Assembly (NCBI RefSeq): GCF_018128065.1
Contig: NZ_CP072360.1
Location: 1,554,501 to 1,618,500, forward strand
DNA: 64,000 nt
Source of the DNA: Prevotella melaninogenica
GTDB taxonomy: Bacteria; Bacteroidota; Bacteroidia; Bacteroidales; Bacteroidaceae
Direction of reading: 5' to 3'
A model generated the notes under the pieces. It was not told the DNA's origin. It saw only the letters and a program-made list of their open reading frames with translations, and searched no databases. Each line of letters begins with the position of its first letter. Position 1 is the stretch's first letter. Below are positions 1 through 64,000 of this stretch, one piece after another. A program made the position numbers and the translations under genes.

Positions 1-1
1 T

Positions 2-556
2 ACCAAGAGCGAGTACAACAAGATTGGCGAGGTTTACGGCTTTTCCATCATGGTCAAGACGGAGAGCAGTTCAAAGGATCTGTTTGATTGCTCGATAAAC
101 CGCTTCTTTGTCAAGGGACAGGAGAGCATCTACTATACTTATAATAACGGTAAGTTAGCGGCAGACCCGAAACTTGCCTGCGAGAACTTCGTAAATGCCT
201 TGGAGCGTATCCCTAAGGTGATAGAGTCGCATGAGAAGGAAATGGCAAAGGTCGTGACCAACAAAGACGTTTACACCAACATTGCCAACAGTTCTTGGAA
301 GAAAGAGGACGAGCTTCGCTCACTCAAAGGTGAGGCAGCAGAACTTGACAGAAAAATTGCACTTACATTGAACGAACCAAATGAAGAAAATGAAAAATCA
401 AACGAAAATGACCAACCCGAGTATTTAAGACAAAATAGTAGTAATAGCCCAAATACTAAAAAGGAAGAGGAGGGGGTAATTTATTCAAGTTCTATGAATA
501 ATAGAAACAAACAAGAAGAAAGTAAGGGATATATTGTAAAATCCAGACTGAGATAA
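2..556 (+). CDS. C-terminal end of a large conjugative-element helicase/DNA methylase (partial)
   Basis: The reading frame is already open at base 2 and ends at 556, so only about 184 C-terminal residues are present. The segment around NKDVYTNIANSSWKKEDEL and LKGEAAELDRKIALTL is what I recall from the tail of the very large (about 1,900 aa) SNF2-helicase/N-6 methylase proteins of Bacteroides conjugative transposons. The last 60 residues are polar and low complexity (Glu, Asn, Lys, Ser), as expected of a flexible tail. No catalytic motif lies in the visible part, so function is inferred only from resemblance of the tail. It ends four bases before a strong hairpin shared with the convergent Abi gene. 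Family assignment is moderately secure; the role in element transfer or protection is unknown. Confidence 0.7.
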   Translation, partial: TKSEYNKIGEVYGFSIMVKTESSSKDLFDCSINRFFVKGQESIYYTYNNGKLAADPKLACENFVNALERIPKVIESHEKEMAKVVTNKDVYTNIANSSWKKEDELRSLKGEAAELDRKIALTLNEPNEENEKSNENDQPEYLRQNSSNSPNTKKEEEGVIYSSSMNNRNKQEESKGYIVKSRLR

Positions 557-560
557 ATAG

Positions 561-590
561 CGATGGTGTATCATAATTGATACACCATCG
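561..590. terminator. Bidirectional hairpin terminator between helicase end and abi gene
   Basis: A perfect 13-bp stem (cgatggtgtatca against tgatacaccatcg) with a 4-base loop lies in the 41-base gap between two convergent stop codons (556 on plus, 598 on minus), followed by AT-rich sequence on both sides. Position and symmetry suggest it ends both transcripts. Confidence 0.85.
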
Positions 591-597
591 TATTATA

Positions 598-1551
598 TTA
601 TTTCCACAAAGAGTATTCTCTCCATTTTTCAGGAAAGCCCATATCTTTCAAAACTACCAATTTGGGAGATTTGTCCAATAGGGTGAGCAAACTCTTTCTA
701 AATGAGCTATCAGGACTGATTATTTGCTGCAAATACAAAATTACAGATAAGTAGGCAAACAACTTATTGTCCCTTATCGTTGCAGCTTCTTGCTTTGACA
801 AGAAAGGATAATTCGTTCTATAAGGAAACTTCAAGGCTATTGTAAAGCGGCGATTCCATACACGACTATGATGGGCACAAGTATTGCGTAAAGACGATAA
901 ACCGTGCATCCAATTCTTCAAAATATCGACATTGTATAGTCCCAAATCTCTGCAGATTGTTTTACTAGAAGGATTATTCTTGTCCAAAGCAAAAAACAAC
1001 TTACTCAATGTTCCCATAGAAACAACCTCTAAGGTCATCCACGCTGGCGGAAAAGCAGGTTCGCTATACTTTTGATAATAATGAGCTATAAATTCCTCAT
1101 TACTTCGCTTGACCTCTTTCATTAAATCCCCTACAACAGGTTTATCATCTATAATCTCGTTGCGTGTCAATGCGATAAACTTATCGTGCTGAAAGTATAA
1201 CTTATGATTGAGAAACCAAAAGGCGTCATTTTCATCAACGGAATAAGTTAAGGCGATTCTTGTTCTTAATGCCACCTCGATTTTTTCAATGGCATTGAAG
1301 ATTAAAGAGCGTAAACGCCTATCAAAACAATAAAGGTCTATCACATCTTGAAAAGAAATGTCCTTTCTCAGAAATTCGTGATTAGCACCTTCCCCGTTAT
1401 TTTGAAAAGGGTATGTGTATGCTCGTAATCTATAATAACTTATATTATAAAGATATTGGGACGCAAGTTTTTCGTCTCCAATATTAAGTCCTCGATCGCA
1501 TAACTTTTTAACCTGCTCAGATGTGTCTATGGGCTTCTTTTCGTACCTCAT
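598..1551 (-). CDS. Abi_2 family (AbiD/AbiF-like) HEPN abortive-infection protein
   Basis: A 317-aa protein with the Abi_2 signature: an N-terminal block (ISYYRLRAYTYPFQ near residue 40), a middle EKIEVALRTRIA helix and a HEPN RNase motif RxxxxH (RNTCAH at about residue 222). Proteins of this family abort phage infection; the HEPN motif predicts RNA cleavage. The length is normal for the family and the start is the only ATG next to the leader. A promoter of Bacteroidetes type lies at 1624-1654, leaving a leader of about 65 nt that folds into a strong hairpin (1571-1613). AbiF proteins have been reported to be encoded beside a conserved structured RNA and to be related to the ancestor of Cas13; this locus has that arrangement. 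The phage trigger and RNA target are unknown. Confidence 0.88.
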   Translation of the reverse strand: MRYEKKPIDTSEQVKKLCDRGLNIGDEKLASQYLYNISYYRLRAYTYPFQNNGEGANHEFLRKDISFQDVIDLYCFDRRLRSLIFNAIEKIEVALRTRIALTYSVDENDAFWFLNHKLYFQHDKFIALTRNEIIDDKPVVGDLMKEVKRSNEEFIAHYYQKYSEPAFPPAWMTLEVVSMGTLSKLFFALDKNNPSSKTICRDLGLYNVDILKNWMHGLSSLRNTCAHHSRVWNRRFTIALKFPYRTNYPFLSKQEAATIRDNKLFAYLSVILYLQQIISPDSSFRKSLLTLLDKSPKLVVLKDMGFPEKWREYSLWK

Positions 1552-1570
1552 AACCGTATATAAACTCGAA

Positions 1571-1613
1571 GACCTCCCCGGGTGCGCTGTTCTGATGAGA
1601 AGCGTGGGAGGTC
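1571..1613 (-). ncRNA. Structured leader / candidate AbiF-associated RNA
   Basis: On the minus strand an 8-bp outer stem (gacctccc with gggaggtc) encloses a second 4-bp stem (cgct with agcg) and a loop of about 11 nt. It begins a few bases after the predicted transcription start and ends about 20 nt before the abi ATG. There is no T-run after it, so it is not an obvious terminator. Either it is a 5' UTR control element or part of an RNA that works with the HEPN protein. Confidence 0.5.
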
Positions 1614-1623
1614 ATATTGACTG

Positions 1624-1654
1624 CAAAGTTACTACTTTTTTTTGAATGCGCAAG
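1624..1654 (-). promoter_or_regulatory. Bacteroidetes-type promoter for the abi gene
   Basis: Reading the minus strand, TAACTTTG (1631-1624) matches the -7 box TAnnTTTG, and CTTG (1654-1651) stands in for the -33 TTTG with 19 bases between. Predicted start is near 1617. Confidence 0.65.
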
Positions 1655-1865
1655 GAAAATGCCGAAAAAATCATTGCAAGCGATGAATTTTCCATTAAAA
1701 GTAGCATCAAATGTAGAAATTACAAATATTTTTTGTCTGCAACCCTATCTTTATCGGTTCAATAGTTTCAAACAATATATGGTAAATTCCTTATCAAAGA
1801 AATAAGCGAGTACTGTTATCTTTGTGAGCGGTAAATCCGCAACTAACTTTTTACTTGTAAAGGTA

Positions 1866-1910
1866 ATTATTTTGTTGTGTAAACACTTGCATTTACACAA
1901 CAAAAATAAT
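1866..1910 (-). terminator. Long hairpin downstream of the small HTH gene
   Basis: An almost perfect inverted repeat of about 18 bp (attattttgttgtgtaaa and its complement, one bulge) with an 8-base loop lies 16 bases after the stop of the 1927-2235 gene. It is the most plausible transcription end for the minus-strand primase cluster. The rest of 1614-1926 carries only the abi promoter and no gene that I can support. Confidence 0.6.
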
Positions 1911-1926
1911 CTAATCAGGAAATCAA

Positions 1927-2235
1927 TTACCAGCCATCTCGCTTCCGTACCATTTCATCTATCTCTTCCCGAAGGAAAAGCAATCGACCGTTAGCCTTGA
2001 GAAAGGGGATTTTCCCTGCCCAAACCCAGTTATAGATGGTCTTCTGCTCCACTTTGAGTATCTTGGAAACGTCGATGATGTCCAAGTATTCGGGTTTCAA
2101 TGGAGGGTGAATGGTCGTATCGACAGATTGCTCTTGCAAAAACAGCAGATGGTCAAGTTTACTCTCAACAGTCATCAGCTTGTCAAACAAGCGTTTCTGC
2201 CATGTATCTTCGGTTCTTTGGTCTATGTATGACAT
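1927..2235 (-). CDS. Small helix-turn-helix DNA-binding protein (excisionase-like)
   Basis: A 102-aa protein whose second half ([45 protein letters not shown]) is a MerR/excisionase-type winged helix, the usual form of the small regulators or recombination directionality factors of Bacteroides mobile elements. The first half is a short coiled-coil-like helix ([13 protein letters not shown]). Its start overlaps the end of the upstream primase-helicase gene by 13 bases, so the two are probably translated together. Known role for relatives: control of excision or of the neighbouring replication genes; which of these applies here is inference. Confidence 0.8.
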
Positions 2236-4286
2236 AATTCTCCTTTTTGATAGTTACCACTTGTGTCTTGCGACAAGATACGCTGCTCTTTCATATAGGC
2301 AATGTACTTCTTTGCCGTTCGATCCTTGATTTCCATTTCACGCATCAACACATCGCACAACTCTTGATATGATAGCTTTAGTTTGGCACGGAATGCAGAC
2401 TTTACAACAGCCAACAGTTCATCGGTCTTGCGTTTTTCCTTATCCTCTTTCGACTTTTCTCCACGATAAACGTGCATATCGGCTTCCTTGTCCCATCCAA
2501 AAAGCATTATCGGCACATCTAGCGGGCTTCCATCACGCACTTTCAATGCCTTGACGACCGAGTATTCGGGATTGTCATCTTTCTCGATGGAGAGAATGCC
2601 CGCAGCCTTGCGTTGCAGTTCAGACCCTATATGTCCTCTGAGTTTGATGCCGTTGGGTACAAAATGGAGTACGCAAATGATACAAGTATTGTAAATTCCT
2701 GCCAATCGATAGAGTTCGTCCACGATGGCTATACTCTCTGTTTCGTCGTTGGCGGAGCGTATCAGGTCTGCTATACCGTCAATGACCACAAGATGAATTC
2801 CACTGTGTTTGTGATGAAACAAGTCCATACTCTCACGAATGATTTTCAGTCTGTCCTTGCGTGATAGCGATGCTAGATAGAGGGAATGATAAAACTCTGG
2901 CACGGACTTGATACCAGCCCTGCGAAGTGTCTTCTCCAAGTTCTTATAGAGTTGTGCCTCCGATTGCTCTGTATCGTAGTGAAGTACAGCCAATCCTTTG
3001 GGGTTGGCAGTTACTTCCAATCCCAAGGTTTGCTCTGCCTTTAATCGTTCTCTCCCAAGAGTGCCAGCAAGGATGGCGGCAATGTAGTTGCTTTTGCCTG
3101 TTCCTTCTCCACCTGTGATACAAAACAGATTGTCCTGCGTTCCAAGCGGAACACCATTTACTGCCACCACCGACTTTGAAGCGTCTGGCGGATTATCGTA
3201 GTCTATCTCACAAGATTGCAATATCATCATCGTCTGTGCATACATATTGGTGAACATATCATTAAGAAGCACTTTCAAGTCCTTTGCTTCATTGCCCAAG
3301 GCAAAGAAGTCCGATATATCCTTCTCCGACTTACCCCCTTGCAATGGTAAGGTTAGACTCAATACCTTGTATTGAGCAAATGCATCTGTCTGCCGTTTAG
3401 CTTCCCTTACACCTGTCTCGTCCGTATCGTACAATATAATAATGTGTTGAAAGCGAAGCTGCAATCCTTCGATGATATTCTCAGGAATCTGTGCCGTCTC
3501 ACTGTTGAAACAGATGGCGTTGAAACCATGAGCCGAAAGTGAAAGCACGTCTTTCTCCCCACCTGTGATGAAAACAACATCCCCTTTGCTGGGCAGCTGC
3601 TGGAAGCCAAAGACATAGTCGTTCACTTTCTCACCCCCATAAAGAAAGCGCAGCTTACTCTTAGGGCGATAGACTTTTACAAACTTCCCCATGCTATATC
3701 CAAACATAGGCTCATCATGTGTAGAACCAAGAGTAAACGGCTTTCCCTGATTGGAGACAGACTCATAGCGAGCAAGCGACTTTACATGAAAACGTTGCAG
3801 AGTCTTAGCATCAATGCCGTATTGCTCCCAATAGTCTAGTTCTTTGACATTGAAAGATTGCTCAATTAGCTTGTACCATTTTTTACCTTCCATCTTCTTG
3901 AGCTGGTTAGGTGGTTGTACTAAGGGTGGTTTGCAAGGCTTCATCATCATTGTGTGGGGATTACTATGTTCTTTCCTTTCAATGCAAATATTCAGCTGCA
4001 AGTCCCGATTTATGGTTTCAAGCACCTTAACAAAGTCTTTCCTCACGTCCAGTCCGAGCATTGTGGCTGCAAACCAAAAGCAGTCGCCGGAGTAGGCATC
4101 GTTGCCAAAGTCCTTCATTCGGTAGCAGCCGGACTTGTTGTCGAGATAGATATTGCACGATGCACGCCTGTCGTCATACATAGGATTTCGGAAATTGCGC
4201 TTTGGCACAAAGTCGATAGGCATATAGAAGCAGAACACATCCAGTCCTTTGTTGGTTCGGCTCAGTATTTCTTCTTTGATGTTCAT
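2223..4286 (-). CDS. Primase-helicase fusion (zinc-finger/TOPRIM plus RecA-like ATPase)
   Basis: A 687-aa protein. The N-terminus (residues about 1-100) resembles a CHC2-like primase module ([37 protein letters not shown]). A TOPRIM domain follows, with GGEKD near residue 241 and the DTD acidic pair near 287. A RecA/DnaB-like ATPase starts at Walker [10 protein letters not shown] near 394, with a Walker B-like [10 protein letters not shown] later and a small winged-helix end. Such fusions start replication of mobile elements after excision or transfer by making primers and unwinding. The integrated element at 17.9-20.1 kb carries the same two activities as separate genes, so two unrelated replication modules lie within 15 kb. 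It overlaps genes on both sides by 4 and 13 bases, indicating one operon. Confidence 0.85.
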
Positions 4287-4681
4287 AGCTCCTCAAATAA
4301 AGTTTGACCATCACCCATATATCCTTTAAGGACACCATCCTTGTAGGCGTTGAGCCGTTGTAGGGCTTCCACTCGTCTGAAACCCTTGAAGGAGGCACGT
4401 CCGCTCTTGATGGCGACGTAAAGTCCCTTGAACGGATAGGCAACGTGGTTGCATGATATATACCTGAACGGGATTGCGTTGGTGTCCCTCCATCGGGCAA
4501 GGGATGCCCGCGAAATGCCCAAGAGTCTGATGACGTCGGAGGAACTGAGTTCCATCTTATCCTCCAAAACGGAATAATCGCGTCTCATTTCCACGATAAA
4601 GCCGGCTATCCGCTCCATGTCGTTCCTTAGTGAGCGTAACTCTGCAATTACCGTCTTTTGTAAATTGTCTTCTTCTGTCAT
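4283..4681 (-). CDS. Helix-turn-helix protein of the primase operon
   Basis: A 132-aa protein with a coiled-coil N-terminus (LRSLRNDMERIAGFIVEMRRD) and a central helix-turn-helix (ELSSSDVIRLLGISRASLARWRD, residues about 42-65) like that of the excisionase/MerR-type regulators next to Bacteroides integrases. Its stop overlaps the primase-helicase start by 4 bases (ATGA type), typical of translational coupling. It probably regulates the primase cluster or assists excision. No wing residues or ligand domain allow a finer call. Confidence 0.7.
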   Translation of the reverse strand: MTEEDNLQKTVIAELRSLRNDMERIAGFIVEMRRDYSVLEDKMELSSSDVIRLLGISRASLARWRDTNAIPFRYISCNHVAYPFKGLYVAIKSGRASFKGFRRVEALQRLNAYKDGVLKGYMGDGQTLFEEL

Positions 4682-4732
4682 ATGCCACTTCTCTTTTCAG
4701 TTTAGGATTGAATAGTTGCTCTCCGTGGATTA

Positions 4733-5149
4733 TCATCCGTCTGGAAATTCAGAGTCCTTCCCCAATTGGTGCAATAACTGCATAAGATGCTGCTTAAATC
4801 TTCTACTGTCCAGCTTGCACAGCCGATTGAGAATGACGATGAGATCTTCCTGCTCCATTGTGGAGAAGCGAAGGCTTTTATGGGGCGTGGTTGCTATCAT
4901 GGACTCAATCATACCCTTGGGGAGATGTATCAAGAGCACGTCCATATCGAAGGCTGCCGCACATCTTGCATAAGTGTTGATACGAAGGTCGGTCTGCATC
5001 TTGCAGTGTTTCATAAAGTTGGAATATTCCATATTGGCATAGCCTGCCCTTAGCTTGCAGTTTTTGCTGGCGGAGAGCATGATTTCAAGTGTCGGAAGTA
5101 CAACGTAGAATTTTGCATTACTTCCGGAGTTTTGTTTCTTTGTATTCAT
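4733..5149 (-). CDS. Unknown 138-aa protein at the head of the primase operon
   Basis: I do not recognise this family. The protein is mostly helical, lacks a signal peptide or membrane segment, and has a basic N-terminus (MNTKKQNSGSNAKFYVV). The middle (NFMKHCKMQTDLRINTYARCAAAFDMDVLLIHLPKGM) could be a degenerate Cro-like helix-turn-helix followed by a strand, which would suit an element regulator. It is first of four genes read on the minus strand (5149 to 1927) with a 51-base gap to the next. The whole cluster lies just outside the left end of the mobilizable element, and may be the remains of the element into which that one inserted. Confidence 0.6.
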   Translation of the reverse strand: MNTKKQNSGSNAKFYVVLPTLEIMLSASKNCKLRAGYANMEYSNFMKHCKMQTDLRINTYARCAAAFDMDVLLIHLPKGMIESMIATTPHKSLRFSTMEQEDLIVILNRLCKLDSRRFKQHLMQLLHQLGKDSEFPDG

Positions 5150-5619
5150 ATGTATCCGTCTTTTTGTTAGAAATAATGCTGCAAAGTTCTTAACAAATAG
5201 GGCTTTAGAAAGAATATTAAATTGCCAATATTGGCATTATATTGCCATTTTGCATTTTTAACATTATGCGTTATTTGTTGCCGTGTTGCCCAATACGTAG
5301 GCGAAAATATTGAGCCTGCCATATCAATCACACCTTTGGGACTGTCAGTGCATGGTGCAAGGTCTATCTATATATATAGACTTGCACCATGCACTGAAAA
5401 TTGTAGCCAAAAGATTTCTAAAACATTTTCCCACAATAATTTGGAGGATGTTCTACTTTTTTGTACTTTTGAACCCAAGAAATGCAAGTGCGCATTTCGG
5501 GTAGCAGTATCTGCGTGTACTCTCAAAATACTCTGTTGTGGCTACAATATGGCTACAATTAAAAAGGATAAAAAAATAAAAGACTATGATACAAGGAGTT
5601 GCAGCGAAATGGTCATTTT
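5150..5619. other. Non-coding junction region with a large palindrome
   Basis: No gene that I can support. The plus-strand open frame 5222-5725 has no recognisable domain, runs through the palindrome and the candidate attachment core, and is Cys-rich in an unstructured way. The stretch holds the palindrome at 5346-5396 and leads into the left end of the mobilizable element. Confidence 0.6.
5346..5396. repeat. 51-bp near-perfect palindrome
   Basis: Arms cagtgcatggtgcaag (5346-5361) and cttgcaccatgcactg (5381-5396) are exact reverse complements of 16 bp, and the 19-base AT-rich centre is itself nearly palindromic (tctat...ataga). No T-run follows on either strand, so a simple terminator is not obvious. 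It could be a binding site for a dimeric protein or a remnant of an element end. Confidence 0.85.
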
Positions 5620-5632
5620 CCTCTCTCTCCGC
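5620..5632 (+). other. Candidate attL core (13-bp direct repeat)
   Basis: cctctctctccgc here is repeated exactly at 26060-26072, next to the integrase start. Just inside this copy lie the words attacacccaa (5676-5686) and gcacccaa (5711-5718), both also present just inside the right copy, as expected for integrase arm sites. Confidence 0.55.
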
Positions 5633-5889
5633 AAACAAGGGTGTAAATCAGCAAGTTATGCGATTTGCACCCTTTATTACACCCAAGAATTTAAGAGCAA
5701 TAAAAAAACTGCACCCAAGCAATAATCTTGGGTATGACTTTTGGTATAGGAGAGTTCGTTCACTTCTATAACGATGAAACGACCTCATCACTTGCTAGCT
5801 CAGCAGAACGGCATTGTGGTGACTGCCTATAGTGGAAGTAACTAGAGCGAGGTGCAACTTTAAGCCAATAAGTCAAATCTGTCCCGAAC

Positions 5890-7566
5890 CTAATTGGCTA
5901 TTATTTTTTTTTGGGGGGGGAGTATGTTTATTGGCATGCCTTCCAGTTGGATACGTTTTTCTGCACTCAATGTCGGTACACAGATAAACAAGCGATTTAT
6001 TGCACGACTGGCAGCCACATAATATACCCGATGTGAGTTGTTGTCATTTAGGTTTGGTGACAACAGGAACTCTAAGTCTTTTTCCTCTTTCAGAACAACA
6101 AACACGTTATCATACTCCTCTCCTTTTGACTTATGGATGGTTTTATGCTTGTTATTTGAATCACAATACTTCACTCCAAGGGCAGCATCTGCGTACGTGT
6201 GGTTCTGGTAGAAATCCCTGATTGCCGTGCCTTTAATCTTGGTTATTTCGACATGTAAATCATTTACCAGAAAATTGTAGAAATCCATCAGACTTCCGTC
6301 TTTGTAGTCTTTATAGCCATCCAGCAAGTATCTTAGAAGCACGATGGTTTGAATCCTATCGCGATCGATGATATCTAACTGATGCCAAGCATTTCGCAAG
6401 TCATTCATTCTTGTATATTCCACGGCCTTTATCAACGCCTTTATCACCATCTGACGCTCTGCATTGCTATCAAAATCCATCTCTAATATATTCTCTACCT
6501 CTCGCACCCCGTTCTTTTTACGCATGGAATTGGCAAGTATGTTTTGAAAGGCAAGCGATTGTATTTCGTCAGTTCCACTCTTTTCTATACACTGTTGGTA
6601 ACAGTTAAGCATATCACCGACAAGCAATTCTGGCATCATTCCTTCTGATCCATTCAGCCAGTCTTGCGAAAAATCAGTTCTGACAATATTCAGCAAGTCT
6701 ATTATCTGCTTCGTGCTACGCCTATTCCCTCGTATTTCATACTCCTGCATTTCTGGAACAGTAAAGCTGTCAAATTGCTGCACTGTAGCACCTAGAAAAT
6801 CATAGATTGATTGTGCTTTATCGCCAACCACTCCCACAATTACCCCCTCATTGCCTAACTTGGCTAGTAAGTCAATCACAAAAGGTATTGTATCTTGAAA
6901 TTCATCCACGAAAATATATGGGTATCTAGCCTTTATCAATGTGTATATGTTGGGGTATCTCGAAAGCAGAATCTGAGAAAAATACAAAATGTCATCAAAA
7001 GACATATACCCTCTACTCCATAGCCATCTTTTGAACCCCATATAGCAGTCATTGCCAACGAACCACTTGCCGAACTTTATTGGGAACCTTGGTTTATAAT
7101 CGTTGTATGCAAGGTTTGAATAATGCCACGTGGCATTATTCAAACCTTGCAGATAGCTTCTGACATTCACCCATGACTTATTAATAAGCTTCAATACTGA
7201 TATAGCTATTCCTTCTGACTTAAAATTAGAGTCATCTATAACCACAAGTTTGCTCAACTCCAACCCAAATTCTTTAGCTACCAGATGAATATAGGGCTTT
7301 ACTATATTGGCATACAAGAAACTATGGATTGTACATACCTCAACCACGTCATTCCCCATATTCAAACGTGAAGTAATCGTATCGATACCCACGTTGGTAT
7401 AAGTGATACAAGCCACCTTCCTCACCACATCAAGTTTGTGGCTATTTGACACCACATTCTTGATATGATTTATCAGCCAATGTGTCTTTCCGGCACCAGG
7501 CCCAGCAGTCACCTTAAATGGTTCGTCTATAGGTATAGTTTGTTCTGATTTTATGATAGTAGCCAT
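5890..7566 (-). CDS. gajB: GajB-like UvrD/Rep-family helicase of a Gabija system
   Basis: A 558-aa superfamily 1 helicase: Walker A (AGPGAGKTH, residues about 21-29), motif Ia (CITYTNVGIDTI), Walker B DEFQDT near 219, GDKAQSIYDFLGA, a Q-motif-like GNRRSTKQI, motif V (IHKSKGEEYDNVFVV) and the closing AASRAINRLFI. GajB proteins are around 500 aa, so the length fits. In Gabija, GajB binds a GajA tetramer and is proposed to sense DNA ends made during phage replication, helping GajA to cut. Its start overlaps the gajA end by 16 bases, the normal gene order of the system. Downstream sequence to 5633 holds the left element end. I am confident in the helicase class and in the pairing. Confidence 0.9.
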   Translation of the reverse strand: MATIIKSEQTIPIDEPFKVTAGPGAGKTHWLINHIKNVVSNSHKLDVVRKVACITYTNVGIDTITSRLNMGNDVVEVCTIHSFLYANIVKPYIHLVAKEFGLELSKLVVIDDSNFKSEGIAISVLKLINKSWVNVRSYLQGLNNATWHYSNLAYNDYKPRFPIKFGKWFVGNDCYMGFKRWLWSRGYMSFDDILYFSQILLSRYPNIYTLIKARYPYIFVDEFQDTIPFVIDLLAKLGNEGVIVGVVGDKAQSIYDFLGATVQQFDSFTVPEMQEYEIRGNRRSTKQIIDLLNIVRTDFSQDWLNGSEGMMPELLVGDMLNCYQQCIEKSGTDEIQSLAFQNILANSMRKKNGVREVENILEMDFDSNAERQMVIKALIKAVEYTRMNDLRNAWHQLDIIDRDRIQTIVLLRYLLDGYKDYKDGSLMDFYNFLVNDLHVEITKIKGTAIRDFYQNHTYADAALGVKYCDSNNKHKTIHKSKGEEYDNVFVVLKEEKDLEFLLSPNLNDNNSHRVYYVAASRAINRLFICVPTLSAEKRIQLEGMPINILPPQKKIIAN

Positions 7567-9596
7567 TTTAATGCATCAATAATATATTGGGGAACATGAA
7601 ACTCTTTTCTTTCTGCTTCTGGTTTCTCTAGGTTATCCATAAGTGTCACGTTTAGTTCCAGCGCATTACTGCCTTTTGAAACGGAGTTCAAATAACGCGA
7701 TGCAAGTAAGGCTTTTCTCTTTTCTTCATCCTCCCACCCCGATTGGTCTATTGATGACTTTATACGTGTATTAGCCTCACTGTTTCGCATTTTATCCATC
7801 ATCTTGTTCACATCCAGTTCTGTCATCATTGCTTTTATCTCGTCCCGATTGGACACAGAGTCAGTCAATAACAGTTCACAATTGGGATTCTCACGCATTA
7901 GGTCATACTCCAGCGTTTTTCCATACGTTACATCTTGCCTGTAGAACCTAATGTTAGGATGGACTACATATTGATCTACTTCTGTATCAGCATGATGCTT
8001 ATAGTCGTAGTTGTCTGTATCTATATTGTACTCATATGGGTAACAAACTTCATAATTTCTGTCATCTCCTTTCTTTTTTCGACAGGGGTCAATATCAGTC
8101 AAGCAGACAATCTTCTTGTTGATGGTATATGGATTTTTCGTATCAAATAACTTTAAAAAGTGGTTGAAATAGCGACCTCCCATATTCACCACTAGCACAT
8201 GCTCATCTGTAAGGTTCTTATTCAAATACCTGGCAAAGACTGGGAGCAGCAACTCCTCTGCAATGCCCTCGACAAAAATCAATCTGTTGGCAAAGAACAT
8301 ATCCGCTTTAGTTGCATCCAAAAATCTCTGAACATATTGCTTGGATACCATATCATTAGAGCTCTCTTCTTTATATATGGCACGTGGATAGCCAACATTG
8401 ATCTGTCCCAACGCAGGTGAGGTTAAGCAAATTAAGTCATCCAGTTTTACCGCAGAGGCAATTTGGGTAGAATGTGAGGTCATGAATATCTGACGTACAT
8501 GCCCATTCCAATTATTGTCCTGCAGAAACTTTAGGAACTTGTACTGCATGGCTGGATGCAAATGTGCTTCACATTCCTCTACAGCAAGGAATGAGAGTAC
8601 CTTGGCATTGCGTTTCATGTAGGCAATGTTTCCGTCTGCCTGCATCTTTGCAAGCAAAAGCGACATATATATAAGATTGTTATACCCTAGCCCATTATAT
8701 GTAGCAGGCACTTCTATACCAACAGCGTATCTGATAAACATTCTCAATACAGAGAACATCTCATTCTCTGTCACCGTTCCATCAAAATCTGGTTCGGCTC
8801 CATTAAATGTTGCGCCTGTATCAAGTGCGTACTTCAGAAATACGTTTTTCCCATCCTGTAACCTATTTTGTAAAGTTTGCATCAATGGCCTAGACTGTTG
8901 GACAAAATCATCTCTTAAGGCTTTTAATTGTTCCTTTATCTCATCCTCTGTCTTTGTGACATCATTCTTAACTGAGTAATCAATAAAGAAATTCAGTACA
9001 TCCCTAAGGAGCGGATTATAACCTGCGTATAGGTCATGACTGACATCGCGAATAGCATCAAGGAACTGGAAGTCAATCTGCCCCAACGTCTCATTGATGT
9101 TGATACCAGCAGCCTGATTACCTCCCGAGCGACTACTTTTATAGAGTCTGATGTAGTCTTGCTCTATAATCTTCCATATTTCTTTGGCTGTAATTGCGTT
9201 AGCAACATCTGCCTTATAGTTTTGCTCTTGGCTATCATCCAGTTTAAACTCGTATCTTAATTCAGCCTCTTCGCTTAATGCTGGGTCTGTCATCATATTG
9301 GCAAACAGCGCCATATCTGCAGAATATAAGTTTTCATCTGCACTTCTACGTAAGACAAGAGTTATTTTGATCCGTGGTGACTGCCGTTGAAGCTCTGCCA
9401 CATCTGTCTCATAAAATAAGTCACTGGTACCTATTCTATGACCATTACTATAGCCAAGCACTAACCCCATTGCACGGAGCAGGTTACTTTTACCGGTGTT
9501 ATTATGACCTATTATAACATTCACTCCTTCATGAAAAGGTATTAAAGCTTCCTTAAAGCTTCGGAAGTTTAATATATTAATCTCCTTGATATACAT
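7551..9596 (-). CDS. gajA: GajA-like OLD-family nuclease (ABC ATPase plus TOPRIM) of a Gabija system
   Basis: A 681-aa protein with an SMC/ABC-type ATPase head: FRSFKEALI, Walker A GHNNTGKSN at residues about 30-38, a long insertion, then EECEAHLHPAMQ (signature and D-loop region) and TSHSTQIAS (switch His). A TOPRIM nuclease follows, with FVEGIAEELLLPVF near residue 440 and CLTDIDPC. This is the overcoming-lysogenization-defect architecture. GajA nicks specific DNA when nucleotide levels fall during phage infection. The protein is longer than the reference GajA (about 580 aa), mainly in the insertion. Next gene upstream (198 bases away) is a broken membrane gene, so Gabija may be the last unit of the long minus-strand cargo. 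OLD-helicase pairs other than Gabija exist, hence not full certainty. Confidence 0.88.
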   Translation of the reverse strand: MYIKEINILNFRSFKEALIPFHEGVNVIIGHNNTGKSNLLRAMGLVLGYSNGHRIGTSDLFYETDVAELQRQSPRIKITLVLRRSADENLYSADMALFANMMTDPALSEEAELRYEFKLDDSQEQNYKADVANAITAKEIWKIIEQDYIRLYKSSRSGGNQAAGININETLGQIDFQFLDAIRDVSHDLYAGYNPLLRDVLNFFIDYSVKNDVTKTEDEIKEQLKALRDDFVQQSRPLMQTLQNRLQDGKNVFLKYALDTGATFNGAEPDFDGTVTENEMFSVLRMFIRYAVGIEVPATYNGLGYNNLIYMSLLLAKMQADGNIAYMKRNAKVLSFLAVEECEAHLHPAMQYKFLKFLQDNNWNGHVRQIFMTSHSTQIASAVKLDDLICLTSPALGQINVGYPRAIYKEESSNDMVSKQYVQRFLDATKADMFFANRLIFVEGIAEELLLPVFARYLNKNLTDEHVLVVNMGGRYFNHFLKLFDTKNPYTINKKIVCLTDIDPCRKKKGDDRNYEVCYPYEYNIDTDNYDYKHHADTEVDQYVVHPNIRFYRQDVTYGKTLEYDLMRENPNCELLLTDSVSNRDEIKAMMTELDVNKMMDKMRNSEANTRIKSSIDQSGWEDEEKRKALLASRYLNSVSKGSNALELNVTLMDNLEKPEAERKEFHVPQYIIDALKWLLS

Positions 9597-9793
9597 ACTA
9601 TATTTCGTCTATACTATCATCTAAAAATAGGTGTTCTGGTTTCAATACTATGCGATGTACCGCCTATGCTACTACTCATATAAAAAGATGTTTAACATGG
9701 CTACCTTCTGTCTCAGAGATAGTAGAACTTTGATATTCTAATGTAATGTGGGCAGACTTCAATAAGTCGTTTTCACCCTTTATTGCAAAAAAA

Positions 9794-10445
9794 CTATTGT
9801 AGTTTTACTTCGTCGTATTCACTTCCTACGTAATCAAAGAAGGACGAGAGCAGATATAAAGTTATCCAGAGGAAGTCCAATAGAAAATATATAGAAACAC
9901 CTCTGTATATTGATTTCACAATGAATGACGATATTTCCCATATTGTTTTCCATACATCTATATAGCTTGCTGAAATTATTTTTTCAACGAACTGGCATAT
10001 TTCATGAAATGGTATGCTAAGTAGTGATGCAGAAAGAAGTAAAATACAGAGTAAGGCCAACACTATAATATAAAATGAAAGTGTGGTTGCCTTTTATAAT
10101 AGTTTTTTAATCTTACTCCTATCGGCATTAGTTGGGCATTTACATCCTTTTTATAGGGACTAAAGTCTATCTTCTGGAACTTATCAATTAACATTAAATA
10201 AATGAGAAGAATAGACCAGCAAAAAGTGATAGAGCCGACACAACATATCCTGCAAAATCCTTACCAAAGCCATCTACTGTTGTAATTGAAACCACAACTG
10301 AAATCATTAGTATCCCCCATTGGATTTTGGTAAAATAATATCGTGGCTTGTTCTTTTCTATGTTTGACGTTGTGCTATTAACTTCTGCATATTGAAAAAG
10401 ATGTGCATCACTGACTAAACTTTTTAACGCTTCTCTAAAACTCAT
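9794..10445 (-). pseudogene. Broken four-helix membrane protein gene (two frameshifts)
   Basis: The first frame (10445-10194) gives 83 aa with two membrane helices (KIQWGILMISVVVSITTVDG, GYVVSALSLFAGLFF). Near 10208 the coding continues one frame back as LIYLMLIDKFQKIDFSPYKK, and near 10093 it shifts again into ATTLSFYIIVLALLCILLL and the second pair of helices, ending at 9794. Joined, it would be about 215 aa with four membrane segments and a soluble N-terminus. Both breaks look like loss of one base, the second in an aaaagg run. Its start overlaps the end of the 337-aa gene by 11 bases, so they form a pair. It could act as a membrane effector. Either the effector is dead here or the breaks are sequencing errors. 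Confidence 0.7.
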
Positions 10446-11448
10446 AAATATCTTGGTTTATATTTCGTTCAGCTTTAATTTCTTTTAAAAGTTTATGGCA
10501 ATATTCCTGTATGGCTTTGAAATCAGGAAGTCCTGTTTGCTCGTCTGAAGTAATTCCTTCATCCGAAAGATAAATGGTAGGTCTTATACTTTGAATATCC
10601 TTTGAGATATCATAATTAGCATTTCTCCCCTGCTCGTCAGCGGTATAGATTCGACCTTTACCTTCACCGAGGGTCTGTTGGTCAAGTGTCATTTTTGAAA
10701 CTTCTTGCATAATTTCTCTTGTTCCTTCTGAATTTATAGGCAGTTTTTGGTTGACAGGTCTTATACGAACTTCAACTTCAAATTCTTGTGCTGCCTCTGT
10801 CACTTTTTTGCGAAGACTTTCTGACAGTGGCAAAGGCGATGTAAAACTGAACATTCGTATAGCTGCAGATTTTTCATATTTTTCTTTGAGCCGTTTTGGA
10901 ACAAATGGTTCCACATCTACCTTAAAGTAATTATCACATCCTCCCAATAATTCTCTTATGAATTCATTTATAGGACCTTGAATACTTTCTTCTGTATAGG
11001 ATTGTGTTAGCAACACTGCATACTTGTCATTTAAGATAGGGTTCAAAAGTATGTAATACTTATCCAAGACTGCATAATTCGGTTTAATTTCAGTTTTACC
11101 TTCTTTTTTCTCTGTGTCTTGATACTCTCTTAATATACCATACTTACCTCCTTCAATAACACCATCTATCATCCAAGTATCTGAATATAGAGTCATTGGC
11201 AGCATATTACCATCGTCTATGCCAATGACTTTTTTACTTTTGTCATCTTTATGAAATTCGTCTTGTCCCACACCATTAATGAAAGAGGTAAAAAGATATT
11301 TCATTAGAGCCTTATCAGACATATCTGAGTTCTTCGCATATTTTTCTTTCAAAAAATCTCTAAAGGTTTTATTTTCATCTTGTTTTTTAGGCTTAAGACT
11401 AATTATGTAAACATTGAGTTTGGGGTTATGTGCCATATTTATTTTCAA
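10435..11448 (-). CDS. Unrecognised 337-aa protein paired with a membrane gene
   Basis: I cannot assign a family. The protein is soluble, lysine-rich and alpha/beta in pattern. It starts with a strand (NPKLNVYIISLKPKK), has a helical block (KALMKYLFTSFINGVGQDEF), a beta-rich middle (NYAVLDKYYILLNPILNDKYAVLLTQSYT) and ends with a helical tail. No nucleotide-binding, nuclease or HTH motif is visible. The overlap with the membrane gene downstream and its place between RhuM/DUF262 and Gabija suggest a two-gene sensor/effector defence unit. The second Met (MAHNPKLN, 4 codons later) could equally be the start. The function is inference from context only. Confidence 0.6.
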   Translation of the reverse strand: MKINMAHNPKLNVYIISLKPKKQDENKTFRDFLKEKYAKNSDMSDKALMKYLFTSFINGVGQDEFHKDDKSKKVIGIDDGNMLPMTLYSDTWMIDGVIEGGKYGILREYQDTEKKEGKTEIKPNYAVLDKYYILLNPILNDKYAVLLTQSYTEESIQGPINEFIRELLGGCDNYFKVDVEPFVPKRLKEKYEKSAAIRMFSFTSPLPLSESLRKKVTEAAQEFEVEVRIRPVNQKLPINSEGTREIMQEVSKMTLDQQTLGEGKGRIYTADEQGRNANYDISKDIQSIRPTIYLSDEGITSDEQTGLPDFKAIQEYCHKLLKEIKAERNINQDIYEF

Positions 11449-11543
11449 TTACTTCTCGTCAGAGCACGTGTTTAATGTTTTAAAATCAAAAACTTCATTA
11501 TCAAGAAAAAGCTACATCATAATAGTTTTCAAATGAAAGAATA

Positions 11544-12557
11544 TTATTCTTTTAGAAGAGGATTCTGTCCTCCTTTGGGAAGTCGCTTTACCATTTTGTC
11601 GAAGTCGCTTTCAAGTTGAGCCATTTCTCTTTGTCGGTATATATTGAATTCTCGCTCGGCTTTTTCTATTGCTTCTTGATGCGATACACTTCCTTTGCCT
11701 TCCAACAGTTTGCGTTGCAGGGCTATGATTTGGTTGTCAAGAGCTGAAATCCAGTCTGCCATACGCATGGGACGTTCTTCAAGGGCTTGGAACTCGGCAA
11801 AGTCTAAAAATTGCGACACAAATAGGTTGAGCCGTTGCAGTTCTTTTTCGGTGAGGTAATTCTTAGCTATCTTTACATCATCCTTAGTAATATAGTTGCC
11901 TTTGAAATTGGTCATGCCAACGAGAGGTTTTTCACTATCCACACGGTCGTAGATAATTTCTGCAGCCGTGTGTTCGTGTACGGCATAGTGGAGTTTATTC
12001 TGCACAGTAGCGAAGAATGTGCGGGTGAGATCAGTGCGCGGGTCATAATCCACAGACGTGGCGTAGATGTCTGTTACCTGCTGATAAAAGTTGCGCTCCG
12101 AAGCCCGAATATCCCGAATGCGCTGCAGTAATTCTCTGAAATAGCGGTTGCCACCTTGTTTGAGTCGGTCATCATCCATTGTAAAGCCTTTTTGGATATA
12201 CTCGTGTAGTCTTTCAGTAGCCCAACGACGGAAGCGAGTTGCTATCTGAGATTGCACACGATAACCAAGAGCGATAATCATATCAAGATTATAGTGGTCA
12301 ATATTGCGCTGGACATTGCGACTTCCTTCTTGCCGAACTAACAAGTATTTCTTGTGAGTTGACTCATCTGTCAATTCATTGTTAGCATAGATGTTCTTGA
12401 TATGTAGGGCTATATTCTGTTGCGTAGTATCGTAAATCTCTGCTAACTGCCCTTGAGTGATCCACACATCCTCGTCTGCAAAGCGCACGTTTATCTTTAC
12501 CAAGCCGTTATCGTCTTGGTAGATGATGAGATGATTATCATTCTTTCCTTTTGTCAT
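11544..12557 (-). CDS. RhuM-family protein
   Basis: About 337 aa matching the Virulence_RhuM family: FADEDVWITQGQLAEIYDTTQQNIALHIKNIY, a DNA-binding-like start shared with phage regulators, then GSRNVQRNIDHYNLDMIIALGYRVQS and FRRWATERLHEYI, followed by a helical C-terminal domain. I prefer the ATG at 12557 (MTKGKNDNHL) because relatives begin there; an upstream ATG at 12602 overlaps the DUF262 gene. RhuM genes are common in restriction loci, often inside type I RM or DUF262 clusters, but their biochemical role is not established. Here it is fourth in the XRE-DUF262-DUF262-RhuM operon, which suggests an accessory or fail-safe part of that system. Confidence 0.85.
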   Translation of the reverse strand: MTKGKNDNHLIIYQDDNGLVKINVRFADEDVWITQGQLAEIYDTTQQNIALHIKNIYANNELTDESTHKKYLLVRQEGSRNVQRNIDHYNLDMIIALGYRVQSQIATRFRRWATERLHEYIQKGFTMDDDRLKQGGNRYFRELLQRIRDIRASERNFYQQVTDIYATSVDYDPRTDLTRTFFATVQNKLHYAVHEHTAAEIIYDRVDSEKPLVGMTNFKGNYITKDDVKIAKNYLTEKELQRLNLFVSQFLDFAEFQALEERPMRMADWISALDNQIIALQRKLLEGKGSVSHQEAIEKAEREFNIYRQREMAQLESDFDKMVKRLPKGGQNPLLKE

Positions 12558-12582
12558 TACTACTTTATATAGAGCCTTTTTT

Positions 12583-15069
12583 CTACTCCGTGACAACTTC
12601 AAATATATCTTCTATTGTCGCAGATAAATCTTTAACTGTCTTCTTTTTCTTAAAGTGAACCAAAGATGGAATCTGTACCCATCTTTCATCGCCATCAATG
12701 AAACTGCAATCCTCCAACAATCCAAACAGTTCTTTTGCGTATTTCTTTGCTCTGCATTCAAACTGTATTTTCAGTTCATGGTACTGACAGAATCCTATCC
12801 ATAATATACAATGCGCTCTATCTTGTTTGAGCCAGATTTCATTGCCGAAACTATCACCATACTGTTTGTACATATCGAGTTGATTTAGATCGTGATAATC
12901 AAAGCCATAATTATTAGCTATAGTATTTGCTATTTTCGCTCTTTCTGTATCAAGTGCCACTTTTGCATATTGCTTTCTTGGGACTGCAAACATGATATGA
13001 CCTTCATACCAATATATTCTAAGTACAGCCTTTCCACTTGCTTCTTCAGTAGCAATCCAGTCATATAGTTTGATATCGTGACGAATCCTGTTCACAGCCA
13101 TATTGCAGTACTCAATCTCCACATCTGATGTACCAGGCCAGGATGTAAAATTTTCAGCATTATCTATGTATTCAGAAAGTCCTTTCTTAACGGTTTCAAC
13201 ATTATCACTCTCCAGAACATTTGTTAGCATTTTCCTTACACTATTGTTCGATGCTAAAATATTCTTTAAGTACTTATTGGTTTCAGCTCGTTCTGTTATA
13301 AAGCGATTTCTTATGTCATCCCATGTAACAAACTGACTTGCAATAGCACGAATCAGTAAATGGTCTTGACGATATGCTGGTGAAATTCCAGATTCATCAA
13401 ACATATCTTTTGCAAGAGACAAACTATGTTGGTAATCTGACAAAGACATACCTTCTTTATAGAAGAACATTACCATACCTCTAAAGTATGGGTGTTTTTC
13501 TGCATCTTCAAAGATAGGGAGCCATTCGTCATTTTCTGCTATACGGGAAGCTTTCAACACCTCTTCAAGTAAAGCTCTATTTTCCCTCTCGTCAGTATTG
13601 TCTTCTTTCCACAGGGATAGGGCATAGTAGAATGAATCTCCATCAGACAATCTTTTGGCTATGCTGTGAATAATAGCTGAGAATTTCCTAATTAATGATG
13701 AAACAGGAGTAAGGCTGTCAATATTTGTGTTCTCGACAACATTCCATACAATTCGCATCCACTGTTTGAAAGCTTCAGTATCAAATGACTTAAATGCTTC
13801 AATAAACTCAATGACAGCACCAAACGTAATAAGTTTAATGTGGGTCATCTTGGTATTAATATTGCTATAGAAATCATCACCTTCCAATGATGGCTTTTCC
13901 CATGTAGGAACCAGCATTTCGTATATAGCCTTTTTGGAATCTTTGAAATCATACTGATAGAAAGTATCAAGCACTTTATCTAATGTCAACACATATTCTG
14001 GATGATTTGTTAGAATCGACTTAAATTCTTGGAATCCAAGATATTCGTTAGCCTCGGTTCGACTCTCTGCATCTGTATAAATCTTCCTCAATGTGGAATC
14101 CTGTCGTATATCCCTGTCATTGACAATATCTTTTGTAGAGATAATGTATTTGCATGCAAAGAATCGTGAGAAGAAGCTCATATAAGAAGCATCAAAGTTC
14201 TCAAATCCTTTCCTCCAGAATATGTCAATCCATTTAGCGTCCAGTTTGACCGAGAAATTGAAATGGAACTCAACCTGCTCTTCACTGTCTTTACAGTAAA
14301 GAGGGACCTGTTCCTTGAATGGTGGATAATCAATTCCGCCAATATAATTTGTCAAGTCAGCCTTAAAATTCTCAAATGGACTTAGTTGTAAACCACGGGC
14401 ATTCATCTTAATATACAACTCCTCAGACAGATTGAAGAAGCCCAAAGACTTCACATAGAACTGGATATTTGCCAATTTTGTGTAAAGAGCTTTATTGTCT
14501 TGATTGATATAGCGTTCATGTATAGCATCGAGCATAGTCAGCATAGCAGTTATAGTGCTATCTCTATCAAATGACTTGAAATACCATTTTGCTTGTCTGA
14601 TCACTTTCGATGGTGTCTGGCCAGACAAATCAATACGATAGGAGGCAAGCTTATGGCAAAATACCGTTGAAGTAGAACGTGTTTCATAGACAAAGCGATG
14701 CAGTGCATCACGTATTACCTTATTTTCCTCCTCGTCTTCTGTCAGTTCACAATTGGTTATATACCAATAAACGAGGAACAAGGTGGTCATTCGCTGCTGA
14801 CCATCCAGTAGTTCCATCACATATTCGTCATTAGATGGGCGAACAATGCCATAGATGAAATTGAAGTCAAATATCTCATCTGTCTTAAAATTCTCAAACA
14901 TTTCATTCAATAAGGTGTTGCGAATATAAGTACATATTCCGTCCAGTCTTCCTTGTGCATAAGGGCGTTGTATCTTGGGAATGATAATTTGACTGACTTT
15001 AACCTTCATATCTTTGTTAAGGTCAAGCTCTTTCCTATATATATCTATAAATGTATATCTCTCATTCAT
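12583..15069 (-). CDS. DUF262 (GmrSD-like) protein without an obvious HNH domain
   Basis: An 828-aa protein with a DUF262 N-terminus: a substrate-loop-like IPKIQRPYAQGR, and DGQQRMTTLFLVYW with the DGQQR motif near residue 87. DUF262 is a ParB/Srx-like fold that uses nucleotide hydrolysis to control nuclease activity in type IV restriction (GmrS part) and in phosphorothioate-sensing SspE. The long helical remainder has no clear HNH (DUF1524) motif, unlike its upstream partner, so it may be the sensing subunit of a two-protein complex. Its ATG overlaps the upstream stop by 4 bases (15066-15069), showing translational coupling. Family is clear; division of labour is inference. Confidence 0.82.
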   Translation of the reverse strand: MNERYTFIDIYRKELDLNKDMKVKVSQIIIPKIQRPYAQGRLDGICTYIRNTLLNEMFENFKTDEIFDFNFIYGIVRPSNDEYVMELLDGQQRMTTLFLVYWYITNCELTEDEEENKVIRDALHRFVYETRSTSTVFCHKLASYRIDLSGQTPSKVIRQAKWYFKSFDRDSTITAMLTMLDAIHERYINQDNKALYTKLANIQFYVKSLGFFNLSEELYIKMNARGLQLSPFENFKADLTNYIGGIDYPPFKEQVPLYCKDSEEQVEFHFNFSVKLDAKWIDIFWRKGFENFDASYMSFFSRFFACKYIISTKDIVNDRDIRQDSTLRKIYTDAESRTEANEYLGFQEFKSILTNHPEYVLTLDKVLDTFYQYDFKDSKKAIYEMLVPTWEKPSLEGDDFYSNINTKMTHIKLITFGAVIEFIEAFKSFDTEAFKQWMRIVWNVVENTNIDSLTPVSSLIRKFSAIIHSIAKRLSDGDSFYYALSLWKEDNTDERENRALLEEVLKASRIAENDEWLPIFEDAEKHPYFRGMVMFFYKEGMSLSDYQHSLSLAKDMFDESGISPAYRQDHLLIRAIASQFVTWDDIRNRFITERAETNKYLKNILASNNSVRKMLTNVLESDNVETVKKGLSEYIDNAENFTSWPGTSDVEIEYCNMAVNRIRHDIKLYDWIATEEASGKAVLRIYWYEGHIMFAVPRKQYAKVALDTERAKIANTIANNYGFDYHDLNQLDMYKQYGDSFGNEIWLKQDRAHCILWIGFCQYHELKIQFECRAKKYAKELFGLLEDCSFIDGDERWVQIPSLVHFKKKKTVKDLSATIEDIFEVVTE

Positions 15070-17051
15070 TGATCGTTCTCCTCATTGCTTATATAGTTTA
15101 TAATAACATCATAAACATATCTGTGATACGCATTCATATCTTCTTCTGTCCAAAGAGAATGATTGGTTCCCTTTTGGTCAAAGAACTTTGCAAAGATGTA
15201 TTGTGTAGCAATAGGAACAAATACACCTTGTTTGATACGCTCTATGATAATATGGCGTTTGGTACAGAAAAGACTATTTCCATACATTCTGTTGGTAGTT
15301 GCATCAAGAAGGGTTAAGTTTCCGATGGAGTTTTTAATTTCTTCATCAGCTTCAACCTCCTTGGCATTCTTCTTCAATATGTCAATAACTATATCATAAC
15401 CTTTTTCTTCCAGATTTTGCTGAATCTGCTTACGCTCTTCTTGGGACAGTTCTTCAGAGCGGTATTCCATTGCAGTCTTGATCCACTCAATCTTGTCTTC
15501 CTCCCTTTTTAGTGCATTAGTATGGAAAGAGTCAATATGTTCAATATCCCAGTTCTGCGCACTGAGTACGTCAAATGGGAACTTATATACATCTGAGTCA
15601 GATTCGAGCTTTTGGTTTTGCTCATTCAGAAGGTGAATATTCAAAGTCAACAGTAGTTTGTAGATGTTGTCATGCTCCTTATAAGTATTAAGGATAAGCT
15701 TCTTGTCTTTGTCTACCTTGATACCGCGAAGATGGTAAGATATGCGCTTTTTCAAATAACGTTCAAAGTCAGCTCTACTTGACAGTTCGGGCATGTAGTC
15801 GAAATGGAGGACCAATCGACACAAATCTTCACCACACTGGCTTAACAAGCCAATGAAATTGTAGGTGGATGGGGAAGAGAACCAGTCATCGAGTGTGCGG
15901 AACAGTTCCATGACCTCGTTCCATGCTTCTGCAACTTCAAGTTGCAAGTCCTCACCAATCTTCCCCTCAAATCGATTATAGTAGAAACGGAAGATCTCAC
16001 TCTGTCTGGTGTCCATCAACTTCTCGTCAACAACCTTCAAAATGTTGTCCCATTCCTCTTCTGGCACTTCTTTCAATACATTCTTCTTGTATATCAAATT
16101 AAAGAGGAAGTCTATTCGGTTAGGCAGATCAAAGCCTTTCTTTTGAAGGAAGTACCAGAAATTGTTGGCATGGAGTGTATTCTCTATAAACTCCCATTCC
16201 AGAGCCAGTTCAGACTGTTTGATATACTTGTCGCCAGCGGTAAAATTCTTTTTTAACAGGAACAAGCCTTTGATAAGTTCAGCATCAGTTAACCTAATCT
16301 TGCCTGTATTTATCTTTTGGAACTCCTTAATGTTATTCTTTTCCTTGCTCTCAGCTATTTCATACCATAACACTTGTACAGAACCTCCTTTAGTGTCGCT
16401 CATTCCATTGAGCAACTTAAAGAAAGAGGTTCGAATATTGTCAAGACTTCCTCCCAATTGATAGCGGATATTGATTGCCTTTCCGTCCGTCTTTATCCAC
16501 TCAGAAATATACTTGAAAGCATTTGCCATGTGGAAAAAATCTACGTTTTCCTTGAAATCATCTTCGCTACTATCCTTAATTGTTCTCATGGACATGCTTT
16601 CAAGGAATTTAGCAGAACCGTCACGAGTAGCATAGCAAATATGATACAATTCCTTACCGTCCTCTTCTTCTTTCAGCGTTTCTGCATCCCATCCCTTCTG
16701 ATCCATAAGGTATTTGTACAGAAGGTATATGGTGGTTAATCGCTGTTGCCCATCGATGATCTCCCAGACTCCACGTTCTTTGATGTCGTCGTTGTATTTA
16801 TCCTTAAAAATGAATTTCAACTTTTCTTTGTCAGTAATTGAACGTGCAATAATTGGCTGAAGACAATAGAACTGGTCTTGCTTCTTTTCTTTCCCTTCAT
16901 TTGCAAAGTCATTTGTGAAACATAGAAGGTCTCGGAGTAAATCTCCAACTTGCTTCACAGTCCAACGATAACCTCTTTGATAGGAAGGGATATAGAAGTA
17001 TCTTCCATCAAGGAGCTCGCCTATTGCATATTGATATATAGAGTTGTCCAT
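15066..17051 (-). CDS. DUF262-DUF1524 (GmrSD-type) restriction endonuclease-like protein
   Basis: A 661-aa protein. DUF262 domain: IPSYQRGYRWTVKQV near residue 20 and IIDGQQRLTTIYLLYKYL with DGQQR near 99. C-terminal DUF1524 HNH nuclease: DIEHIDSFHTN near 501, IGNLTLLDATTNRMYGNSLF near 575 and a following KR. This is the domain order of GmrSD/type IV enzymes, which cut modified phage DNA. It follows a 67-aa XRE regulator by 22 bases and is coupled to a second DUF262 gene. Two DUF262 proteins in one operon with RhuM is not an arrangement I can name as a described system. Confidence 0.87.
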   Translation of the reverse strand: MDNSIYQYAIGELLDGRYFYIPSYQRGYRWTVKQVGDLLRDLLCFTNDFANEGKEKKQDQFYCLQPIIARSITDKEKLKFIFKDKYNDDIKERGVWEIIDGQQRLTTIYLLYKYLMDQKGWDAETLKEEEDGKELYHICYATRDGSAKFLESMSMRTIKDSSEDDFKENVDFFHMANAFKYISEWIKTDGKAINIRYQLGGSLDNIRTSFFKLLNGMSDTKGGSVQVLWYEIAESKEKNNIKEFQKINTGKIRLTDAELIKGLFLLKKNFTAGDKYIKQSELALEWEFIENTLHANNFWYFLQKKGFDLPNRIDFLFNLIYKKNVLKEVPEEEWDNILKVVDEKLMDTRQSEIFRFYYNRFEGKIGEDLQLEVAEAWNEVMELFRTLDDWFSSPSTYNFIGLLSQCGEDLCRLVLHFDYMPELSSRADFERYLKKRISYHLRGIKVDKDKKLILNTYKEHDNIYKLLLTLNIHLLNEQNQKLESDSDVYKFPFDVLSAQNWDIEHIDSFHTNALKREEDKIEWIKTAMEYRSEELSQEERKQIQQNLEEKGYDIVIDILKKNAKEVEADEEIKNSIGNLTLLDATTNRMYGNSLFCTKRHIIIERIKQGVFVPIATQYIFAKFFDQKGTNHSLWTEEDMNAYHRYVYDVIINYISNEENDQ

Positions 17052-17073
17052 ATTGTTTATTTAGCTTGTTTGA

Positions 17074-17277
17074 CTATATCACTAACTCTTTAGGAGATAC
17101 ACCGAGCAAATCTGCTACCTTGAAGATGGTGACAAGATTAGGTTGCTTGCGATTACAAACGTAGGCGTTGGTGATGCTGAAACTCATACCCAACTCTTTG
17201 GCAAGCCACGTTTGGGTGATACCTCGCTTCTTCAAATGTTCCTTGATAAGGTTGCTATGCTCTTTTTTCTGTCCCAT
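17074..17277 (-). CDS. XRE-family HTH regulator
   Basis: A 67-aa single-domain Cro/C1-type protein: LIKEHLKKRGITQTWLAKELGMSFSITNAYVCNRKQPNLVTIFKVADLLGVSPKEL covers all five helices, with TQTWLAKELGMSFSITNAYV the recognition helix-turn-helix. It resembles control (C) proteins of restriction-modification loci, which delay nuclease expression on entry to a new host. It is first in the operon with the two DUF262 genes, 22 bases upstream of the first, and a TAnnTTTG box lies 30 bases before its ATG. Autoregulation is likely but not shown by an operator that I can define. Confidence 0.88.
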   Translation of the reverse strand: MGQKKEHSNLIKEHLKKRGITQTWLAKELGMSFSITNAYVCNRKQPNLVTIFKVADLLGVSPKELVI

Positions 17278-17306
17278 CGGATGATAGTTTATCTTGATAT
17301 TGACTA

Positions 17307-17314
17307 CAAAGTTA
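17307..17314 (-). promoter_or_regulatory. -7 box for the XRE/DUF262 defence operon
   Basis: On the minus strand TAACTTTG, an exact TAnnTTTG match, lies 30 bases upstream of the XRE start. No good -33 TTTG is seen at 19-21 bases, which would suit a promoter that needs an activator. Confidence 0.5.
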
Positions 17315-17534
17315 TGAACTTATAATGAATAAAACGCAGAAAAACGGAACTTTCTCTCACTAAAAATAGTTTTTCCAGTGAGAGGAAGCCATAAGGAATC
17401 TCTTAAACAATCAATGATGATTGAAATATAAAATGAGTTTGCCCGAAATAGTCCACTATTTGAATGTATATTAAGCGTTTTGACAGTCTTTGATTTCCTT
17501 GCATCTCCCTATACTTCCCGCTATATCCCTGCCT

Positions 17535-17566
17535 CTTGGAATAACACCAAAAGCCCTCTACTTTTG
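17535..17566 (+). promoter_or_regulatory. Promoter of the mobilization operon
   Basis: CTTG at 17535-17538 (-33) and TACTTTTG at 17559-17566 (-7, exact TAnnTTTG) are separated by 20 bases and lie 66 bases upstream of the DUF3853 start. The region 17315-17632 otherwise holds no gene I can support; the transfer origin might lie here but I see no clear nick site. Confidence 0.65.
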
Positions 17567-17632
17567 CATCGTCAGACCTGACCAAAAGCCCTATGCGCAA
17601 GGGCAAGTTATTCATTTCAAAACAATTGAATT

Positions 17633-17944
17633 ATGACGATAAACGAATTACTGGACAAGCCTGTTTGGCAGATGACTGGTGAAGAATTACTTTTCCTTGC
17701 ACAACATGGTAATATTTCCACGAGCAGGGAATCAACAAAGGTTTCCTCCTCCAAAGAAGAAAAGCGATATGTGTATGGATTGGCTGGCATAGCACGTCTT
17801 TTCGGATGCAGCTTGCCCACAGCCAACCGTATCAAGCAGAGTGGTAAAATCAATCGTGCCATTACACAAGTGGGGCGTAAGATTATTGTTGATGCCGACC
17901 TTGCGCTGGAATTGGCAGGGCGAAAGATAGGAGGACGAGGATGA
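17633..17944 (+). CDS. DUF3853-family HTH protein
   Basis: A 103-aa protein of the DUF3853 type found at the head of Bacteroides mobilizable-element operons: MTINELLDKPVWQMTGEELLFLA at the start, and a helix-turn-helix (VYGLAGIARLFGCSLPTANRIKQSGKINRAI) followed by a short wing (QVGRKIIVDADLALEL). It probably binds DNA as an excision or replication regulator. Its stop overlaps the next gene by 4 bases (ATGA), so the two are coupled. Confidence 0.85.
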   Translation: MTINELLDKPVWQMTGEELLFLAQHGNISTSRESTKVSSSKEEKRYVYGLAGIARLFGCSLPTANRIKQSGKINRAITQVGRKIIVDADLALELAGRKIGGRG

Positions 17945-18990
17945 ACACGACAGATTATGAAAACATTTGGAAAGCATCGCTCATTCACGTTACGGACGAG
18001 TTCTCGCTTCCGCCTGTTGTGCTGCAAGCAGGTGAAGCCATTATTGGCACACTGGGTAATTTCAGTGTGTCAACAGGCAAGGCGAAAGCAAAAAAGACTT
18101 TCAATGTGAGTGCCATCGTTGCAGCAGCCCTTGTCAATGGACAGGTGCTGGAATATCAAGCATCATTTCCTGAAAGTAAACGCACGATACTTTACTTTGA
18201 CACGGAACAAAGTCCTTACCATTGTCAACTTGTAATGCAACGCATTTTGAAATTGGCAAAACTGCCGATAGACAAGGAACCACAGAATTTGAAGTTCAGT
18301 CATCTTAGAGCCATTGCTGACCCTAATGAACGCAGAGAAATCATCCGTTATGCCATCTACAGCACACCCAATGTGGGTTTGGTGGTCATTGACGGCATCC
18401 GTGATTTGATGCTCGATATCAACAATTCAACCGAGGCAACCAAGTTAGTGGGTGACCTGATGCAATGGACGAGCGAGCAGAATATCCACATCCAAACCGT
18501 GCTTCACCTCAACAAGGGGGATGACAACGCACGAGGACATATTGGGACGGAACTCAACAACAAGGCTGAAACAGTTCTTCAAATCACAAAGGACAACACT
18601 ATGCCTGAACGCAGTATTGTTGCACCTTCCATCATTCGTTCCAAACCTTTTGAAAAGTTTGCCTTTCGGCTCAAGGAAATGGAAGATGAGGTGTGCGTTC
18701 CTGAAATCGACCAGACCTACACAGACAATGATCACAAACCCCATCGCTTCTCCTATCAAGAGTTAAGCGATAATGAACATCGGAACGCTTTGAATCAAGT
18801 GTTCTCTTCAAGTGAAGTCTTGCCCTATGGTGAACTAATTGTAGTTCTTAAAGAGGTTTATGCGGAGATTGTGGGACAATCCTACGGACAAACAAAGCTC
18901 AAGGAGCTTTTGCAATTCTTGCTCAACAAAGGCATAGTGGTTAAGGAAGAACGAGGAAAATATCGGCTCAACCATAATTCTTTACAATAA
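17941..18990 (+). CDS. RepA-like RecA-fold ATPase (replicative helicase of the element)
   Basis: A 349-aa AAA_25/RepA-like ATPase. The P-loop region (GNFSVSTGKAKAKKTFNVSA) is atypical, with GKAKAKKT in place of the standard GxxGxGKS/T, as seen in this Bacteroidetes group. Then ILYFDTEQSPYHCQ, the Walker B-like VGLVVIDGIRDLMLDI, a conserved His-rich sensor (HIQTVLHLNKGDDNARGHIGTE) and a C-terminal winged helix. Together with the primase next to it, it would unwind and replicate the excised circle. The domain matches the second half of the fused protein at 2223-4286. Confidence 0.82.
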   Translation: MNTTDYENIWKASLIHVTDEFSLPPVVLQAGEAIIGTLGNFSVSTGKAKAKKTFNVSAIVAAALVNGQVLEYQASFPESKRTILYFDTEQSPYHCQLVMQRILKLAKLPIDKEPQNLKFSHLRAIADPNERREIIRYAIYSTPNVGLVVIDGIRDLMLDINNSTEATKLVGDLMQWTSEQNIHIQTVLHLNKGDDNARGHIGTELNNKAETVLQITKDNTMPERSIVAPSIIRSKPFEKFAFRLKEMEDEVCVPEIDQTYTDNDHKPHRFSYQELSDNEHRNALNQVFSSSEVLPYGELIVVLKEVYAEIVGQSYGQTKLKELLQFLLNKGIVVKEERGKYRLNHNSLQ

Positions 18991-19174
18991 AACCTTTGGT
19001 CGGTCGGACACAGGCTATATATACCTGAACTAATCCGACCAAAGAGAAACAAACTTGGTCGGACGTGAAGGTGTGCCTATAGTGCACGACTGTCCGACCA
19101 ATCCTAAGCCCTTCAGCCTCCAAAAGAAAAAAGCTGAGAGACTTATTCATTTCAAACATCAATACAAAATCACA

Positions 19175-20065
19175 ATGGAAATACAAAATATCAAGCAAAT
19201 CTCTATCACAGATTATTTGCAGCAACAGGGTTATTCACCTGCACGAGTACAAGGAATTCACTTTTGGTACTGCTCCCCACTACGCAACGAAAGTACACCA
19301 TCCTTCAAAGTCAATACAGAGCGCAACCAGTGGTACGACTTCGGCTCAGGCGAACATGGCGACATCATCGACCTTGTATGCGCTTTACATCGTTGCACTA
19401 TCAGCGAAGCCATCAGGCTTTTGAGTGGTGCTAAACAAGTAGCGCATCAAGAATTTTCTTTTGGTGGTGAAAGAAAAATCTCCGAGCGCAAATTGGAAAT
19501 CCTATCTGCGCAACCGCTCTCCAATCCCTATTTGTTCCGCTATCTCGCAGCACGTGCTATTCCTCTTCCCGTAGCCAGCGCCTACTGCTCGGAAGTTCTA
19601 TTCCAAAACATGAAACGGACATACTATGCCATTGGATTTGCAAACGATGCTTTGGGATGGGAAATCCGCAATATGTACTTCAAAGGATGCATCGCCCCAA
19701 AGGCTGTTACAACGATTAAAAGAGGAACCGACCGCCTACAAATCTTTGAGGGATTTATGGATTTTCTTTCGTGGCAAACGCTAAATCCTTCTTCAACCTC
19801 CGATGCCATAGTTCTTAATTCTTTGGCTCTTTTGCCACGCATACAAGAGAAGATAAAAAGCTACAAGCAAGTAGAAGGTTTTCTGGATAATGACGATGCC
19901 GGGCGTAAATCTTTTGCCGTTTTGAAGCAAATATGTCCGCAAATCGTTGATGGTTCTACACGCTACCTAGAGCACAAAGACCTTAACGAATGGCTCGTAA
20001 CTCAATCCCAACTCAAATGCAAACAGCCGTTATCACCGACCACGAAGCGTGGTATCAGAAGATAG
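19175..20065 (+). CDS. DNA primase (CHC2-type zinc finger plus TOPRIM)
   Basis: 296 aa from the ATG at 19175 (MEIQNIKQISITDYLQQQGY); an upstream in-frame ATG at 19055 would add 40 residues without homology, so I reject it. The zinc-finger part shows HFWYCSPLRNESTPSFKVNTERNQWYDFGSGEHGDIIDLV, typical of DnaG-like mobile-element primases although ligand Cys residues are reduced. The TOPRIM part shows IFEGFMDFLSW (E) and VEGFLDNDDAGR (DxD). It makes primers for element replication, and pairs with the ATPase 184 bases upstream. Confidence 0.85.
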   Translation: MEIQNIKQISITDYLQQQGYSPARVQGIHFWYCSPLRNESTPSFKVNTERNQWYDFGSGEHGDIIDLVCALHRCTISEAIRLLSGAKQVAHQEFSFGGERKISERKLEILSAQPLSNPYLFRYLAARAIPLPVASAYCSEVLFQNMKRTYYAIGFANDALGWEIRNMYFKGCIAPKAVTTIKRGTDRLQIFEGFMDFLSWQTLNPSSTSDAIVLNSLALLPRIQEKIKSYKQVEGFLDNDDAGRKSFAVLKQICPQIVDGSTRYLEHKDLNEWLVTQSQLKCKQPLSPTTKRGIRR

Positions 20066-20165
20066 TATGTATCTGGGAAGCAAGTTTGTGTTTTGAGTAT
20101 CTCAAAACCTACTTGCTCCCCAAGTTGGGAGGACAAATCCCGTTGGTCTCATTAAAAAATAAAAA

Positions 20166-20513
20166 ATGGAACAGAAGAATAAAGGTGGGCGACCCACCAA
20201 GACATTATCAGAGAAACGGAAATATCAAGTACTTCTTCGGCTTAATACAATGGAGTACTACACCTTGTTGGGAAAAGCACGTGAAGCCTCTATCCCTCGA
20301 CCTGAGTTTTTACGGCAGCTCATTACAAATGCAGAAGTAAAGAGCCGAATCAAGCCAGAGGAAATGCAACTCATCCGTACAGTTTCTGGCATGGCAAACA
20401 ATCTTAACCAGATTGCCCATCGACTCAATGCTTTCGGCATCTCTGCACTCAACGAAGAACTGAATGCGCTGAAACAACTTATTCATGAACTTATGAAACG
20501 ATTGAAGCCATGA
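20166..20513 (+). CDS. MobC/BmgB-like relaxosome accessory protein
   Basis: A 115-aa basic protein (start KNKGGRPTKTLSEKRKYQVLLRLN) with the ribbon-helix-helix-like N-terminus and the MobC motif EMQLIRTVSGMANNLNQIAHRLNAFG. Such proteins bind the transfer origin and help the relaxase to open it. The stop overlaps the relaxase start by 4 bases (20510-20513), the standard arrangement. Gene name in the literature varies between elements, so I give no symbol. Confidence 0.85.
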   Translation: MEQKNKGGRPTKTLSEKRKYQVLLRLNTMEYYTLLGKAREASIPRPEFLRQLITNAEVKSRIKPEEMQLIRTVSGMANNLNQIAHRLNAFGISALNEELNALKQLIHELMKRLKP

Positions 20514-21436
20514 TAGCCAAGATTATTAAAGGAACAAACTTCAGTGGAGTTGTCAATTATATGCTCAGCAAACGTGAAGGTAAAGTCAAGGTCTTACAAG
20601 CCAATGGCGTGCGCAGTTCTTTACCAAATGACGTTGCACACGACTTCAACTTGCAAGCCTCTATGCGTCCAAGTGTACAGAAACCAGTTTGTCATACCAT
20701 ACTCTCATTCTCGACACATGATTCAGAACGACTAACAGATGCAACAATGGTGAGGATTGCCAACGAATATCTTCATAAAATGGGCTATGGCGACACACAG
20801 AGCCTTATCGTAAGGCACAACGACCGCCAGCATCCGCACCTGCACATTTGTATCAATCGCATTGGAAATGACGGTAAGACCATCAGCGACCGCAACGAAA
20901 AGTATCGTTCCACAAAGATTTGTCGAGGACTGACTGAGCGTTATGGTCTAACCATTGGCGAAGGAAAGCAAGAGGTAAACCGCTCGCGATTGAGAGGTGA
21001 GGATAAATTGCGATATGAAATATTCGATACCATTAAGTTTATATTACCTCAATCTCAGACTTGGAAAGATTTTGTTGCAGGGTTAGAGCAACAAGATATT
21101 ACCACTCGTTTCAAAACAAAAGGTAATACCGATGTTGTACAAGGAATCACCTTTGAAAAAGACGGATGTAGTTTCAGTGGCTCAAAGATAGACCGAACGT
21201 GCTCTTTCTCTCGCCTCAATGCTGAGATAGAACAAAATTCTCACAAACAAGAGCAAATTAATCAACAAAATGAACCTATGGTACATTCTGTAGATGAAAG
21301 CAATTTTATTACCGACCTATCTGAAGCAATTAGTGAAGTGTTTTCTATGCCAACACCAAGTAATGGCGTAGATGTTGATGAACTTCGATTTCAAAAGAAA
21401 CTCCGTAATAAAGCTAATCGCAAACGTAGAATTTAA
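20510..21436 (+). CDS. MOBP-type relaxase
   Basis: A 308-aa mobilization nuclease. Motif III of the relaxase fold is clear: VRHNDRQHPHLHICINRIGNDGKT (HxxxxxHxH plus N). The N-terminus (MIAKIIKGTNFSGVVNYMLSKREGKV) holds the conserved Tyr of the nicking site region. The length is that of the small relaxases of Bacteroides mobilizable units (BmgA type). It nicks the transfer origin and leads the strand into a recipient through a helper's conjugation pore. It is coupled to MobC and followed 22 bases later by a coiled-coil membrane protein. Confidence 0.9.
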   Translation: MIAKIIKGTNFSGVVNYMLSKREGKVKVLQANGVRSSLPNDVAHDFNLQASMRPSVQKPVCHTILSFSTHDSERLTDATMVRIANEYLHKMGYGDTQSLIVRHNDRQHPHLHICINRIGNDGKTISDRNEKYRSTKICRGLTERYGLTIGEGKQEVNRSRLRGEDKLRYEIFDTIKFILPQSQTWKDFVAGLEQQDITTRFKTKGNTDVVQGITFEKDGCSFSGSKIDRTCSFSRLNAEIEQNSHKQEQINQQNEPMVHSVDESNFITDLSEAISEVFSMPTPSNGVDVDELRFQKKLRNKANRKRRI

Positions 21437-21457
21437 TCACATCAAATTTATATCAGT

Positions 21458-22117
21458 ATGAATAACGAAATAGCACCTGTTCTCGATATTCTCGAAGAAC
21501 TCAAACAAGAATGCAAAGCCATCAGTAAGGCACAGGTAGAACTGCACGCTACTATTGCTGAACAGCTATCTAATCCAAAGGGAGATAGCATTAAAACGCA
21601 AGGAGCTGTACAAATCCATCTCTCGAAAGAAACTCAAGCCAAAATCAAGGAGTATCAACTTTTTGTTTTGGAGGCACTATCAGAGTCGAGTAAGAAGCTT
21701 GACCCAAAGTTTGAAGCGTTGCAACAGCTTATCAGCAAGCATCAAAAATCTTTAGAATACAAGAACTACTCGCTCTTTGCAAGCGTGCAATTAGCCGAGC
21801 GTATGCTACTCTTATTGGTTTCTGGGCTGGTCATGATGAGTTGCTGGTTCTTCGGTATGGGAGCCAACCAACTGCAAACAGCCTCTGATTACGACCTGCG
21901 TTATCGCTATCTGCGTATGCAGGGTAAAGCAACCGCTTCAGAATTCGCTCATCTTGACAGCATTTTTACTTCGCATCGAAATCCCCAAACCATTCAGCAG
22001 TTGGAGCAGAAGGTCTTTGATTACGAGCAAGCCCTGCAACGGCAAGCGGAGTTATTGTTACAACAAGATAAGATTAAGCAAGAGCAAAGAGAACTAAAAA
22101 AGCAGTTGAATAAATAG
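21458..22117 (+). CDS. Coiled-coil protein with one membrane segment in the mob operon
   Basis: A 219-aa protein, last in the mobilization operon. A helical N-terminal half (about 1-110), one membrane segment (AERMLLLLVSGLVMMSCWFFGMG, about 115-137) and a long C-terminal coiled coil rich in Gln/Glu/Lys (LEQKVFDYEQALQRQAELLLQQDKIKQEQRELKKQL). Proteins of this shape often end mob operons in Bacteroides mobilizable elements and are proposed to help docking of the relaxosome at the membrane; that is inference. A hairpin terminator follows 8 bases after the stop. Confidence 0.75.
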   Translation: MNNEIAPVLDILEELKQECKAISKAQVELHATIAEQLSNPKGDSIKTQGAVQIHLSKETQAKIKEYQLFVLEALSESSKKLDPKFEALQQLISKHQKSLEYKNYSLFASVQLAERMLLLLVSGLVMMSCWFFGMGANQLQTASDYDLRYRYLRMQGKATASEFAHLDSIFTSHRNPQTIQQLEQKVFDYEQALQRQAELLLQQDKIKQEQRELKKQLNK

Positions 22118-22124
22118 CAAACAG

Positions 22125-22155
22125 TCCAAGAATCTATTTAGTACAGATTCTTGGA
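22125..22155. terminator. Hairpin terminator at the end of the mob operon
   Basis: Perfect 11-bp stem (tccaagaatct / agattcttgga) with a 9-base loop in the gap between the convergent mob operon (ends 22117) and YaaC gene (ends 22239). The T-content after it on the plus strand is modest. Confidence 0.75.
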
Positions 22156-22238
22156 GTGTCTTCGTTCAGTAGTTTATTTTTCTACTTGCAGATAACTTAT
22201 TGTTTAGCAACAGAAAATTTCGTATTTTCACTCATCAA

Positions 22239-23264
22239 TTATATAGATTTTCCATATCCAATATTTTCGCCTGTTATTTCACAGCAAATTTCGTCTATAA
22301 ATTGCTGAAAACATATATCCATAAATTCATTAATTAACCAATTATAATGTCCCGAAAGTAGTTGACTAAATTCCTGGGGATTGTATCTTACTAATTCACT
22401 TAACCAATGCATTAATGCATAAGTAATTACTAGAGGACTACGGTTCACAACTCCTTTTACATTTTTCTTAATATACCAGGATGTTTGAAACCCTCTTATA
22501 TAAAAGAAATTATGTCTGATTTTGTTATGATATTTCACAAGTTTCTGTATTCTTTCGCTTTCCTTTTTGTGAATATCCCAATCAAATCTCTTTTTTACCC
22601 TAAAAATAACAGCTTCTGTATCCTTAGTTTTTTCGAAAGTTTTCGGTATATTTCTTAATGTATTACCATTTGAATATGCGTCATCGATAGTGAATTGAAT
22701 ATAAGCTTTTTTATGCGGTTTATTTAATTTGAAAACTATGTTTTCTATAGGAATAAATAGCTCAGTTTTTTTAGAACAAGTAATACTAAACGTACGATGA
22801 ATAGCTGGCAGATTTCGAAGGAGATCCAACACTTTGATCCTTTCTTTATTTGTACTATCTTTTATACAATTAGCAAGTTTGGCTAACACGCCTCCACCTT
22901 CAAGAATAATTTCCTTGTTTAAGATACTTTGATTCGAATTACGGTCTGATGAAACCCCGTGGCTGATATTTATTAACGGATCATTATCGTTTTTCAAAGA
23001 TATAAGTGATTTAGCGGCATTCATACAACAATAGTATGCAATAAGAGGTTTGGATTCTATAGGTAATTCCTTTGCTGCGTTATAGAAATTCATGGCTTGT
23101 TTCCAAAAGAATCTAGCATATTGAGTTTTTTCCTTAGGCTGACTAATAAGCCATAGTTCTACATAGGAAAATGGGACTTTAGTAAGCACCCTTTTACTCT
23201 TGTAATTAGGAGCGGTATATGCCTTTGCTATACTGAGCTCTACGGAATTTAATTTTATAGTCAT
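22239..23264 (-). CDS. YaaC-family protein
   Basis: A 341-aa protein resembling the YaaC family: FFWKQAMNFYNAAKELPIESKPLIAYYCCMNAAKSLISLK near the start, GVLAKLANC, and a C-terminal helical part (LVITYALMHWLSELVRYNPQEFSQLL). The helices and the YHNKIRHNFFYIRG stretch look HEPN-like but I cannot show a full catalytic motif. Members occur in defence islands of Bacteroidota; no activity is established to my knowledge. AT-rich compared with its neighbours. It precedes no other gene in its direction, and lies 44 bases after the YhcG gene. Confidence 0.75.
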   Translation of the reverse strand: MTIKLNSVELSIAKAYTAPNYKSKRVLTKVPFSYVELWLISQPKEKTQYARFFWKQAMNFYNAAKELPIESKPLIAYYCCMNAAKSLISLKNDNDPLINISHGVSSDRNSNQSILNKEIILEGGGVLAKLANCIKDSTNKERIKVLDLLRNLPAIHRTFSITCSKKTELFIPIENIVFKLNKPHKKAYIQFTIDDAYSNGNTLRNIPKTFEKTKDTEAVIFRVKKRFDWDIHKKESERIQKLVKYHNKIRHNFFYIRGFQTSWYIKKNVKGVVNRSPLVITYALMHWLSELVRYNPQEFSQLLSGHYNWLINEFMDICFQQFIDEICCEITGENIGYGKSI

Positions 23265-23308
23265 ATTATTTTATCAATAATGATATCTTCTATCGCAATT
23301 TTATTATT

Positions 23309-24598
23309 TTAGTCTTTCTTTAATATATCTACCCCAACGATCTTGGACAATTCTTCCTCAACTTCCTCCACCGTAGGTAATGCAGATTTTAGATTGTCAG
23401 GGATTGCTTTTGACAGTTGGTAATCACTCACACCAATTGGTTGGTCATAGCCTGAGAGAGCATATTGTGCCACGACTTTATCACCACCATTACAGAGAAG
23501 CAAGCCGATGGTCTTATTGTCGTGTTCGCCACGGAGGGTATCATCCACTACATTGATGTAGAAGTTCAGTTGCCCCATATATTCAGGCTTGAAAGGTGTG
23601 GCTTTAAGTTCGATAACAACGTATGCATGTAGTTGGATGTTATAGAGTATGAGGTCGGCATAGAAATCAGAATCGCCCACTTCAAAATGCTTCTGCTGTG
23701 CCACAAATGCAAAGCCACAACCCATTTCCAGAAGATATTTCGTAATATGCGAAACCAATTGCCGTTCAATGTCTCGTTCTGCCATTTTATCAGTCTGTCC
23801 CATCATATCAAAGATGTAAGGGTCTTTCATCAGATAATTGGCAAGGTAGCTTTGCGGTTTGGGTAATCGCACAGAGAAGTTGCTCACTTTCTTTGCCGTA
23901 ATCTGCCGAGCGAAAAGATTGGTTTCAATCTGCATTTGCAGAACATTGCTACTCCAGCCATTTGCAACCGCCTGCGTGATATACCAATAACGTTCACCCA
24001 AAGGCAGCTTGCTATTAAGCAATATAACATGGCTCGCCCAATTAGTGCGAACTACGGCAGACTGCTTAAAAATGTCTTCTATCTGATTTATATCGTGTTG
24101 GTAAATGACAGACAGTACTTCAGATATCTCTCCTAATTGTGCAACAGGTTCTTGCGTAATTATATCTCCTAGATTACCTGTAGCTTGGATTTGCGCAAGA
24201 GGTTCTTGCGTAAATTGATTGAGTTCGTTTGTAAGTTGTAATACATTATCAACCGAAGTACTATTAAGCTGTTTTTCAACCTTACCCACTTCTAATAGAA
24301 TCTCCATAGGATAGACTTTGGCGAATTGGCACATATAGATAAGGTTACGAGTGGAATAGCCTTTCTTATCAGGATATTTAGAACGTATCGCCTTGGAAAG
24401 ATTATCTATGACTTTGCTTCCCCAACCTTCTTTCTTTTGGAGGTAGAGAATAAAGTGCCCTACTTTCCAATAGTGGAAAAGCATATCTGCATTTGCAGAG
24501 GCTATCATGCGTACTTGCGTATGCTCAAGATCAGAACCGATGGCTTGAACAACGAGTAATAAATCTTGTTTTTCTGCTTTATTTATTTCTTGGCCCAT
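23309..24598 (-). CDS. YhcG/DUF1016-family PDDEXK nuclease
   Basis: A 429-aa protein with the DUF1016 N-terminal domain (QVRMIASANADMLFHYWKVGHFIL, GWGSKVIDNLSKAIRSKYP, STRNLIYMCQFAKVYP) and a C-terminal PDDEXK nuclease domain (SDFYADLILYNIQLHAYVVIELKATPFKPEYMGQLNFYI, with D and ExK in place). These nucleases are common cargo of mobile elements and are proposed to act in recombination or in defence, often beside type I RM genes. The middle (about residues 110-170) has a low-complexity insert with repeated QEPxAQ units. Twelve bases separate it from the integrase gene upstream, so it may be co-transcribed. Confidence 0.88.
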   Translation of the reverse strand: MGQEINKAEKQDLLLVVQAIGSDLEHTQVRMIASANADMLFHYWKVGHFILYLQKKEGWGSKVIDNLSKAIRSKYPDKKGYSTRNLIYMCQFAKVYPMEILLEVGKVEKQLNSTSVDNVLQLTNELNQFTQEPLAQIQATGNLGDIITQEPVAQLGEISEVLSVIYQHDINQIEDIFKQSAVVRTNWASHVILLNSKLPLGERYWYITQAVANGWSSNVLQMQIETNLFARQITAKKVSNFSVRLPKPQSYLANYLMKDPYIFDMMGQTDKMAERDIERQLVSHITKYLLEMGCGFAFVAQQKHFEVGDSDFYADLILYNIQLHAYVVIELKATPFKPEYMGQLNFYINVVDDTLRGEHDNKTIGLLLCNGGDKVVAQYALSGYDQPIGVSDYQLSKAIPDNLKSALPTVEEVEEELSKIVGVDILKKD

Positions 24599-24610
24599 AT
24601 TGTTTCGGTA

Positions 24611-25900
24611 TTATAATTGATTGAATTTACTCATGGCATTTGCCTTGATGTCGTCCGCAATATCTATGTAAGGTTTCATAGCCTTGTAATCGCTGTGCCC
24701 AGTCCATTTCATAACTACTTGCGGAGGAATACCCAATGCAAGTGCATTACAGATAAACGTTCTACGACCAGCGTGTGTTCCAAGCAAGGCATATTTAGGT
24801 GTAACTTCGTCAATGCGCTCATTACCTCTATAATAAGTTTGACGTACAGATTCGTCAATACCAGCCAATTCTGCCAACTCTTTAAGATAATCGTTCATTT
24901 TCTGGTTAGTAATGACAGGCAAAACTTTGTCATCTTCAAATACCACATCCTTATATTTATCCAGAATCGCTTTACTATGTTTATTCAACTCGATAATCAG
25001 ACTATCAGAAGTCTTAACCGTTGTAACCTCAATATGGTCGCCCTTTATATCACTTCTACGAAGATTAAACACATCGGAGTAGCGCAAGCCCGTGAAGCAT
25101 TGGAAGAGAAATACATCACGCACTCTATCTAAAGCTTGCTTGGCAGCAGGTACCTCGAACTCTCGGAGTTTGTTCAGTTCCTCCCAAGTGAGAAAGATGA
25201 TTTTCTTCTGTGTGCTTTTGAGTTTAGGCTTATAACTATCGTAAGCATTGTTCTGATGTAGACCTTTCTTGAAAGCCCAGCGTAAAAACCACTTCAAGAA
25301 ACTTAATTGCTTGCCAATGGTAGAATTGCGCATTTCCTTTACATCACGAAGATAGGTAACATAATCATTTAGACCTTTCTCATCAAAGAAATCAAATGTA
25401 AGTCCATCACGAAAGTTCATCAAATGATTTTTCACAGCAGCAAACTTCTCGTAAGTAGAATCAGTCCAATCATTCTGTCGTCCACAATCTCTCACAAACT
25501 CATCGAATACCTTGTAGAAAGCATTAGGTGTTGATTTTCTCGGTTTGAATTCTTTCTCTATAGGTTTGTGCAATGCATTGAATGCTTCTTTAATTTGTTC
25601 AGGGGTTGGCATTATTTCTTCTACCTCAAACTTTTTGAAAATTTCCTGCACCTCTGTATAATAGCCCAAGAGTGAAGCATTGATTTCAGAAGCTGATTGT
25701 TTCAGTTTGTTGCTACAACCATTCTTTACACGTTGCTTATCTGCATCCCACTTGGCAGCATCGATGCGATAGCCTGTCGTGAACTCAATCCGCTTGGAAG
25801 CGAAATTGACACGCATACGGATAGGCACATTCTCAACAATGAGAACACCGTCCTTCTTCCTACTTTCCAACGTGAAGATAATGTTTCGTTTGATGTTCAT
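24611..25900 (-). CDS. Tyrosine recombinase (integrase) of the mobilizable element
   Basis: About 429 aa from MNIKRNIIFTLESRK at 25900; a further upstream ATG (25942) adds 14 residues lying in the arm-site region and is less likely. Domains: arm-binding N-terminus (VENVPIRMRVNFASKRIEFTTG, AKWDADKQRV), SAM-like core-binding domain (about 110-210) and catalytic domain with TGLRYSD (Arg I), HAGRRT (HxxR) and GHSDYKAMKPYIDI (His and nucleophile Tyr). It faces inward, with the candidate attachment core 118-160 bases upstream of its start, the usual position for a phage-type integrase. It should catalyse integration and excision at the 13-bp repeats. Confidence 0.92.
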   Translation of the reverse strand: MNIKRNIIFTLESRKKDGVLIVENVPIRMRVNFASKRIEFTTGYRIDAAKWDADKQRVKNGCSNKLKQSASEINASLLGYYTEVQEIFKKFEVEEIMPTPEQIKEAFNALHKPIEKEFKPRKSTPNAFYKVFDEFVRDCGRQNDWTDSTYEKFAAVKNHLMNFRDGLTFDFFDEKGLNDYVTYLRDVKEMRNSTIGKQLSFLKWFLRWAFKKGLHQNNAYDSYKPKLKSTQKKIIFLTWEELNKLREFEVPAAKQALDRVRDVFLFQCFTGLRYSDVFNLRRSDIKGDHIEVTTVKTSDSLIIELNKHSKAILDKYKDVVFEDDKVLPVITNQKMNDYLKELAELAGIDESVRQTYYRGNERIDEVTPKYALLGTHAGRRTFICNALALGIPPQVVMKWTGHSDYKAMKPYIDIADDIKANAMSKFNQL

Positions 25901-26059
25901 GCTTTTGGGTGTATAGATTTCTGCACCCAAAATTACACCCAAATTTTGATATTACCAAAGATTTTTCATGAAATCTTATTTTATTAACATTCTGTATAAA
26001 TCTCTATTATACAATAGATTGAACGTATATGATACTATTTGAAGGTTCAAGAGAAAGAG

Positions 26060-26072
26060 CCTCTCTCTCCGC
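26060..26072 (+). other. Candidate attR core (13-bp direct repeat)
   Basis: Exact copy of 5620-5632. Inside it toward the integrase are attacacccaa (25932-25942), gcacccaa (25923-25930) and ttgggtgta (25905-25913), the same words as at the left end. I see no complete tRNA overlapping either copy. Confidence 0.55.
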
Positions 26073-26129
26073 TAATAGGTTTCAAAAGGACTTCACAAAA
26101 GTTGTCATTTTAGCCTTCACAATTTAGAT

Positions 26130-26162
26130 AATCGTTGTAAAATCAAGGTTTTACAACGATTT
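26130..26162 (+). terminator. Intrinsic terminator just outside the right element end
   Basis: A 13-bp stem (aatcgttgtaaaa / ttttacaacgatt) with a 6-base loop followed by ttttattt on the plus strand. It presumably ended a transcript that ran toward the attachment site before insertion. The rest of 26073-26383 holds only the promoter of the second integrase. Confidence 0.75.
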
Positions 26163-26343
26163 TTATTTGTATATACCTCTATCGCCTGACGGCATAAACC
26201 TATGTTTTGACAATCATCATTCGGTCAAATTCTGCTACATAAACTGCTACACAAAAATTGTAGCAATAAAAAATGTAGCAATGACGGGATTTTGAATACC
26301 ATATTGACGGCATTAATTCTTTCTTTTTCAGAGTGTTATATAT

Positions 26344-26351
26344 TAACTTTG
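26344..26351 (+). promoter_or_regulatory. -7 box of the second integrase gene
   Basis: TAACTTTG matches TAnnTTTG exactly, 33 bases before the ATG at 26384. No clear -33 box. Confidence 0.5.
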
Positions 26352-26683
26352 CAGCCGAGTGCTACACAAAAGAATGATACATTATGAGAACAAATTTCAA
26401 GGTATCCTTCTACCTACGCTCAAACTATGAGAACAAAGAAGGAAAGTCGCCTGTAATGCTCCGTGTATTCCTTAACGGAGAGATGTCAAATTTTGGATCT
26501 ACGAAAATCTTCGTGGACAAGACAATGTGGAATAATGCCACAAGTCGGCTCAAAAGCCGGACGGCAGAAAGTTTGTCCGTCAATGCGGCATTGGACTCTA
26601 TTTCCACTACACTGAATGGAATTTACCGCAAGTTTGAGGATGACGAGTCCCTGTCATTGGAAAAAATCCGTTCTTTCTTTGTA

Positions 26684-28113
26684 CAATAGTCCGTTAAATA
26701 TTATGCTGCGTCAGCATCGAAACTAAATATATCATTTATCCTTTCTTTATTTAATGGCGTGTTCGGGTTCTTCTCGAACACGTCAATAATTCGTTGCGCA
26801 TAGTAGGCATTGACCATCTGCGCTTTAAGTCGACCGATGGACGTGCCAAGTTCCTTGCACATGATTTTGGTCACATTGAGTGCTGTGAATGAAGAGTTGA
26901 AAGCAAATTCAAGTTTTCTCTTGTCGCGTGCCTGACAATCTGTAAGACCGAGGAATTGCTTTGCGTCGCGAAAGCAAAACTCCTCTTGGAAACGTGTGGT
27001 ATAGTACTCCATCACATCGCGTCCACTCATGCTCTCATCCGTAGAGAAGTACAGACGGCGGACACCGTTGGGCAACTCGTGGATGACAAGCGACACGACC
27101 CTATGCAAGGATTTGCACCATGCCTTGAGCGCATAGGCTGTACCTTTGGTCTCTCCTAAATCAAGCTCATTGCCTTTGGATATGTCGATGTTCCTTACGT
27201 CAATCTTATCACCTTTGACACGAGGACGGCCGGGCTTTCCTGTGGGCTCTCCGTCCCATATATAGAACAAGGCTGCATCATGACGCAAGCGACTCACAAC
27301 ATGGAAGCCCATCTTCATTACCTTGTCGATGAAAGGTCTTTTGGAGAAGGCTGAGTCGGCGACAAGAACCTTGCAAATACGCTGTAAGGTTACCTTGTCG
27401 TCCTCCAACACCTTGGCATACCAGTCGTATAGACTCATCTCTTTTTTCTCCTCCCCTTTTTCCAATGTGGTCTGCACAGCCTTGAGCATCATACACTCAT
27501 GCAGGTCTACATCTATCACACCGATGCCGAGAATCTCAAGACCGTGCTTTACCGCACCTGCACAGCCCGACCAAAACGTACCCACGTATGGGGTATGCTT
27601 CCCAGCCTTCTTAATGAAGCTTGGATCAATAACGATGGCATTGCGACCCTTACCCTGCTTGAAGGCGAAAGCACTCAGCCACATATTCATTTCGAGCCAG
27701 TTCACGCTGCGCTCTGCCGTCTGCCGATAGCATTGCTCGCCACGCTTTCCATAGCGTCCCATCTGCGTGAAATTACATTTCCTTGGGATGACCATCAAAA
27801 GAAAAAGCATTTCCATGACGTTTGTTTGAATACTTTTGTTTAACTTTGCTCCATCTTCGGCACTAAATGCTGCTTTGCAGAGCCTCATATATCGGCTAAT
27901 CAAGTTGGTTATCAGCATAAACTTTATTGTCTTTTTACATCTATAAAGTTACTGAAATTCAATGAGATAGCCGATTTTATTATGTTATATTTTGTTATAT
28001 TCTGTTGCCTAATTATCTCTTTCTCAGAGACTTATCATGTTTCCTTTCTACCACAATTCCTGTTGCCTTTTGGGTAAAAGCTTCGCAAACTGCGAAAATT
28101 TAACGGACTATTG
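26684..28113 (-). mobile_element. Insertion sequence inside the second integrase (1,430 bp)
   Basis: Ends are inverted repeats sharing caatagtccgttaaat. It is flanked by the direct duplication tttgta at 26678-26683 and 28114-28119. Contains one complete transposase. The clean duplication marks a fairly recent transposition. Confidence 0.92.
26701..27918 (-). CDS. IS4-superfamily DDE transposase
   Basis: A 405-aa intact transposase. The DDE residues fit IVIDPSFIKKAGKHT (D1), VLVADSAFSKRPF (D2) and RFQEEFCFRDAKQFLGL (E, with the YREK-like spacing of IS4 relatives). The gene fills the IS between its two inverted repeats. Exact IS family name is uncertain; the DDE class and intactness are clear. 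No frameshift, so it may still be active. Confidence 0.85.
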   Translation of the reverse strand: MLITNLISRYMRLCKAAFSAEDGAKLNKSIQTNVMEMLFLLMVIPRKCNFTQMGRYGKRGEQCYRQTAERSVNWLEMNMWLSAFAFKQGKGRNAIVIDPSFIKKAGKHTPYVGTFWSGCAGAVKHGLEILGIGVIDVDLHECMMLKAVQTTLEKGEEKKEMSLYDWYAKVLEDDKVTLQRICKVLVADSAFSKRPFIDKVMKMGFHVVSRLRHDAALFYIWDGEPTGKPGRPRVKGDKIDVRNIDISKGNELDLGETKGTAYALKAWCKSLHRVVSLVIHELPNGVRRLYFSTDESMSGRDVMEYYTTRFQEEFCFRDAKQFLGLTDCQARDKRKLEFAFNSSFTALNVTKIMCKELGTSIGRLKAQMVNAYYAQRIIDVFEKNPNTPLNKERINDIFSFDADAA

Positions 28114-28585
28114 TTTGTAGGAAAAGACAGGGAATACACGACTTTTCTCCCAGTATTTGACAAGTTCAACGAAGACATCAGGCAACGCGTCAGACACACC
28201 ATCAGCAAAGATAGTTTGCAAAAGTACTGTGTTTTGAGAAGACATTTCTCAGAGTTCCTTATCCATAAATATGGAAGAAAGGATATAGGACTTACAGAAT
28301 TTACTCCATCCGTGGTACAAGACTTTGAGTTATATCTGAGTACAGTGGCAGGCTGCGCTTACAATACATCGGTTAAAAAAAACATATTCTCGTGATTTTA
28401 TTTTATCATTATTTATTTAAATAGCCTTAGAACCATAGAACTTTTCTTTTATCACCTTAATTCCGCAGAACAAAATCTTATAAGAAACCCAAGTGCCTGA
28501 GTGACAAAGTCTTCAAAACACTTGGATATGTCAGAAATTTCACCTAACATAGTGCTGTTAAATAAAAGCAAGCAAAACAAGTGAC

Positions 28586-29456
28586 ATGACAAAGATAGCA
28601 ATTAAAAACGAGAATATCACTTCTTTCGGTGGAATTTATCATATTATGGACGTATTTTCAAAGTTGGGCTTTGAAAAACTTACAGAATCTGTCTTGGGCA
28701 AATGTGGGTGTAGCGATAAGGCTTTTAGTCATGGAAACATTTTCGGTTCTCTCTTCTTCAGTTACCTTTGTGGTGGAGAATGTCTTGAGGATATCAATGC
28801 GCTTATAGGGCAGTTCAGGCAGAGACCTGGCACGCAACTGCCTGGTGCCGACACTGTAGGACGTGGACTTAAGGAACTTGCCGAAGAGAATATCGTCTAT
28901 AAGAGCGAGATCTCTGGGAAGTCGTATAGCTTCAATGCAGCAGAGAAACGGAACACCTTACTTCTGCGAATGATACGACAGATGGGGCTTATAAAGGTAG
29001 GCAGCCATGTTGACTTGGACTTTGATCATCAGTTTATTCCTGCCCACAAGTTCGATGCAAAGTATTCTTACAAACAGGATTTTGGCTACTTCCCTGGTTG
29101 GGCTTCCATTGGGGGGCATTATCGTTGGAGGTGAGAATCGTGATGGAAACACCAATGTGAAATTTCATCAGGAAGACACGCTTCGTCGCATTATGGACCG
29201 AGTAATCTCAGAACTTGGTGTGACAATAGAGCGTTTCCGTGCCGACTGTGGGTCGTTCTCAAAGGAAATTATCCAAACCGTAGAGCAACACTGTAACACA
29301 TTCTATATACGTGCTGCCAACTGTGGCACCCGCCACGAGGAGTTCTGCCAGCTGGAAGAATGGAAGAGCGTTGAGGTTGGTTATGAATTTTGTCAGTGTG
29401 CCAGCGAAATGGGTGCGCACAGGAAGGCAGAACGTTCTAAACCTTTATACCAATAA
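28586..29456 (+). pseudogene. IS1380-like transposase, frameshifted and 3'-truncated
   Basis: 28586-29134 encodes the N-terminus typical of IS1380 transposases (SFGGIYHIMDVFSKLGFEKL, GADTVGRGLKEL, HVDLDFDHQFIPAHKFDAKYSYKQDFGYFPG). A run of six G near 29110 shifts the frame by +1. The continuation IIVGGENRDGNTNVKFHQEDTLRRIMDRVISELG lies in the next frame to 29456, where normal sequence stops about halfway through the expected length. It separates the truncated integrase from the truncated sacsin-like gene, so it, or deletions next to it, probably caused both truncations. 28396-28585 and 29457-29582 hold no other gene. Confidence 0.82.
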
Positions 29457-29582
29457 AGCATACTACTCTGAAGTGTTCCTTGAATAAACAGCATTTCTTT
29501 GTGGCATTCATTTTCCCCATTGGCTTGGGTGGGGGATTTTATGCGCCTGCAAGGGCAAATTCCAGTCTAAGGTCGCTTCCTA

Positions 29583-32039
29583 TCACATGTAGAGGCAAAA
29601 AGACGTCTCAACACACAAAATCATCTCACAAGAAAAAGTGCTGCGGAATTGAGGTATCAAAGAAATTAGCTCTGCAAAATTAAGTTTAAAAACTTTCTGC
29701 GGAACACGGACATCATAACTGCCATTAATTCTTATATCTTCTTCTCCTCCTTCAAAAGCTGCATCAACCCTTTTTTTTAATTCTGCTTCGAGAAGACCAA
29801 TATCGTCACAAACTTTCAATAATTGTTCCATTTCCTCAATTTTCAAGCACTCCTCATTTTCTACACGTTTTTTGTCAAAATTCCACATTTGAGCAGAGAT
29901 CAAGGAATAACGCATAGGGTGTTCTACCGCTGTTTGGAATTGCAAAGCAGACATAATTGCCTGTTCCTTATTTATCCACCGTGATTTAATTTCGATACGA
30001 TATGGTTCAAAACCATCTTTACTTAGTATTAAATCCTGACCGCCTTGCTCATTCTTTACAGAGATGTTTGTATCTTTTAGAGTCTCTTCTATAAGGCGTT
30101 GAACATTCTTCTCAACATAATCTCCTAACATCTTAATGTATTGTTCATGCTCATAAGCATCAATAGCTTCATTTATTTTATTTAGCACATTGTCCGCATC
30201 AGATCTTTCAGACACATCTGCCATCTTTGTAAGTAATTCTGGCTTTTTCTGTTTCATCATTCGATTGATGGCCTTACGTTCTTCATCAGTGCCCAATTTA
30301 TATCTTATTGATTCACGTTGATCATATATATCTTTGAAAAGTCTCCGCCATTGCTCTCCTTCTGTACCTTTCTGCTCCGTAAGTTCTATAATATCAAGCA
30401 GGATTATATTATCGTATTGTGAAGAACTCAATTTATTTTGTATTTCTTTAGCAACACTTTCAGGAGTGAATTGATATGTCTCTTCATTATATTTGGAGAA
30501 GAAATCTGCAAAACGAGAATCTACGCACTTACCATTTAAATCTTCACCAATGACATCTGTGTATAATTCAAATAACTTGGTACTTACATTTATATTCTTT
30601 TTCAGGTCGTCAGGTTTATGCAAAAACCCATTCATGTCAGGATAAATAGCATATTGTGTGCAGAATGTTTTATAATCATCACCTCGAGCATAGTCAACAA
30701 AATCGACCAAATCCTTGATATTCTCTTCGGTCCACATTTTATTCTTTTTACTAATTTTCATCATCTGATTCTCTACAAGCGATTTAAATACTTGCCGATA
30801 TAGGTCAAATCCATTTTGATCTTCTTCATCTGCAGGGATATATATTTCCTCATAGCCTTTAATTCCTTCAAAGCGATAGATTATAGGCATTAACTTGTTA
30901 CGCTTAGAATCACCATTTTGTGTCGTAAATGCAGAACAGAGATTGATTATGCTTTTCTCGAAATCACCACCATAAGGTTGTGGAGTCACAGAATTTTTCC
31001 AACAAGTATTTTCTTTTTCCCCTACAATATCATTTAATTCCTCTCGCAAATTTTGTCGAGTATATGGGGTGAGTTTAATTATATCTTGATATTCCATATC
31101 AACCATCTTTATGCAGATGGTTGAATCTACTGCTTTTACAAGGTTATATAACTCGGCGGGAATTACTCTAGCATCACGTAAATCATCACGCTTTTTTAAT
31201 TCACCTTCACGGTTAGGAATAAGTTCGTATTTTTCAAAGAATTGTGTAGCATCTGCCGCAACAAGTAATTTCAACATGTTCAGTAGATTTTCACCTTTTT
31301 CTTTACTCACAAATTTTACGATGTCTTCAAGTGTCAAAAAGTTTTTTTCTTTTTCACAATCCCAAACGCTAATGATTTTTGACCATTGAAGTATTTCATC
31401 CTTGCAAGGTATCAGTTTTGTCCTCTTTGCATAAGGGTAAATGGTATTAAGGTACTCTGTTTCATTCTCAGATAAAAATTGTTCTAGTGAGGATTCTAAG
31501 ACCATAGGGTGCTCTTCTTCATCCATACAATACCGTTTTCCATCAATCTCAATCAACTTTAGTTTTTGAAATTCAGTTACCCACTCTTCTTTTAGATCTT
31601 TATAATAATTTTCTGTTTCCTTCTCTGTAAATCCATTATCCTTTATGTCAATATTAGCCATCAAAATAGTTTTATCCCATTTTTCGACATATATTTCAAG
31701 AAATTTCCAGAGGTATTGTGTCATCTCATTTAGTATTTTCTTATTGTCCTGGACAATGCTCTCATTTGCATCATTATTCTTTGGAACAATAATATTATCA
31801 CGCTTTTCTTCAGGAGTAAAACGATGAGAGTGGAACAGGAAATTTACATTAAAATAATTAGAGCCAATTAAAGGGAAGTGTACAAATAATTTAGGTATAT
31901 CACCTAAAGAACATACCTCTGTTTCGGTTTGGAGAGGCAATAATATTCGACTCTCTCCATCGTGAAGCTCTAAATAAAAACAAATATCAGAGTAAATAAC
32001 TATATTTGCAGTTGTGCACTTTTGCTTGACAACGTACAC
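29583..32039 (-). pseudogene. Truncated sacsin/HSP90-like ATPase protein with DUF3883-like nuclease tail
   Basis: An 818-aa open frame without an N-terminal ATPase core. The first coherent segment (DGESRILLPLQTETEVCSLGDIPKLFVHFPLIGSNYF) is what follows the GHKL ATP-binding domain in sacsin-like defence proteins, so a few hundred residues are missing. The end shows a DUF3883-like restriction-nuclease fold (GGQDLILSKDGFEPYRIEIKSRW, with D and ExK). Both edges read into foreign sequence: GTG-started MYVVKQKC after a stop at 32043-32045, and PQFRSTFSCEM after NFAELISLI near 29650. Full-length relatives of about 1,600 aa are found in defence islands. Probably inactive. Confidence 0.7.
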
Positions 32040-32290
32040 ATCCTACACCTATGGTAGAACAGATATTCCTATATGGACGTGGCAGTATCAATTGATACAC
32101 TTTTCTCTTTCACCGATATCAACCTACGACATAACTACAAAAGATATAAAATTGTGATAGAAAGAAAGTTAGAATGTAGTTAGAGAAAAACAAGCATTAC
32201 AACCCTATGACTACATTCTACTTTTCTTCTTTACGTACGTTCACTTGTTATTTTATTTTGAGTATAGTCATTTCATGTATTAAAATGGAG
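32040..32290. other. Junction between element debris and the transport operon
   Basis: No gene seen. It holds a 14-bp palindrome gtatcaattgatac (32085-32098) and the terminator 32170-32220. Confidence 0.5.
32170..32220 (-). terminator. Terminator downstream of the transport operon
   Basis: 11-bp perfect stem (tagaatgtagt / actacattcta) with a 29-base loop, 71 bases after the last gene (stop 32291) and followed on the minus strand by aactttctttct. The loop is long, so strength is uncertain. Confidence 0.55.
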
Positions 32291-33598
32291 TCAGAAACTG
32301 TACTTCATCTTCACCCACGCTTCGGAGTTCTTACCATACATGGCAAACTTGCCTTTGTTGGCATGGAAATAGTCGTAGCCGACGGTGAGTTCTATATCGT
32401 CGTTGAGAGAATAGGAGGCGGAAAGGCGGTTGAAGATGCCGCCGCTTGCCACGTCGATGTAGGCAAAGGTGGAGAGTTTCAGCGTGTTGTGCAGCAGTTC
32501 CTTTGAGAGTCTTGCTGTGGCAAGTCCGGCATTGCGATAGATGGAGAGTGCTGCGAGATTGCCCGATGTGTATTTATGGCAATACTGCATGCTGATGTTC
32601 CAGTCGTTACCCGGATACCAGTCTACCCCTGCAAGGGCGTTGAGGGTGTTGCGCCGCACGGTATTCTGCCCCAAGCCGCTTCCTTGTGCCTCACCTATGT
32701 ACTCGGCGACTTCGGCGCGGAGGACAAACTGACCGACGGGCAATGAGCAGTCGGCACCCAACATCGTCATACGGCGGTACTGTCCGTTGATGTGGAGCGT
32801 CCTTCCATCGCCCGACAGGGCAGGGCAAAGGGCGGGCAACTTGTTCCACGTCCGCAAGGCACTCACGGAGAAGTCTATTCCGCTGAGATTGACGCTTGCC
32901 CGGCCGCCAAACTCCATATTCTTGATTTTCTTTTCCGGCTTGCCGCTTTCCAAGTCGGTGGTATAGGGTAGTGTAGCAGATGGCAGGCGTATTGCCCACG
33001 GATTGCGCTCGTCTGTCGGCAGAATAAAGAAGTTTACCACAGGATTGCACACGGCTTCAAGGGTGACCGAACCTCTTGTGTATTTTGCACGCAGTCCGTT
33101 GACGGGCATGCGAATGTCGTCGTAGTCTTGTGCGAGAAACTCGGTATAATCGAACGGCGACACGCAATCGGTAACGCGCAGTGCATCCGCCACGCCCCAT
33201 ACGACAATCTGCCGCCCGACGCGCAGGTCGAAGTTGCCCTTTGCATAAGAGAGATAAGCCTCGCGCAATTCCAGTCCTGTGCGTTCTTTCAATATTCCGT
33301 TGTAGGTGGCGTTCAGGGATAGGAAGAGCGAAGCCGCCCCTTTTTCGAGTTTGAGTTCTCCCCGCGCCCGAGTCCGCGAAGCCATCCAGTCGGTACGTCC
33401 CTCCGTCCTGACGGCATGGTAGGTATCAAGAAAACCTTTCACCTGCACCTGCAAGGCCTTATCGTCCGATGCTTCGACCGTTTCCAGCGGAGTGCATTCC
33501 GAACCGATGGTGTCGCTATCGGCCGGCAATGTATTATCGATTTGGGCCGCTGCCTGCACCGAGAGTATCGGCACAAGCAAGAGCATAAATAGTTTCAT
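32291..33598 (-). CDS. DUF1302-like outer-membrane beta-barrel protein
   Basis: A 435-aa protein with a signal peptide (MKLFMLLLVPILSVQAAAQ), alternating strands and a final Phe (VKMKYSF), as required for barrel assembly. The diagnostic block is LRVGRQIVVWGVADALRVTDCVSPFDYTEFL near residue 130, typical of DUF1302 barrels (GRQ...WG...RVTD...P.D). These barrels occur with a PF17131 lipoprotein-sorting protein and an MMPL/RND pump; here all three are adjacent on the minus strand, with only one base between this gene and the sorting protein. Likely role: outer-membrane part of a lipid or hydrophobic-compound export route. Substrate unknown. Confidence 0.82.
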   Translation of the reverse strand: MKLFMLLLVPILSVQAAAQIDNTLPADSDTIGSECTPLETVEASDDKALQVQVKGFLDTYHAVRTEGRTDWMASRTRARGELKLEKGAASLFLSLNATYNGILKERTGLELREAYLSYAKGNFDLRVGRQIVVWGVADALRVTDCVSPFDYTEFLAQDYDDIRMPVNGLRAKYTRGSVTLEAVCNPVVNFFILPTDERNPWAIRLPSATLPYTTDLESGKPEKKIKNMEFGGRASVNLSGIDFSVSALRTWNKLPALCPALSGDGRTLHINGQYRRMTMLGADCSLPVGQFVLRAEVAEYIGEAQGSGLGQNTVRRNTLNALAGVDWYPGNDWNISMQYCHKYTSGNLAALSIYRNAGLATARLSKELLHNTLKLSTFAYIDVASGGIFNRLSASYSLNDDIELTVGYDYFHANKGKFAMYGKNSEAWVKMKYSF

Positions 33599-33599
33599 A

Positions 33600-34379
33600 T
33601 CAGAGTCCTTTCTCCAGTTGGGAAACAGTGAAAAGGTTAGGCGATAGCTTTATGTTGAACTTCTGATTGTCCATACGGATAATGGTTTTGTGTCCCGTCT
33701 GTACATTCTCCATCTGCATATGGTGCATCGTCCAGAAGCCCTGCACTTTATTTATGTTGGAAATCGTGAGCCTACGGTGCAGCTTGTTCAGTTTGTCGTA
33801 GTATTCCGCCTTTACCGCCATCAGGCAGTCCTGCCGAACCCAGGTGACGCGGCGTGTGTAAATCTCGTCTTTGTCGTTGGGTACCGACTCTACCACCCAA
33901 CATTTTTGACCGCCCAACATTTCTTCGCGCAGAAGCGTATGCTTCTCTTCGTCCACGCTGCGGGCGCTCATATCGTTGTAGGTAAAGTCGCTGCCCATGA
34001 AATAATCGGTTTTCGACGACTTCCCGCTGATGCGCCTCGTCTTTTTCATTGCCGGAAGATAGAGCCACTTGTCGTCCACCTTGGCGGTATTGTCGTAGTC
34101 CCAAGTGAGGAATCCCGTACCCTTCACGTCGCCGGGATAGGTGAAGAACATGATTTTCTTCGTATCATTGCCTATGTCCATTGCCCACGATTCGAGTTTC
34201 CTCACACGCTTATGCCCGCTCTTCTGAATGAGCGTCATTTCGATGGTGGCATAACGTGTGTCACCGTCTGCGCGGTTTCTTACTTTCTGCATGATGTCTC
34301 TGCCCGACAGCCCTGCTGCCTGCGCGCCGCACACCGCCAGTATGGCGATCAGCAGCAATGTGAAATGTTTTGTTTTCAT
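33600..34379 (-). CDS. Outer-membrane lipoprotein-sorting family protein (LolA-like fold)
   Basis: A 259-aa protein with a signal peptide (MKTKHFTLLLIAILAVCGAQAA) followed by the PF17131 pattern: GRDIMQKVRNRADGDTRYATIEMTLI, WLYLPAMKKTRRISGKSSKTDYFMGSDFTYNDM, and a C-terminal DNQKFNIKLSPNLFTVSQLEKGL. Periplasmic LolA-like folds hold acyl chains in a hydrophobic half-barrel, so it likely ferries a lipid between the RND pump and the barrel. The gene lies 139 bases after the RND gene, in a gap filled by the 23-bp repeat array, which may affect the ratio of the two products. Confidence 0.88.
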   Translation of the reverse strand: MKTKHFTLLLIAILAVCGAQAAGLSGRDIMQKVRNRADGDTRYATIEMTLIQKSGHKRVRKLESWAMDIGNDTKKIMFFTYPGDVKGTGFLTWDYDNTAKVDDKWLYLPAMKKTRRISGKSSKTDYFMGSDFTYNDMSARSVDEEKHTLLREEMLGGQKCWVVESVPNDKDEIYTRRVTWVRQDCLMAVKAEYYDKLNKLHRRLTISNINKVQGFWTMHHMQMENVQTGHKTIIRMDNQKFNIKLSPNLFTVSQLEKGL

Positions 34380-34403
34380 ATCGTTATATTTTATGGTGTT
34401 TTG

Positions 34404-34580
34404 TTGTTATCAAGGAAATTCATTTGTCGTTCCCAGAGAAGTCCTCTTGTCATTTCTTGAGAAGTCCGTTTGTCGTTCCCTGGGAAGTCCGTTTGCCGTT
34501 CCTTGGGAAGTCCGTCGGTCATTCCTTAGGAAGTTCATTTGCCGCTTCCGAGGAAGGCCGCTTATCATTCCCGAATACAC
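34404..34580. repeat. Degenerate 23-bp tandem repeat array (about 7.5 copies)
   Basis: Unit starts at 34404, 34427, 34450, 34473, 34496, 34519 and 34542, with a partial copy after 34565. Each unit centres on a short palindrome of the type ttcc-n3-ggaa (ttccctgggaa, ttccttgggaa, ttccttaggaa) and then agtccgtttg-like sequence. The array fills the gap between the RND and LolA-like genes. Its last two units encode the C-terminus of the RND protein, whose stop codon (34519-34521) lies in a unit. Confidence 0.9.
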
Positions 34581-36900
34581 GGAGATACTTGAAAAGAATT
34601 GGCGCGAGAAAGAGGTCTGCCAGCAGGGCCGACATCATACCGGCCACAGCCAGAATGCCCCAATTGCGCATCTGTGTGCCGTCGGAGAAGATGAAGCCTG
34701 TAAACGTAGCCGAGATGACGACTGTGGACATGACAATGGCGAGTCCTTCGGTGCGGAAGGTTCGGTTGATGGCTTCTGCATAATTGCCGCACCTGTCATA
34801 TGTCACATGGCTGTGGTTGATGAAGTGGATAGTGTCATCGACGGCAATACCCAAGACCATCGGAATGAGCGAGGCTGTCATCATATCGAGCGGATAGCCC
34901 AACCAACCCATCATACCGCCCACGATGATGGCGGGGGCAATGTTCGGTATCATCCCAACAAGCCCCACTTTCCAGTTGCCGAAGACAAGCACGAGGATAA
35001 CGCCTATGACCAAGACCGACAACAGCATCGACCACATCTGCCCGCGCTCCACATACTGCTGCATCACGGTGAACTGCGGTATGCTACCCACCACTGAGAC
35101 GTGTGCGCCGGGAAAGAGTTTGCGCGCCTCCGCCTGTAAGTAGTTCATTTCCTTTTCCGCCTCATTGGAGTTGTAGTCTTTCATCTCCAACTGCAACCGC
35201 AGCCGCTTGTAGTCGTAATCCATCCAGTATTCCGACTCCGTACCGCCCGCATTCTCATAGAGCAACAGCAACTGCGCCACCATATCGGCATTGTCGGGAA
35301 TACGATAGAACTGCTGCTTGTTGCCGTTGAGCGTACAGTTCATATCCTTCACGATGTCGGTGATGGAATTGTGGCGTTTCGTCAGCTTGTAGCCGCCTGC
35401 AATCTCCGCCAGTCGGTCAAGTTTCTGCAAATTCTCCGGCTTCTTGGCGTCGTTGTCGTGCGGCAAGGTAATCATAAGGTCATAGGAATATATCGAACCG
35501 AGTTCGGTTTCACAGAGGTCGAGGAATTTCTTTACGTATGGAATCTTCCGCCCCATCGTCTTTTCGATGTCGAACGCCGGCTCGATGGAGAAGAGTCCGA
35601 TACCGCAGAAGATGGTCAGCACAACCGATGAAACGACAATGGAACGATGCCTGCGCGTCACGAAACTGCCAAACTGTTCGAATCGTTTGCCGATATATCC
35701 TTCAAAACTCTTCGACATATCGGCGGCAGGCTTGCGGTCCTTACCGAACGACAACAGGATGGGTGTGAGCAGCAGGCAGGTGAGCAGCACAGCAAGCAGA
35801 CAGAGCGAGGTGTTGATGCCGATGGCTCGCATCGGTACTATCTTCATGGACAGGAACGTCATCATGGCAGCCACGGTGGTAAGTCCCGACAGCAACACGC
35901 CCCAACCGGTTTCGCCTACGGCTTCCTTGATTGATTCCCTACGCTTGCCTGTTTCTACAAACTGCGTCTTGAAGAAATTGTACAGGTGAATGTTGTAGGC
36001 GATGGAGCAGGCAAAAGTCAGTATCACGGCAATCATTGTTGTGGTCATGTCGATGTAAATGCCCGTCCAGCCGATGATGCCGAAACTGATGAGCAGTCCG
36101 AACACGGACGTGAGCAGTGGTGCAACAACGCCGCGCAGCGAACGGGTTACGATGAGCATCACAACGATGGAGATGATGAAGGCAAAGAGGAACAGTCGCC
36201 CCAGTTCGCTTTTGAGATAAACGAATTTCTCGTAGCCCAGATAGGGCATTCCCGCAGCGTTGGGCGACAGTTCGGCGTATTTCGCCTTGCCGATGATGTG
36301 TCCCGCTTCTTTGCCCGTAATCATGTCGGGCGCAATGTCGCTCGTCTTCTTCCACACGCTGTCTTCGGGGAACGGCCGCAGTTTCACCATAATCCACGTC
36401 ATCGTGCCGTCGTTTGACACCATCTTCTTTGCCAAATACGGTTTGCTGTACGCTTTCTGCCGGATTACGTTCAGCGAAGCGGCATCAGACGGTATTTCGT
36501 CGGGGACAATCTGTTCGATGGTCATACCCTCCTCCGTACCTACGGCAAACTCAATATCGGTGAGCGACGTTACTTTGTCGGCATACGACAGGCTGTCTTT
36601 CAGTTCGTTGCTCAGTTCGCGAATGAGCGTCAGGCTGCGTTGGGAGAAGATGTCCTTGTTTTTCACCAGCACCGCCACATAGTAGTCGTTGCCGAAGATA
36701 GACTTGAACTCGTTGGTCTTGAGCAGCATCGGGTCGTCGCTCACGAAATAGTCGTCGAACGAAGTTTTCATCACGATGCGCTTCGCTCCCACAAACGAGA
36801 AGGCGATGATGACTACGAACAACGCACCGACCACAAGCCGGTGGCAGAGTATCCAGTCTGCCAACTGCTTGAACTTACTGTTGATTTTTACGATTTTCAT
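34519..36900 (-). CDS. MMPL/RND-superfamily transporter
   Basis: About 793 aa from MKIVKINSKFKQLADWILCHRLVVGALF at 36900; the longer frame from 36975 adds 25 residues that are polar and unlike the family start. Two repeats, each with one helix, a periplasmic loop and five helices: LVVGALFVVIIAFSFVGA, then a loop, then FAFIISIVVMLIVTRSL, and a second set after RHRSIVVSSVVLTIFCGIGLF. The typical GD/ATAD-like MMPL segment ends with GIAVDDTIHFINH. Hydrophobe exporters of this group work with PF17131 and DUF1302 partners, present downstream. The extreme C-terminus (SSEAANELPKE) is encoded by the repeat array and is probably not functionally constrained. Confidence 0.9.
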   Translation of the reverse strand: MKIVKINSKFKQLADWILCHRLVVGALFVVIIAFSFVGAKRIVMKTSFDDYFVSDDPMLLKTNEFKSIFGNDYYVAVLVKNKDIFSQRSLTLIRELSNELKDSLSYADKVTSLTDIEFAVGTEEGMTIEQIVPDEIPSDAASLNVIRQKAYSKPYLAKKMVSNDGTMTWIMVKLRPFPEDSVWKKTSDIAPDMITGKEAGHIIGKAKYAELSPNAAGMPYLGYEKFVYLKSELGRLFLFAFIISIVVMLIVTRSLRGVVAPLLTSVFGLLISFGIIGWTGIYIDMTTTMIAVILTFACSIAYNIHLYNFFKTQFVETGKRRESIKEAVGETGWGVLLSGLTTVAAMMTFLSMKIVPMRAIGINTSLCLLAVLLTCLLLTPILLSFGKDRKPAADMSKSFEGYIGKRFEQFGSFVTRRHRSIVVSSVVLTIFCGIGLFSIEPAFDIEKTMGRKIPYVKKFLDLCETELGSIYSYDLMITLPHDNDAKKPENLQKLDRLAEIAGGYKLTKRHNSITDIVKDMNCTLNGNKQQFYRIPDNADMVAQLLLLYENAGGTESEYWMDYDYKRLRLQLEMKDYNSNEAEKEMNYLQAEARKLFPGAHVSVVGSIPQFTVMQQYVERGQMWSMLLSVLVIGVILVLVFGNWKVGLVGMIPNIAPAIIVGGMMGWLGYPLDMMTASLIPMVLGIAVDDTIHFINHSHVTYDRCGNYAEAINRTFRTEGLAIVMSTVVISATFTGFIFSDGTQMRNWGILAVAGMMSALLADLFLAPILFKYLRVFGNDKRPSSEAANELPKE

Positions 36901-36963
36901 TGTTGTTTTATCTTTATTCTTAATATTATCTCCAATCAGTCGTTGGGAACCTTTAATACTTAC

Positions 36964-37067
36964 GGAATTGGACACACATGTCCAACTAATTGGATGAATT
37001 TGTCCAGCTCATTAGACTCGCCTGTCCAACTTATTGGACAAGCGTGTCCAATTTGCACGAACGTCAT
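36964..37067. repeat. Degenerate 22-bp tandem palindromic repeats upstream of the RND gene
   Basis: Units begin at 36980, 37002, 37024 and 37046 with gtcca(a/g)(c/t)t, preceded by a half unit. Each contains an imperfect palindrome, best seen as gtccaacttattggac at 37024-37039. It occupies the gap between the ABC gene end (37134) and the RND start (36900). A different sequence from the 23-bp array but the same design. Confidence 0.85.
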
Positions 37068-37133
37068 ACACACCGTAAGACATATACTGTTGCTGTTTGC
37101 CATAATCCTTTGCGAGCGATTGATGTGGGGGTA

Positions 37134-38861
37134 TCATTGCCGTTTTTCCTGTTGCAGACGAACCATGCGGGCGAACTCGCCGTTGCGAGCCAACAGCTCG
37201 TCGGGCGTGCCCTGTTCGCTCACCGTTCCGCCGCTAAGCACCACGATGTGGTCGGCATTGCGGACGGTGCGCATACGGTGGGCGATGATGATAACGGTCT
37301 TGTTACGTACCAGTTCGGAGATGCCCGCTTGTATTTTCGTCTCGTTCTCGGCGTCAAGGCTTGCGGTGGCTTCGTCGAGAAGTATGATTGGGGCATTCTT
37401 CAGCAGGGCGCGGGCAATGGAAATACGCTGCCGCTCGCCACCCGAAAGGGTTTCGCCGTTTTCGCCGATGACGGTATCGTAGCCTTGCGGCATTCGGCTG
37501 ATGAAGTCGTCGCACTGCGCCAGTCGGGCGGCGTGGCGCACTTCCTCGTCGGTGGCGTTGCGCTTGCCGATTCGGATATTGTCGGCAATAGAGGCATTGA
37601 ACAGCAATACGTCCTGAAAAACAATGGAATAGTGTTTCAGCAGCGTTTCGGGGTCAATCTTCGAGATGTCGTTTCCGCCCACAAGAATTTGTCCGTCTTC
37701 GATGTCCCAAAAGCGTGCGGCGAGTTTGGCAGTAGTGCTTTTGCCTCCACCCGACGGCCCTACGAGGGCGGTAACGGTGCCTTGACGTGCCGTGAACGAG
37801 ACATTGTGCAGCACTTGCTTCTTGGTTTCGTAGGCAAAACTTACGTTGCGGAACTCGATGTCGTAGTTTTCGAGTTGTACGTCTGCACTTCCCTCCTGCG
37901 TAGGCATGTTTTCTATTTCCTTCATACGGTTGATGCGCACGTCGAGGAAAGAGAGAAGGGCAAGGTAGTTGCACACTTCGATAATGGGATTGTAGACCAT
38001 TGCCGATGCCAAGAGGTAAGCCAAGTAGGTGAATACCGACACTTCGCCCTGCTGCAACAGCCACGCTCCCACCAATATAACGGTGGGCATACCGAGCTTG
38101 AGCAGCATTCCGGCGAGATTGAGGAAGACTCCTGCCACGAGTTCGCCGCGCACCAGCTCGCGTTCGTAGCCCTTCAGCCGCTTGTCGAAGCTGCGGCAGT
38201 ATGTCTGTTCGCCACTGTACGACCTTATTTCCTGCATACATTCCAGCCCTTCCTGTATCTGTTCGGTTACGCCACGCTTCACTTTATAGTGTTGGACGAA
38301 GGCTTTGTGGAGCTGACGGCGCGACAGCAGCAGGGTGGTTACGGCGAGCGGAACAACCCAAAAGAGGGCTAAAGCCAAGTGCCAGTTGTAGGAGAACATG
38401 CCCACGCCGATGATGACGACGCTCAGAGCCGACGCAAACAGCTGGGGAACAGCGTGCGAGAAGGTTTGCTCGAGCATCGTGCAGTCTTCCATCACGGTAG
38501 AGGTGAGGTCGGAAAGGTTGCGTTCGCCGAAGAAAGCGAGGGGCAGTCGGCGCAGCTTTTCCGCCACTCCGATGCGGCGTTGCGCACTCTCGTTGTAGAC
38601 GGTGGTGTAGGTGCTGTCGTACTGTCGGAGGGCTATGAAGAACATAAGCACTGCCAAGAGCGTTGCCACAAGCACATAGAACCACAGCGTGTGCGGCTCG
38701 GTGGAGGGCTTGGCGTCGATGTACTCCATGAGGAAGAAGAACAAATAGGTGGGCGGCAGCATCAATGCGAGGTTCATTAGTGTAGAGCAGGCGATGCCTT
38801 TCCGCAAGTCTTTCGCTCCTTTTTCGGTGAGGGCGAACCGTTGTTGAAGATATTTTATCAT
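37134..38861 (-). CDS. ABC half-exporter (membrane plus ATPase domain), second of a pair
   Basis: A 575-aa type IV ABC exporter: six membrane helices in residues about 20-300, then the ATPase with Walker A GPSGGGKSTTAK near 368, Q-loop VFQDVLLFN, signature LSGGERQRISIARAL, Walker B IILLDEAT and H-loop IIAHRM. It starts 25 bases after the first half-exporter; the two most likely form a heterodimer like the YbtP/YbtQ or MsbA-like pairs. Position behind a TetR regulator suggests export of a toxic or secreted compound. Substrate cannot be told from sequence. Higher GC than the elements on both sides. Confidence 0.9.
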   Translation of the reverse strand: MIKYLQQRFALTEKGAKDLRKGIACSTLMNLALMLPPTYLFFFLMEYIDAKPSTEPHTLWFYVLVATLLAVLMFFIALRQYDSTYTTVYNESAQRRIGVAEKLRRLPLAFFGERNLSDLTSTVMEDCTMLEQTFSHAVPQLFASALSVVIIGVGMFSYNWHLALALFWVVPLAVTTLLLSRRQLHKAFVQHYKVKRGVTEQIQEGLECMQEIRSYSGEQTYCRSFDKRLKGYERELVRGELVAGVFLNLAGMLLKLGMPTVILVGAWLLQQGEVSVFTYLAYLLASAMVYNPIIEVCNYLALLSFLDVRINRMKEIENMPTQEGSADVQLENYDIEFRNVSFAYETKKQVLHNVSFTARQGTVTALVGPSGGGKSTTAKLAARFWDIEDGQILVGGNDISKIDPETLLKHYSIVFQDVLLFNASIADNIRIGKRNATDEEVRHAARLAQCDDFISRMPQGYDTVIGENGETLSGGERQRISIARALLKNAPIILLDEATASLDAENETKIQAGISELVRNKTVIIIAHRMRTVRNADHIVVLSGGTVSEQGTPDELLARNGEFARMVRLQQEKRQ

Positions 38862-38886
38862 AATCTTGTGTCCTTTCTGTTTAGGT

Positions 38887-40641
38887 TTATAGTTTCCATG
38901 CCACCGACTTTTGGTATTCGTTCCACATCTTATAATATAATGTGGCTTGCTCCATGAGCTGTTGGTGGGTGCCCTGTTCGGCTATTCTGCCGTTGTCTAC
39001 CACGACAATGTTGTCGGCATCTTGCACGGTGGTCAGTCGGTGGGCTATCATGAGCACGGTTTTTCCGCAAGTCAGGTGGGCAAATGCCTGCCTGATAAGG
39101 TGCTCGTTTTCGGGGTCGGCAAAGGCAGTAGCTTCGTCGAGCACCACGATGGGCGCATCTTTCAGAATGGCACGGGCAAGCACTATGCGCTGCTGCTCGC
39201 CGCCAGAGAGGTATGTTCCCTCCGCTCCTATCACGGTGTCCAGCCCCTGTGGCAGCCGCTCGATGATTTCCCGACTCTGCGAGAGGTCTACGGCACGGTT
39301 CACCTGCTCGATGGTTGCATCGGGATTGCCGTAGCGTATGTTCTCCAAAATGGAGGTCTTGAACAGTCGGGTGTTCTGAAACACGAACGACACGTTGCGC
39401 ATCAGCGTTGCCTTATCCATGTGCCGAACGTCCACACCGCCTATTTTCAAGCTGCCTTCGCGCACGTCCCAGAAGCGTGGAATAAGTCTTGCGATGGTTG
39501 TCTTGCCGCTTCCGGACGCTCCCACCAGCGCAACGGTCTTGCCTTGCGGTATGTCGAGGTCGATGTGGCTTACGGCATCGCACTCCGCCGCTTCGTATCG
39601 GAACGACACATTGCGCAGGCTGACATCGAAGGCTGTTGCTTTCTCAGGCTCGGAACTCTCTGGAAGCGGTGGCGTGGCAGTGAGTTTCTCCAATCGGTCT
39701 ACCGCTTCGTTTGCCAGAAAGAGGTTCTCGCTGAGGTGCATGGCTTTCATTACGTTGGCTGCAATGATGGGTGCGATGAGCACATACAGCACCATATCGG
39801 AAACGATGATGGCAGTTTCGCCGCCGTGCCCTATCAGTATGATGCCCGTAGGCACAAGCAGAAAGGCGAAAGCATTGATGGCTATGGTGTAGGCAGACAT
39901 GGGCGTGCGCCACAGAAGGGTGTACCTGATGACGAGGTCGCGGTAGTTGATGATGCTGTCGTGAAAGCGTTTGAACGAGAATACCGTCTGTTGGAAGACC
40001 TTCACGACGGGTATTCCGCGCACGTACTCCACAGCTTCGGCACTCATTTTCTCCTGTGCGTCAAGGTACATACGCTGGAAATCGTTGTTCTTAGGGTTCA
40101 TCATGTAGCCCATAATGCCGAAGGCGCACACTATCGGCACCATTGCGGCAATGCCCAACTGCCAGTCTACGGCAAGCAGAAGCACTATGATGCCTATCGG
40201 AGCCACCACGCTGCCTGCCACATCGGGCAGTATGTGTGCCACGAAAGTGTGGGTCTGGCTCGAATCTTCGTCTATTATCTTGCGCATACGCCCCGTGTTC
40301 TGCGTGTCGAAAAAGCCCAACGGAACACTCATCAGCCGTTCCATGGCAGTGCGCCGCATATTGGTTTCGATGCGGAAAGCGGAAAGATGCGAGAGCATGA
40401 GGGCGGCGAAATAGAGCAGAACATTCGCCACCGACACCACGAACGCCGCAATGGCATAATCCCATACGGGCGTATCGGCAAGGTCTCCGTCGGCAGTGAG
40501 CAGCGTGCGCACCACCAACCACAGGAAAATAAAGGGTACGAGCGACAGCAGTCCGTTCACTGCCGACAGCACAACCGAGCAGGGCAGCAACGGCTTGCGC
40601 CCTCCCATGTAACGTCCTAAGCGTTTCAGTATTCTTATCAT
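38887..40641 (-). CDS. ABC half-exporter (membrane plus ATPase domain), first of a pair
   Basis: A 584-aa exporter: membrane helices from LLPCSVVLSAVNGLLSLVPFIFLWLVV through about residue 300, ATPase with Walker A GASGSGKTTIAR near 375, Q-loop VFQNTRLFK, signature LSGGEQQRIVLARAI, Walker B IVVLDEAT and H-loop MIAHRL. All catalytic motifs are intact in both halves, so both ATP sites should work. Read with TetR (32 bases upstream) and the second half-exporter as one transcript. Confidence 0.9.
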   Translation of the reverse strand: MIRILKRLGRYMGGRKPLLPCSVVLSAVNGLLSLVPFIFLWLVVRTLLTADGDLADTPVWDYAIAAFVVSVANVLLYFAALMLSHLSAFRIETNMRRTAMERLMSVPLGFFDTQNTGRMRKIIDEDSSQTHTFVAHILPDVAGSVVAPIGIIVLLLAVDWQLGIAAMVPIVCAFGIMGYMMNPKNNDFQRMYLDAQEKMSAEAVEYVRGIPVVKVFQQTVFSFKRFHDSIINYRDLVIRYTLLWRTPMSAYTIAINAFAFLLVPTGIILIGHGGETAIIVSDMVLYVLIAPIIAANVMKAMHLSENLFLANEAVDRLEKLTATPPLPESSEPEKATAFDVSLRNVSFRYEAAECDAVSHIDLDIPQGKTVALVGASGSGKTTIARLIPRFWDVREGSLKIGGVDVRHMDKATLMRNVSFVFQNTRLFKTSILENIRYGNPDATIEQVNRAVDLSQSREIIERLPQGLDTVIGAEGTYLSGGEQQRIVLARAILKDAPIVVLDEATAFADPENEHLIRQAFAHLTCGKTVLMIAHRLTTVQDADNIVVVDNGRIAEQGTHQQLMEQATLYYKMWNEYQKSVAWKL

Positions 40642-40673
40642 CTTCTTCTATATATGTTAAAAGGTTGTTATTT

Positions 40674-41288
40674 CTACGGTTTCATCAGCTCTCTCCACCC
40701 TGCCATACTGTAAGCGGCATACTGCTCGAGCGCACGGTTCACCTCGCTTTCGTCGTACTCCTCGTGCTCCACAAGTTCGCAGAAGATGTTCACCCACATG
40801 GAACTCGCAATGTGCAGGAAGAAGGGCGATATGTCGATGTTGATGTGCGGATAGCGCGCTTTCATCAGTCGCAGGTATTCCGTGCCTGCTTTCAGCTGGT
40901 GTTCAGCTATTCTCTCCTTGTAGCCCGCAAGCGATGTGCCTTCGGCATTGAATAGCAACAGGCACAGCTCGGGGCGGTAAAGCCTCACCATTCGCTTCAT
41001 TGCACCGATGTATTCGTTCTGAAAATCGAGTGCGTCGAACACCTCGATGCAGAGGTGCCGCTCCTCGTTGTGCGACAGAATGTAGCGGTTCAGCTCGTTG
41101 AGCAGCGGCCGCAACACCTCGCAGAACAGCTCGTCCTTGCTGCGGAAGTAGTTGTACACGTTGCCAGCAGCAATGCCCGCACGCCGCGCCACCGTACGGA
41201 TAGACGTGCTGCGTGCGCCGTGAGCGATAAATTCCTCGCGCGCTACGGCAACAATACGCTGTCGTATGTCGTCTTTCAGTGTCTGCAT
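40674..41288 (-). CDS. TetR-family regulator of the transport operon
   Basis: A 204-aa regulator. The N-terminal DNA-binding domain is typical: RIVAVAREEFIAHGARSTSIRTVARRAGIAAGNVYNYFRSKDELFCEVL (residues about 11-58). The all-helical C-terminal ligand domain is not informative. First gene of a minus-strand run of six (TetR, ABC, ABC, RND, LolA-like, barrel); gaps of 32, 25 and then 233 bases suggest one main transcript with a possible internal promoter before the RND gene. Autorepression relieved by an exported compound is the usual pattern and is inferred here. Confidence 0.9.
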   Translation of the reverse strand: MQTLKDDIRQRIVAVAREEFIAHGARSTSIRTVARRAGIAAGNVYNYFRSKDELFCEVLRPLLNELNRYILSHNEERHLCIEVFDALDFQNEYIGAMKRMVRLYRPELCLLLFNAEGTSLAGYKERIAEHQLKAGTEYLRLMKARYPHINIDISPFFLHIASSMWVNIFCELVEHEEYDESEVNRALEQYAAYSMAGWRELMKP

Positions 41289-41332
41289 ACGCCGATGAAA
41301 ACTTTAAATAATGAACCAAGTTCTGTTTTGTT

Positions 41333-41438
41333 CATAAAAAAATCGCACCGTTTCGTAATCGAACGGTGCGATTTATTGAACGAGCCTATTTGCGCTCTTA
41401 CTATATAAATATTGTGTATTCGCATAGCTGCAATGTTT
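41333..41438 (-). ncRNA. Candidate small RNA or terminated leader upstream of tetR
   Basis: A promoter (41445-41476) followed about 65 bases later by a complete intrinsic terminator (41340-41374, then T7) predicts a transcript of about 105 nt that ends before tetR (41288). It contains only a short open frame that does not resemble a protein. Either a small RNA or an attenuated leader of tetR. Confidence 0.45.
41340..41374 (-). terminator. Strong intrinsic terminator upstream of tetR
   Basis: 13-bp perfect stem (aaatcgcaccgtt / aacggtgcgattt), 9-base loop, and on the minus strand a run of seven T directly after. It lies between the promoter at 41445-41476 and the tetR ATG. Confidence 0.88.
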
Positions 41439-41444
41439 ATTTTG

Positions 41445-41476
41445 CAAAAGTAGTAAAGATATAAAAACGCCGCAAT
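41445..41476 (-). promoter_or_regulatory. Bacteroidetes-type promoter facing tetR
   Basis: Minus strand: ATTG (41476-41473) as -33, then 20 bases, then TACTTTTG (41452-41445), an exact TAnnTTTG. Predicted start near 41438. Confidence 0.6.
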
Positions 41477-41535
41477 ACCCAAAAATAAGTATTTTGCAAT
41501 AAACACTTATGTGTGTTGAATGTCTAAATTTATTT

Positions 41536-42565
41536 TAACGTGAGTTCGACGAATTCAGAACAAAGCAAGCTGTGTATCAATAGTCCTTTGCAGATTGATG
41601 CACGGCTTCTTTGGAAACAGGCAATAGGCAGCAATTGCCCCTAATAAGTTGACGATGAAATTGTCAAAGCATCTATGCCTGGAGTGTTCCACTTGTGCAA
41701 TGTTCTTAAGTTCATCATTCACCGTTTCTATAATGGCTCTTTTTCTGAGTAAAAGTCTGTCTGAAACGCTCATTAAAGCTCCTTTCATGTTACTTTTCAA
41801 TTTGGTAATAAGCTGTATTCCGTCAACGAAAAGCCTTTGAAAGAGGTTCTTGCCGATGTACCCCTTATCACCGACCAGCTTACCATAGATGAATTCTATG
41901 AATGCCTTGTACTCCAAAGGCTTACGATCATCAACATCTCCCGGCGTTATCATAAAGTTGAGAAGCTCTCCTTTCTCATTGCAAATCAAGTGCAATTTGG
42001 AACCGAAGAACCAACCCATAGAGCATTTTCCTCTTTGGGCTATGCCTTTGAAAACTTTGTGAATATGTATTCTCTGATTCTTGCAGACACACAATGGTGT
42101 ACTGTCAACAAATCTTATGCCCGTGCATTTTCCCAAGAGGACCTTCTTGATAAACAAGGTTAAGGGTACGGCTACCTCCTTTTCCAATTCTACTAAACGG
42201 TTATAAGAAACAACATTGGGAAACAGATGGCGAAGATGCTTGCATACTTTTTCAAGATAGAAATGTTTAAAGCAGCGATAACCGGAGTCGTGGAAAAGAA
42301 TCATTATCAGCATGACTTCTGCCTTTGACATCGTGGAACTTCGATGATATTTTCTTTTTCCGGCAGGTTTTAGCGCATATTTTGTTGTCATAGCATCAAA
42401 AAACTTGCAGAAGTCGTCTGCCATACAAAATATTTCAGTAACTTTATCTTCGGTGATCATAGCGATTTTTGTTTGTAATTCTATGTATATCAACACTTTA
42501 AAATTACAACAAATTTCGTTAATCACCAAATCTATAGACACTTATAATTCATCGAACTCACGTTA
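41536..42565 (-). mobile_element. IS982-family insertion sequence (about 1,030 bp)
   Basis: Inverted repeats sharing taacgtgagttcga lie at 41536-41549 and 42552-42565 and enclose one intact transposase. I could not find a target duplication. The right end stops 9 bases before the MobB start codon. Confidence 0.85.
41555..42460 (-). CDS. IS982-family transposase
   Basis: 301 aa from MITEDKVTEIFCMADDFCKFF at 42460; the longer frame from 42541 adds 27 residues not seen in the family and would begin almost at the inverted repeat. Motifs: TGIRFVDSTPLCVCKNQRI (first D), GKLVGDKGYIGK (second D) and RAIIETVNDELKN (E), with GKCSMGWFFGSKLHLI between. This is the IS982 DDE pattern. Intact and likely functional. 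Confidence 0.9.
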   Translation of the reverse strand: MITEDKVTEIFCMADDFCKFFDAMTTKYALKPAGKRKYHRSSTMSKAEVMLIMILFHDSGYRCFKHFYLEKVCKHLRHLFPNVVSYNRLVELEKEVAVPLTLFIKKVLLGKCTGIRFVDSTPLCVCKNQRIHIHKVFKGIAQRGKCSMGWFFGSKLHLICNEKGELLNFMITPGDVDDRKPLEYKAFIEFIYGKLVGDKGYIGKNLFQRLFVDGIQLITKLKSNMKGALMSVSDRLLLRKRAIIETVNDELKNIAQVEHSRHRCFDNFIVNLLGAIAAYCLFPKKPCINLQRTIDTQLALF

Positions 42566-42574
42566 GTTAGAAAA

Positions 42575-43855
42575 ATGATAGCAAAAATTTCAGCAACGGA
42601 GAACCTTGGAGGTGCACTCGGCTACAACTTCAAAAAGGTGGAAAAAGGAGAAGCAAATATTCTTCTTGCCGCTGAATTGTATCAGAGCAAGGAAGGACGT
42701 TATACGATGGAGGACGTGCTTGCTGATATGGAGGCATTGATACCGAAGAACTGCCGTACCAAGAAAACGGTGTTCCACTGTTCGCTCAATCCGCACCCAG
42801 ACGAGAAACTATCCGATGAAACACTCTCGCAGATAGCAAAAGAGTATATGGAGGCACTCGGCTATGGCAATCAGCCCTACATTGTGTTCAAGCATAATGA
42901 CATCGCCCGTGAGCATATCCACATTGTGTCGCTTCGGATAAACGGTGAGGGAAAGAAAATCAACGACAAGTTTGAGAAGCGGCGGAGCAAGCAGATTACC
43001 GATGTCTTGGAGAGGAAATATGGTCTCATTCCAAGTTCAAAGGTCAGGGATAATGTGGAAACAAAAACACCAAAAGTGAATATTGATAGAGGAAACATCA
43101 AGGAGCAGGTGGCAAGTATTCTCCGCATGGTGCTGAAACATTATTGCTTCTGTTCATTGGGAGAGCTGAACGCCATCCTTTCCGCATACAAACTTGCCGT
43201 GGAAGAAGTGAAGACGGAGTTTCGGGGAAGGAAATACAATGGACTTGTCTATCTTCCAACTGATGGCAAGGGCAACAAGGCGGGCACACCCATCCATGCC
43301 TCAGACATCGGCCGTGGTGTGGGCTATACTGCCGTACAGAACAGGATGCAGAAATCAAAACAAGCCGTCAAGCCGTTGGTACCGACTATAATAGGCAAGG
43401 TGTTACAAACAATGCGTACCTCTCCAAAGACAGAGGAAGAACTTCGACAAAGATTGGAAGTACAAGGCTTGCGTGTGGTAATCCGAAAGAACGAAAGTGG
43501 ACGAATGTATGGCGTCACGTTCATTGACGACAAGGAGGGCATCGCCCTCAATGGCTCCCGATTAGGCAAAGGATATGCCGCCAATGTATTCAACACTTAT
43601 TTCTCCAATCCTACACACAATCCATTCTTGGATGAAACGCTGTATGGCTGTCCGTCTGTCCATTTGGAACAATCGGCAACCGTTCAATCTTTGCGACAGA
43701 ATACGGAAGAAGGCGATAACATTGTCAATGAGCTTATTGAGGATATGGCAAATGGTTCATTCCTACCTATGGGCAACGATGATTGGAAGGAAGTGGCGTG
43801 GCAGCGAAAGCTCCGCAGACAAAATAAGGTAAATCTTAAACGCAGAAAGCGTTAA
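42575..43855 (+). CDS. mobB: MobB-type relaxase of a conjugative transposon
   Basis: A 426-aa MOBP relaxase: MIAKISATENLGGALGYNFKKV, FHCSLNPHPDEKLSDETLSQIAKEYMEALGYG, and the His triad VFKHNDIAREHIHIVSLRING. It is larger than, and distinct from, the 308-aa relaxase at 20.5 kb and matches those of CTnDOT-like conjugative transposons. The IS982 copy sits 9 bases upstream and has displaced mobA and any native promoter. Downstream comes the first 88 codons of mobC. The gene is intact but isolated, so it may be a relic unless supplied with partner genes in trans. Confidence 0.88.
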   Translation: MIAKISATENLGGALGYNFKKVEKGEANILLAAELYQSKEGRYTMEDVLADMEALIPKNCRTKKTVFHCSLNPHPDEKLSDETLSQIAKEYMEALGYGNQPYIVFKHNDIAREHIHIVSLRINGEGKKINDKFEKRRSKQITDVLERKYGLIPSSKVRDNVETKTPKVNIDRGNIKEQVASILRMVLKHYCFCSLGELNAILSAYKLAVEEVKTEFRGRKYNGLVYLPTDGKGNKAGTPIHASDIGRGVGYTAVQNRMQKSKQAVKPLVPTIIGKVLQTMRTSPKTEEELRQRLEVQGLRVVIRKNESGRMYGVTFIDDKEGIALNGSRLGKGYAANVFNTYFSNPTHNPFLDETLYGCPSVHLEQSATVQSLRQNTEEGDNIVNELIEDMANGSFLPMGNDDWKEVAWQRKLRRQNKVNLKRRKR

Positions 43856-43927
43856 AGTACACCGTTCAAATAATATTCAAACACTTTTCAAATAGTATTA
43901 AAACGATATTCTAAATAAAACAGCATT

Positions 43928-44194
43928 ATGGCACAGGAAGACGATTTAAGGGCATTAGGTAAGGTCATGGACTTTATGCGGGGCATATCGGTGATATTTC
44001 TCCTTATCAACTGTTATTGGTTCTGCAACGAAGCGTTTCACGAGTGGCACTTCACGCTCGGTATCATCAACAAGATACTGATGAACTTCCAACATACCAC
44101 AGGCTTGTTTTCGTCCATCCTTTGGACGAAACTCTTTTGTGTGGTGTTTCTTGCTTTATCCTGCCTTGGGACAAAAGGCGTGAAAATCGAGTAG
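43928..44194 (+). pseudogene. mobC: mobC (TraG-like coupling protein) N-terminal fragment
   Basis: 88 aa: the YWFCY-domain start of Bacteroides coupling proteins (MAQEDDLRALGKVMDFMRGISVIFLLINCYWFCNEAFHEWHF), two membrane segments, then CLGTKGVKIE and a stop formed at the junction with the group II intron. The ATPase part (normally about 580 further residues) is absent. Since the intron lies on the opposite strand it cannot be spliced from this message, so the gene is dead. Confidence 0.88.
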
Positions 44195-44252
44195 GAGGTA
44201 AACGCTAATCAAAGGTATTTATCTCCTATTTTCACGTTTACCGACCTCTCAC

Positions 44253-44284
44253 ACCACCGTACATGCCGTTCAGCATACGGCGGT
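44253..44284 (-). ncRNA. Group II intron domain V
   Basis: A 32-nt hairpin on the minus strand of the form accgccgtatg...catgtacggtggt, matching the conserved catalytic domain V (stem, bulge near the 3' side, short loop ctgaacgg). Confidence 0.75.
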
Positions 44285-44286
44285 TC

Positions 44287-45693
44287 CTATTTTGGGTTCC
44301 ATCCGAGATAGGCATCCAATAAGCAGACATAACCCTGCTTGCGTAGCCGGTCGTTTGACATGGCTATACTCAAGATGGGACTGCCTGCTATGCGCCAATA
44401 AGCCAGGCGAGTGTTCCCCCATTGGTAGGCTTGCCACTTGGCAATTCCGCACCTAATGAGATTGACAACTTTCGTCTTTGGCTTCTTCCAAGCTTTCCAT
44501 ATGCACATGCGTATGCGTCGCCTTAGCCATTCGTCGGTTTCAAGGCAAAACCGTTTCATATTGGCAAGGTGGTAGTAACCTACCCATCCCACAATATACT
44601 TTCTCAGTTTCTGCTTTCTCTTCACATATCCCCAACCATTGCTACGACTTGTCAACTCTTTGAGGGATGACTTCATCTTCGACTTAGATTTGGAGTGTAC
44701 CGTGAGTTGGCATTTACCTCTGTGTACATAAAAGGAGTAGCCGAGGTACTTCACACCCTTGATATACGAAACGACCGTCTTTTCCTTGTTCACCTTAAGG
44801 AAGAGTTTTCCATCAATAAACTTGGTTATGGACGACCTTACACGTTCTGCAGCCCTCTTGGACTTACAGAATATCATCGCATCATCGGCATAGCGGACAA
44901 AGGGGTGACCTCTACGTGCGAGTTCCTTGTCCAACTCGTTGAGCATGATGTTGCTCAAAAGTGGACTTAGAGGACCGCCTTGCGGAGTTCCCTCCTCGCT
45001 CGCGTGCCAAAGACCTTTGGCTATCACACCGCTGCGCAGATATTTGTGTATAAGGCTAACCACTCTGCCATCCTTTATCGTACGGCTGAGTATCTCTATG
45101 AGTTTGCCGTGGTTAACTGTGTCGAAGAAGCGTTCGAGGTCGAGGTCAACTACATATGTATAGCCATCATCAACCGTCTTCTGCACTTCTCGCAGTGCGT
45201 TGTGGCATCCTCTGGTCGGGCAAAAGCCGAAGCTCCGCTTGGAAAAATGAGGCTCATAGATTTGGGTTAGCACTTGGTTGATGGCTTGCTGCACCATGCG
45301 GTCAACCACAGTGGGTATGCCCAGCAGGCGCATCTTGCCATTGTCCTTGGGTATCTCTACCCGGCGGACAGGATTGGGACGGTATGTACCGTCAAACAAG
45401 GAGCATAGAAGTTCATCCTTATGGGTCAAGAGCCATGGTAGTAGCTGCGCGCATGACATCTTGTCGATACCACCCTTACCCTTGTTCCCCACAACTGCCT
45501 TATAGGCTCGGTTCAGGTTCTCGGGACTGAGGATTAACTCCAACAAGTGCTCCTTGTCGAATGGAACTTCCACGATGTTGTCTTCGGATATCCACATGAA
45601 AGTCTGCACTCCCCCATACCATTCGGATTCCGTCCTATCTCTCTGGGGGCAGTCATTAGCATAAGCTGATGTTTTCTGCATTCGTTCCTTCAT
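44287..45693 (-). CDS. ltrA: Group II intron reverse transcriptase/maturase
   Basis: A 468-aa LtrA-like protein. RT motifs: GIDKMSCAQLLPWL, RLLGIPTVVDRMVQQAI, SFGFCPTRGCHNAL, YVVDLDLERFFDTVNH, GTPQGGPLSPLLSNIMLNELD and the active site FVRYADDAMIFC near residue 268. A maturase (X) domain follows (LKELTSRSNGWGYVKRKQKLRKYIVGWVGYYHLA). There is no HNH endonuclease domain, consistent with an intron that invades single-stranded DNA near terminators. It splices the intron and copies it into new sites. Intact, so the intron may be mobile. Confidence 0.92.
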   Translation of the reverse strand: MKERMQKTSAYANDCPQRDRTESEWYGGVQTFMWISEDNIVEVPFDKEHLLELILSPENLNRAYKAVVGNKGKGGIDKMSCAQLLPWLLTHKDELLCSLFDGTYRPNPVRRVEIPKDNGKMRLLGIPTVVDRMVQQAINQVLTQIYEPHFSKRSFGFCPTRGCHNALREVQKTVDDGYTYVVDLDLERFFDTVNHGKLIEILSRTIKDGRVVSLIHKYLRSGVIAKGLWHASEEGTPQGGPLSPLLSNIMLNELDKELARRGHPFVRYADDAMIFCKSKRAAERVRSSITKFIDGKLFLKVNKEKTVVSYIKGVKYLGYSFYVHRGKCQLTVHSKSKSKMKSSLKELTSRSNGWGYVKRKQKLRKYIVGWVGYYHLANMKRFCLETDEWLRRRIRMCIWKAWKKPKTKVVNLIRCGIAKWQAYQWGNTRLAYWRIAGSPILSIAMSNDRLRKQGYVCLLDAYLGWNPK

Positions 45694-46144
45694 ACGGTAA
45701 CTTTCAATTACTATCGCTTAATTATTAGGTTCTGCCCTTCGTGAAGCGTTACCGACCGCTACACTACTATGGCATCTGCTGACTTCTCACGGCAAGTTTT
45801 GCTCCGCAACTTTTGTAAAGACAACTAATCGTCACGTCCGTGAGACCTCCTCGAATAAGGGCATTGTCTTTCCATCTTATACCTACTTCATTTTTTCACT
45901 TCGCTCAAGGAAACTCCACCAACCGTTCCGAATAGCTATGGGACTTTGATTTGTTTGGCAATCTCATCCACGGTCATATGCCTTATATGAAGTTTCTGTA
46001 CGTTAGGTCAGATGTTTGCCGATGGCTTCCTTCAGATTTCACCTCACGATGAACACCCTTGCCGTTGGCTATGTAATTCCCGCTATTAGGGCTTACTCGG
46101 GACTTACACCCGTTAGACAATGCCCATGCCGAGCGTACTAATAA

Positions 46145-46178
46145 AACCCCGAAAGTTTTTTGTCTAACTTTCGGGGTT
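46145..46178 (-). terminator. Intrinsic terminator of the LRR operon, used as intron target
   Basis: 13-bp perfect stem (aaccccgaaagtt / aactttcggggtt), 8-base loop, and on the minus strand ttttatta directly after. It ends the transcript from 50042; the group II intron begins immediately downstream. Confidence 0.9.
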
Positions 46179-46247
46179 CATATCATATTGGCACACCCTC
46201 TTTTTATTGAGAGAGAGAATTTACACTGTTGTGTAAAGAATGAGAAC

Positions 46248-46391
46248 TCAGGATGCGAGTCCGTATAGATAGATGCAAAGTGCCAGGATTGCCAGGGCAA
46301 TCAGTATGAGGCTTGACAGAAATGCCTTTTTCAGTTGCCTCATCTTACGTTGATGTCGCATCTGCGTAAAGAACCGGTCTCTTGCATCCAT
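46248..46391 (-). CDS. 47-aa single-span membrane protein
   Basis: A short frame from ATG at 46391 to TGA at 46248. The basic N-terminus (MDARDRFFTQMRHQRKMRQLKK) precedes one membrane segment (AFLSSLILIALAILALCIYLYGLAS), giving a positive-inside orientation. It is third in the LRR operon, 20 bases after the 62-aa gene and 70 bases before the terminator. Codon use and membrane pattern make it believable, but I know no family. Possibly a small regulator or anchoring partner. Confidence 0.55.
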   Translation of the reverse strand: MDARDRFFTQMRHQRKMRQLKKAFLSSLILIALAILALCIYLYGLAS

Positions 46392-46411
46392 TATCGTATT
46401 TGTCGGTTTCC

Positions 46412-46600
46412 TTAATCTTCCCAAGGTGAATAATGAGGATATTCCGTAGAATTGAAAGAGGGGTTTTCTTTTGCTCCTACCTCATCGTCATCCGGGTCAA
46501 ACTCGTCGTTTGAAACACCCGGACTGGCGGTAATCATCAGGTTCTCCATTGAGAAGCGGTGGTTCTCGGTTGAAGGTATGATATATCTCTTCTTTTTCAT
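46412..46600 (-). CDS. 62-aa peptide with MKKK...PSTE start
   Basis: Sequence starts MKKKRYIIPSTENHRFSMENLMITASPGVS and ends in an acidic tail (FDPDDDEVGAKE). Short proteins beginning MKKKYIxPxTE followed by ENLM(I/L)xxS are, as I recall, frequent in Prevotella and Bacteroides genomes, often beside surface-protein genes, and have no assigned function. The conserved start followed by a variable tail is reminiscent of a leader/core layout of a ribosomal peptide, but there is no modification enzyme nearby. It lies 13 bases after the LRR gene on the same strand. Confidence 0.65.
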   Translation of the reverse strand: MKKKRYIIPSTENHRFSMENLMITASPGVSNDEFDPDDDEVGAKENPSFNSTEYPHYSPWED

Positions 46601-46613
46601 GACTGTTCCTTTC

Positions 46614-49600
46614 TCATTTAATGATAACTTTCTTTCCGTTGTGGATATAGACTCCGTGCTGCGGATGTTCTACACACTGCCCCTGCAGGTTGTAGTAAGC
46701 TCTGTCGGTACTGTTGTCTGATGAGGCTGTATCAATCGTGTCGATACCTGTCGTTGAGGAGTCGTCGAAAGAGAACATCACCTTGGCACCGACCGGTACC
46801 CCCTGGATCTTGGCGTATGCCTTGTGAACCGGTATATTGATTGTAGCCTTGGCTTTCTTGAAGATACCTTCACGGGCGGACATGACGTAGATAGGATCCG
46901 TGCCTGTCGTGACGGTGTGCGGATTGACTGTGACACCTTCCATCATGTTGTGGCTGATGGTATATGTGTGGTCGTCTTTCTCACCGATGGTGTAGTAGAA
47001 GTCAGTGGGAGTTTTCTCTCCGTCAAGCACCTTCAGCAGTACACCGGTATAAGCCGGTATATAGCCGTATTCGTTGGTAACACCGCCGTTCACATCTACA
47101 CTTGTCATACGTACCATGTAGGTAGACGTACCGTAGTCGCCGGAACCCTGTGTGATGCTTGAGATAGGAGCTACAAATGCGCCCATGTCGCAGATGTGCT
47201 TTTCCTTCTTGTACTCGCTGAAGTCCGTGTCGAACTCACGTGCGAATGTACCGTACTTGTGTGTGATGTTGATACCCGGAATCTTGAAGTCAATCTGGTT
47301 GATGAAGTTCCTGGTGCTTTCAACATATTTATGTTCAGTCGTACTGTAGACCTTTTTATCCCATTCAGTCTTGTAATTGGAAAGCTGGGACTTCTTCACA
47401 TAGACTTTCGTAGAAGAGGCGAACTCATTGTAATCTTTTCCAGTCTCATCCAGTTCAAAGCGGGTAGTACTCAGCATCTGCTTTGTCGGGTTGGAAGAAA
47501 GGAAGAATACATTTTCGATGGTAGAAGCATCAGCTGTAATGTTTGTCTTGAAAGCCTTGGCACCGATGTACTCTACATTCTTCTTCACAACCACCTCGTG
47601 TACGTTAGCAGAAGTTGACTGGAAAGCATAGTCACCAATCATGTTGACATTGTAGGTCTTGCCGTTGTGCTCCACTGTTTCGGGTACGACGAAAGTATAA
47701 TCGGTGTTTTTTACATCGAGGAGATCGACAGAGTTTTCTGATACCGGCAGATACTCCAGATTGTTTTCTATGAAAGAGGTATGTGTACTCTTAAAGTTCT
47801 GATAGAATGTGTTGGTTTGATAATCATTAAGGCGTTCTTTACGTACATAGATGTTTATGTTGGTCGGCATATTCGTTGTTCCTGCTGAGCCATTGTCGAA
47901 GCTGCGCTTGTTTTCTTCCTGATTGATTTTTGCCGGGTCAATCATCTTGTCGCAGAGGAATGTAATGGTATTCAAGTTCTTGCAATTATAGAATGCACGC
48001 TCGCCAATTTCTTCGACCTTGTTAGGAATAACAACATTCTTCAGACCTACGCATTCATAGAAAGCATAATTTCCAATCTTCTTGATTGAAGGAGGCAGGA
48101 GTGTAAAGTGTTCACTCGCCTTTCCATGAGGAAAGAGAATCAACTCTTCTTTATCGTGAGAAAGGAGATAACCGTCAACACTTGAGTACTTGGTATTCTC
48201 CTTGTCAACGTTGATTGCGGTTAAATGCTCGCAATATTTGAAAGTTTCCGGACTGACACTCTCTACATTCTTTGACAGATTGACGGTTGTCAGGGCTGAA
48301 CAGTTGCGGAAAGCTTCTTTTTCAAGGGTCTTAACACTGTTTGGAATACTGATAGAAGTCAGACCGCAGTCGGCAAGTGCTCCTGCCTTAATGGTTGTAA
48401 TGATAGCGTCGTCCTTAAAAGTGGCGGTTGCCATGCTCTTACAGCCGTTGAAAGCATTGCTGCCGATGGTAGTCACATTCTTGGGGAAGTTGAATCCCTC
48501 CAACTTGTCCAGGTTCTGGAATGCTCCGTCCTCGATAGTCTCAAGATCGCAACTGCCTTGGAAGTTGAAGTGCTTCAAGTTCCTGGTAAATTGGAGTGCA
48601 CCGTTCTTTATCGTCTTCAGTTTGGAGTTGTCAGGTACGTTGATGGTTTCCATACTTGAACATGATGTGAAAATCTTATCCAGTTCCTTTAGAGCGGAAG
48701 GCAGGGTTACCTCCTTTAATGCATAGTTCCATCCAAACGCACCACCGTCAATCTTCGAACAGCTCGAAGGATTGATAAATGTAACTTTCTTCAAATCCTT
48801 GAAGGAGCTGATGGCTTGCGTGTTAATTGTCGTTACACTGCTCGGAATTGTCAGCTCTTGGATATTCTGATTACTTGCAAAGGCAAACTTTTCTATTTCT
48901 TTGACGAAAGATGGGATGGTGTATTTCCCATCTGTTATTTCTTTTGACGGAGGGAAGAAATAAACTTTAGACTTGTCTGGTTTACTGTAGATGACACCTT
49001 CTTCTTCAATGAAGTTAACGCAGCCTGGTGCTGTTTTGTATTCCTTGATTTTCGGACAGCTGGCAATGGCTCCCGCCGTTCCGTCTACTTCAAGATCCTT
49101 TGGCAGAGTCACTGTCTTCAGATTCTGACAGCCAAAAAGAGAGTTGACATCTAATTTGGTCACTTGGTTCATATCGATACTCTCCATCTGTCTTACAGCA
49201 TCGAAAGCACGCAGGTAAATTCCTTTTATACCATTGGGAACCTTGTAATCTTTGTCCTGTTTGTTGCGAGGATATTGCACCAGTTTGTCTTTGTAGAACA
49301 GCACACCTCCATCAACCTTATAATCTCCTGTAGCACCTGCAGGCATCTCGTAAGCCTCTAAAGTGTTTATCTGTGCAAAACTTGGATAGTCTGTTGCAGC
49401 ATTTTTCAGATGAGGCAGTAAAATGATTTTCTTTATGCCTGTGTTCTGAGGAAAACTGATAAAGGCAGAATGCTTTATCACTTCTACGGCAGGGTTGATG
49501 GTATAAGTGCAGTCGGCAGTCATATATGCATCTGTCGGAACGGCATAGAGTTGGGTTTTGTCGTGGTTATAGAGTGCCCCATGTCCGTCATCCGAAAATG

Positions 49601-50042
49601 TTGTACTGGCTGATGCAACCGTGATTTTCGGCATTTTCTTTACTCTGTAGAAAGTGTTGTCAGATATTGTCTTAACAGTGGCAGGTATATTCAGTGTCTC
49701 CAGCTCTGCATCTGTAAAGGACGAATAGGCAATTTCCGTAATGCCTTCCGGCAGGTTCACGCTGGTTACCCCCTGGCATTTATAGATCTCATTACCACCC
49801 ACTTTTGTAACCTTAAAGGTGGTACCTTTATTGTCACTCCATGTTGCGGGGATAGTAATGGCCCCCGTCTTGTTCTCTGTTCCAACAAACGACAAGGTAC
49901 TTTCACTTGCTTTTACCACTTGGTAGACGATACCGTCATGTTTGACGATGTCACCATCAGTGTACGCTGCCACTTGCTTAGGCAGCAACAGCATCAGGAA
50001 GACGATAGACCATAACCTGAATTGAATTGTTTTTTCTCTCAT
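46614..50042 (-). CDS. BspA-like leucine-rich-repeat surface protein
   Basis: An 1,142-aa protein with a signal peptide (MREKTIQFRLWSIVFLMLLLPKQVAA). Then come many LRR_5/BspA units of about 23 residues of the form ITxIxxxAFxxCxxLxxVxIPxxVxxIG (examples VEEIGERAFYNCKNLNTITF and VTTIGSNAFNGCKSMATATF). A C-terminal region without LRRs follows, with an end of the kind AYYNLQGQCVEHPQHGVYIHNGKKVIIK, common in secreted Prevotella proteins and resembling a type IX secretion tail. BspA proteins bind fibronectin, fibrinogen and other bacteria, and are adhesins of oral Bacteroidota. First gene of a three-gene operon with the two tiny genes downstream. The leader is about 150 nt long. Confidence 0.9.
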   Translation of the reverse strand: MREKTIQFRLWSIVFLMLLLPKQVAAYTDGDIVKHDGIVYQVVKASESTLSFVGTENKTGAITIPATWSDNKGTTFKVTKVGGNEIYKCQGVTSVNLPEGITEIAYSSFTDAELETLNIPATVKTISDNTFYRVKKMPKITVASASTTFSDDGHGALYNHDKTQLYAVPTDAYMTADCTYTINPAVEVIKHSAFISFPQNTGIKKIILLPHLKNAATDYPSFAQINTLEAYEMPAGATGDYKVDGGVLFYKDKLVQYPRNKQDKDYKVPNGIKGIYLRAFDAVRQMESIDMNQVTKLDVNSLFGCQNLKTVTLPKDLEVDGTAGAIASCPKIKEYKTAPGCVNFIEEEGVIYSKPDKSKVYFFPPSKEITDGKYTIPSFVKEIEKFAFASNQNIQELTIPSSVTTINTQAISSFKDLKKVTFINPSSCSKIDGGAFGWNYALKEVTLPSALKELDKIFTSCSSMETINVPDNSKLKTIKNGALQFTRNLKHFNFQGSCDLETIEDGAFQNLDKLEGFNFPKNVTTIGSNAFNGCKSMATATFKDDAIITTIKAGALADCGLTSISIPNSVKTLEKEAFRNCSALTTVNLSKNVESVSPETFKYCEHLTAINVDKENTKYSSVDGYLLSHDKEELILFPHGKASEHFTLLPPSIKKIGNYAFYECVGLKNVVIPNKVEEIGERAFYNCKNLNTITFLCDKMIDPAKINQEENKRSFDNGSAGTTNMPTNINIYVRKERLNDYQTNTFYQNFKSTHTSFIENNLEYLPVSENSVDLLDVKNTDYTFVVPETVEHNGKTYNVNMIGDYAFQSTSANVHEVVVKKNVEYIGAKAFKTNITADASTIENVFFLSSNPTKQMLSTTRFELDETGKDYNEFASSTKVYVKKSQLSNYKTEWDKKVYSTTEHKYVESTRNFINQIDFKIPGINITHKYGTFAREFDTDFSEYKKEKHICDMGAFVAPISSITQGSGDYGTSTYMVRMTSVDVNGGVTNEYGYIPAYTGVLLKVLDGEKTPTDFYYTIGEKDDHTYTISHNMMEGVTVNPHTVTTGTDPIYVMSAREGIFKKAKATINIPVHKAYAKIQGVPVGAKVMFSFDDSSTTGIDTIDTASSDNSTDRAYYNLQGQCVEHPQHGVYIHNGKKVIIK

Positions 50043-50193
50043 GTTTATTATTGTGTTTGATAAAAATACTCTGCCTTATATAAATATGTCTGAAGTCTGC
50101 CTGTTGTTTCCTTCAGACTGAATCAGTATGTTTTGGGGTTAATTTGTATGTATCCATTTTAGAACACTCTCTAAATATGCTGTTTTGCAGGTG

Positions 50194-50201
50194 CAAAGTT
50201 A
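50194..50201 (-). promoter_or_regulatory. -7 box of the LRR operon
   Basis: Minus strand TAACTTTG, an exact TAnnTTTG, 152 bases upstream of the LRR start. No canonical -33 box. The rest of 50043-50472 shows no gene. Confidence 0.5.
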
Positions 50202-50508
50202 GAGAAATTTTTCATTGTAGTTGTATTCTAAAAAGTATCTATGTTTTCCTTTTTATCTTCTGTTAATGTCGCATAATAACTTAATTTTCTTTTAAAGTCT
50301 TTCCCTTATTCTTTTGAGGAGGTCTTCTGTTCTTTTGTTACATACGCGTTGGCATGGTTGAAACTCTGTTTGCTTATTAGCATGGTTCTGTTCCATAGAG
50401 GATAATAGTGAACGCCTGATTTGTAGATTATGGGTGTGAGAATTCGCTGACCCAGAGCATGTCTTATAGCAGATTTACTTCACATCATTTTAACATTTAA
50501 AATTCAAA

Positions 50509-50907
50509 ATGGGAAGTAAACATTCTAAACACAGAACATTCAGTGAGAACTTTATTCTCACTTTACTTCGTGAGTATTACTCATCCGAAGTGTCAATTAA
50601 TTTCATCTGTCGTAAGTACGACATTAATAGTGCCAGCTTTTATCAATGGCAAAAAAAGTATGATTTAGATGAAAAAAAGCTATCTTTGTCGCATGATATT
50701 ATTACTAAAGTAAAAGCTATGCGTAGTAAGAAAGCTATGGAGAAAGCCCCTCTAACGCGTGAGGAAGAGCTTGAAGAACAAGTATCCAATTTGAAGAAAG
50801 CTTTGGAGTATTCTGAACTTCGCAATCAAGGTTTGATGAAAGTCATAGAGATAAGCAGTAAGGAATACGGTGAAGATTTGCTAAAAAAAGCTGGCGCCAG
50901 GCAGTAG
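50509..50907 (+). CDS. IS3-family OrfA
   Basis: A 132-aa protein with the IS3 helix-turn-helix (FILTLLREYYSSEVSINFICRKYDINSASFYQWQKKYD) and a leucine-zipper helix (EEELEEQVSNLKKALEYSELRNQGLMKVIE) for dimerisation. Alone it acts as a regulator; fused to OrfB by frameshifting it gives the active OrfAB transposase. It ends at 50907, 18 bases after the A7 slippery run. Confidence 0.88.
   Translation: MGSKHSKHRTFSENFILTLLREYYSSEVSINFICRKYDINSASFYQWQKKYDLDEKKLSLSHDIITKVKAMRSKKAMEKAPLTREEELEEQVSNLKKALEYSELRNQGLMKVIEISSKEYGEDLLKKAGARQ
50883..50889 (+). promoter_or_regulatory. -1 programmed frameshift site (A AAA AAA)
   Basis: The heptamer is in the correct phase of orfA (cta|aaa|aaa|gct). A -1 slip continues as KKSWRQAVDSLRVSNPRLSIGLL directly into the OrfB frame, giving one 419-codon OrfAB. 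Confidence 0.8.
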
Positions 50908-50990
50908 ACAGCCTTCGAGTCAGCAACCCTCGTTTATCAATTGGGCTGCTGAGTGGACTGTTTGGCAAGACTCGTGAAGGCTATTACTCT

Positions 50991-51767
50991 GTGAGTAAGG
51001 AGAAGAGGGAGCACCGTAAACTTACTGAGAAAATTGTCGTACGTGCAGTAATGGATGTTCGTGCAGATGCTCCTCGAATAGGAGCACAGAAACTTTTGCA
51101 CATGCTTATGGATATCTATCCAGGCTTAATGCTTGGGCGCGACAGGTTCTACCAGCTAATGCACAAGCATCACCTTATGCTGAAGCCATCCAGATGTCGC
51201 CACACCACGAACTCCAATCACAACTATTTCAAGTATAAGAACACGGCAAAAGGAATGGTTCTTACACGTCCTGCACAACTCTGGGTAGCAGACATCACGT
51301 ATATAGATACTGAGGATGGTGTGGTCTATCTTCACCTCATAACCGATGCGTTCACTCATGAGATAATCGGATGGAAGCTTTCTGACAGTCTGCAGGCTGT
51401 CAATACGCTTGCTGCCCTAGACATGGCAATAGAACAGTCACAGGGTATGGATCTCTCGCTGATGACGCACCACTCTGATCGTGGGGTTCAATACTGCAGC
51501 AACGCCTACGTGGCAAGGCTGGAGAGTATACACTCAGGCATAAGCATGACTGAAGACTACAACCCTACAGATAATGCAATCGCCGAAAGAGTGAACGGAA
51601 TAATAAAGCAAGAGTGGCTCTACCACATGAAACGACCGAAGAACCTCGATGATGCACGATGCACTATTGCTGGTATCATAGACTTCTACAACAATAAGAG
51701 ACCCCATATGAGTAACGGCATGCTTACGCCAAGACAAATGAGAGAAAGGCACTGCAATGTGGCATAA
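50991..51767 (+). CDS. IS3-family OrfB (rve integrase-fold transposase)
   Basis: 258 aa from the first ATG, but the open frame reaches back to the slippery site, so the true product is probably OrfAB (50509-51767). Motifs: REHRKLTEKI and DVRADAPRIGAQKLLHML (HTH_21-like), WVADITYIDTEDG (D1), MTHHSDRGVQYCS (D2) and NAIAERVNGIIKQEWLY (E), then HMSNGMLTPRQMRE. All three DDE residues present; the element looks complete. Confidence 0.9.
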   Translation: MSKEKREHRKLTEKIVVRAVMDVRADAPRIGAQKLLHMLMDIYPGLMLGRDRFYQLMHKHHLMLKPSRCRHTTNSNHNYFKYKNTAKGMVLTRPAQLWVADITYIDTEDGVVYLHLITDAFTHEIIGWKLSDSLQAVNTLAALDMAIEQSQGMDLSLMTHHSDRGVQYCSNAYVARLESIHSGISMTEDYNPTDNAIAERVNGIIKQEWLYHMKRPKNLDDARCTIAGIIDFYNNKRPHMSNGMLTPRQMRERHCNVA

Positions 51768-52550
51768 GGCTTTCTGTGCTTTTCATAGTATTAATTTTTG
51801 TAAGTTGAAGGAAAAATATTAACTTTGAACATGTGCTACACACGTTCGGACTTCATTGTCAAAGTTTATGATTATGTAAAGCGAATCAGTAAAGTTTCCA
51901 TGGGGGAGGTAAAGCTGTTCAGGAAGCAAGTAAAAATGTGTAAACCAATTCAGTAACAATAACCAAAAAGTGTGAAGTAAATTTAGGCATAGTCAACTCA
52001 AGACCAATACATGCTCTTTTGGCTTCTAAAAGATGCCTAATTGACTTGTAAAAGATACCCTTTTGGAGTGTTGCTAACGCCCTTTTGAAGTCCAATTAAG
52101 CACCTTTTCTTGCACGAGTTTATAACTAATTGATTTTCTGTTGGTTGCAAACTTGCTTTTTAAACGTGTTATTGCCATTATTTATAGATGTTTTATCCGA
52201 AATTATGTAATGATTTTTCAGAACCTTATCTGCATTTTTGAAGTATTAAAATGAAAGGGTTTTCGGTGTTGGAGGGTGATAATAGAATGGACAGTTGACA
52301 GTCTTGACTATGTTTTTATTTAATGAATTACTTCGGTTTTCCCGTTAAAGCTATATGAAAAGTATCTACGCATTTAACGGAAGAACCATCTTTTACCATA
52401 TCCAAGAATACCTACTATTTTCAATTTGTGAATCTTTATTACAAACACTGCTAATATTCTTTTTTCTTTTGTGACAACAGATTACTGGCTTCTCTGCATT
52501 ATTAGAACAACACCATTAAAACGACTGCTTTTCTATTTTTCTGTCACTCC

Positions 52551-52616
52551 TGTCACAATTCTCTACGTTGCAACGCATTGATAACAAGCGGTCTACGTAG
52601 AGTGTTAAAAGTGACA
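52551..52616. repeat. Nested inverted repeat
   Basis: Outer arms tgtcac (52551-52556) and gtgaca (52611-52616), inner arms ctctacgt (52561-52568) and acgtagag (52595-52602), with a 26-base loop. Fold is plausible for an RNA on either strand; function unknown. Confidence 0.55.
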
Positions 52617-52885
52617 GCAACTAAATACAAAAACTATGTTAGGGGGTTAGAGTAGCGATAAACCATGTAATATCAAAAACTGTATCCAAGAAATATATGC
52701 TTCTTCTCATATTTATAAGTGTTCTTTACATTGAAACAAAGAGAACCAAAAGCAGAATCTCTATTGAGAAATTCAAATTTCAATAATATCTAACAGATAA
52801 TGCTATGGATAAACAAAGAGTCAAGACTATTTTCAAAAGAATGATTTTAAGCCTTTAAAGAATTAAGCATAAGGTTGAGAAGAAA

Positions 52886-52925
52886 CAAATAAGAGGAACA
52901 TCCATAAAGATATTCCCCTTATTTT
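52886..52925 (-). terminator. Terminator after the Rhs cassette array
   Basis: Stem aaataagaggaa / ttccccttattt (one bulge), loop of about 14 bases, followed on the minus strand by tttgtttctt. It lies about 100 bases after the last cassette gene (53026). T-rich flanks on the plus strand as well make it possibly bidirectional. Confidence 0.65.
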
Positions 52926-53025
52926 TCGATTATTCTGCTAAAACCTAAACTCATTCACGTATATAAGCTGCTTACAAGCCAATTTTGTTTGAGAGTATAA
53001 CTCTAGAAATAGACTAATTTTCCAA

Positions 53026-53470
53026 TCATTTAATTGGAAGGTTATTCACCTCTTTACCTTCTTTAAATAATTTATAACCATCAGTAGCATATCCTTGTCC
53101 TATATATATAAACGACTCAGGAGAAACATCTTCCATAATATAGTCCTTAAAATAACATCCACCAAAGTCCATAGCATCCTCACAAACAAGCCTTAGCGGA
53201 TAATAAACATGGTACGAATCTTTCGCATACCCTGTATTTTTACATACCATGAAGCTACTTACATCAACGCCCTTAGTGCTGGCATCGTTGTATGTAAATA
53301 TATTGAATCTCCATAGCCCCCATAAATGCTGTCACCTATTCTGGTATAACCATCTATAGTTTCTCCATTTTTAAGTGGACCCATTCTCCTTTGCTTTTAT
53401 AGTTATATTTCTTATCTTTGCAAGAAACTAAGAAAGCACATAATATGATAATTATAATGTAAAGTCTCAT
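53026..53470 (-). pseudogene. DKNYY-like lipoprotein, frameshifted (immunity candidate of cassette 1)
   Basis: ATG at 53470 starts a lipoprotein signal (MRLYIIIIILCAFLVSCKDKK). After GEWVH the frame shifts near 53385 into KNGETIDGYTRIGDSIYGGYGDSIYLH, and again near 53295 into YNDASTKGVDVSSFMVCKNTGYAKDSYHVYYPLRLV, ending at 53026. The repeated Tyr-rich pattern (KDSYHVYYP, TDGYKLFKEGKEV) is like the DKNYY family. It overlaps the end of the Rhs1 toxin by 4 bases, the place of an immunity gene. Export to the envelope fits protection against a secreted protease. Two breaks suggest it is no longer functional, in line with the dead toxin upstream. Confidence 0.65.
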
Positions 53471-54217
53471 CTGCTTAGTCTTTTATATGTATACATCTTC
53501 AAAAATGAACTAGTCCAACTCATTGTTCCTATTCTGATACCAATATGGTTACTAATTGGAGAATATCGATTAATTTGCCCTGTATTATAGTTATGAATAA
53601 TACTTTGTATTTGAGAATCCTCAAGCTTACCTACATTTGCATAATTATATACATGATTGCGTCTTAAATACCCAGTTTGAGTCATAAGGTTACTATATAA
53701 ATTAACAACTCCATTATTTCTATGTTTGCATCACGTAATCCTGCAGAATGCCCTAACTCATGGGGGATGGTCCGAGTGTTTGAACCATTTAGTAAACCTT
53801 TCACAGCTCTTGGTCCTATCCTAATATGTAATCCGTTTAAATCACTAGTAGCTAATATGGAATTACTTTCAAACCTATTTTGATCAACTATTTCGAAAAC
53901 ATGATCATCTTTTGAATATCTTCAACAGAATTGACAACCCGTAAATTAATATTAGTTTTAACATTATATTTTTCGAGGAGAAAGTATATCTCGATTCTAT
54001 TTGTGCTTTATTTGATCTCTGACGTTATTAATATTTATTTCTTATCCCTGGAGTTATTATAAACTACTCCTGTAACGTTTATAAGTACATTTGTTTTACC
54101 ATCTTTATTTTTCGAAGTGTGGATATCCCATTTATTGCCATCAGAATCTATTAATTTAATAGGATTATCTATACAAAAAACATAACCACTACTTTCAACA
54201 TACTTCTCTGCAAATGC

Positions 54218-54566
54218 ATCTACCCCATACCAAATACTTGCCATAGGGTTCATGTACCTTGCACCGTAATAGTACAAGCCTGTTTCCTCATCAAACTGTT
54301 TGCCATTGAACTTATACGGTAGTTCTTCACTACTACTATGCTCGTCTACCAACAGCTCACCATACGGCAGGTAGGCATCATACTGGGTGATGTTGGCTTT
54401 ATCATCTGTGATGTAAGACGTGCTGCCGAGGTGGTCACTGTGATAAAAGAAGGTTTCTTCTTTCGTTGTATCATTAGGGATGTAACCGTATCCAGCCTGC
54501 GGGTCATCAGGGTTGCTTGGGTCGTTCCATGAGATGGGAGCGCCGGGGTTGGTGCCAGGTGTGGTG
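54218..54566 (-). repeat. Rhs core repeat, copy 1, part downstream of the IS
   Basis: Near-identical at nucleotide level to 58425-58773, 61221-61569 and 63260-63608. Together with 56677-56981 it forms the fourth copy of the core block. Confidence 0.85.
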
Positions 54567-54570
54567 TTAG

Positions 54571-56672
54571 CCCAAGTTTAACTGGCAAAAATATTTTCAT
54601 AAATATTCGGGATGTTTTGTGTAGTATCAATTTTATAAATGATTGATAATCAAGCATAGGGTATTGTAACGAGGTGTAAAATCCGAATTGTAGGACACCG
54701 TCATATCAAAATTATTTTGTTACTTTGCACTCATGCACGCAAATGTACAGACACGATTCAACCCTGCAACAGGCGACATGGCTCCTTATTATCGCATCAA
54801 GGAGTCATATCGTGACGTGCAGGGTCATGTACATTCGCTAATTCTGTTGAACATCGGTTTTGAACCTTCACTTACTGCCGTACAGGTTCGAAAAATTGCA
54901 TACGCACTTACCGAACGCTTCAAAAACAGAAGTACACCCTCGCTTTTCAAGGAACATCTTGACGGACTTACTCCTATTGAACAGGCAAAGGCTGACGAAT
55001 GGTGGAGCCGTATGGAGCAAGAAGGTGGAATCGATAGGTTTAACAAGGAAGAGCAGAAGTCGCTGAGAAAATATGAGAACTACGTTGACCTTGAGACGGC
55101 AAAATATACTGACGCAAGGAATGTCGGTGCTGAGTGGCTCTGCAAGCAGACGATAGACAAACTGCAATTAGAGGGTTTCCTGCGCAGAAACGGCTGGACA
55201 GAGAATACGATACACACGGCTTTGTCAGCATTGATTGTTCGCACAGTATATGCAGTTTCTGAACGTTCGTCTTATTATTATTTGCGCGATAACTCTGCTG
55301 CTGGTGAACTTTATAGTGGAGTTCCTGGCTGGACACCAGGAATCAATTCTCTATATAAAGTCACTGACAAATTATATGAACTAAAGGAACAGTTAGAGCG
55401 TCATCTGTGCAACGTTACTGACGACCTTTTAATATAGACAACAAGTTGATGCTCTTCGACTTAACCAACTTCTATTTCGAGGGCAGTAAGCGTAACAGCG
55501 ACAAGGCCAAGTTCGGTCGGTCAAAAGAAAAACGCTCTGACTGTAAGCTACTTGTACTTGCACTATGTATCAATAAAGAAGGTTTTATACGTTATTCTTC
55601 TATCTTGGAGGGTAATACAGCAGACCCCAAGTCTCTGCCCGATATGATTGACACGCTGGCAAAGAGGAATCCATCACGGACAAAGGATACGCTCGTTGTC
55701 ATGGATGCAGGTGTTGCCACGGAAGAGAACTTGGAGCTGATTAAAAGAAAAGGTTACAATTATCTCTGCGTATCTCGTACGAAAATGAAGGACTATACGC
55801 TCAGTGATGATAACAGGAGTGTTACGGTAATGGATGCCCGTCGGCAGAAGATAACGCTGAAAGAGGTTAAGACAGAGGATAACAAGGATTATTATCTCGA
55901 AATAACATCTCCTTCGAAAGCTATGACAGAGTCGTCCATGAACAGGGTCTGGAGAGAGCGTTTTGAGATGGAACTGCAGAGAATAAACGATGGAATCTCC
56001 AAGAAAGGTGGAACGAAAACCTATGAAAAGGTTGTTGAACGTACAGGACGTGCCATACAGAAGTACCCATCTATAGCGAAGTTCTATCAGATAAGCTACA
56101 TAAAAGATGAGAAGAAACCCAAGCAGATGCTGCGCATAGACTGGGAGATAAAAGACCTCTCCGCAATGGAATCTGGTCACGGAGTATACTTCCTCCGCAG
56201 CAATGTCAGGACACTTGATGAGCGTGTGACATGGGAATACTACAATCTCATTCGTGAGATAGAATGCACGAACAGGCAACTAAAGAATGATCTCAACCTC
56301 CGTCCTATCTATCATCAGAAAGATGAGAGAAGCGACGCACACCTCTTCTTCGGTTTATTAGCCTATTGGGTGGTAAACACCATCCGTTGTCAATTAAAAC
56401 GAGAAGGAGAATCCTGTTACTGGACCGAGATTGTACGACGTATGAGCACCCAGAAGCTCGTCACAACAAAAGGGAAGAATCCATTAGGAGAGAACATCGA
56501 GATGCGCCAATGTAGTAGTCCTTCGAAGCAAGCAAAACAGATATACGATAAGTTGAACTTAAAACACTCACCATACAAAAAGAATAAAATTTGTAGGACA
56601 CAGAACCCATAAGAAAAACGAGGAAAGTACGGTCACTGCAAGAAATAGGCGAAAGTGGGGGTTAAACTTGGG
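54571..56672 (+). mobile_element. IS1634-like insertion sequence (2,102 bp) inside Rhs cassette 1
   Basis: Ends are inverted repeats cccaagtttaac and gttaaacttggg. Flanked by a 4-bp duplication ttag at 54567-54570 and 56673-56676. Deleting the IS and one ttag joins ggtgttag to gatgtggagtctgaatcc, as in the other Rhs copies (compare 63608-63630). Confidence 0.92.
54733..56612 (+). pseudogene. IS1634-family transposase with one frameshift
   Basis: 54733-55437 encodes MHANVQTRFNPATGDMAPYYRIKESYRD to NVTDDLL. At the T4 run 55425-55430 one base seems missing; restoring it gives FNIDNKLMLFDLTNFYFEGSKRNSDKAKFGRSKEKR and the rest to 56612. DDE-like elements: LMLFDLTNFYFEG (D), DTLVVMDAGVATEENLELIKRKGY (D) and YYNLIREIECTNRQLKNDLNLRPIYH (E). 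About 620 aa when repaired, the usual length. If the base loss is real, this copy cannot move on its own. Confidence 0.82.
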
Positions 56673-57010
56673 TTAGGATGTGGAGTCTGAATCCAACCCT
56701 GTGGCACATCATGGTTACCGAGTTCGGTGAGAACAGCATTATAACCAACACCCGTGTTCTCTGGATCACCATACGCACCCTTCTCTGTTGGTACACCAGG
56801 TGCTACACCCACTTTCTTATAATAAGCCTCCTTCTGTGTCTGTATCTGATTCATACGTTCCGCATAGTCCTGCTGACCAGCTGTTACGTATGAGCCGTTG
56901 CGTCCATAGACATTATTGAACAGACCCGTTCCAATCCTTGAAGCAACTCGTTTGTCACCAATGAAGTAATGCTTCGTAAGGTGCTCATAAATCTATCTAT
57001 GAAATATAAT

Positions 57011-57580
57011 TTACAGAGAATCATCTATCAACTTTATTTGTGATAATTTATAATCATAAAAAAAATATACTTTCAAGTTATTATTACTAAATTTTATTAT
57101 AGGTATATCATCCCCCCAAAATGATAAATTTTCCTTCAAGTGGTTATGGAATTTTATATAATTATAGTCAAAGACATAGAACTTCGCTAGTCCAGATATA
57201 TTATAGAATATATAAATATAAGAATTGACTCCATTTATATATGTGATTTTTAATCTTTTCTTTTTTTCTTTTATCCGTATTTTAACCTGTCCTAATTTAT
57301 TGTAAATAGAATCTGTAAAAGGCGGCGTACGTATGTATAGCTCATTTTCATATTCATTAGTGATTGCATCCTTCTTTAAAGTTTTGATTACAGAGTCTTT
57401 TCGAATATAATCTCGTTCACCAATTCTTCTTATAAAGAAATAGCGTTTTCTCTTATAATTCCCTACAATTTTCAACATCTGGGCAGGAAACCTATCTACT
57501 ATATATGCATCTACGGATATAGTTTCCTGAGCATAAATAGGTAAAACGTAGAATAATAATAACAAAAATATTGATTTCAT
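57011..57580 (-). CDS. Exported 189-aa immunity candidate of Rhs cassette 2
   Basis: Signal peptide MKSIFLLLLFYVLPIYAQ with a clear cleavage region, then a Lys/Tyr/Phe-rich beta-type protein (NYKRKRYFFIRRIGERDYIRKDSV, LSFWGDDIPIIKFSNNNLKVYFFYDYK). I know no family. It starts 3 bases after the stop of the Rhs2 metalloprotease and is strongly AT-rich like other immunity genes. By position it is the immunity partner of the Rhs2 toxin; its export suggests that the toxin acts in the periplasm or envelope. Confidence 0.7.
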   Translation of the reverse strand: MKSIFLLLLFYVLPIYAQETISVDAYIVDRFPAQMLKIVGNYKRKRYFFIRRIGERDYIRKDSVIKTLKKDAITNEYENELYIRTPPFTDSIYNKLGQVKIRIKEKKKRLKITYINGVNSYIYIFYNISGLAKFYVFDYNYIKFHNHLKENLSFWGDDIPIIKFSNNNLKVYFFYDYKLSQIKLIDDSL

Positions 57581-57583
57581 TTT

Positions 57584-60127
57584 TTATTCCTTTGGCATTA
57601 TTAATCCAACACGTGTTCCTCGATCTCGCCCAATCCGACTCAACATTAATGCAATGCCCCCAGTATCTACATGTGGATTATTATCAAATAATGAAAAACC
57701 ATTTTGCATTTTGAATTGTGTATTTGCAAAGTTTGGAAGAGCTTGGGACATAATTTGCGTATAAAATACGTCTGAGTAACCCGCCCTAAAATTCGTTTCA
57801 GGATGAATTAAGCCCAAGTTATGACCAATTTCATGAACGAATAATGCACGATATATGTCTTTAGAGTATCCCGAGTGTGAGAGAAGATTCTCTATTCCAT
57901 TACGATACAATTCTATACACCAAGGATAACTACCATCTGAACCTAACGGAATATTCCCTGATGTTACTTCAGACATACCAATCTTTATTTTATTACCAAA
58001 TCTTACATCCATGTTATTTATATCTTTTCCTATAATACTACGCTCAAGTGCTTCATTCAATTCTCCTGATGAATTAAAAGTACGTAACCTTAAATCAAAT
58101 CTTACATATAAAGGATTATCATTGTCCAGATTGTAGAAAAGGGTATTATTAGAATACGGGGCATTGAGCCCTATAGGCTTTGCTTTTGGGACTTTGTATA
58201 CAGTTCCATTATTATTATATTCGTTAATAGCAAGCTCTAATCCCTTTACTTCATCAGGCTTGAGATCCGACTTCACATAATAATATTCCGCATGAATTAC
58301 AAATGGAGATTCCTTTGTTCCATTACCCGTAACTTCTCCATCCATGCCTGTCGAATCTACAAACTTAATTGGGTTACCCAAGGTGTAAGTATAAGTGCTT
58401 GTCCTTGTGTTTTTTTCTTGCATTGGATCCACTCCATACCACAGACTGGTAACAGGGTTCATGTACCTTGCACCGTAATAGTACAAACCTGTCTCTTCAT
58501 CAAACTGTTTGCCATTGAACTTATATGGTAGTTCTTCACTGCTGCTATGCTCGTCAACTAATAGCTCCCCATACGGTAAGTAAGCATCATACTGTGTGAT
58601 GTTGGCTTTATCATCTGTGATGTAAGACGTTGAGCCGAGGTGGTCACTGTGATAGAAGAAGGTCTCTTCACGTGTGGTATCATTAGGAATGTAGCCATAA
58701 CCAGCCTGCGGGTCATCAGGGTTGCTTGGATCATTCCAGCTTACAGGTGGACCGGGGTTAGTATTCGGTGTGGTGTTGGGGCGTGGAGTTTGAATCCACC
58801 CCTGTGGCACATCGTGGTTACCGAGTGTGTCAATGATAGAGTTATACCCTCGTTTTGTATTCTCGGGGTCACCATACGCACCCTTCATTGTAGGTACACC
58901 AGGGGCAATGCCCTGCTGCTTATAGTATGCTTCCTTCTGACGTTGTATTTGGTTCATACGTTCAGCATAATCCTGCTGACCAGCAGTAACGTATGAGCCG
59001 TTACGTCCATAGACGTTATTGAACAAGCCTGTTCCTAGCCTTGAAGCAGCTCGTTTGTCACCAAGGAAGTAATGCTTCGTGAAGCGGTTCTTGTTGACAG
59101 AGAGGATACTTGCAGGATAAAGTGTGAAGTTGTCCGTCTCGTGGAAAGTAATACCCTGCGGTGCTCCATTGATATACACACCCTCCATCGTACCGTAACT
59201 CTTCATGATGCGTTCGCCAGCAGCGTTATAAGTATAGCGTGAGGTTTTGCCATTATCGCTTAAGACCATCAGGCGGTTGTCCTCGTCCCAGTACATCTCA
59301 CGGGTCGTGTTGGTTGAGTCGTTCGTTACCAGCGTTGGATTACCGTTGGCATCGTAGGTGTAATGGTCATGACCAATCTGCGTTGGAGCCGTCGGGTGGT
59401 TGCTGTCCTCATACTTATAAGCAAAGTTATAAGACTTGGCGGTTGTTGTTGAGTCCACTTTCTGTACCTTAGTGAGCGGTTCACTCATCCGTCCGAACGA
59501 CATCACCATATCATACGATGCACGCTTTGCCTTACCGTTTGCGTGGACAAGGCGGTTCAGTTCATCATACTCATACGTATGCGAACTCCTTCCTCCTAAC
59601 TTCGCCTTGTTGAGTTTCGTCAGCGACGTTGGGTTGGCAGCATTCGTAATACCGAGGATATTATCCACAGCATCATAGCGATACTTGTTTTCCATCACAG
59701 TCTGACCATCCGCTGTAAGGTTCATCACCTGCAGACGTTCACGCTGCTTGTCGTAGGTATAGGTTGTCTCCGTGCCATTACCAAGTTTCGTATAGACCGT
59801 ATGACCCTCCTTGTCGTAACCTATCCTGTCAACTATAACGCTCTGACGTCCCTGTTTATTGCTCGTAAGACACTCAACCTGTCCGGCAGCATTGTAGTGA
59901 TAAGTTACCACTTCACCGTCAGGATAAGTCATTGTCTGTACACGATTCCAGCTGTCATAGGTAGCACCATAGACATAAGTCCTAATATCTGCTACGCTCG
60001 CCATGACTGTACGGACAGTTTTCGTCACCTCACCCTGTCGACCATAGTAATAGGCTTCACCGCCCGAAGCATTCTCTACAAGAGCAAGAACAAAAGGGCA
60101 AAAATAAGCTTCATTTCTTACTTCCAT
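57584..60127 (-). CDS. Rhs cassette 2: orphan Rhs core with metzincin-like metalloprotease toxin
   Basis: 847 aa. YD repeats run from about residue 20 (GGEAYYYGRQGEVTKTVRTVM, YDSWNRVQTMTYPDGEVVTYHYNAAGQV) to the Rhs core end (YHSDHLGSTSYITDD, KQFDEETGLYYYGARYMNPVTSLWYGVDP, about 565). The variable tip starts at QEKNTRTSTYTYTLGNP and ends in a zinc protease: ALFVHEIGHNLGLIHPE near 763 (HExxHxxGxxH) with a possible Met-turn (IMSQALPN). The N-terminus lacks any signal or PAAR/translocation domain; MEVRNEAYFCPFVL replaces it, and its ATG lies inside the end of immunity gene 3 (overlap 60111-60127). Full Rhs proteins exceed 2,000 aa, so this is an orphan tip with a long core. The frame is intact, so it could be expressed or recombine into an upstream full-length gene. 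Confidence 0.88.
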   Translation of the reverse strand: MEVRNEAYFCPFVLALVENASGGEAYYYGRQGEVTKTVRTVMASVADIRTYVYGATYDSWNRVQTMTYPDGEVVTYHYNAAGQVECLTSNKQGRQSVIVDRIGYDKEGHTVYTKLGNGTETTYTYDKQRERLQVMNLTADGQTVMENKYRYDAVDNILGITNAANPTSLTKLNKAKLGGRSSHTYEYDELNRLVHANGKAKRASYDMVMSFGRMSEPLTKVQKVDSTTTAKSYNFAYKYEDSNHPTAPTQIGHDHYTYDANGNPTLVTNDSTNTTREMYWDEDNRLMVLSDNGKTSRYTYNAAGERIMKSYGTMEGVYINGAPQGITFHETDNFTLYPASILSVNKNRFTKHYFLGDKRAASRLGTGLFNNVYGRNGSYVTAGQQDYAERMNQIQRQKEAYYKQQGIAPGVPTMKGAYGDPENTKRGYNSIIDTLGNHDVPQGWIQTPRPNTTPNTNPGPPVSWNDPSNPDDPQAGYGYIPNDTTREETFFYHSDHLGSTSYITDDKANITQYDAYLPYGELLVDEHSSSEELPYKFNGKQFDEETGLYYYGARYMNPVTSLWYGVDPMQEKNTRTSTYTYTLGNPIKFVDSTGMDGEVTGNGTKESPFVIHAEYYYVKSDLKPDEVKGLELAINEYNNNGTVYKVPKAKPIGLNAPYSNNTLFYNLDNDNPLYVRFDLRLRTFNSSGELNEALERSIIGKDINNMDVRFGNKIKIGMSEVTSGNIPLGSDGSYPWCIELYRNGIENLLSHSGYSKDIYRALFVHEIGHNLGLIHPETNFRAGYSDVFYTQIMSQALPNFANTQFKMQNGFSLFDNNPHVDTGGIALMLSRIGRDRGTRVGLIMPKE
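58425..60070 (-). repeat. Rhs core repeat, copy 2 (longest)
   Basis: Holds the block shared with copies 1, 3 and 4 and extends furthest upstream. The core/tip border is marked by the codons for GVDP (ggatcc at 58425-58430), also present at 61221-61226 and 63260-63265. Confidence 0.85.
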
Positions 60128-60509
60128 GATAACCTTTCATATAGAGTCTCATGCAAAGTACTGAGAGCAGGCCTAATGAAAGAATTCCCAACCTAACATA
60201 TATATCCTCTTTTTCATCATAAAAAAGTGTATCATTCCATTTATTATGGTATAAAATTTTATTTAGATTCCCGTCATTTATATCCTTCCTACTTACTGTG
60301 ACAGTGTATTCCTTACTCATATAACGTACTATGATATATGAAGTTATATTTATAGCACCACTATGTTCTGACACTATTTTATATGACTTAATTGGACCCG
60401 ATTTAATTGCTTGAGTATCGTAATAAACAACTATAATACTGTAGAATAAATATATAATACAGCCAGAGATCATCAATAGAAGATATCTACGAACTTGTTT
60501 GTATTCCAT
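60111..60509 (-). CDS. Membrane immunity candidate of Rhs cassette 3
   Basis: 132 aa from MEYKQVRRYLLLMISGCIIYLFYSIIVVYY at 60509; this ATG follows the toxin stop (60511-60513) by one base, which favours it over upstream ATGs at 60524 and 60560 lying within the toxin gene. Two membrane segments, near residues 10-28 and 108-122 (LGILSLGLLSVLCMRLYM), enclose a beta-type extracytoplasmic or cytoplasmic domain. No known family. Position and overlap pattern make it the immunity gene of the Rhs3 tip; a membrane location suggests that the toxin acts at or in the inner membrane. Confidence 0.7.
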   Translation of the reverse strand: MEYKQVRRYLLLMISGCIIYLFYSIIVVYYDTQAIKSGPIKSYKIVSEHSGAINITSYIIVRYMSKEYTVTVSRKDINDGNLNKILYHNKWNDTLFYDEKEDIYVRLGILSLGLLSVLCMRLYMKGYHGSKK

Positions 60510-60510
60510 T

Positions 60511-62060
60511 TTATTGACCACCATAATCTTTAGGTAATTGTGATTGTACTTTCTTTCCAACTTCTTTTTTTACCGTCTCTACCCCTGTTGTAAATGAGAC
60601 CAAAGTCCCATATAATGCTCTCGCTTCTCTCATTGCTGATTTAGCATTTCTAATTAATTTCATGTTAGGAGTTCTACGTGACTGTAATTTTTCTAATTTA
60701 TGTAAAGCAACACTATAGTTATGCCTAGCCTCTGCTGTTGCTTTTTTTAGATAGCTTGACGGGAGAATATGTCCAACTCCTTTGCTTATAAGAGTTTCTG
60801 CTATGATGGACTTCACAGACATTTCTTCTTTATTTATAACTCTCCCTATAACATTTTCGAGACCTTCCAATAAGAAGCCAATCCCCCTCTTTAGCTATAA
60901 ACTTTGCTACAGGGTTTTTAATAATCTTCAAAATGCTTGAAATGCCATTATTGATGGCACCTTCCGCTGCACCTGTTGCAATACCCCATGTGATGCTCAA
61001 ATAATCTCTCCCCTCTAATTCTTTATTTGCATTGATGAAAGAGTTTATAGAGACCTTATCCATCTTATCCATGATAATCGTTAAATATTGCGATAATCCA
61101 CCAGCAACCCCTCCGATAATAACACCATCAATCCCTATTTTTCCATCTTTGTCATAGTATCTAATAGGATTATCAGAGCAATAGACATAACTAAGTAACG
61201 TTGGCTTTGTGAGGCTCATTGGATCCACCCCATACCAAATACTTGACATAGGATTCAAGTACCTTGCACCATAATAGTATAGACCAGTCTCTTCATCGAA
61301 CTGTTTGCCGTTAAACTTATATGGTAGGTCTTCACTGCTACTATGCTCGTCAACTAACAGTTCACCGTATGGCAAGTAAGCATCATACTGTGTGATGTTG
61401 GCTCTGTCGTCCGTGATGTAAGACGTACTGCCAAGGTGATCACTGTGATAGAAGAAGGTTTCCTCTTTCGTAGTGTCATTGGGAATATAACCATATCCAG
61501 CCTGCGGGTCATCAGGGTTACTCGGGTCGTTCCAGCTTACAGGTGGACCAGGGTTGGTACCTGGTATCGTGTTAGGATGTGGTGTCTGAATCCAGCCCTG
61601 TGGAACATCATGGTTACCGAGTGTGTCAATGATAGAGTTATACCCTCGTTTTGTATTCTCGGGGTCACCATACGCACCCTTCATTGTAGGTACACCAGGT
61701 GCAATGCCCTGCTGCTTATAGTATGCCTCTTTCTGCTTCTGTATCTGATTCATACGCTCCGCATAATCCTGCTGACCAGCTGTTACATATGAGCCGTTAC
61801 GCCCATAGACGTTATTAAAAAGACCTGTCCCTATCCTTGAAGCAACTCGTTTGTCACCAATGAAGTAATGCTTTGTAAAGCGATTCTTGTTGACAGAGAG
61901 GATACTTGCTGGATAAAGCGTGAAGTTGTCCGTCTCGTGGAACGTGATTCCCTGCGGTGCACCATTGATATACACACCTCAACCGTTCCGTAGCTCTTCA
62001 TGAAACACGCGCCACCTGCTATAGGTGTAGCAACTTATCTTGCTGTTACCAAATATAGAC
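60511..62060 (-). pseudogene. Rhs cassette 3: orphan core with a helical tip, two frameshifts
   Basis: Core homology starts near 62060 (SKISCYTYS...), shows a one-base loss near 61978 (gttgag-gtgtgt where copy 2 has gagggtgtg) and resumes as YINGAPQGITFHETDNFTL, then runs to SIWYGVDPMS near 61221. The tip has a glycine-rich hydrophobic stretch (GIDGVIIGGVAGGLSQYL, GIATGAAEGAINNGISSIL). After KEGDW it shifts frame near 60868 into LEGLENVIGRVINKEEMSVKSIIAETLISKGVGH and ends ARALYGTLVSFTTGVETVKKEVGKKVQSQLPKDYGGQ at 60511. With the frame restored the tip is about 220 aa, helical and basic, of unknown activity. Confidence 0.75.
61221..62060 (-). repeat. Rhs core repeat, copy 3
   Basis: Shares its full length with copies 2 and 4; the 5' limit near 62060 is a sharp loss of homology next to the intergenic end of immunity gene 4. 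Confidence 0.8.
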
Positions 62061-62093
62061 ATGAATTCTTTTCTCTATCTGTGTATTTATTTT

Positions 62094-62567
62094 CTATATT
62101 AGCTTTAGATACCATTGATTAGATTTTACAACTATTATATCCTTTTTATGCGAAAACGCCAATATGGCTATCCGAAAACGATAAAAATTAACACTCCACA
62201 AACTGCTTTTTCCAAAGTAAATAATTAAAGGATCCCTTCGATTGGTAAAAGTTATTTTTACATATAGCCCCAAAAATGGTGTTGAACAAAAAAAGATGTG
62301 CGATATTTCCTTCCATGAAATCTTCATATTTCCTTCCTTTTCTGTAATTAGTAAGCCCAACTCATTTATGACTATTTTTCTATTGCGAGTTTTTACTAAT
62401 CCATAAATAAGAATAATGATTATAAATACTGAAATCAAAAGTATTATTTTCATATTGCTTTGGTGATTATTCATAATATCACCTACTGATAATGCAAATG
62501 GTATTAGCATTATCAATAACAATAAAAAAAAGGTAGGATATGTATATATATTAAAATCTTTTGCCAT
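62094..62567 (-). CDS. Membrane immunity candidate of Rhs cassette 4
   Basis: 157 aa from MAKDFNIYTYPTFFLLLLIMLIPFALSVGD at 62567; an upstream ATG at 62600 lies further inside the toxin gene. Two membrane segments (about 9-27 and 40-58, MKIILLISVFIIIILIYGLV), then a soluble domain with a PH-like pattern (KIVINELGLLITEKEGNMKISWKEISHIFF, LYVKITFTNRRDPLIIYFG). It overlaps the Rhs4 stop by 17 bases, in a different frame. By position it protects against the Rhs4 tip. Confidence 0.7.
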   Translation of the reverse strand: MAKDFNIYTYPTFFLLLLIMLIPFALSVGDIMNNHQSNMKIILLISVFIIIILIYGLVKTRNRKIVINELGLLITEKEGNMKISWKEISHIFFCSTPFLGLYVKITFTNRRDPLIIYFGKSSLWSVNFYRFRIAILAFSHKKDIIVVKSNQWYLKLI

Positions 62568-64000
62568 TAGAAGTAGACCTTTTATAAGTTGAATAACCAT
62601 ATGAAAACATTGAAGGTGTCATTTTTCCTGCTGCCACGCCAATTGCTGTTTGTACAGGGTAATTAGTGGCATTTTTTCCAAAAATGGCAAGATGACTATC
62701 AAATTGACGATTAACACTCACTCTTCGATTAACCATTCTATTAGCAAGCTGTTTTGCATATTTTCCAGAAGTTGTACCCAATGTTCTTTTGATTTCACTT
62801 TTTACTTCTTTACGAAAAGCTTGACGAACAACTGATGATGCATATTTATTTGCAACCTTTGCCGTCAACTTTGTTGCTCCTTTTTCTATAATTTTACCCA
62901 CTCCAGTACCAATACCTGCACTTACAACATTACTAACAACACTTTCTGCAATATCTCTTTTGTTTATATGCCCTTTTCCTATCAACGTTTCTCCTAAAGA
63001 TGCAACAGTACCACCTGCGGCGGTTGCCACAAAACCAGCACCACTTGCAATTAGAGCTCCGCTTACAGCGCCACTTAGTGCAGCTCCAGCAATCTCTCTA
63101 GCGGATTTTCCTTGGTATGCTGCAATACCTGCATTTATTAATCCCCCAGCAAAAGCACCAACTGCAATCCAAGCAACTTTACCATTTGGATCTATAAACT
63201 TAACAGGGTTGTTATGTGTATAAGTATGCACACTTTCAGCTGGATACTTCTCCGCTAAAGGATCCACTCCATACCATAGACTTGTCATAGGATTCAAGTA
63301 CCTTGCACCATAATAGTACAAGCCAGTTTCCTCATCGAACTGTTTGCCATTGAACTTATATGGTAGCTCTTCACTGCTGCTGTGCTCATCAACTAACAGT
63401 TCACCATATGGCAGGTAAGCATCATACTGGGTGATGTTGGCTTTATCGTCTGTGATGTAAGACGTTGAACCGAGATGGTCACTGTGATAGAAGAAGGTCT
63501 CCTCACGTGTTGTGTCGTTTGGAATATAACCATAACCAGCCTGTGGGTCACCAGGGTTGCTCGGGTCATTCCAGCTTACAGGTGGGCCGGGGTTGGTGCC
63601 TGGTGTCGTGTTAGGACGTGGAGTCTGAATCCAACCCTGTGGCACATCATGGTTACCGAGTTCTGTAAGGACAGCATTATAACCAACACCCGTGTTCTCC
63701 GGATCACCATACGCACCCTTTTCTGTCGGTACACCAGGAGCTACACCCACCTTCTTATAGTATGCTTCCTTCTGTGTCTGAATCTGATTCATACGTTCAG
63801 CATAGTCCTGCTGACCTGCAGTTACATATGAGCCGTTGCGTCCATAAACGTTGTTAAACAGACCCGTTCCTATCCTTGAAGCAACTCGTTTGTCACCAAT
63901 GAAGTAATGCTTTGTAAAGCGATTCTTGTTTACAGAGAGGATACTTGCTGGGTAGAGCGTGAAGTTGTCTGTTTCGTGGAACGTGATGCCTTGTGGTGCA
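62551..64000 (-). CDS. Rhs cassette 4: Rhs core with hydrophobic pre-toxin tip (partial, runs off the window)
   Basis: The frame is open from the window edge (64000) to 62551, 483 codons visible. Core: APQGITFHETDNFTLYPASILSVNKNRFTKHYFIGDKRVASRIG through YYYGARYLNPMTSLWYGVDPLAEKYP (near 63260). The tip starts AESVHTYTHNNPVKFIDPNG and carries a long Ala/Gly-rich amphipathic stretch (GAFAGGLINAGIAAYQGKSAREIAGAALSGAVSGALIASGAGFVATAAGG) typical of pretoxin regions. A basic C-terminal domain follows (EVKSEIKRTLGTTSGKYAKQL, RQFDSHLAIFGKNATNYPVQTAIGVAAG). The end domain is not recognised. It may be the full-length, expressed Rhs gene, since nothing visible truncates its start. Confidence 0.85.
   Translation of the reverse strand, partial: APQGITFHETDNFTLYPASILSVNKNRFTKHYFIGDKRVASRIGTGLFNNVYGRNGSYVTAGQQDYAERMNQIQTQKEAYYKKVGVAPGVPTEKGAYGDPENTGVGYNAVLTELGNHDVPQGWIQTPRPNTTPGTNPGPPVSWNDPSNPGDPQAGYGYIPNDTTREETFFYHSDHLGSTSYITDDKANITQYDAYLPYGELLVDEHSSSEELPYKFNGKQFDEETGLYYYGARYLNPMTSLWYGVDPLAEKYPAESVHTYTHNNPVKFIDPNGKVAWIAVGAFAGGLINAGIAAYQGKSAREIAGAALSGAVSGALIASGAGFVATAAGGTVASLGETLIGKGHINKRDIAESVVSNVVSAGIGTGVGKIIEKGATKLTAKVANKYASSVVRQAFRKEVKSEIKRTLGTTSGKYAKQLANRMVNRRVSVNRQFDSHLAIFGKNATNYPVQTAIGVAAGKMTPSMFSYGYSTYKRSTSNGKRF
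63260..64000 (-). repeat. Rhs core repeat, copy 4 (continues outside)
   Basis: Same block as in copies 1-3, with small differences (for example MNQIQTQKEAYYKKVGVAPG shared with copy 1 against MNQIQRQKEAYYKQQGIAPG in copy 2), so copies 1 and 4 are closer to each other than to copies 2 and 3 in this part. Confidence 0.85.

What the first reader, a model, noticed from the sequence alone, without database searches (positions are those of the whole stretch)
53026..64000. Head-to-tail array of four Rhs toxin/immunity cassettes
Four copies of the same Rhs core block (borders marked by GVDP codons at 54218, 58425, 61221 and 63260) are each followed by a different tip and a different small gene. Downstream copies are progressively lacking 5' sequence and have no export domain. 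This is the layout expected of a store of alternative tips that can be exchanged with the upstream full-length gene by recombination in the core.
Basis: partly seen in the sequence, partly recalled or inferred. Interest (0 to 1): 0.85.

Follow-up and report, generated by a model that had tools for sequence, protein, structure and literature searches.

The report
Rhs toxin with stored spare tips
A Prevotella-like bacterium carries one complete Rhs toxin gene followed by long rows of headless spare toxin tips with small partner genes, and related species show that such tips move between the stored and the working position; it is a large, clear case of a pattern already known in other bacteria.

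Summary
The four cassettes are real, but they are only the far end of a larger system. The genome (2 contigs, 3.34 Mb, Prevotella-like) holds 30 copies of this Rhs core: one full-length gene (3,110 aa) 32 kb beyond the window edge, and 29 headless orphan copies in three arrays plus one fragment. The head was found once. The 5' loss is not progressive along the array, and two of the four window tips are disrupted. Exchange through the core is supported by comparison: 4 of 8 intact full-length tips are orphans in other genomes; some cassettes are 98-100% identical between species whose sprA is only 72-82% identical; the full-length core shares a 1,037-bp identical run with an orphan core 1.5 Mb away; the same tip keeps the same downstream junction in 17 of 26 pairs, against 30 of 2,993 unrelated pairs. 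This is C-terminal displacement, described in Enterobacteria and, for an SpvB/TcdB-type rhs gene, in Ornithobacterium hominis. Whether stored tips are re-used or are mostly debris is open. Extra: the middle of the full-length protein also occurs as two alleles.

The parts
63244..64000 (-). Orphan copy 10 of array A: Rhs core; goes on beyond the window (core C2:1617744-1621365, about 3.6 kb)
   Evidence: blastn to the full-length gene; core ends at 63262
62551..63261 (-). Tip of copy 10, 236 aa open; no Pfam family above cut-off
62094..62600 (-). Candidate immunity gene of copy 10, 168 aa
   Evidence: ORF and position only; no family above cut-off
61221..62003 (-). Orphan copy 11: Rhs core, about 0.78 kb
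60511..61222 (-). Tip of copy 11, frame-disrupted (130 aa, then a separate 119-aa ORF); near-identical cassettes occur twice in array B
60111..60560 (-). Candidate immunity gene of copy 11, 149 aa, open
   Evidence: same ORF in array B
58425..60089 (-). Orphan copy 12: Rhs core, about 1.67 kb
   Evidence: TIGR03696 and RHS_repeat above cut-off
57584..58426 (-). Tip of copy 12, 280 aa, metallopeptidase-like only below the curated cut-offs
57011..57580 (-). Candidate immunity gene of copy 12, 189 aa
   Evidence: ORF and position only; no family match
56682..56979 (-). Orphan copy 13, 5' half of the split core
54571..56675 (+). IS element splitting copy 13 (DDE transposase, in two ORFs here)
   Evidence: 99% identical over 2,107 bp to C2:155651-157757; PF01609
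54135..54568 (-). Orphan copy 13, 3' half of the split core
53026..54217 (-). Tip and small gene of copy 13, both disrupted
   Evidence: tip open for 60 aa; pieces in several frames against a relative

Best explanation
The locus is a polymorphic Rhs/YD toxin of the SpvB-TcdB-like class: one deliverable gene and 29 headless core copies, most with a tip and small gene. Shown by sequence: the full-length gene has an N-terminal part, a middle block, a YD-repeat core and a tip; an orphan is a 5'-cut core plus tip plus small gene(s); the core is what orphans share with the full-length gene. Inferred from comparison: the moving unit is core end, tip, immunity gene and the start of the next core, and it moves by homologous recombination in cores, within the genome or with DNA from other Prevotella species. 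The incoming tip becomes the expressed one and the old tip with its immunity gene is shunted downstream (the published C-terminal displacement model). Inferred, not shown: orphans are mostly silent, can be recaptured by the same route, and decay otherwise; the tips act on other bacteria and the small genes give immunity. Delivery is probably not by T6SS; surface display linked to the T9SS is a guess from gene neighbours.
For: Single head: aa 1-600 and aa 1001-1640 each match once in the genome. Full-length/orphan swaps: of 8 intact full-length genes in 14 genomes, 4 have a tip that is an orphan elsewhere at 85-99.5% aa; one of them (G124) is an orphan in this genome at 98%. Transfer between species: this genome and G386 share 1,723 bp at 99.4% and 1,954 bp at 99.1%, with sprA 72.4%; with G124 1,089 bp at 99.2%, sprA 81.9%; 11 of 16 tip pairs have at most 2 synonymous differences. 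Recombination inside the genome: the full-length core and an orphan core of array B are identical over 1,037 bp; a run of 265 polymorphic sites exceeds all 200 shuffles; nearest neighbours change along many cores. Unit: same tip, same downstream junction in 17 of 26 homologous pairs vs 30 of 2,993 unrelated pairs; stricter count 15 of 25, 11 of these with a different next tip. Constraint: core median dN/dS 0.075 over 231 pairs, tips and small genes 0.37 each. Domains. T6SS: VipB 0 of 10 genomes, Bacteroidetes TssC 1 of 10, not this genome; SprA 10 of 10.
Against: 9 of 26 homologous tip pairs do not share the junction, so other rearrangements occur too. Pairs within a tip cluster are not independent. 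4 of 8 full-length tips, including this genome's own, were not found as orphans in the sampled regions. Clustered rate variation could lengthen some runs in the shuffle test, though hardly a 1,037-bp identical run. No strain-level, expression or function data.
Confidence: 0.8

Rival explanations
1. Graveyard: orphans are only debris of successive tip replacements by incoming DNA and are never re-used; the array records past tips.
For: Several stored tips are broken; in 3 of 5 broken-tip cassettes looked at the small gene is broken too. Tips and small genes are far less constrained than the core. An IS sits in one copy.
Against: Full-length and orphan cores of the same genome show recent recombination, and orphan tips are on full-length genes in other genomes, so the route back is open. 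Many stored tips are still long open frames.
Confidence: 0.4
2. Immunity bank: orphans are kept because their small genes protect against tips used by neighbours; the tips themselves are passengers.
For: The same tips circulate as full-length in other species, so protection would be useful. In 2 of 5 broken-tip cassettes the small gene is open.
Against: In the other 3 of 5 the small gene is broken too. Pooled dN/dS of small genes equals that of tips, 0.37. A promoter-like pattern recalled from memory was not enriched on the array strand: 4 hits vs 8 on the other strand in 69 kb.
Confidence: 0.2
3. Programmed switching by a dedicated site-specific recombinase, like a shufflon.
For: Array C is flanked by inverted repeats with a tyrosine recombinase gene on each side, and two of its five cassettes are inverted.
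Against: Junctions lie at many different core positions. The gene near array A that was tested is a DDE transposase; not every ORF near arrays A and B was scanned.
Confidence: 0.05
4. Assembly artefact: collapsed or misjoined repeats.
For: Long repeats with some identical runs can mislead assemblers.
Against: Two-contig assembly, 99.97% complete. Most cores differ from the full-length gene by 7-20%. The same layout recurs in other genomes, including P. denticola and Hallella multisaccharivorax.
Confidence: 0.03

Closest known systems
Large SpvB/TcdB-type rhs gene with displaced tips in Ornithobacterium hominis (PMC6421346, PMC13183296; passages read)
   Same: A Bacteroidota rhs gene over 9 kb with SpvB and TcdB signatures, smaller ORFs read as dissociated tips, some tips differing between samples; 26 orphan tips reported in the later paper's accessory genome, and one tip plus immunity gene shared with another genus.
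   Different: Other genus. Here three arrays and 29 orphans in one genome, and measured core recombination, junction sharing and middle-block alleles.
C-terminal displacement arrays of Enterobacteria (Jackson 2009, PMC2935791; abstract and passages)
   Same: Intact rhs gene followed by dissociated tips with core fragments of varying length; core and tip histories decoupled; exchange by homologous recombination proposed, via a circular intermediate.
   Different: There core regions within a locus are described as always identical; here most differ by 7-20%. Here an SpvB/TcdB-type head.
Orphan-to-main rhs fusion in Salmonella LT2 (Koskiniemi 2014, PMC3967940; abstract and passages)
   Same: Headless orphan toxin/immunity pair downstream of a main gene; a tip that is orphan in one strain is on the main gene in another.
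   Different: There the fusion and its toxicity were shown by experiment; here only by comparison.
TcdB/TcaC-type polymorphic toxins (Zhang 2012, PMC3482391; passages)
   Same: Signal peptide, SpvB, propeller, RHS, variable tip; stand-alone toxin cassettes with immunity genes; Tox-MPTase2 listed for this class in Bacteroidetes.
   Different: That survey gives a median of about 1 active to 3 cassettes; here 1 to 29 core copies.
Rhs repertoires of bee gut bacteria (PMC8125069; passages)
   Same: Mixtures of full-length Rhs and many orphan tips, suggested as a reservoir.
   Different: T6SS-associated proteins of about 1,400 aa.
TANFOR polymorphic toxins (PMC7073777; passages)
   Same: Bacteroidetes polymorphic toxins with T9SS substrates as gene neighbours.
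   Different: No TANFOR model matched the full-length protein in the NCBIfam scan.

Membership tests
Rhs polymorphic toxin with C-terminal displacement | RHS/YD repeats and conserved core end | tested here: met
   PF05593, TIGR03696, both above cut-off
Rhs polymorphic toxin with C-terminal displacement | One intact gene followed by headless tips with core fragments and small genes | tested here: met
   Array A: 1 + 13
Rhs polymorphic toxin with C-terminal displacement | Core and tip evolve apart; tips change place between full-length and orphan | tested here: met
Rhs polymorphic toxin with C-terminal displacement | Tip is toxic and the small gene protects | not testable with these tools
   Only family matches: 4 of 20 scanned tips above cut-off
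Rhs polymorphic toxin with C-terminal displacement | Resident orphan tip can join the main gene | tested here: inconclusive
   1,037-bp identical run between full-length and orphan core; direction unknown
SpvB-TcdB/TcaC class | SpvB and TcdB-middle domains | tested here: met
   PF03534 and PF12256 above cut-off
SpvB-TcdB/TcaC class | Signal peptide | tested here: inconclusive
   Lipoprotein-like start seen by eye; no predictor run
T6SS Rhs effector | T6SS in the genome | tested here: not met
   VipB 0 of 10 genomes, control positive in E. coli; TssC absent here, found only in P. denticola of 10; only these two models tried
T6SS Rhs effector | PAAR or VgrG part on the protein | tested here: not met
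   Not among Pfam matches of the full-length protein at E 0.01
T9SS substrate | C-terminal sorting domain on the toxin | tested here: not met
   None on the full-length protein; present on the gene just upstream (TIGR04183)
TANFOR toxin | N-terminal TANFOR domain | tested here: not met
Shufflon-type switch | Fixed recombination sites | tested here: not met
   Core starts and junctions scattered
Shufflon-type switch | Recombinase at the array | tested here: inconclusive
   Tyrosine recombinases flank array C; not all ORFs near arrays A and B were scanned

The most novel reading that the evidence does not exclude
The full-length protein is doubly modular. Besides the exchangeable tip, a block of about 1,050 residues (aa 575-1625, which includes part of the TcdB-like/FG-GAP region) occurs as two alleles 40% identical to each other, 98% and 91-96% within each among close relatives, between shared flanks and not following species kinship. 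Recombination would then reassort both what is delivered and, perhaps, how it is displayed or presented, with only the tip kept in spare copies; delivery would be by a T6SS-free, T9SS-linked surface operon.
Probability: 0.35. Interest if true: 0.68.

Novelty: new member of a known kind. Interest (0 to 1): 0.5.

Why it matters
The arrays are a natural record of tip exchange in Prevotella: one delivery head, 29 spare core copies in one genome, and tips moving nearly unchanged between species. The group would be a tractable place to measure how often spare tips are re-used rather than lost, an open point for Rhs systems. The two-allele middle block, if confirmed, points to a second exchangeable function in such toxins.

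Tried and rejected
Progressive 5' truncation: rejected. Promoters: a Bacteroidetes-type pattern recalled from memory gave 4 hits on the array strand and 8 on the other strand of the 69-kb array A region, so no sign of promoters for orphans. Structure of the full-length tip: mean pLDDT 36.7, unusable, no fold search made; a resemblance of that tip to NAD-glycohydrolase toxins is a thought from memory, with no Pfam match. A protein search found 7 relatives of that tip, on contigs too short to tell full-length from orphan. Carriers: no match in phage records; one record in the plasmid collection, a 568-kb P. nigrescens replicon. Literature: seven searches; no listed title or abstract start describes this locus in Prevotella, but the library lacks most subscription journals, so that is no proof it is unprinted. 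The two-allele block was not searched for in the literature. Core prevalence (44 of 398 genus genomes, this one included) scored at most 7 candidates per genome, so copy numbers there are lower bounds.

Rows dropped: the tip pattern (93 tips, 14 genomes) misses copies without a YGVD-type end, for example the one at C2:1625489; of 30 cores in this genome it found 26. Tips of 60 aa or less were left out of the tip comparison. Cores under 600 nt and those of G061 and Hallella were left out of the core alignment (68 kept). One of 16 immunity pairs was left out as unalignable. 20 of the 30 tips of this genome were given to Pfam. Scripts ended with errors after printing the results used here.
Full report
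WHAT WAS CHECKED. The window is G000:C2:1554501-1618500 of a two-contig, 3.34-Mb genome. Its nearest named match is Prevotella denticola (98% in the stretch searched); the species itself was not determined. Reading runs from right to left, so what lies to the right decides.

WHAT LIES TO THE RIGHT. A search of the own genome with the last 1,000 bases gave 31 matches; two are halves of one IS-split copy, so there are 30 cores. Array A (C2:1608.6-1660.3 kb) has one full-length gene (C2:1650949-1660281, 3,110 aa) and 13 orphans, and the window holds the last four. Array B (C2:116-144 kb) has 10 orphans, array C (C1:522-538 kb) five, two of them inverted, and one fragment lies at C1:58.6 kb. Aa 1-600 and aa 1001-1640 each match only the full-length gene in this genome. 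No orphan core here starts before full-length nt 4899. Core lengths rise and fall along array A, so 'progressively lacking 5' sequence' is wrong.

ANATOMY. The full-length protein matches SpvB, TcdB-middle, FG-GAP and RHS models above cut-off and the Rhs-associated core end. Its start looks like a lipoprotein signal (by eye). Directly upstream are a gene with a T9SS sorting domain (TIGR04183 above cut-off) and two genes with outer-membrane-barrel matches, one above and one below cut-off. All three stand in the same order in 9 of the 10 fetched regions that hold the head; the tenth stretch (G313) shows no clear third gene and was cut near there. T6SS sheath genes were not found in this genome; SprA was found in 10 of 10 genomes. 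Of 20 tips scanned out of 30 (one as a whole ORF with core), four match above cut-off: Tox-MPTase2, Toxin-JAB1, NucA/NucB and N-acetylmuramidase; four more have peptidase matches below cut-off; the rest have no informative match. In the window the tip at 57584-58426 is one of the below-cut-off peptidase cases, the tip at 62551-63261 is of unknown type, and the other two are disrupted. Stretches rich in tip and small gene have 30-35% G+C, stretches of core 47-48%.

IS THERE EXCHANGE? (a) Among 93 tips from 14 genomes, eight are on intact full-length genes; four of these eight are orphans at 85% aa or more in another genome. One, the full-length tip of G124, is an orphan here at 98%. (b) This genome and G386 share stretches of 1,723 and 1,954 bp at 99.4% and 99.1%, though their sprA genes are 72.4% identical; G124 shares 1,089 bp at 99.2% against 81.9%. 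In 11 of 16 tip pairs there are at most two synonymous differences. Other shared tips are less alike, 85-95%. (c) The full-length core and the first orphan core of array B, 1.5 Mb apart, are identical over 1,037 bp and then diverge. In a shuffle test on 474 polymorphic sites in 13 copies this run exceeds all 200 shuffles. Nearest neighbours change along many cores. (d) The same tip keeps the same junction to the next core in 17 of 26 homologous pairs against 30 of 2,993 unrelated pairs; by a stricter count 15 of 25, and 11 of those 15 have a different next tip. A moving unit of tip, immunity gene and trailing core, exchanged by recombination in cores, predicts this. Pairs of one cluster are not independent. 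(e) The core is under strong constraint (median dN/dS 0.075, 231 pairs); tips and small genes much less (0.37 each, 16 and 15 pairs).

STORE OR DEBRIS? Several stored tips are disrupted. In five broken-tip cassettes looked at, the small gene is open in two and broken in three. That speaks against a pure immunity bank and for weak selection on stored cassettes. Recombination between full-length and orphan cores of one genome shows that re-use is possible, not its direction or rate. Both readings stay open.

COMPARISON WITH WHAT IS KNOWN. The layout is C-terminal displacement (Jackson 2009, passages). Activation of an orphan by fusion has been shown in Salmonella (passages). An SpvB/TcdB-type rhs gene over 9 kb with displaced tips, some differing between samples, is printed for Ornithobacterium hominis, with 26 orphan tips in a later paper (passages). 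Large orphan sets are printed for bee gut bacteria (passages). So this is a new member of a known kind, large and unusually informative. Related cores occur in 44 of 398 sampled genomes of the genus (35 of 176 of high quality) at E 1e-25.

A SECOND EXCHANGEABLE BLOCK. Among eight full-length proteins, aa 575-1625 fall into alleles: G000 and P. denticola 98% identical (Hallella 67% to both); G146, G124, G386 and G165 91-96% among themselves; 40-41% between the two groups; G061 37-42% to all. The N-terminal part is 85-97% and the core 92-96% identical among the six close ones. P. denticola and G124, 98% identical in sprA, carry different alleles. In this genome orphans begin about where this block ends. 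I did not search the literature for it.

Noticed in passing
Full-length gene, aa 575-1625 (L032, outside the window): Middle block with two alleles about 40% identical between shared flanks, not following species kinship.
   Followed up: partly
L028-L029 (C1:515-544 kb): Array C is flanked by inverted repeats (82-94% identical pieces) with a tyrosine recombinase gene on each side, and two of its five cassettes are inverted.
   Followed up: partly
window 54571-56675: IS in the leftmost copy; its transposase is in two ORFs here, while a 99% identical copy at C2:155.7-157.8 kb has one 626-aa ORF.
   Followed up: no
C2:1660366-1663903 (L024): Conserved upstream trio: T9SS-sorted protein and two outer-membrane-barrel-like proteins beside the head in 9 of 10 regions.
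   Followed up: partly
L025 (C2:109.7-110.1 kb): A relaxase gene lies near array B, a possible sign of a mobile element beside it.
   Followed up: no
L084 (P. nigrescens NZ_CP082843.1): A 568-kb replicon deposited as a plasmid holds related core pieces; no full-length rhs gene is listed in the stretch viewed, whose gene table is incomplete.
   Followed up: no
window 46614-50042: 1,142-aa secreted-looking protein next to the array end; recalled as BspA-like leucine-rich repeat type, not tested.
   Followed up: no
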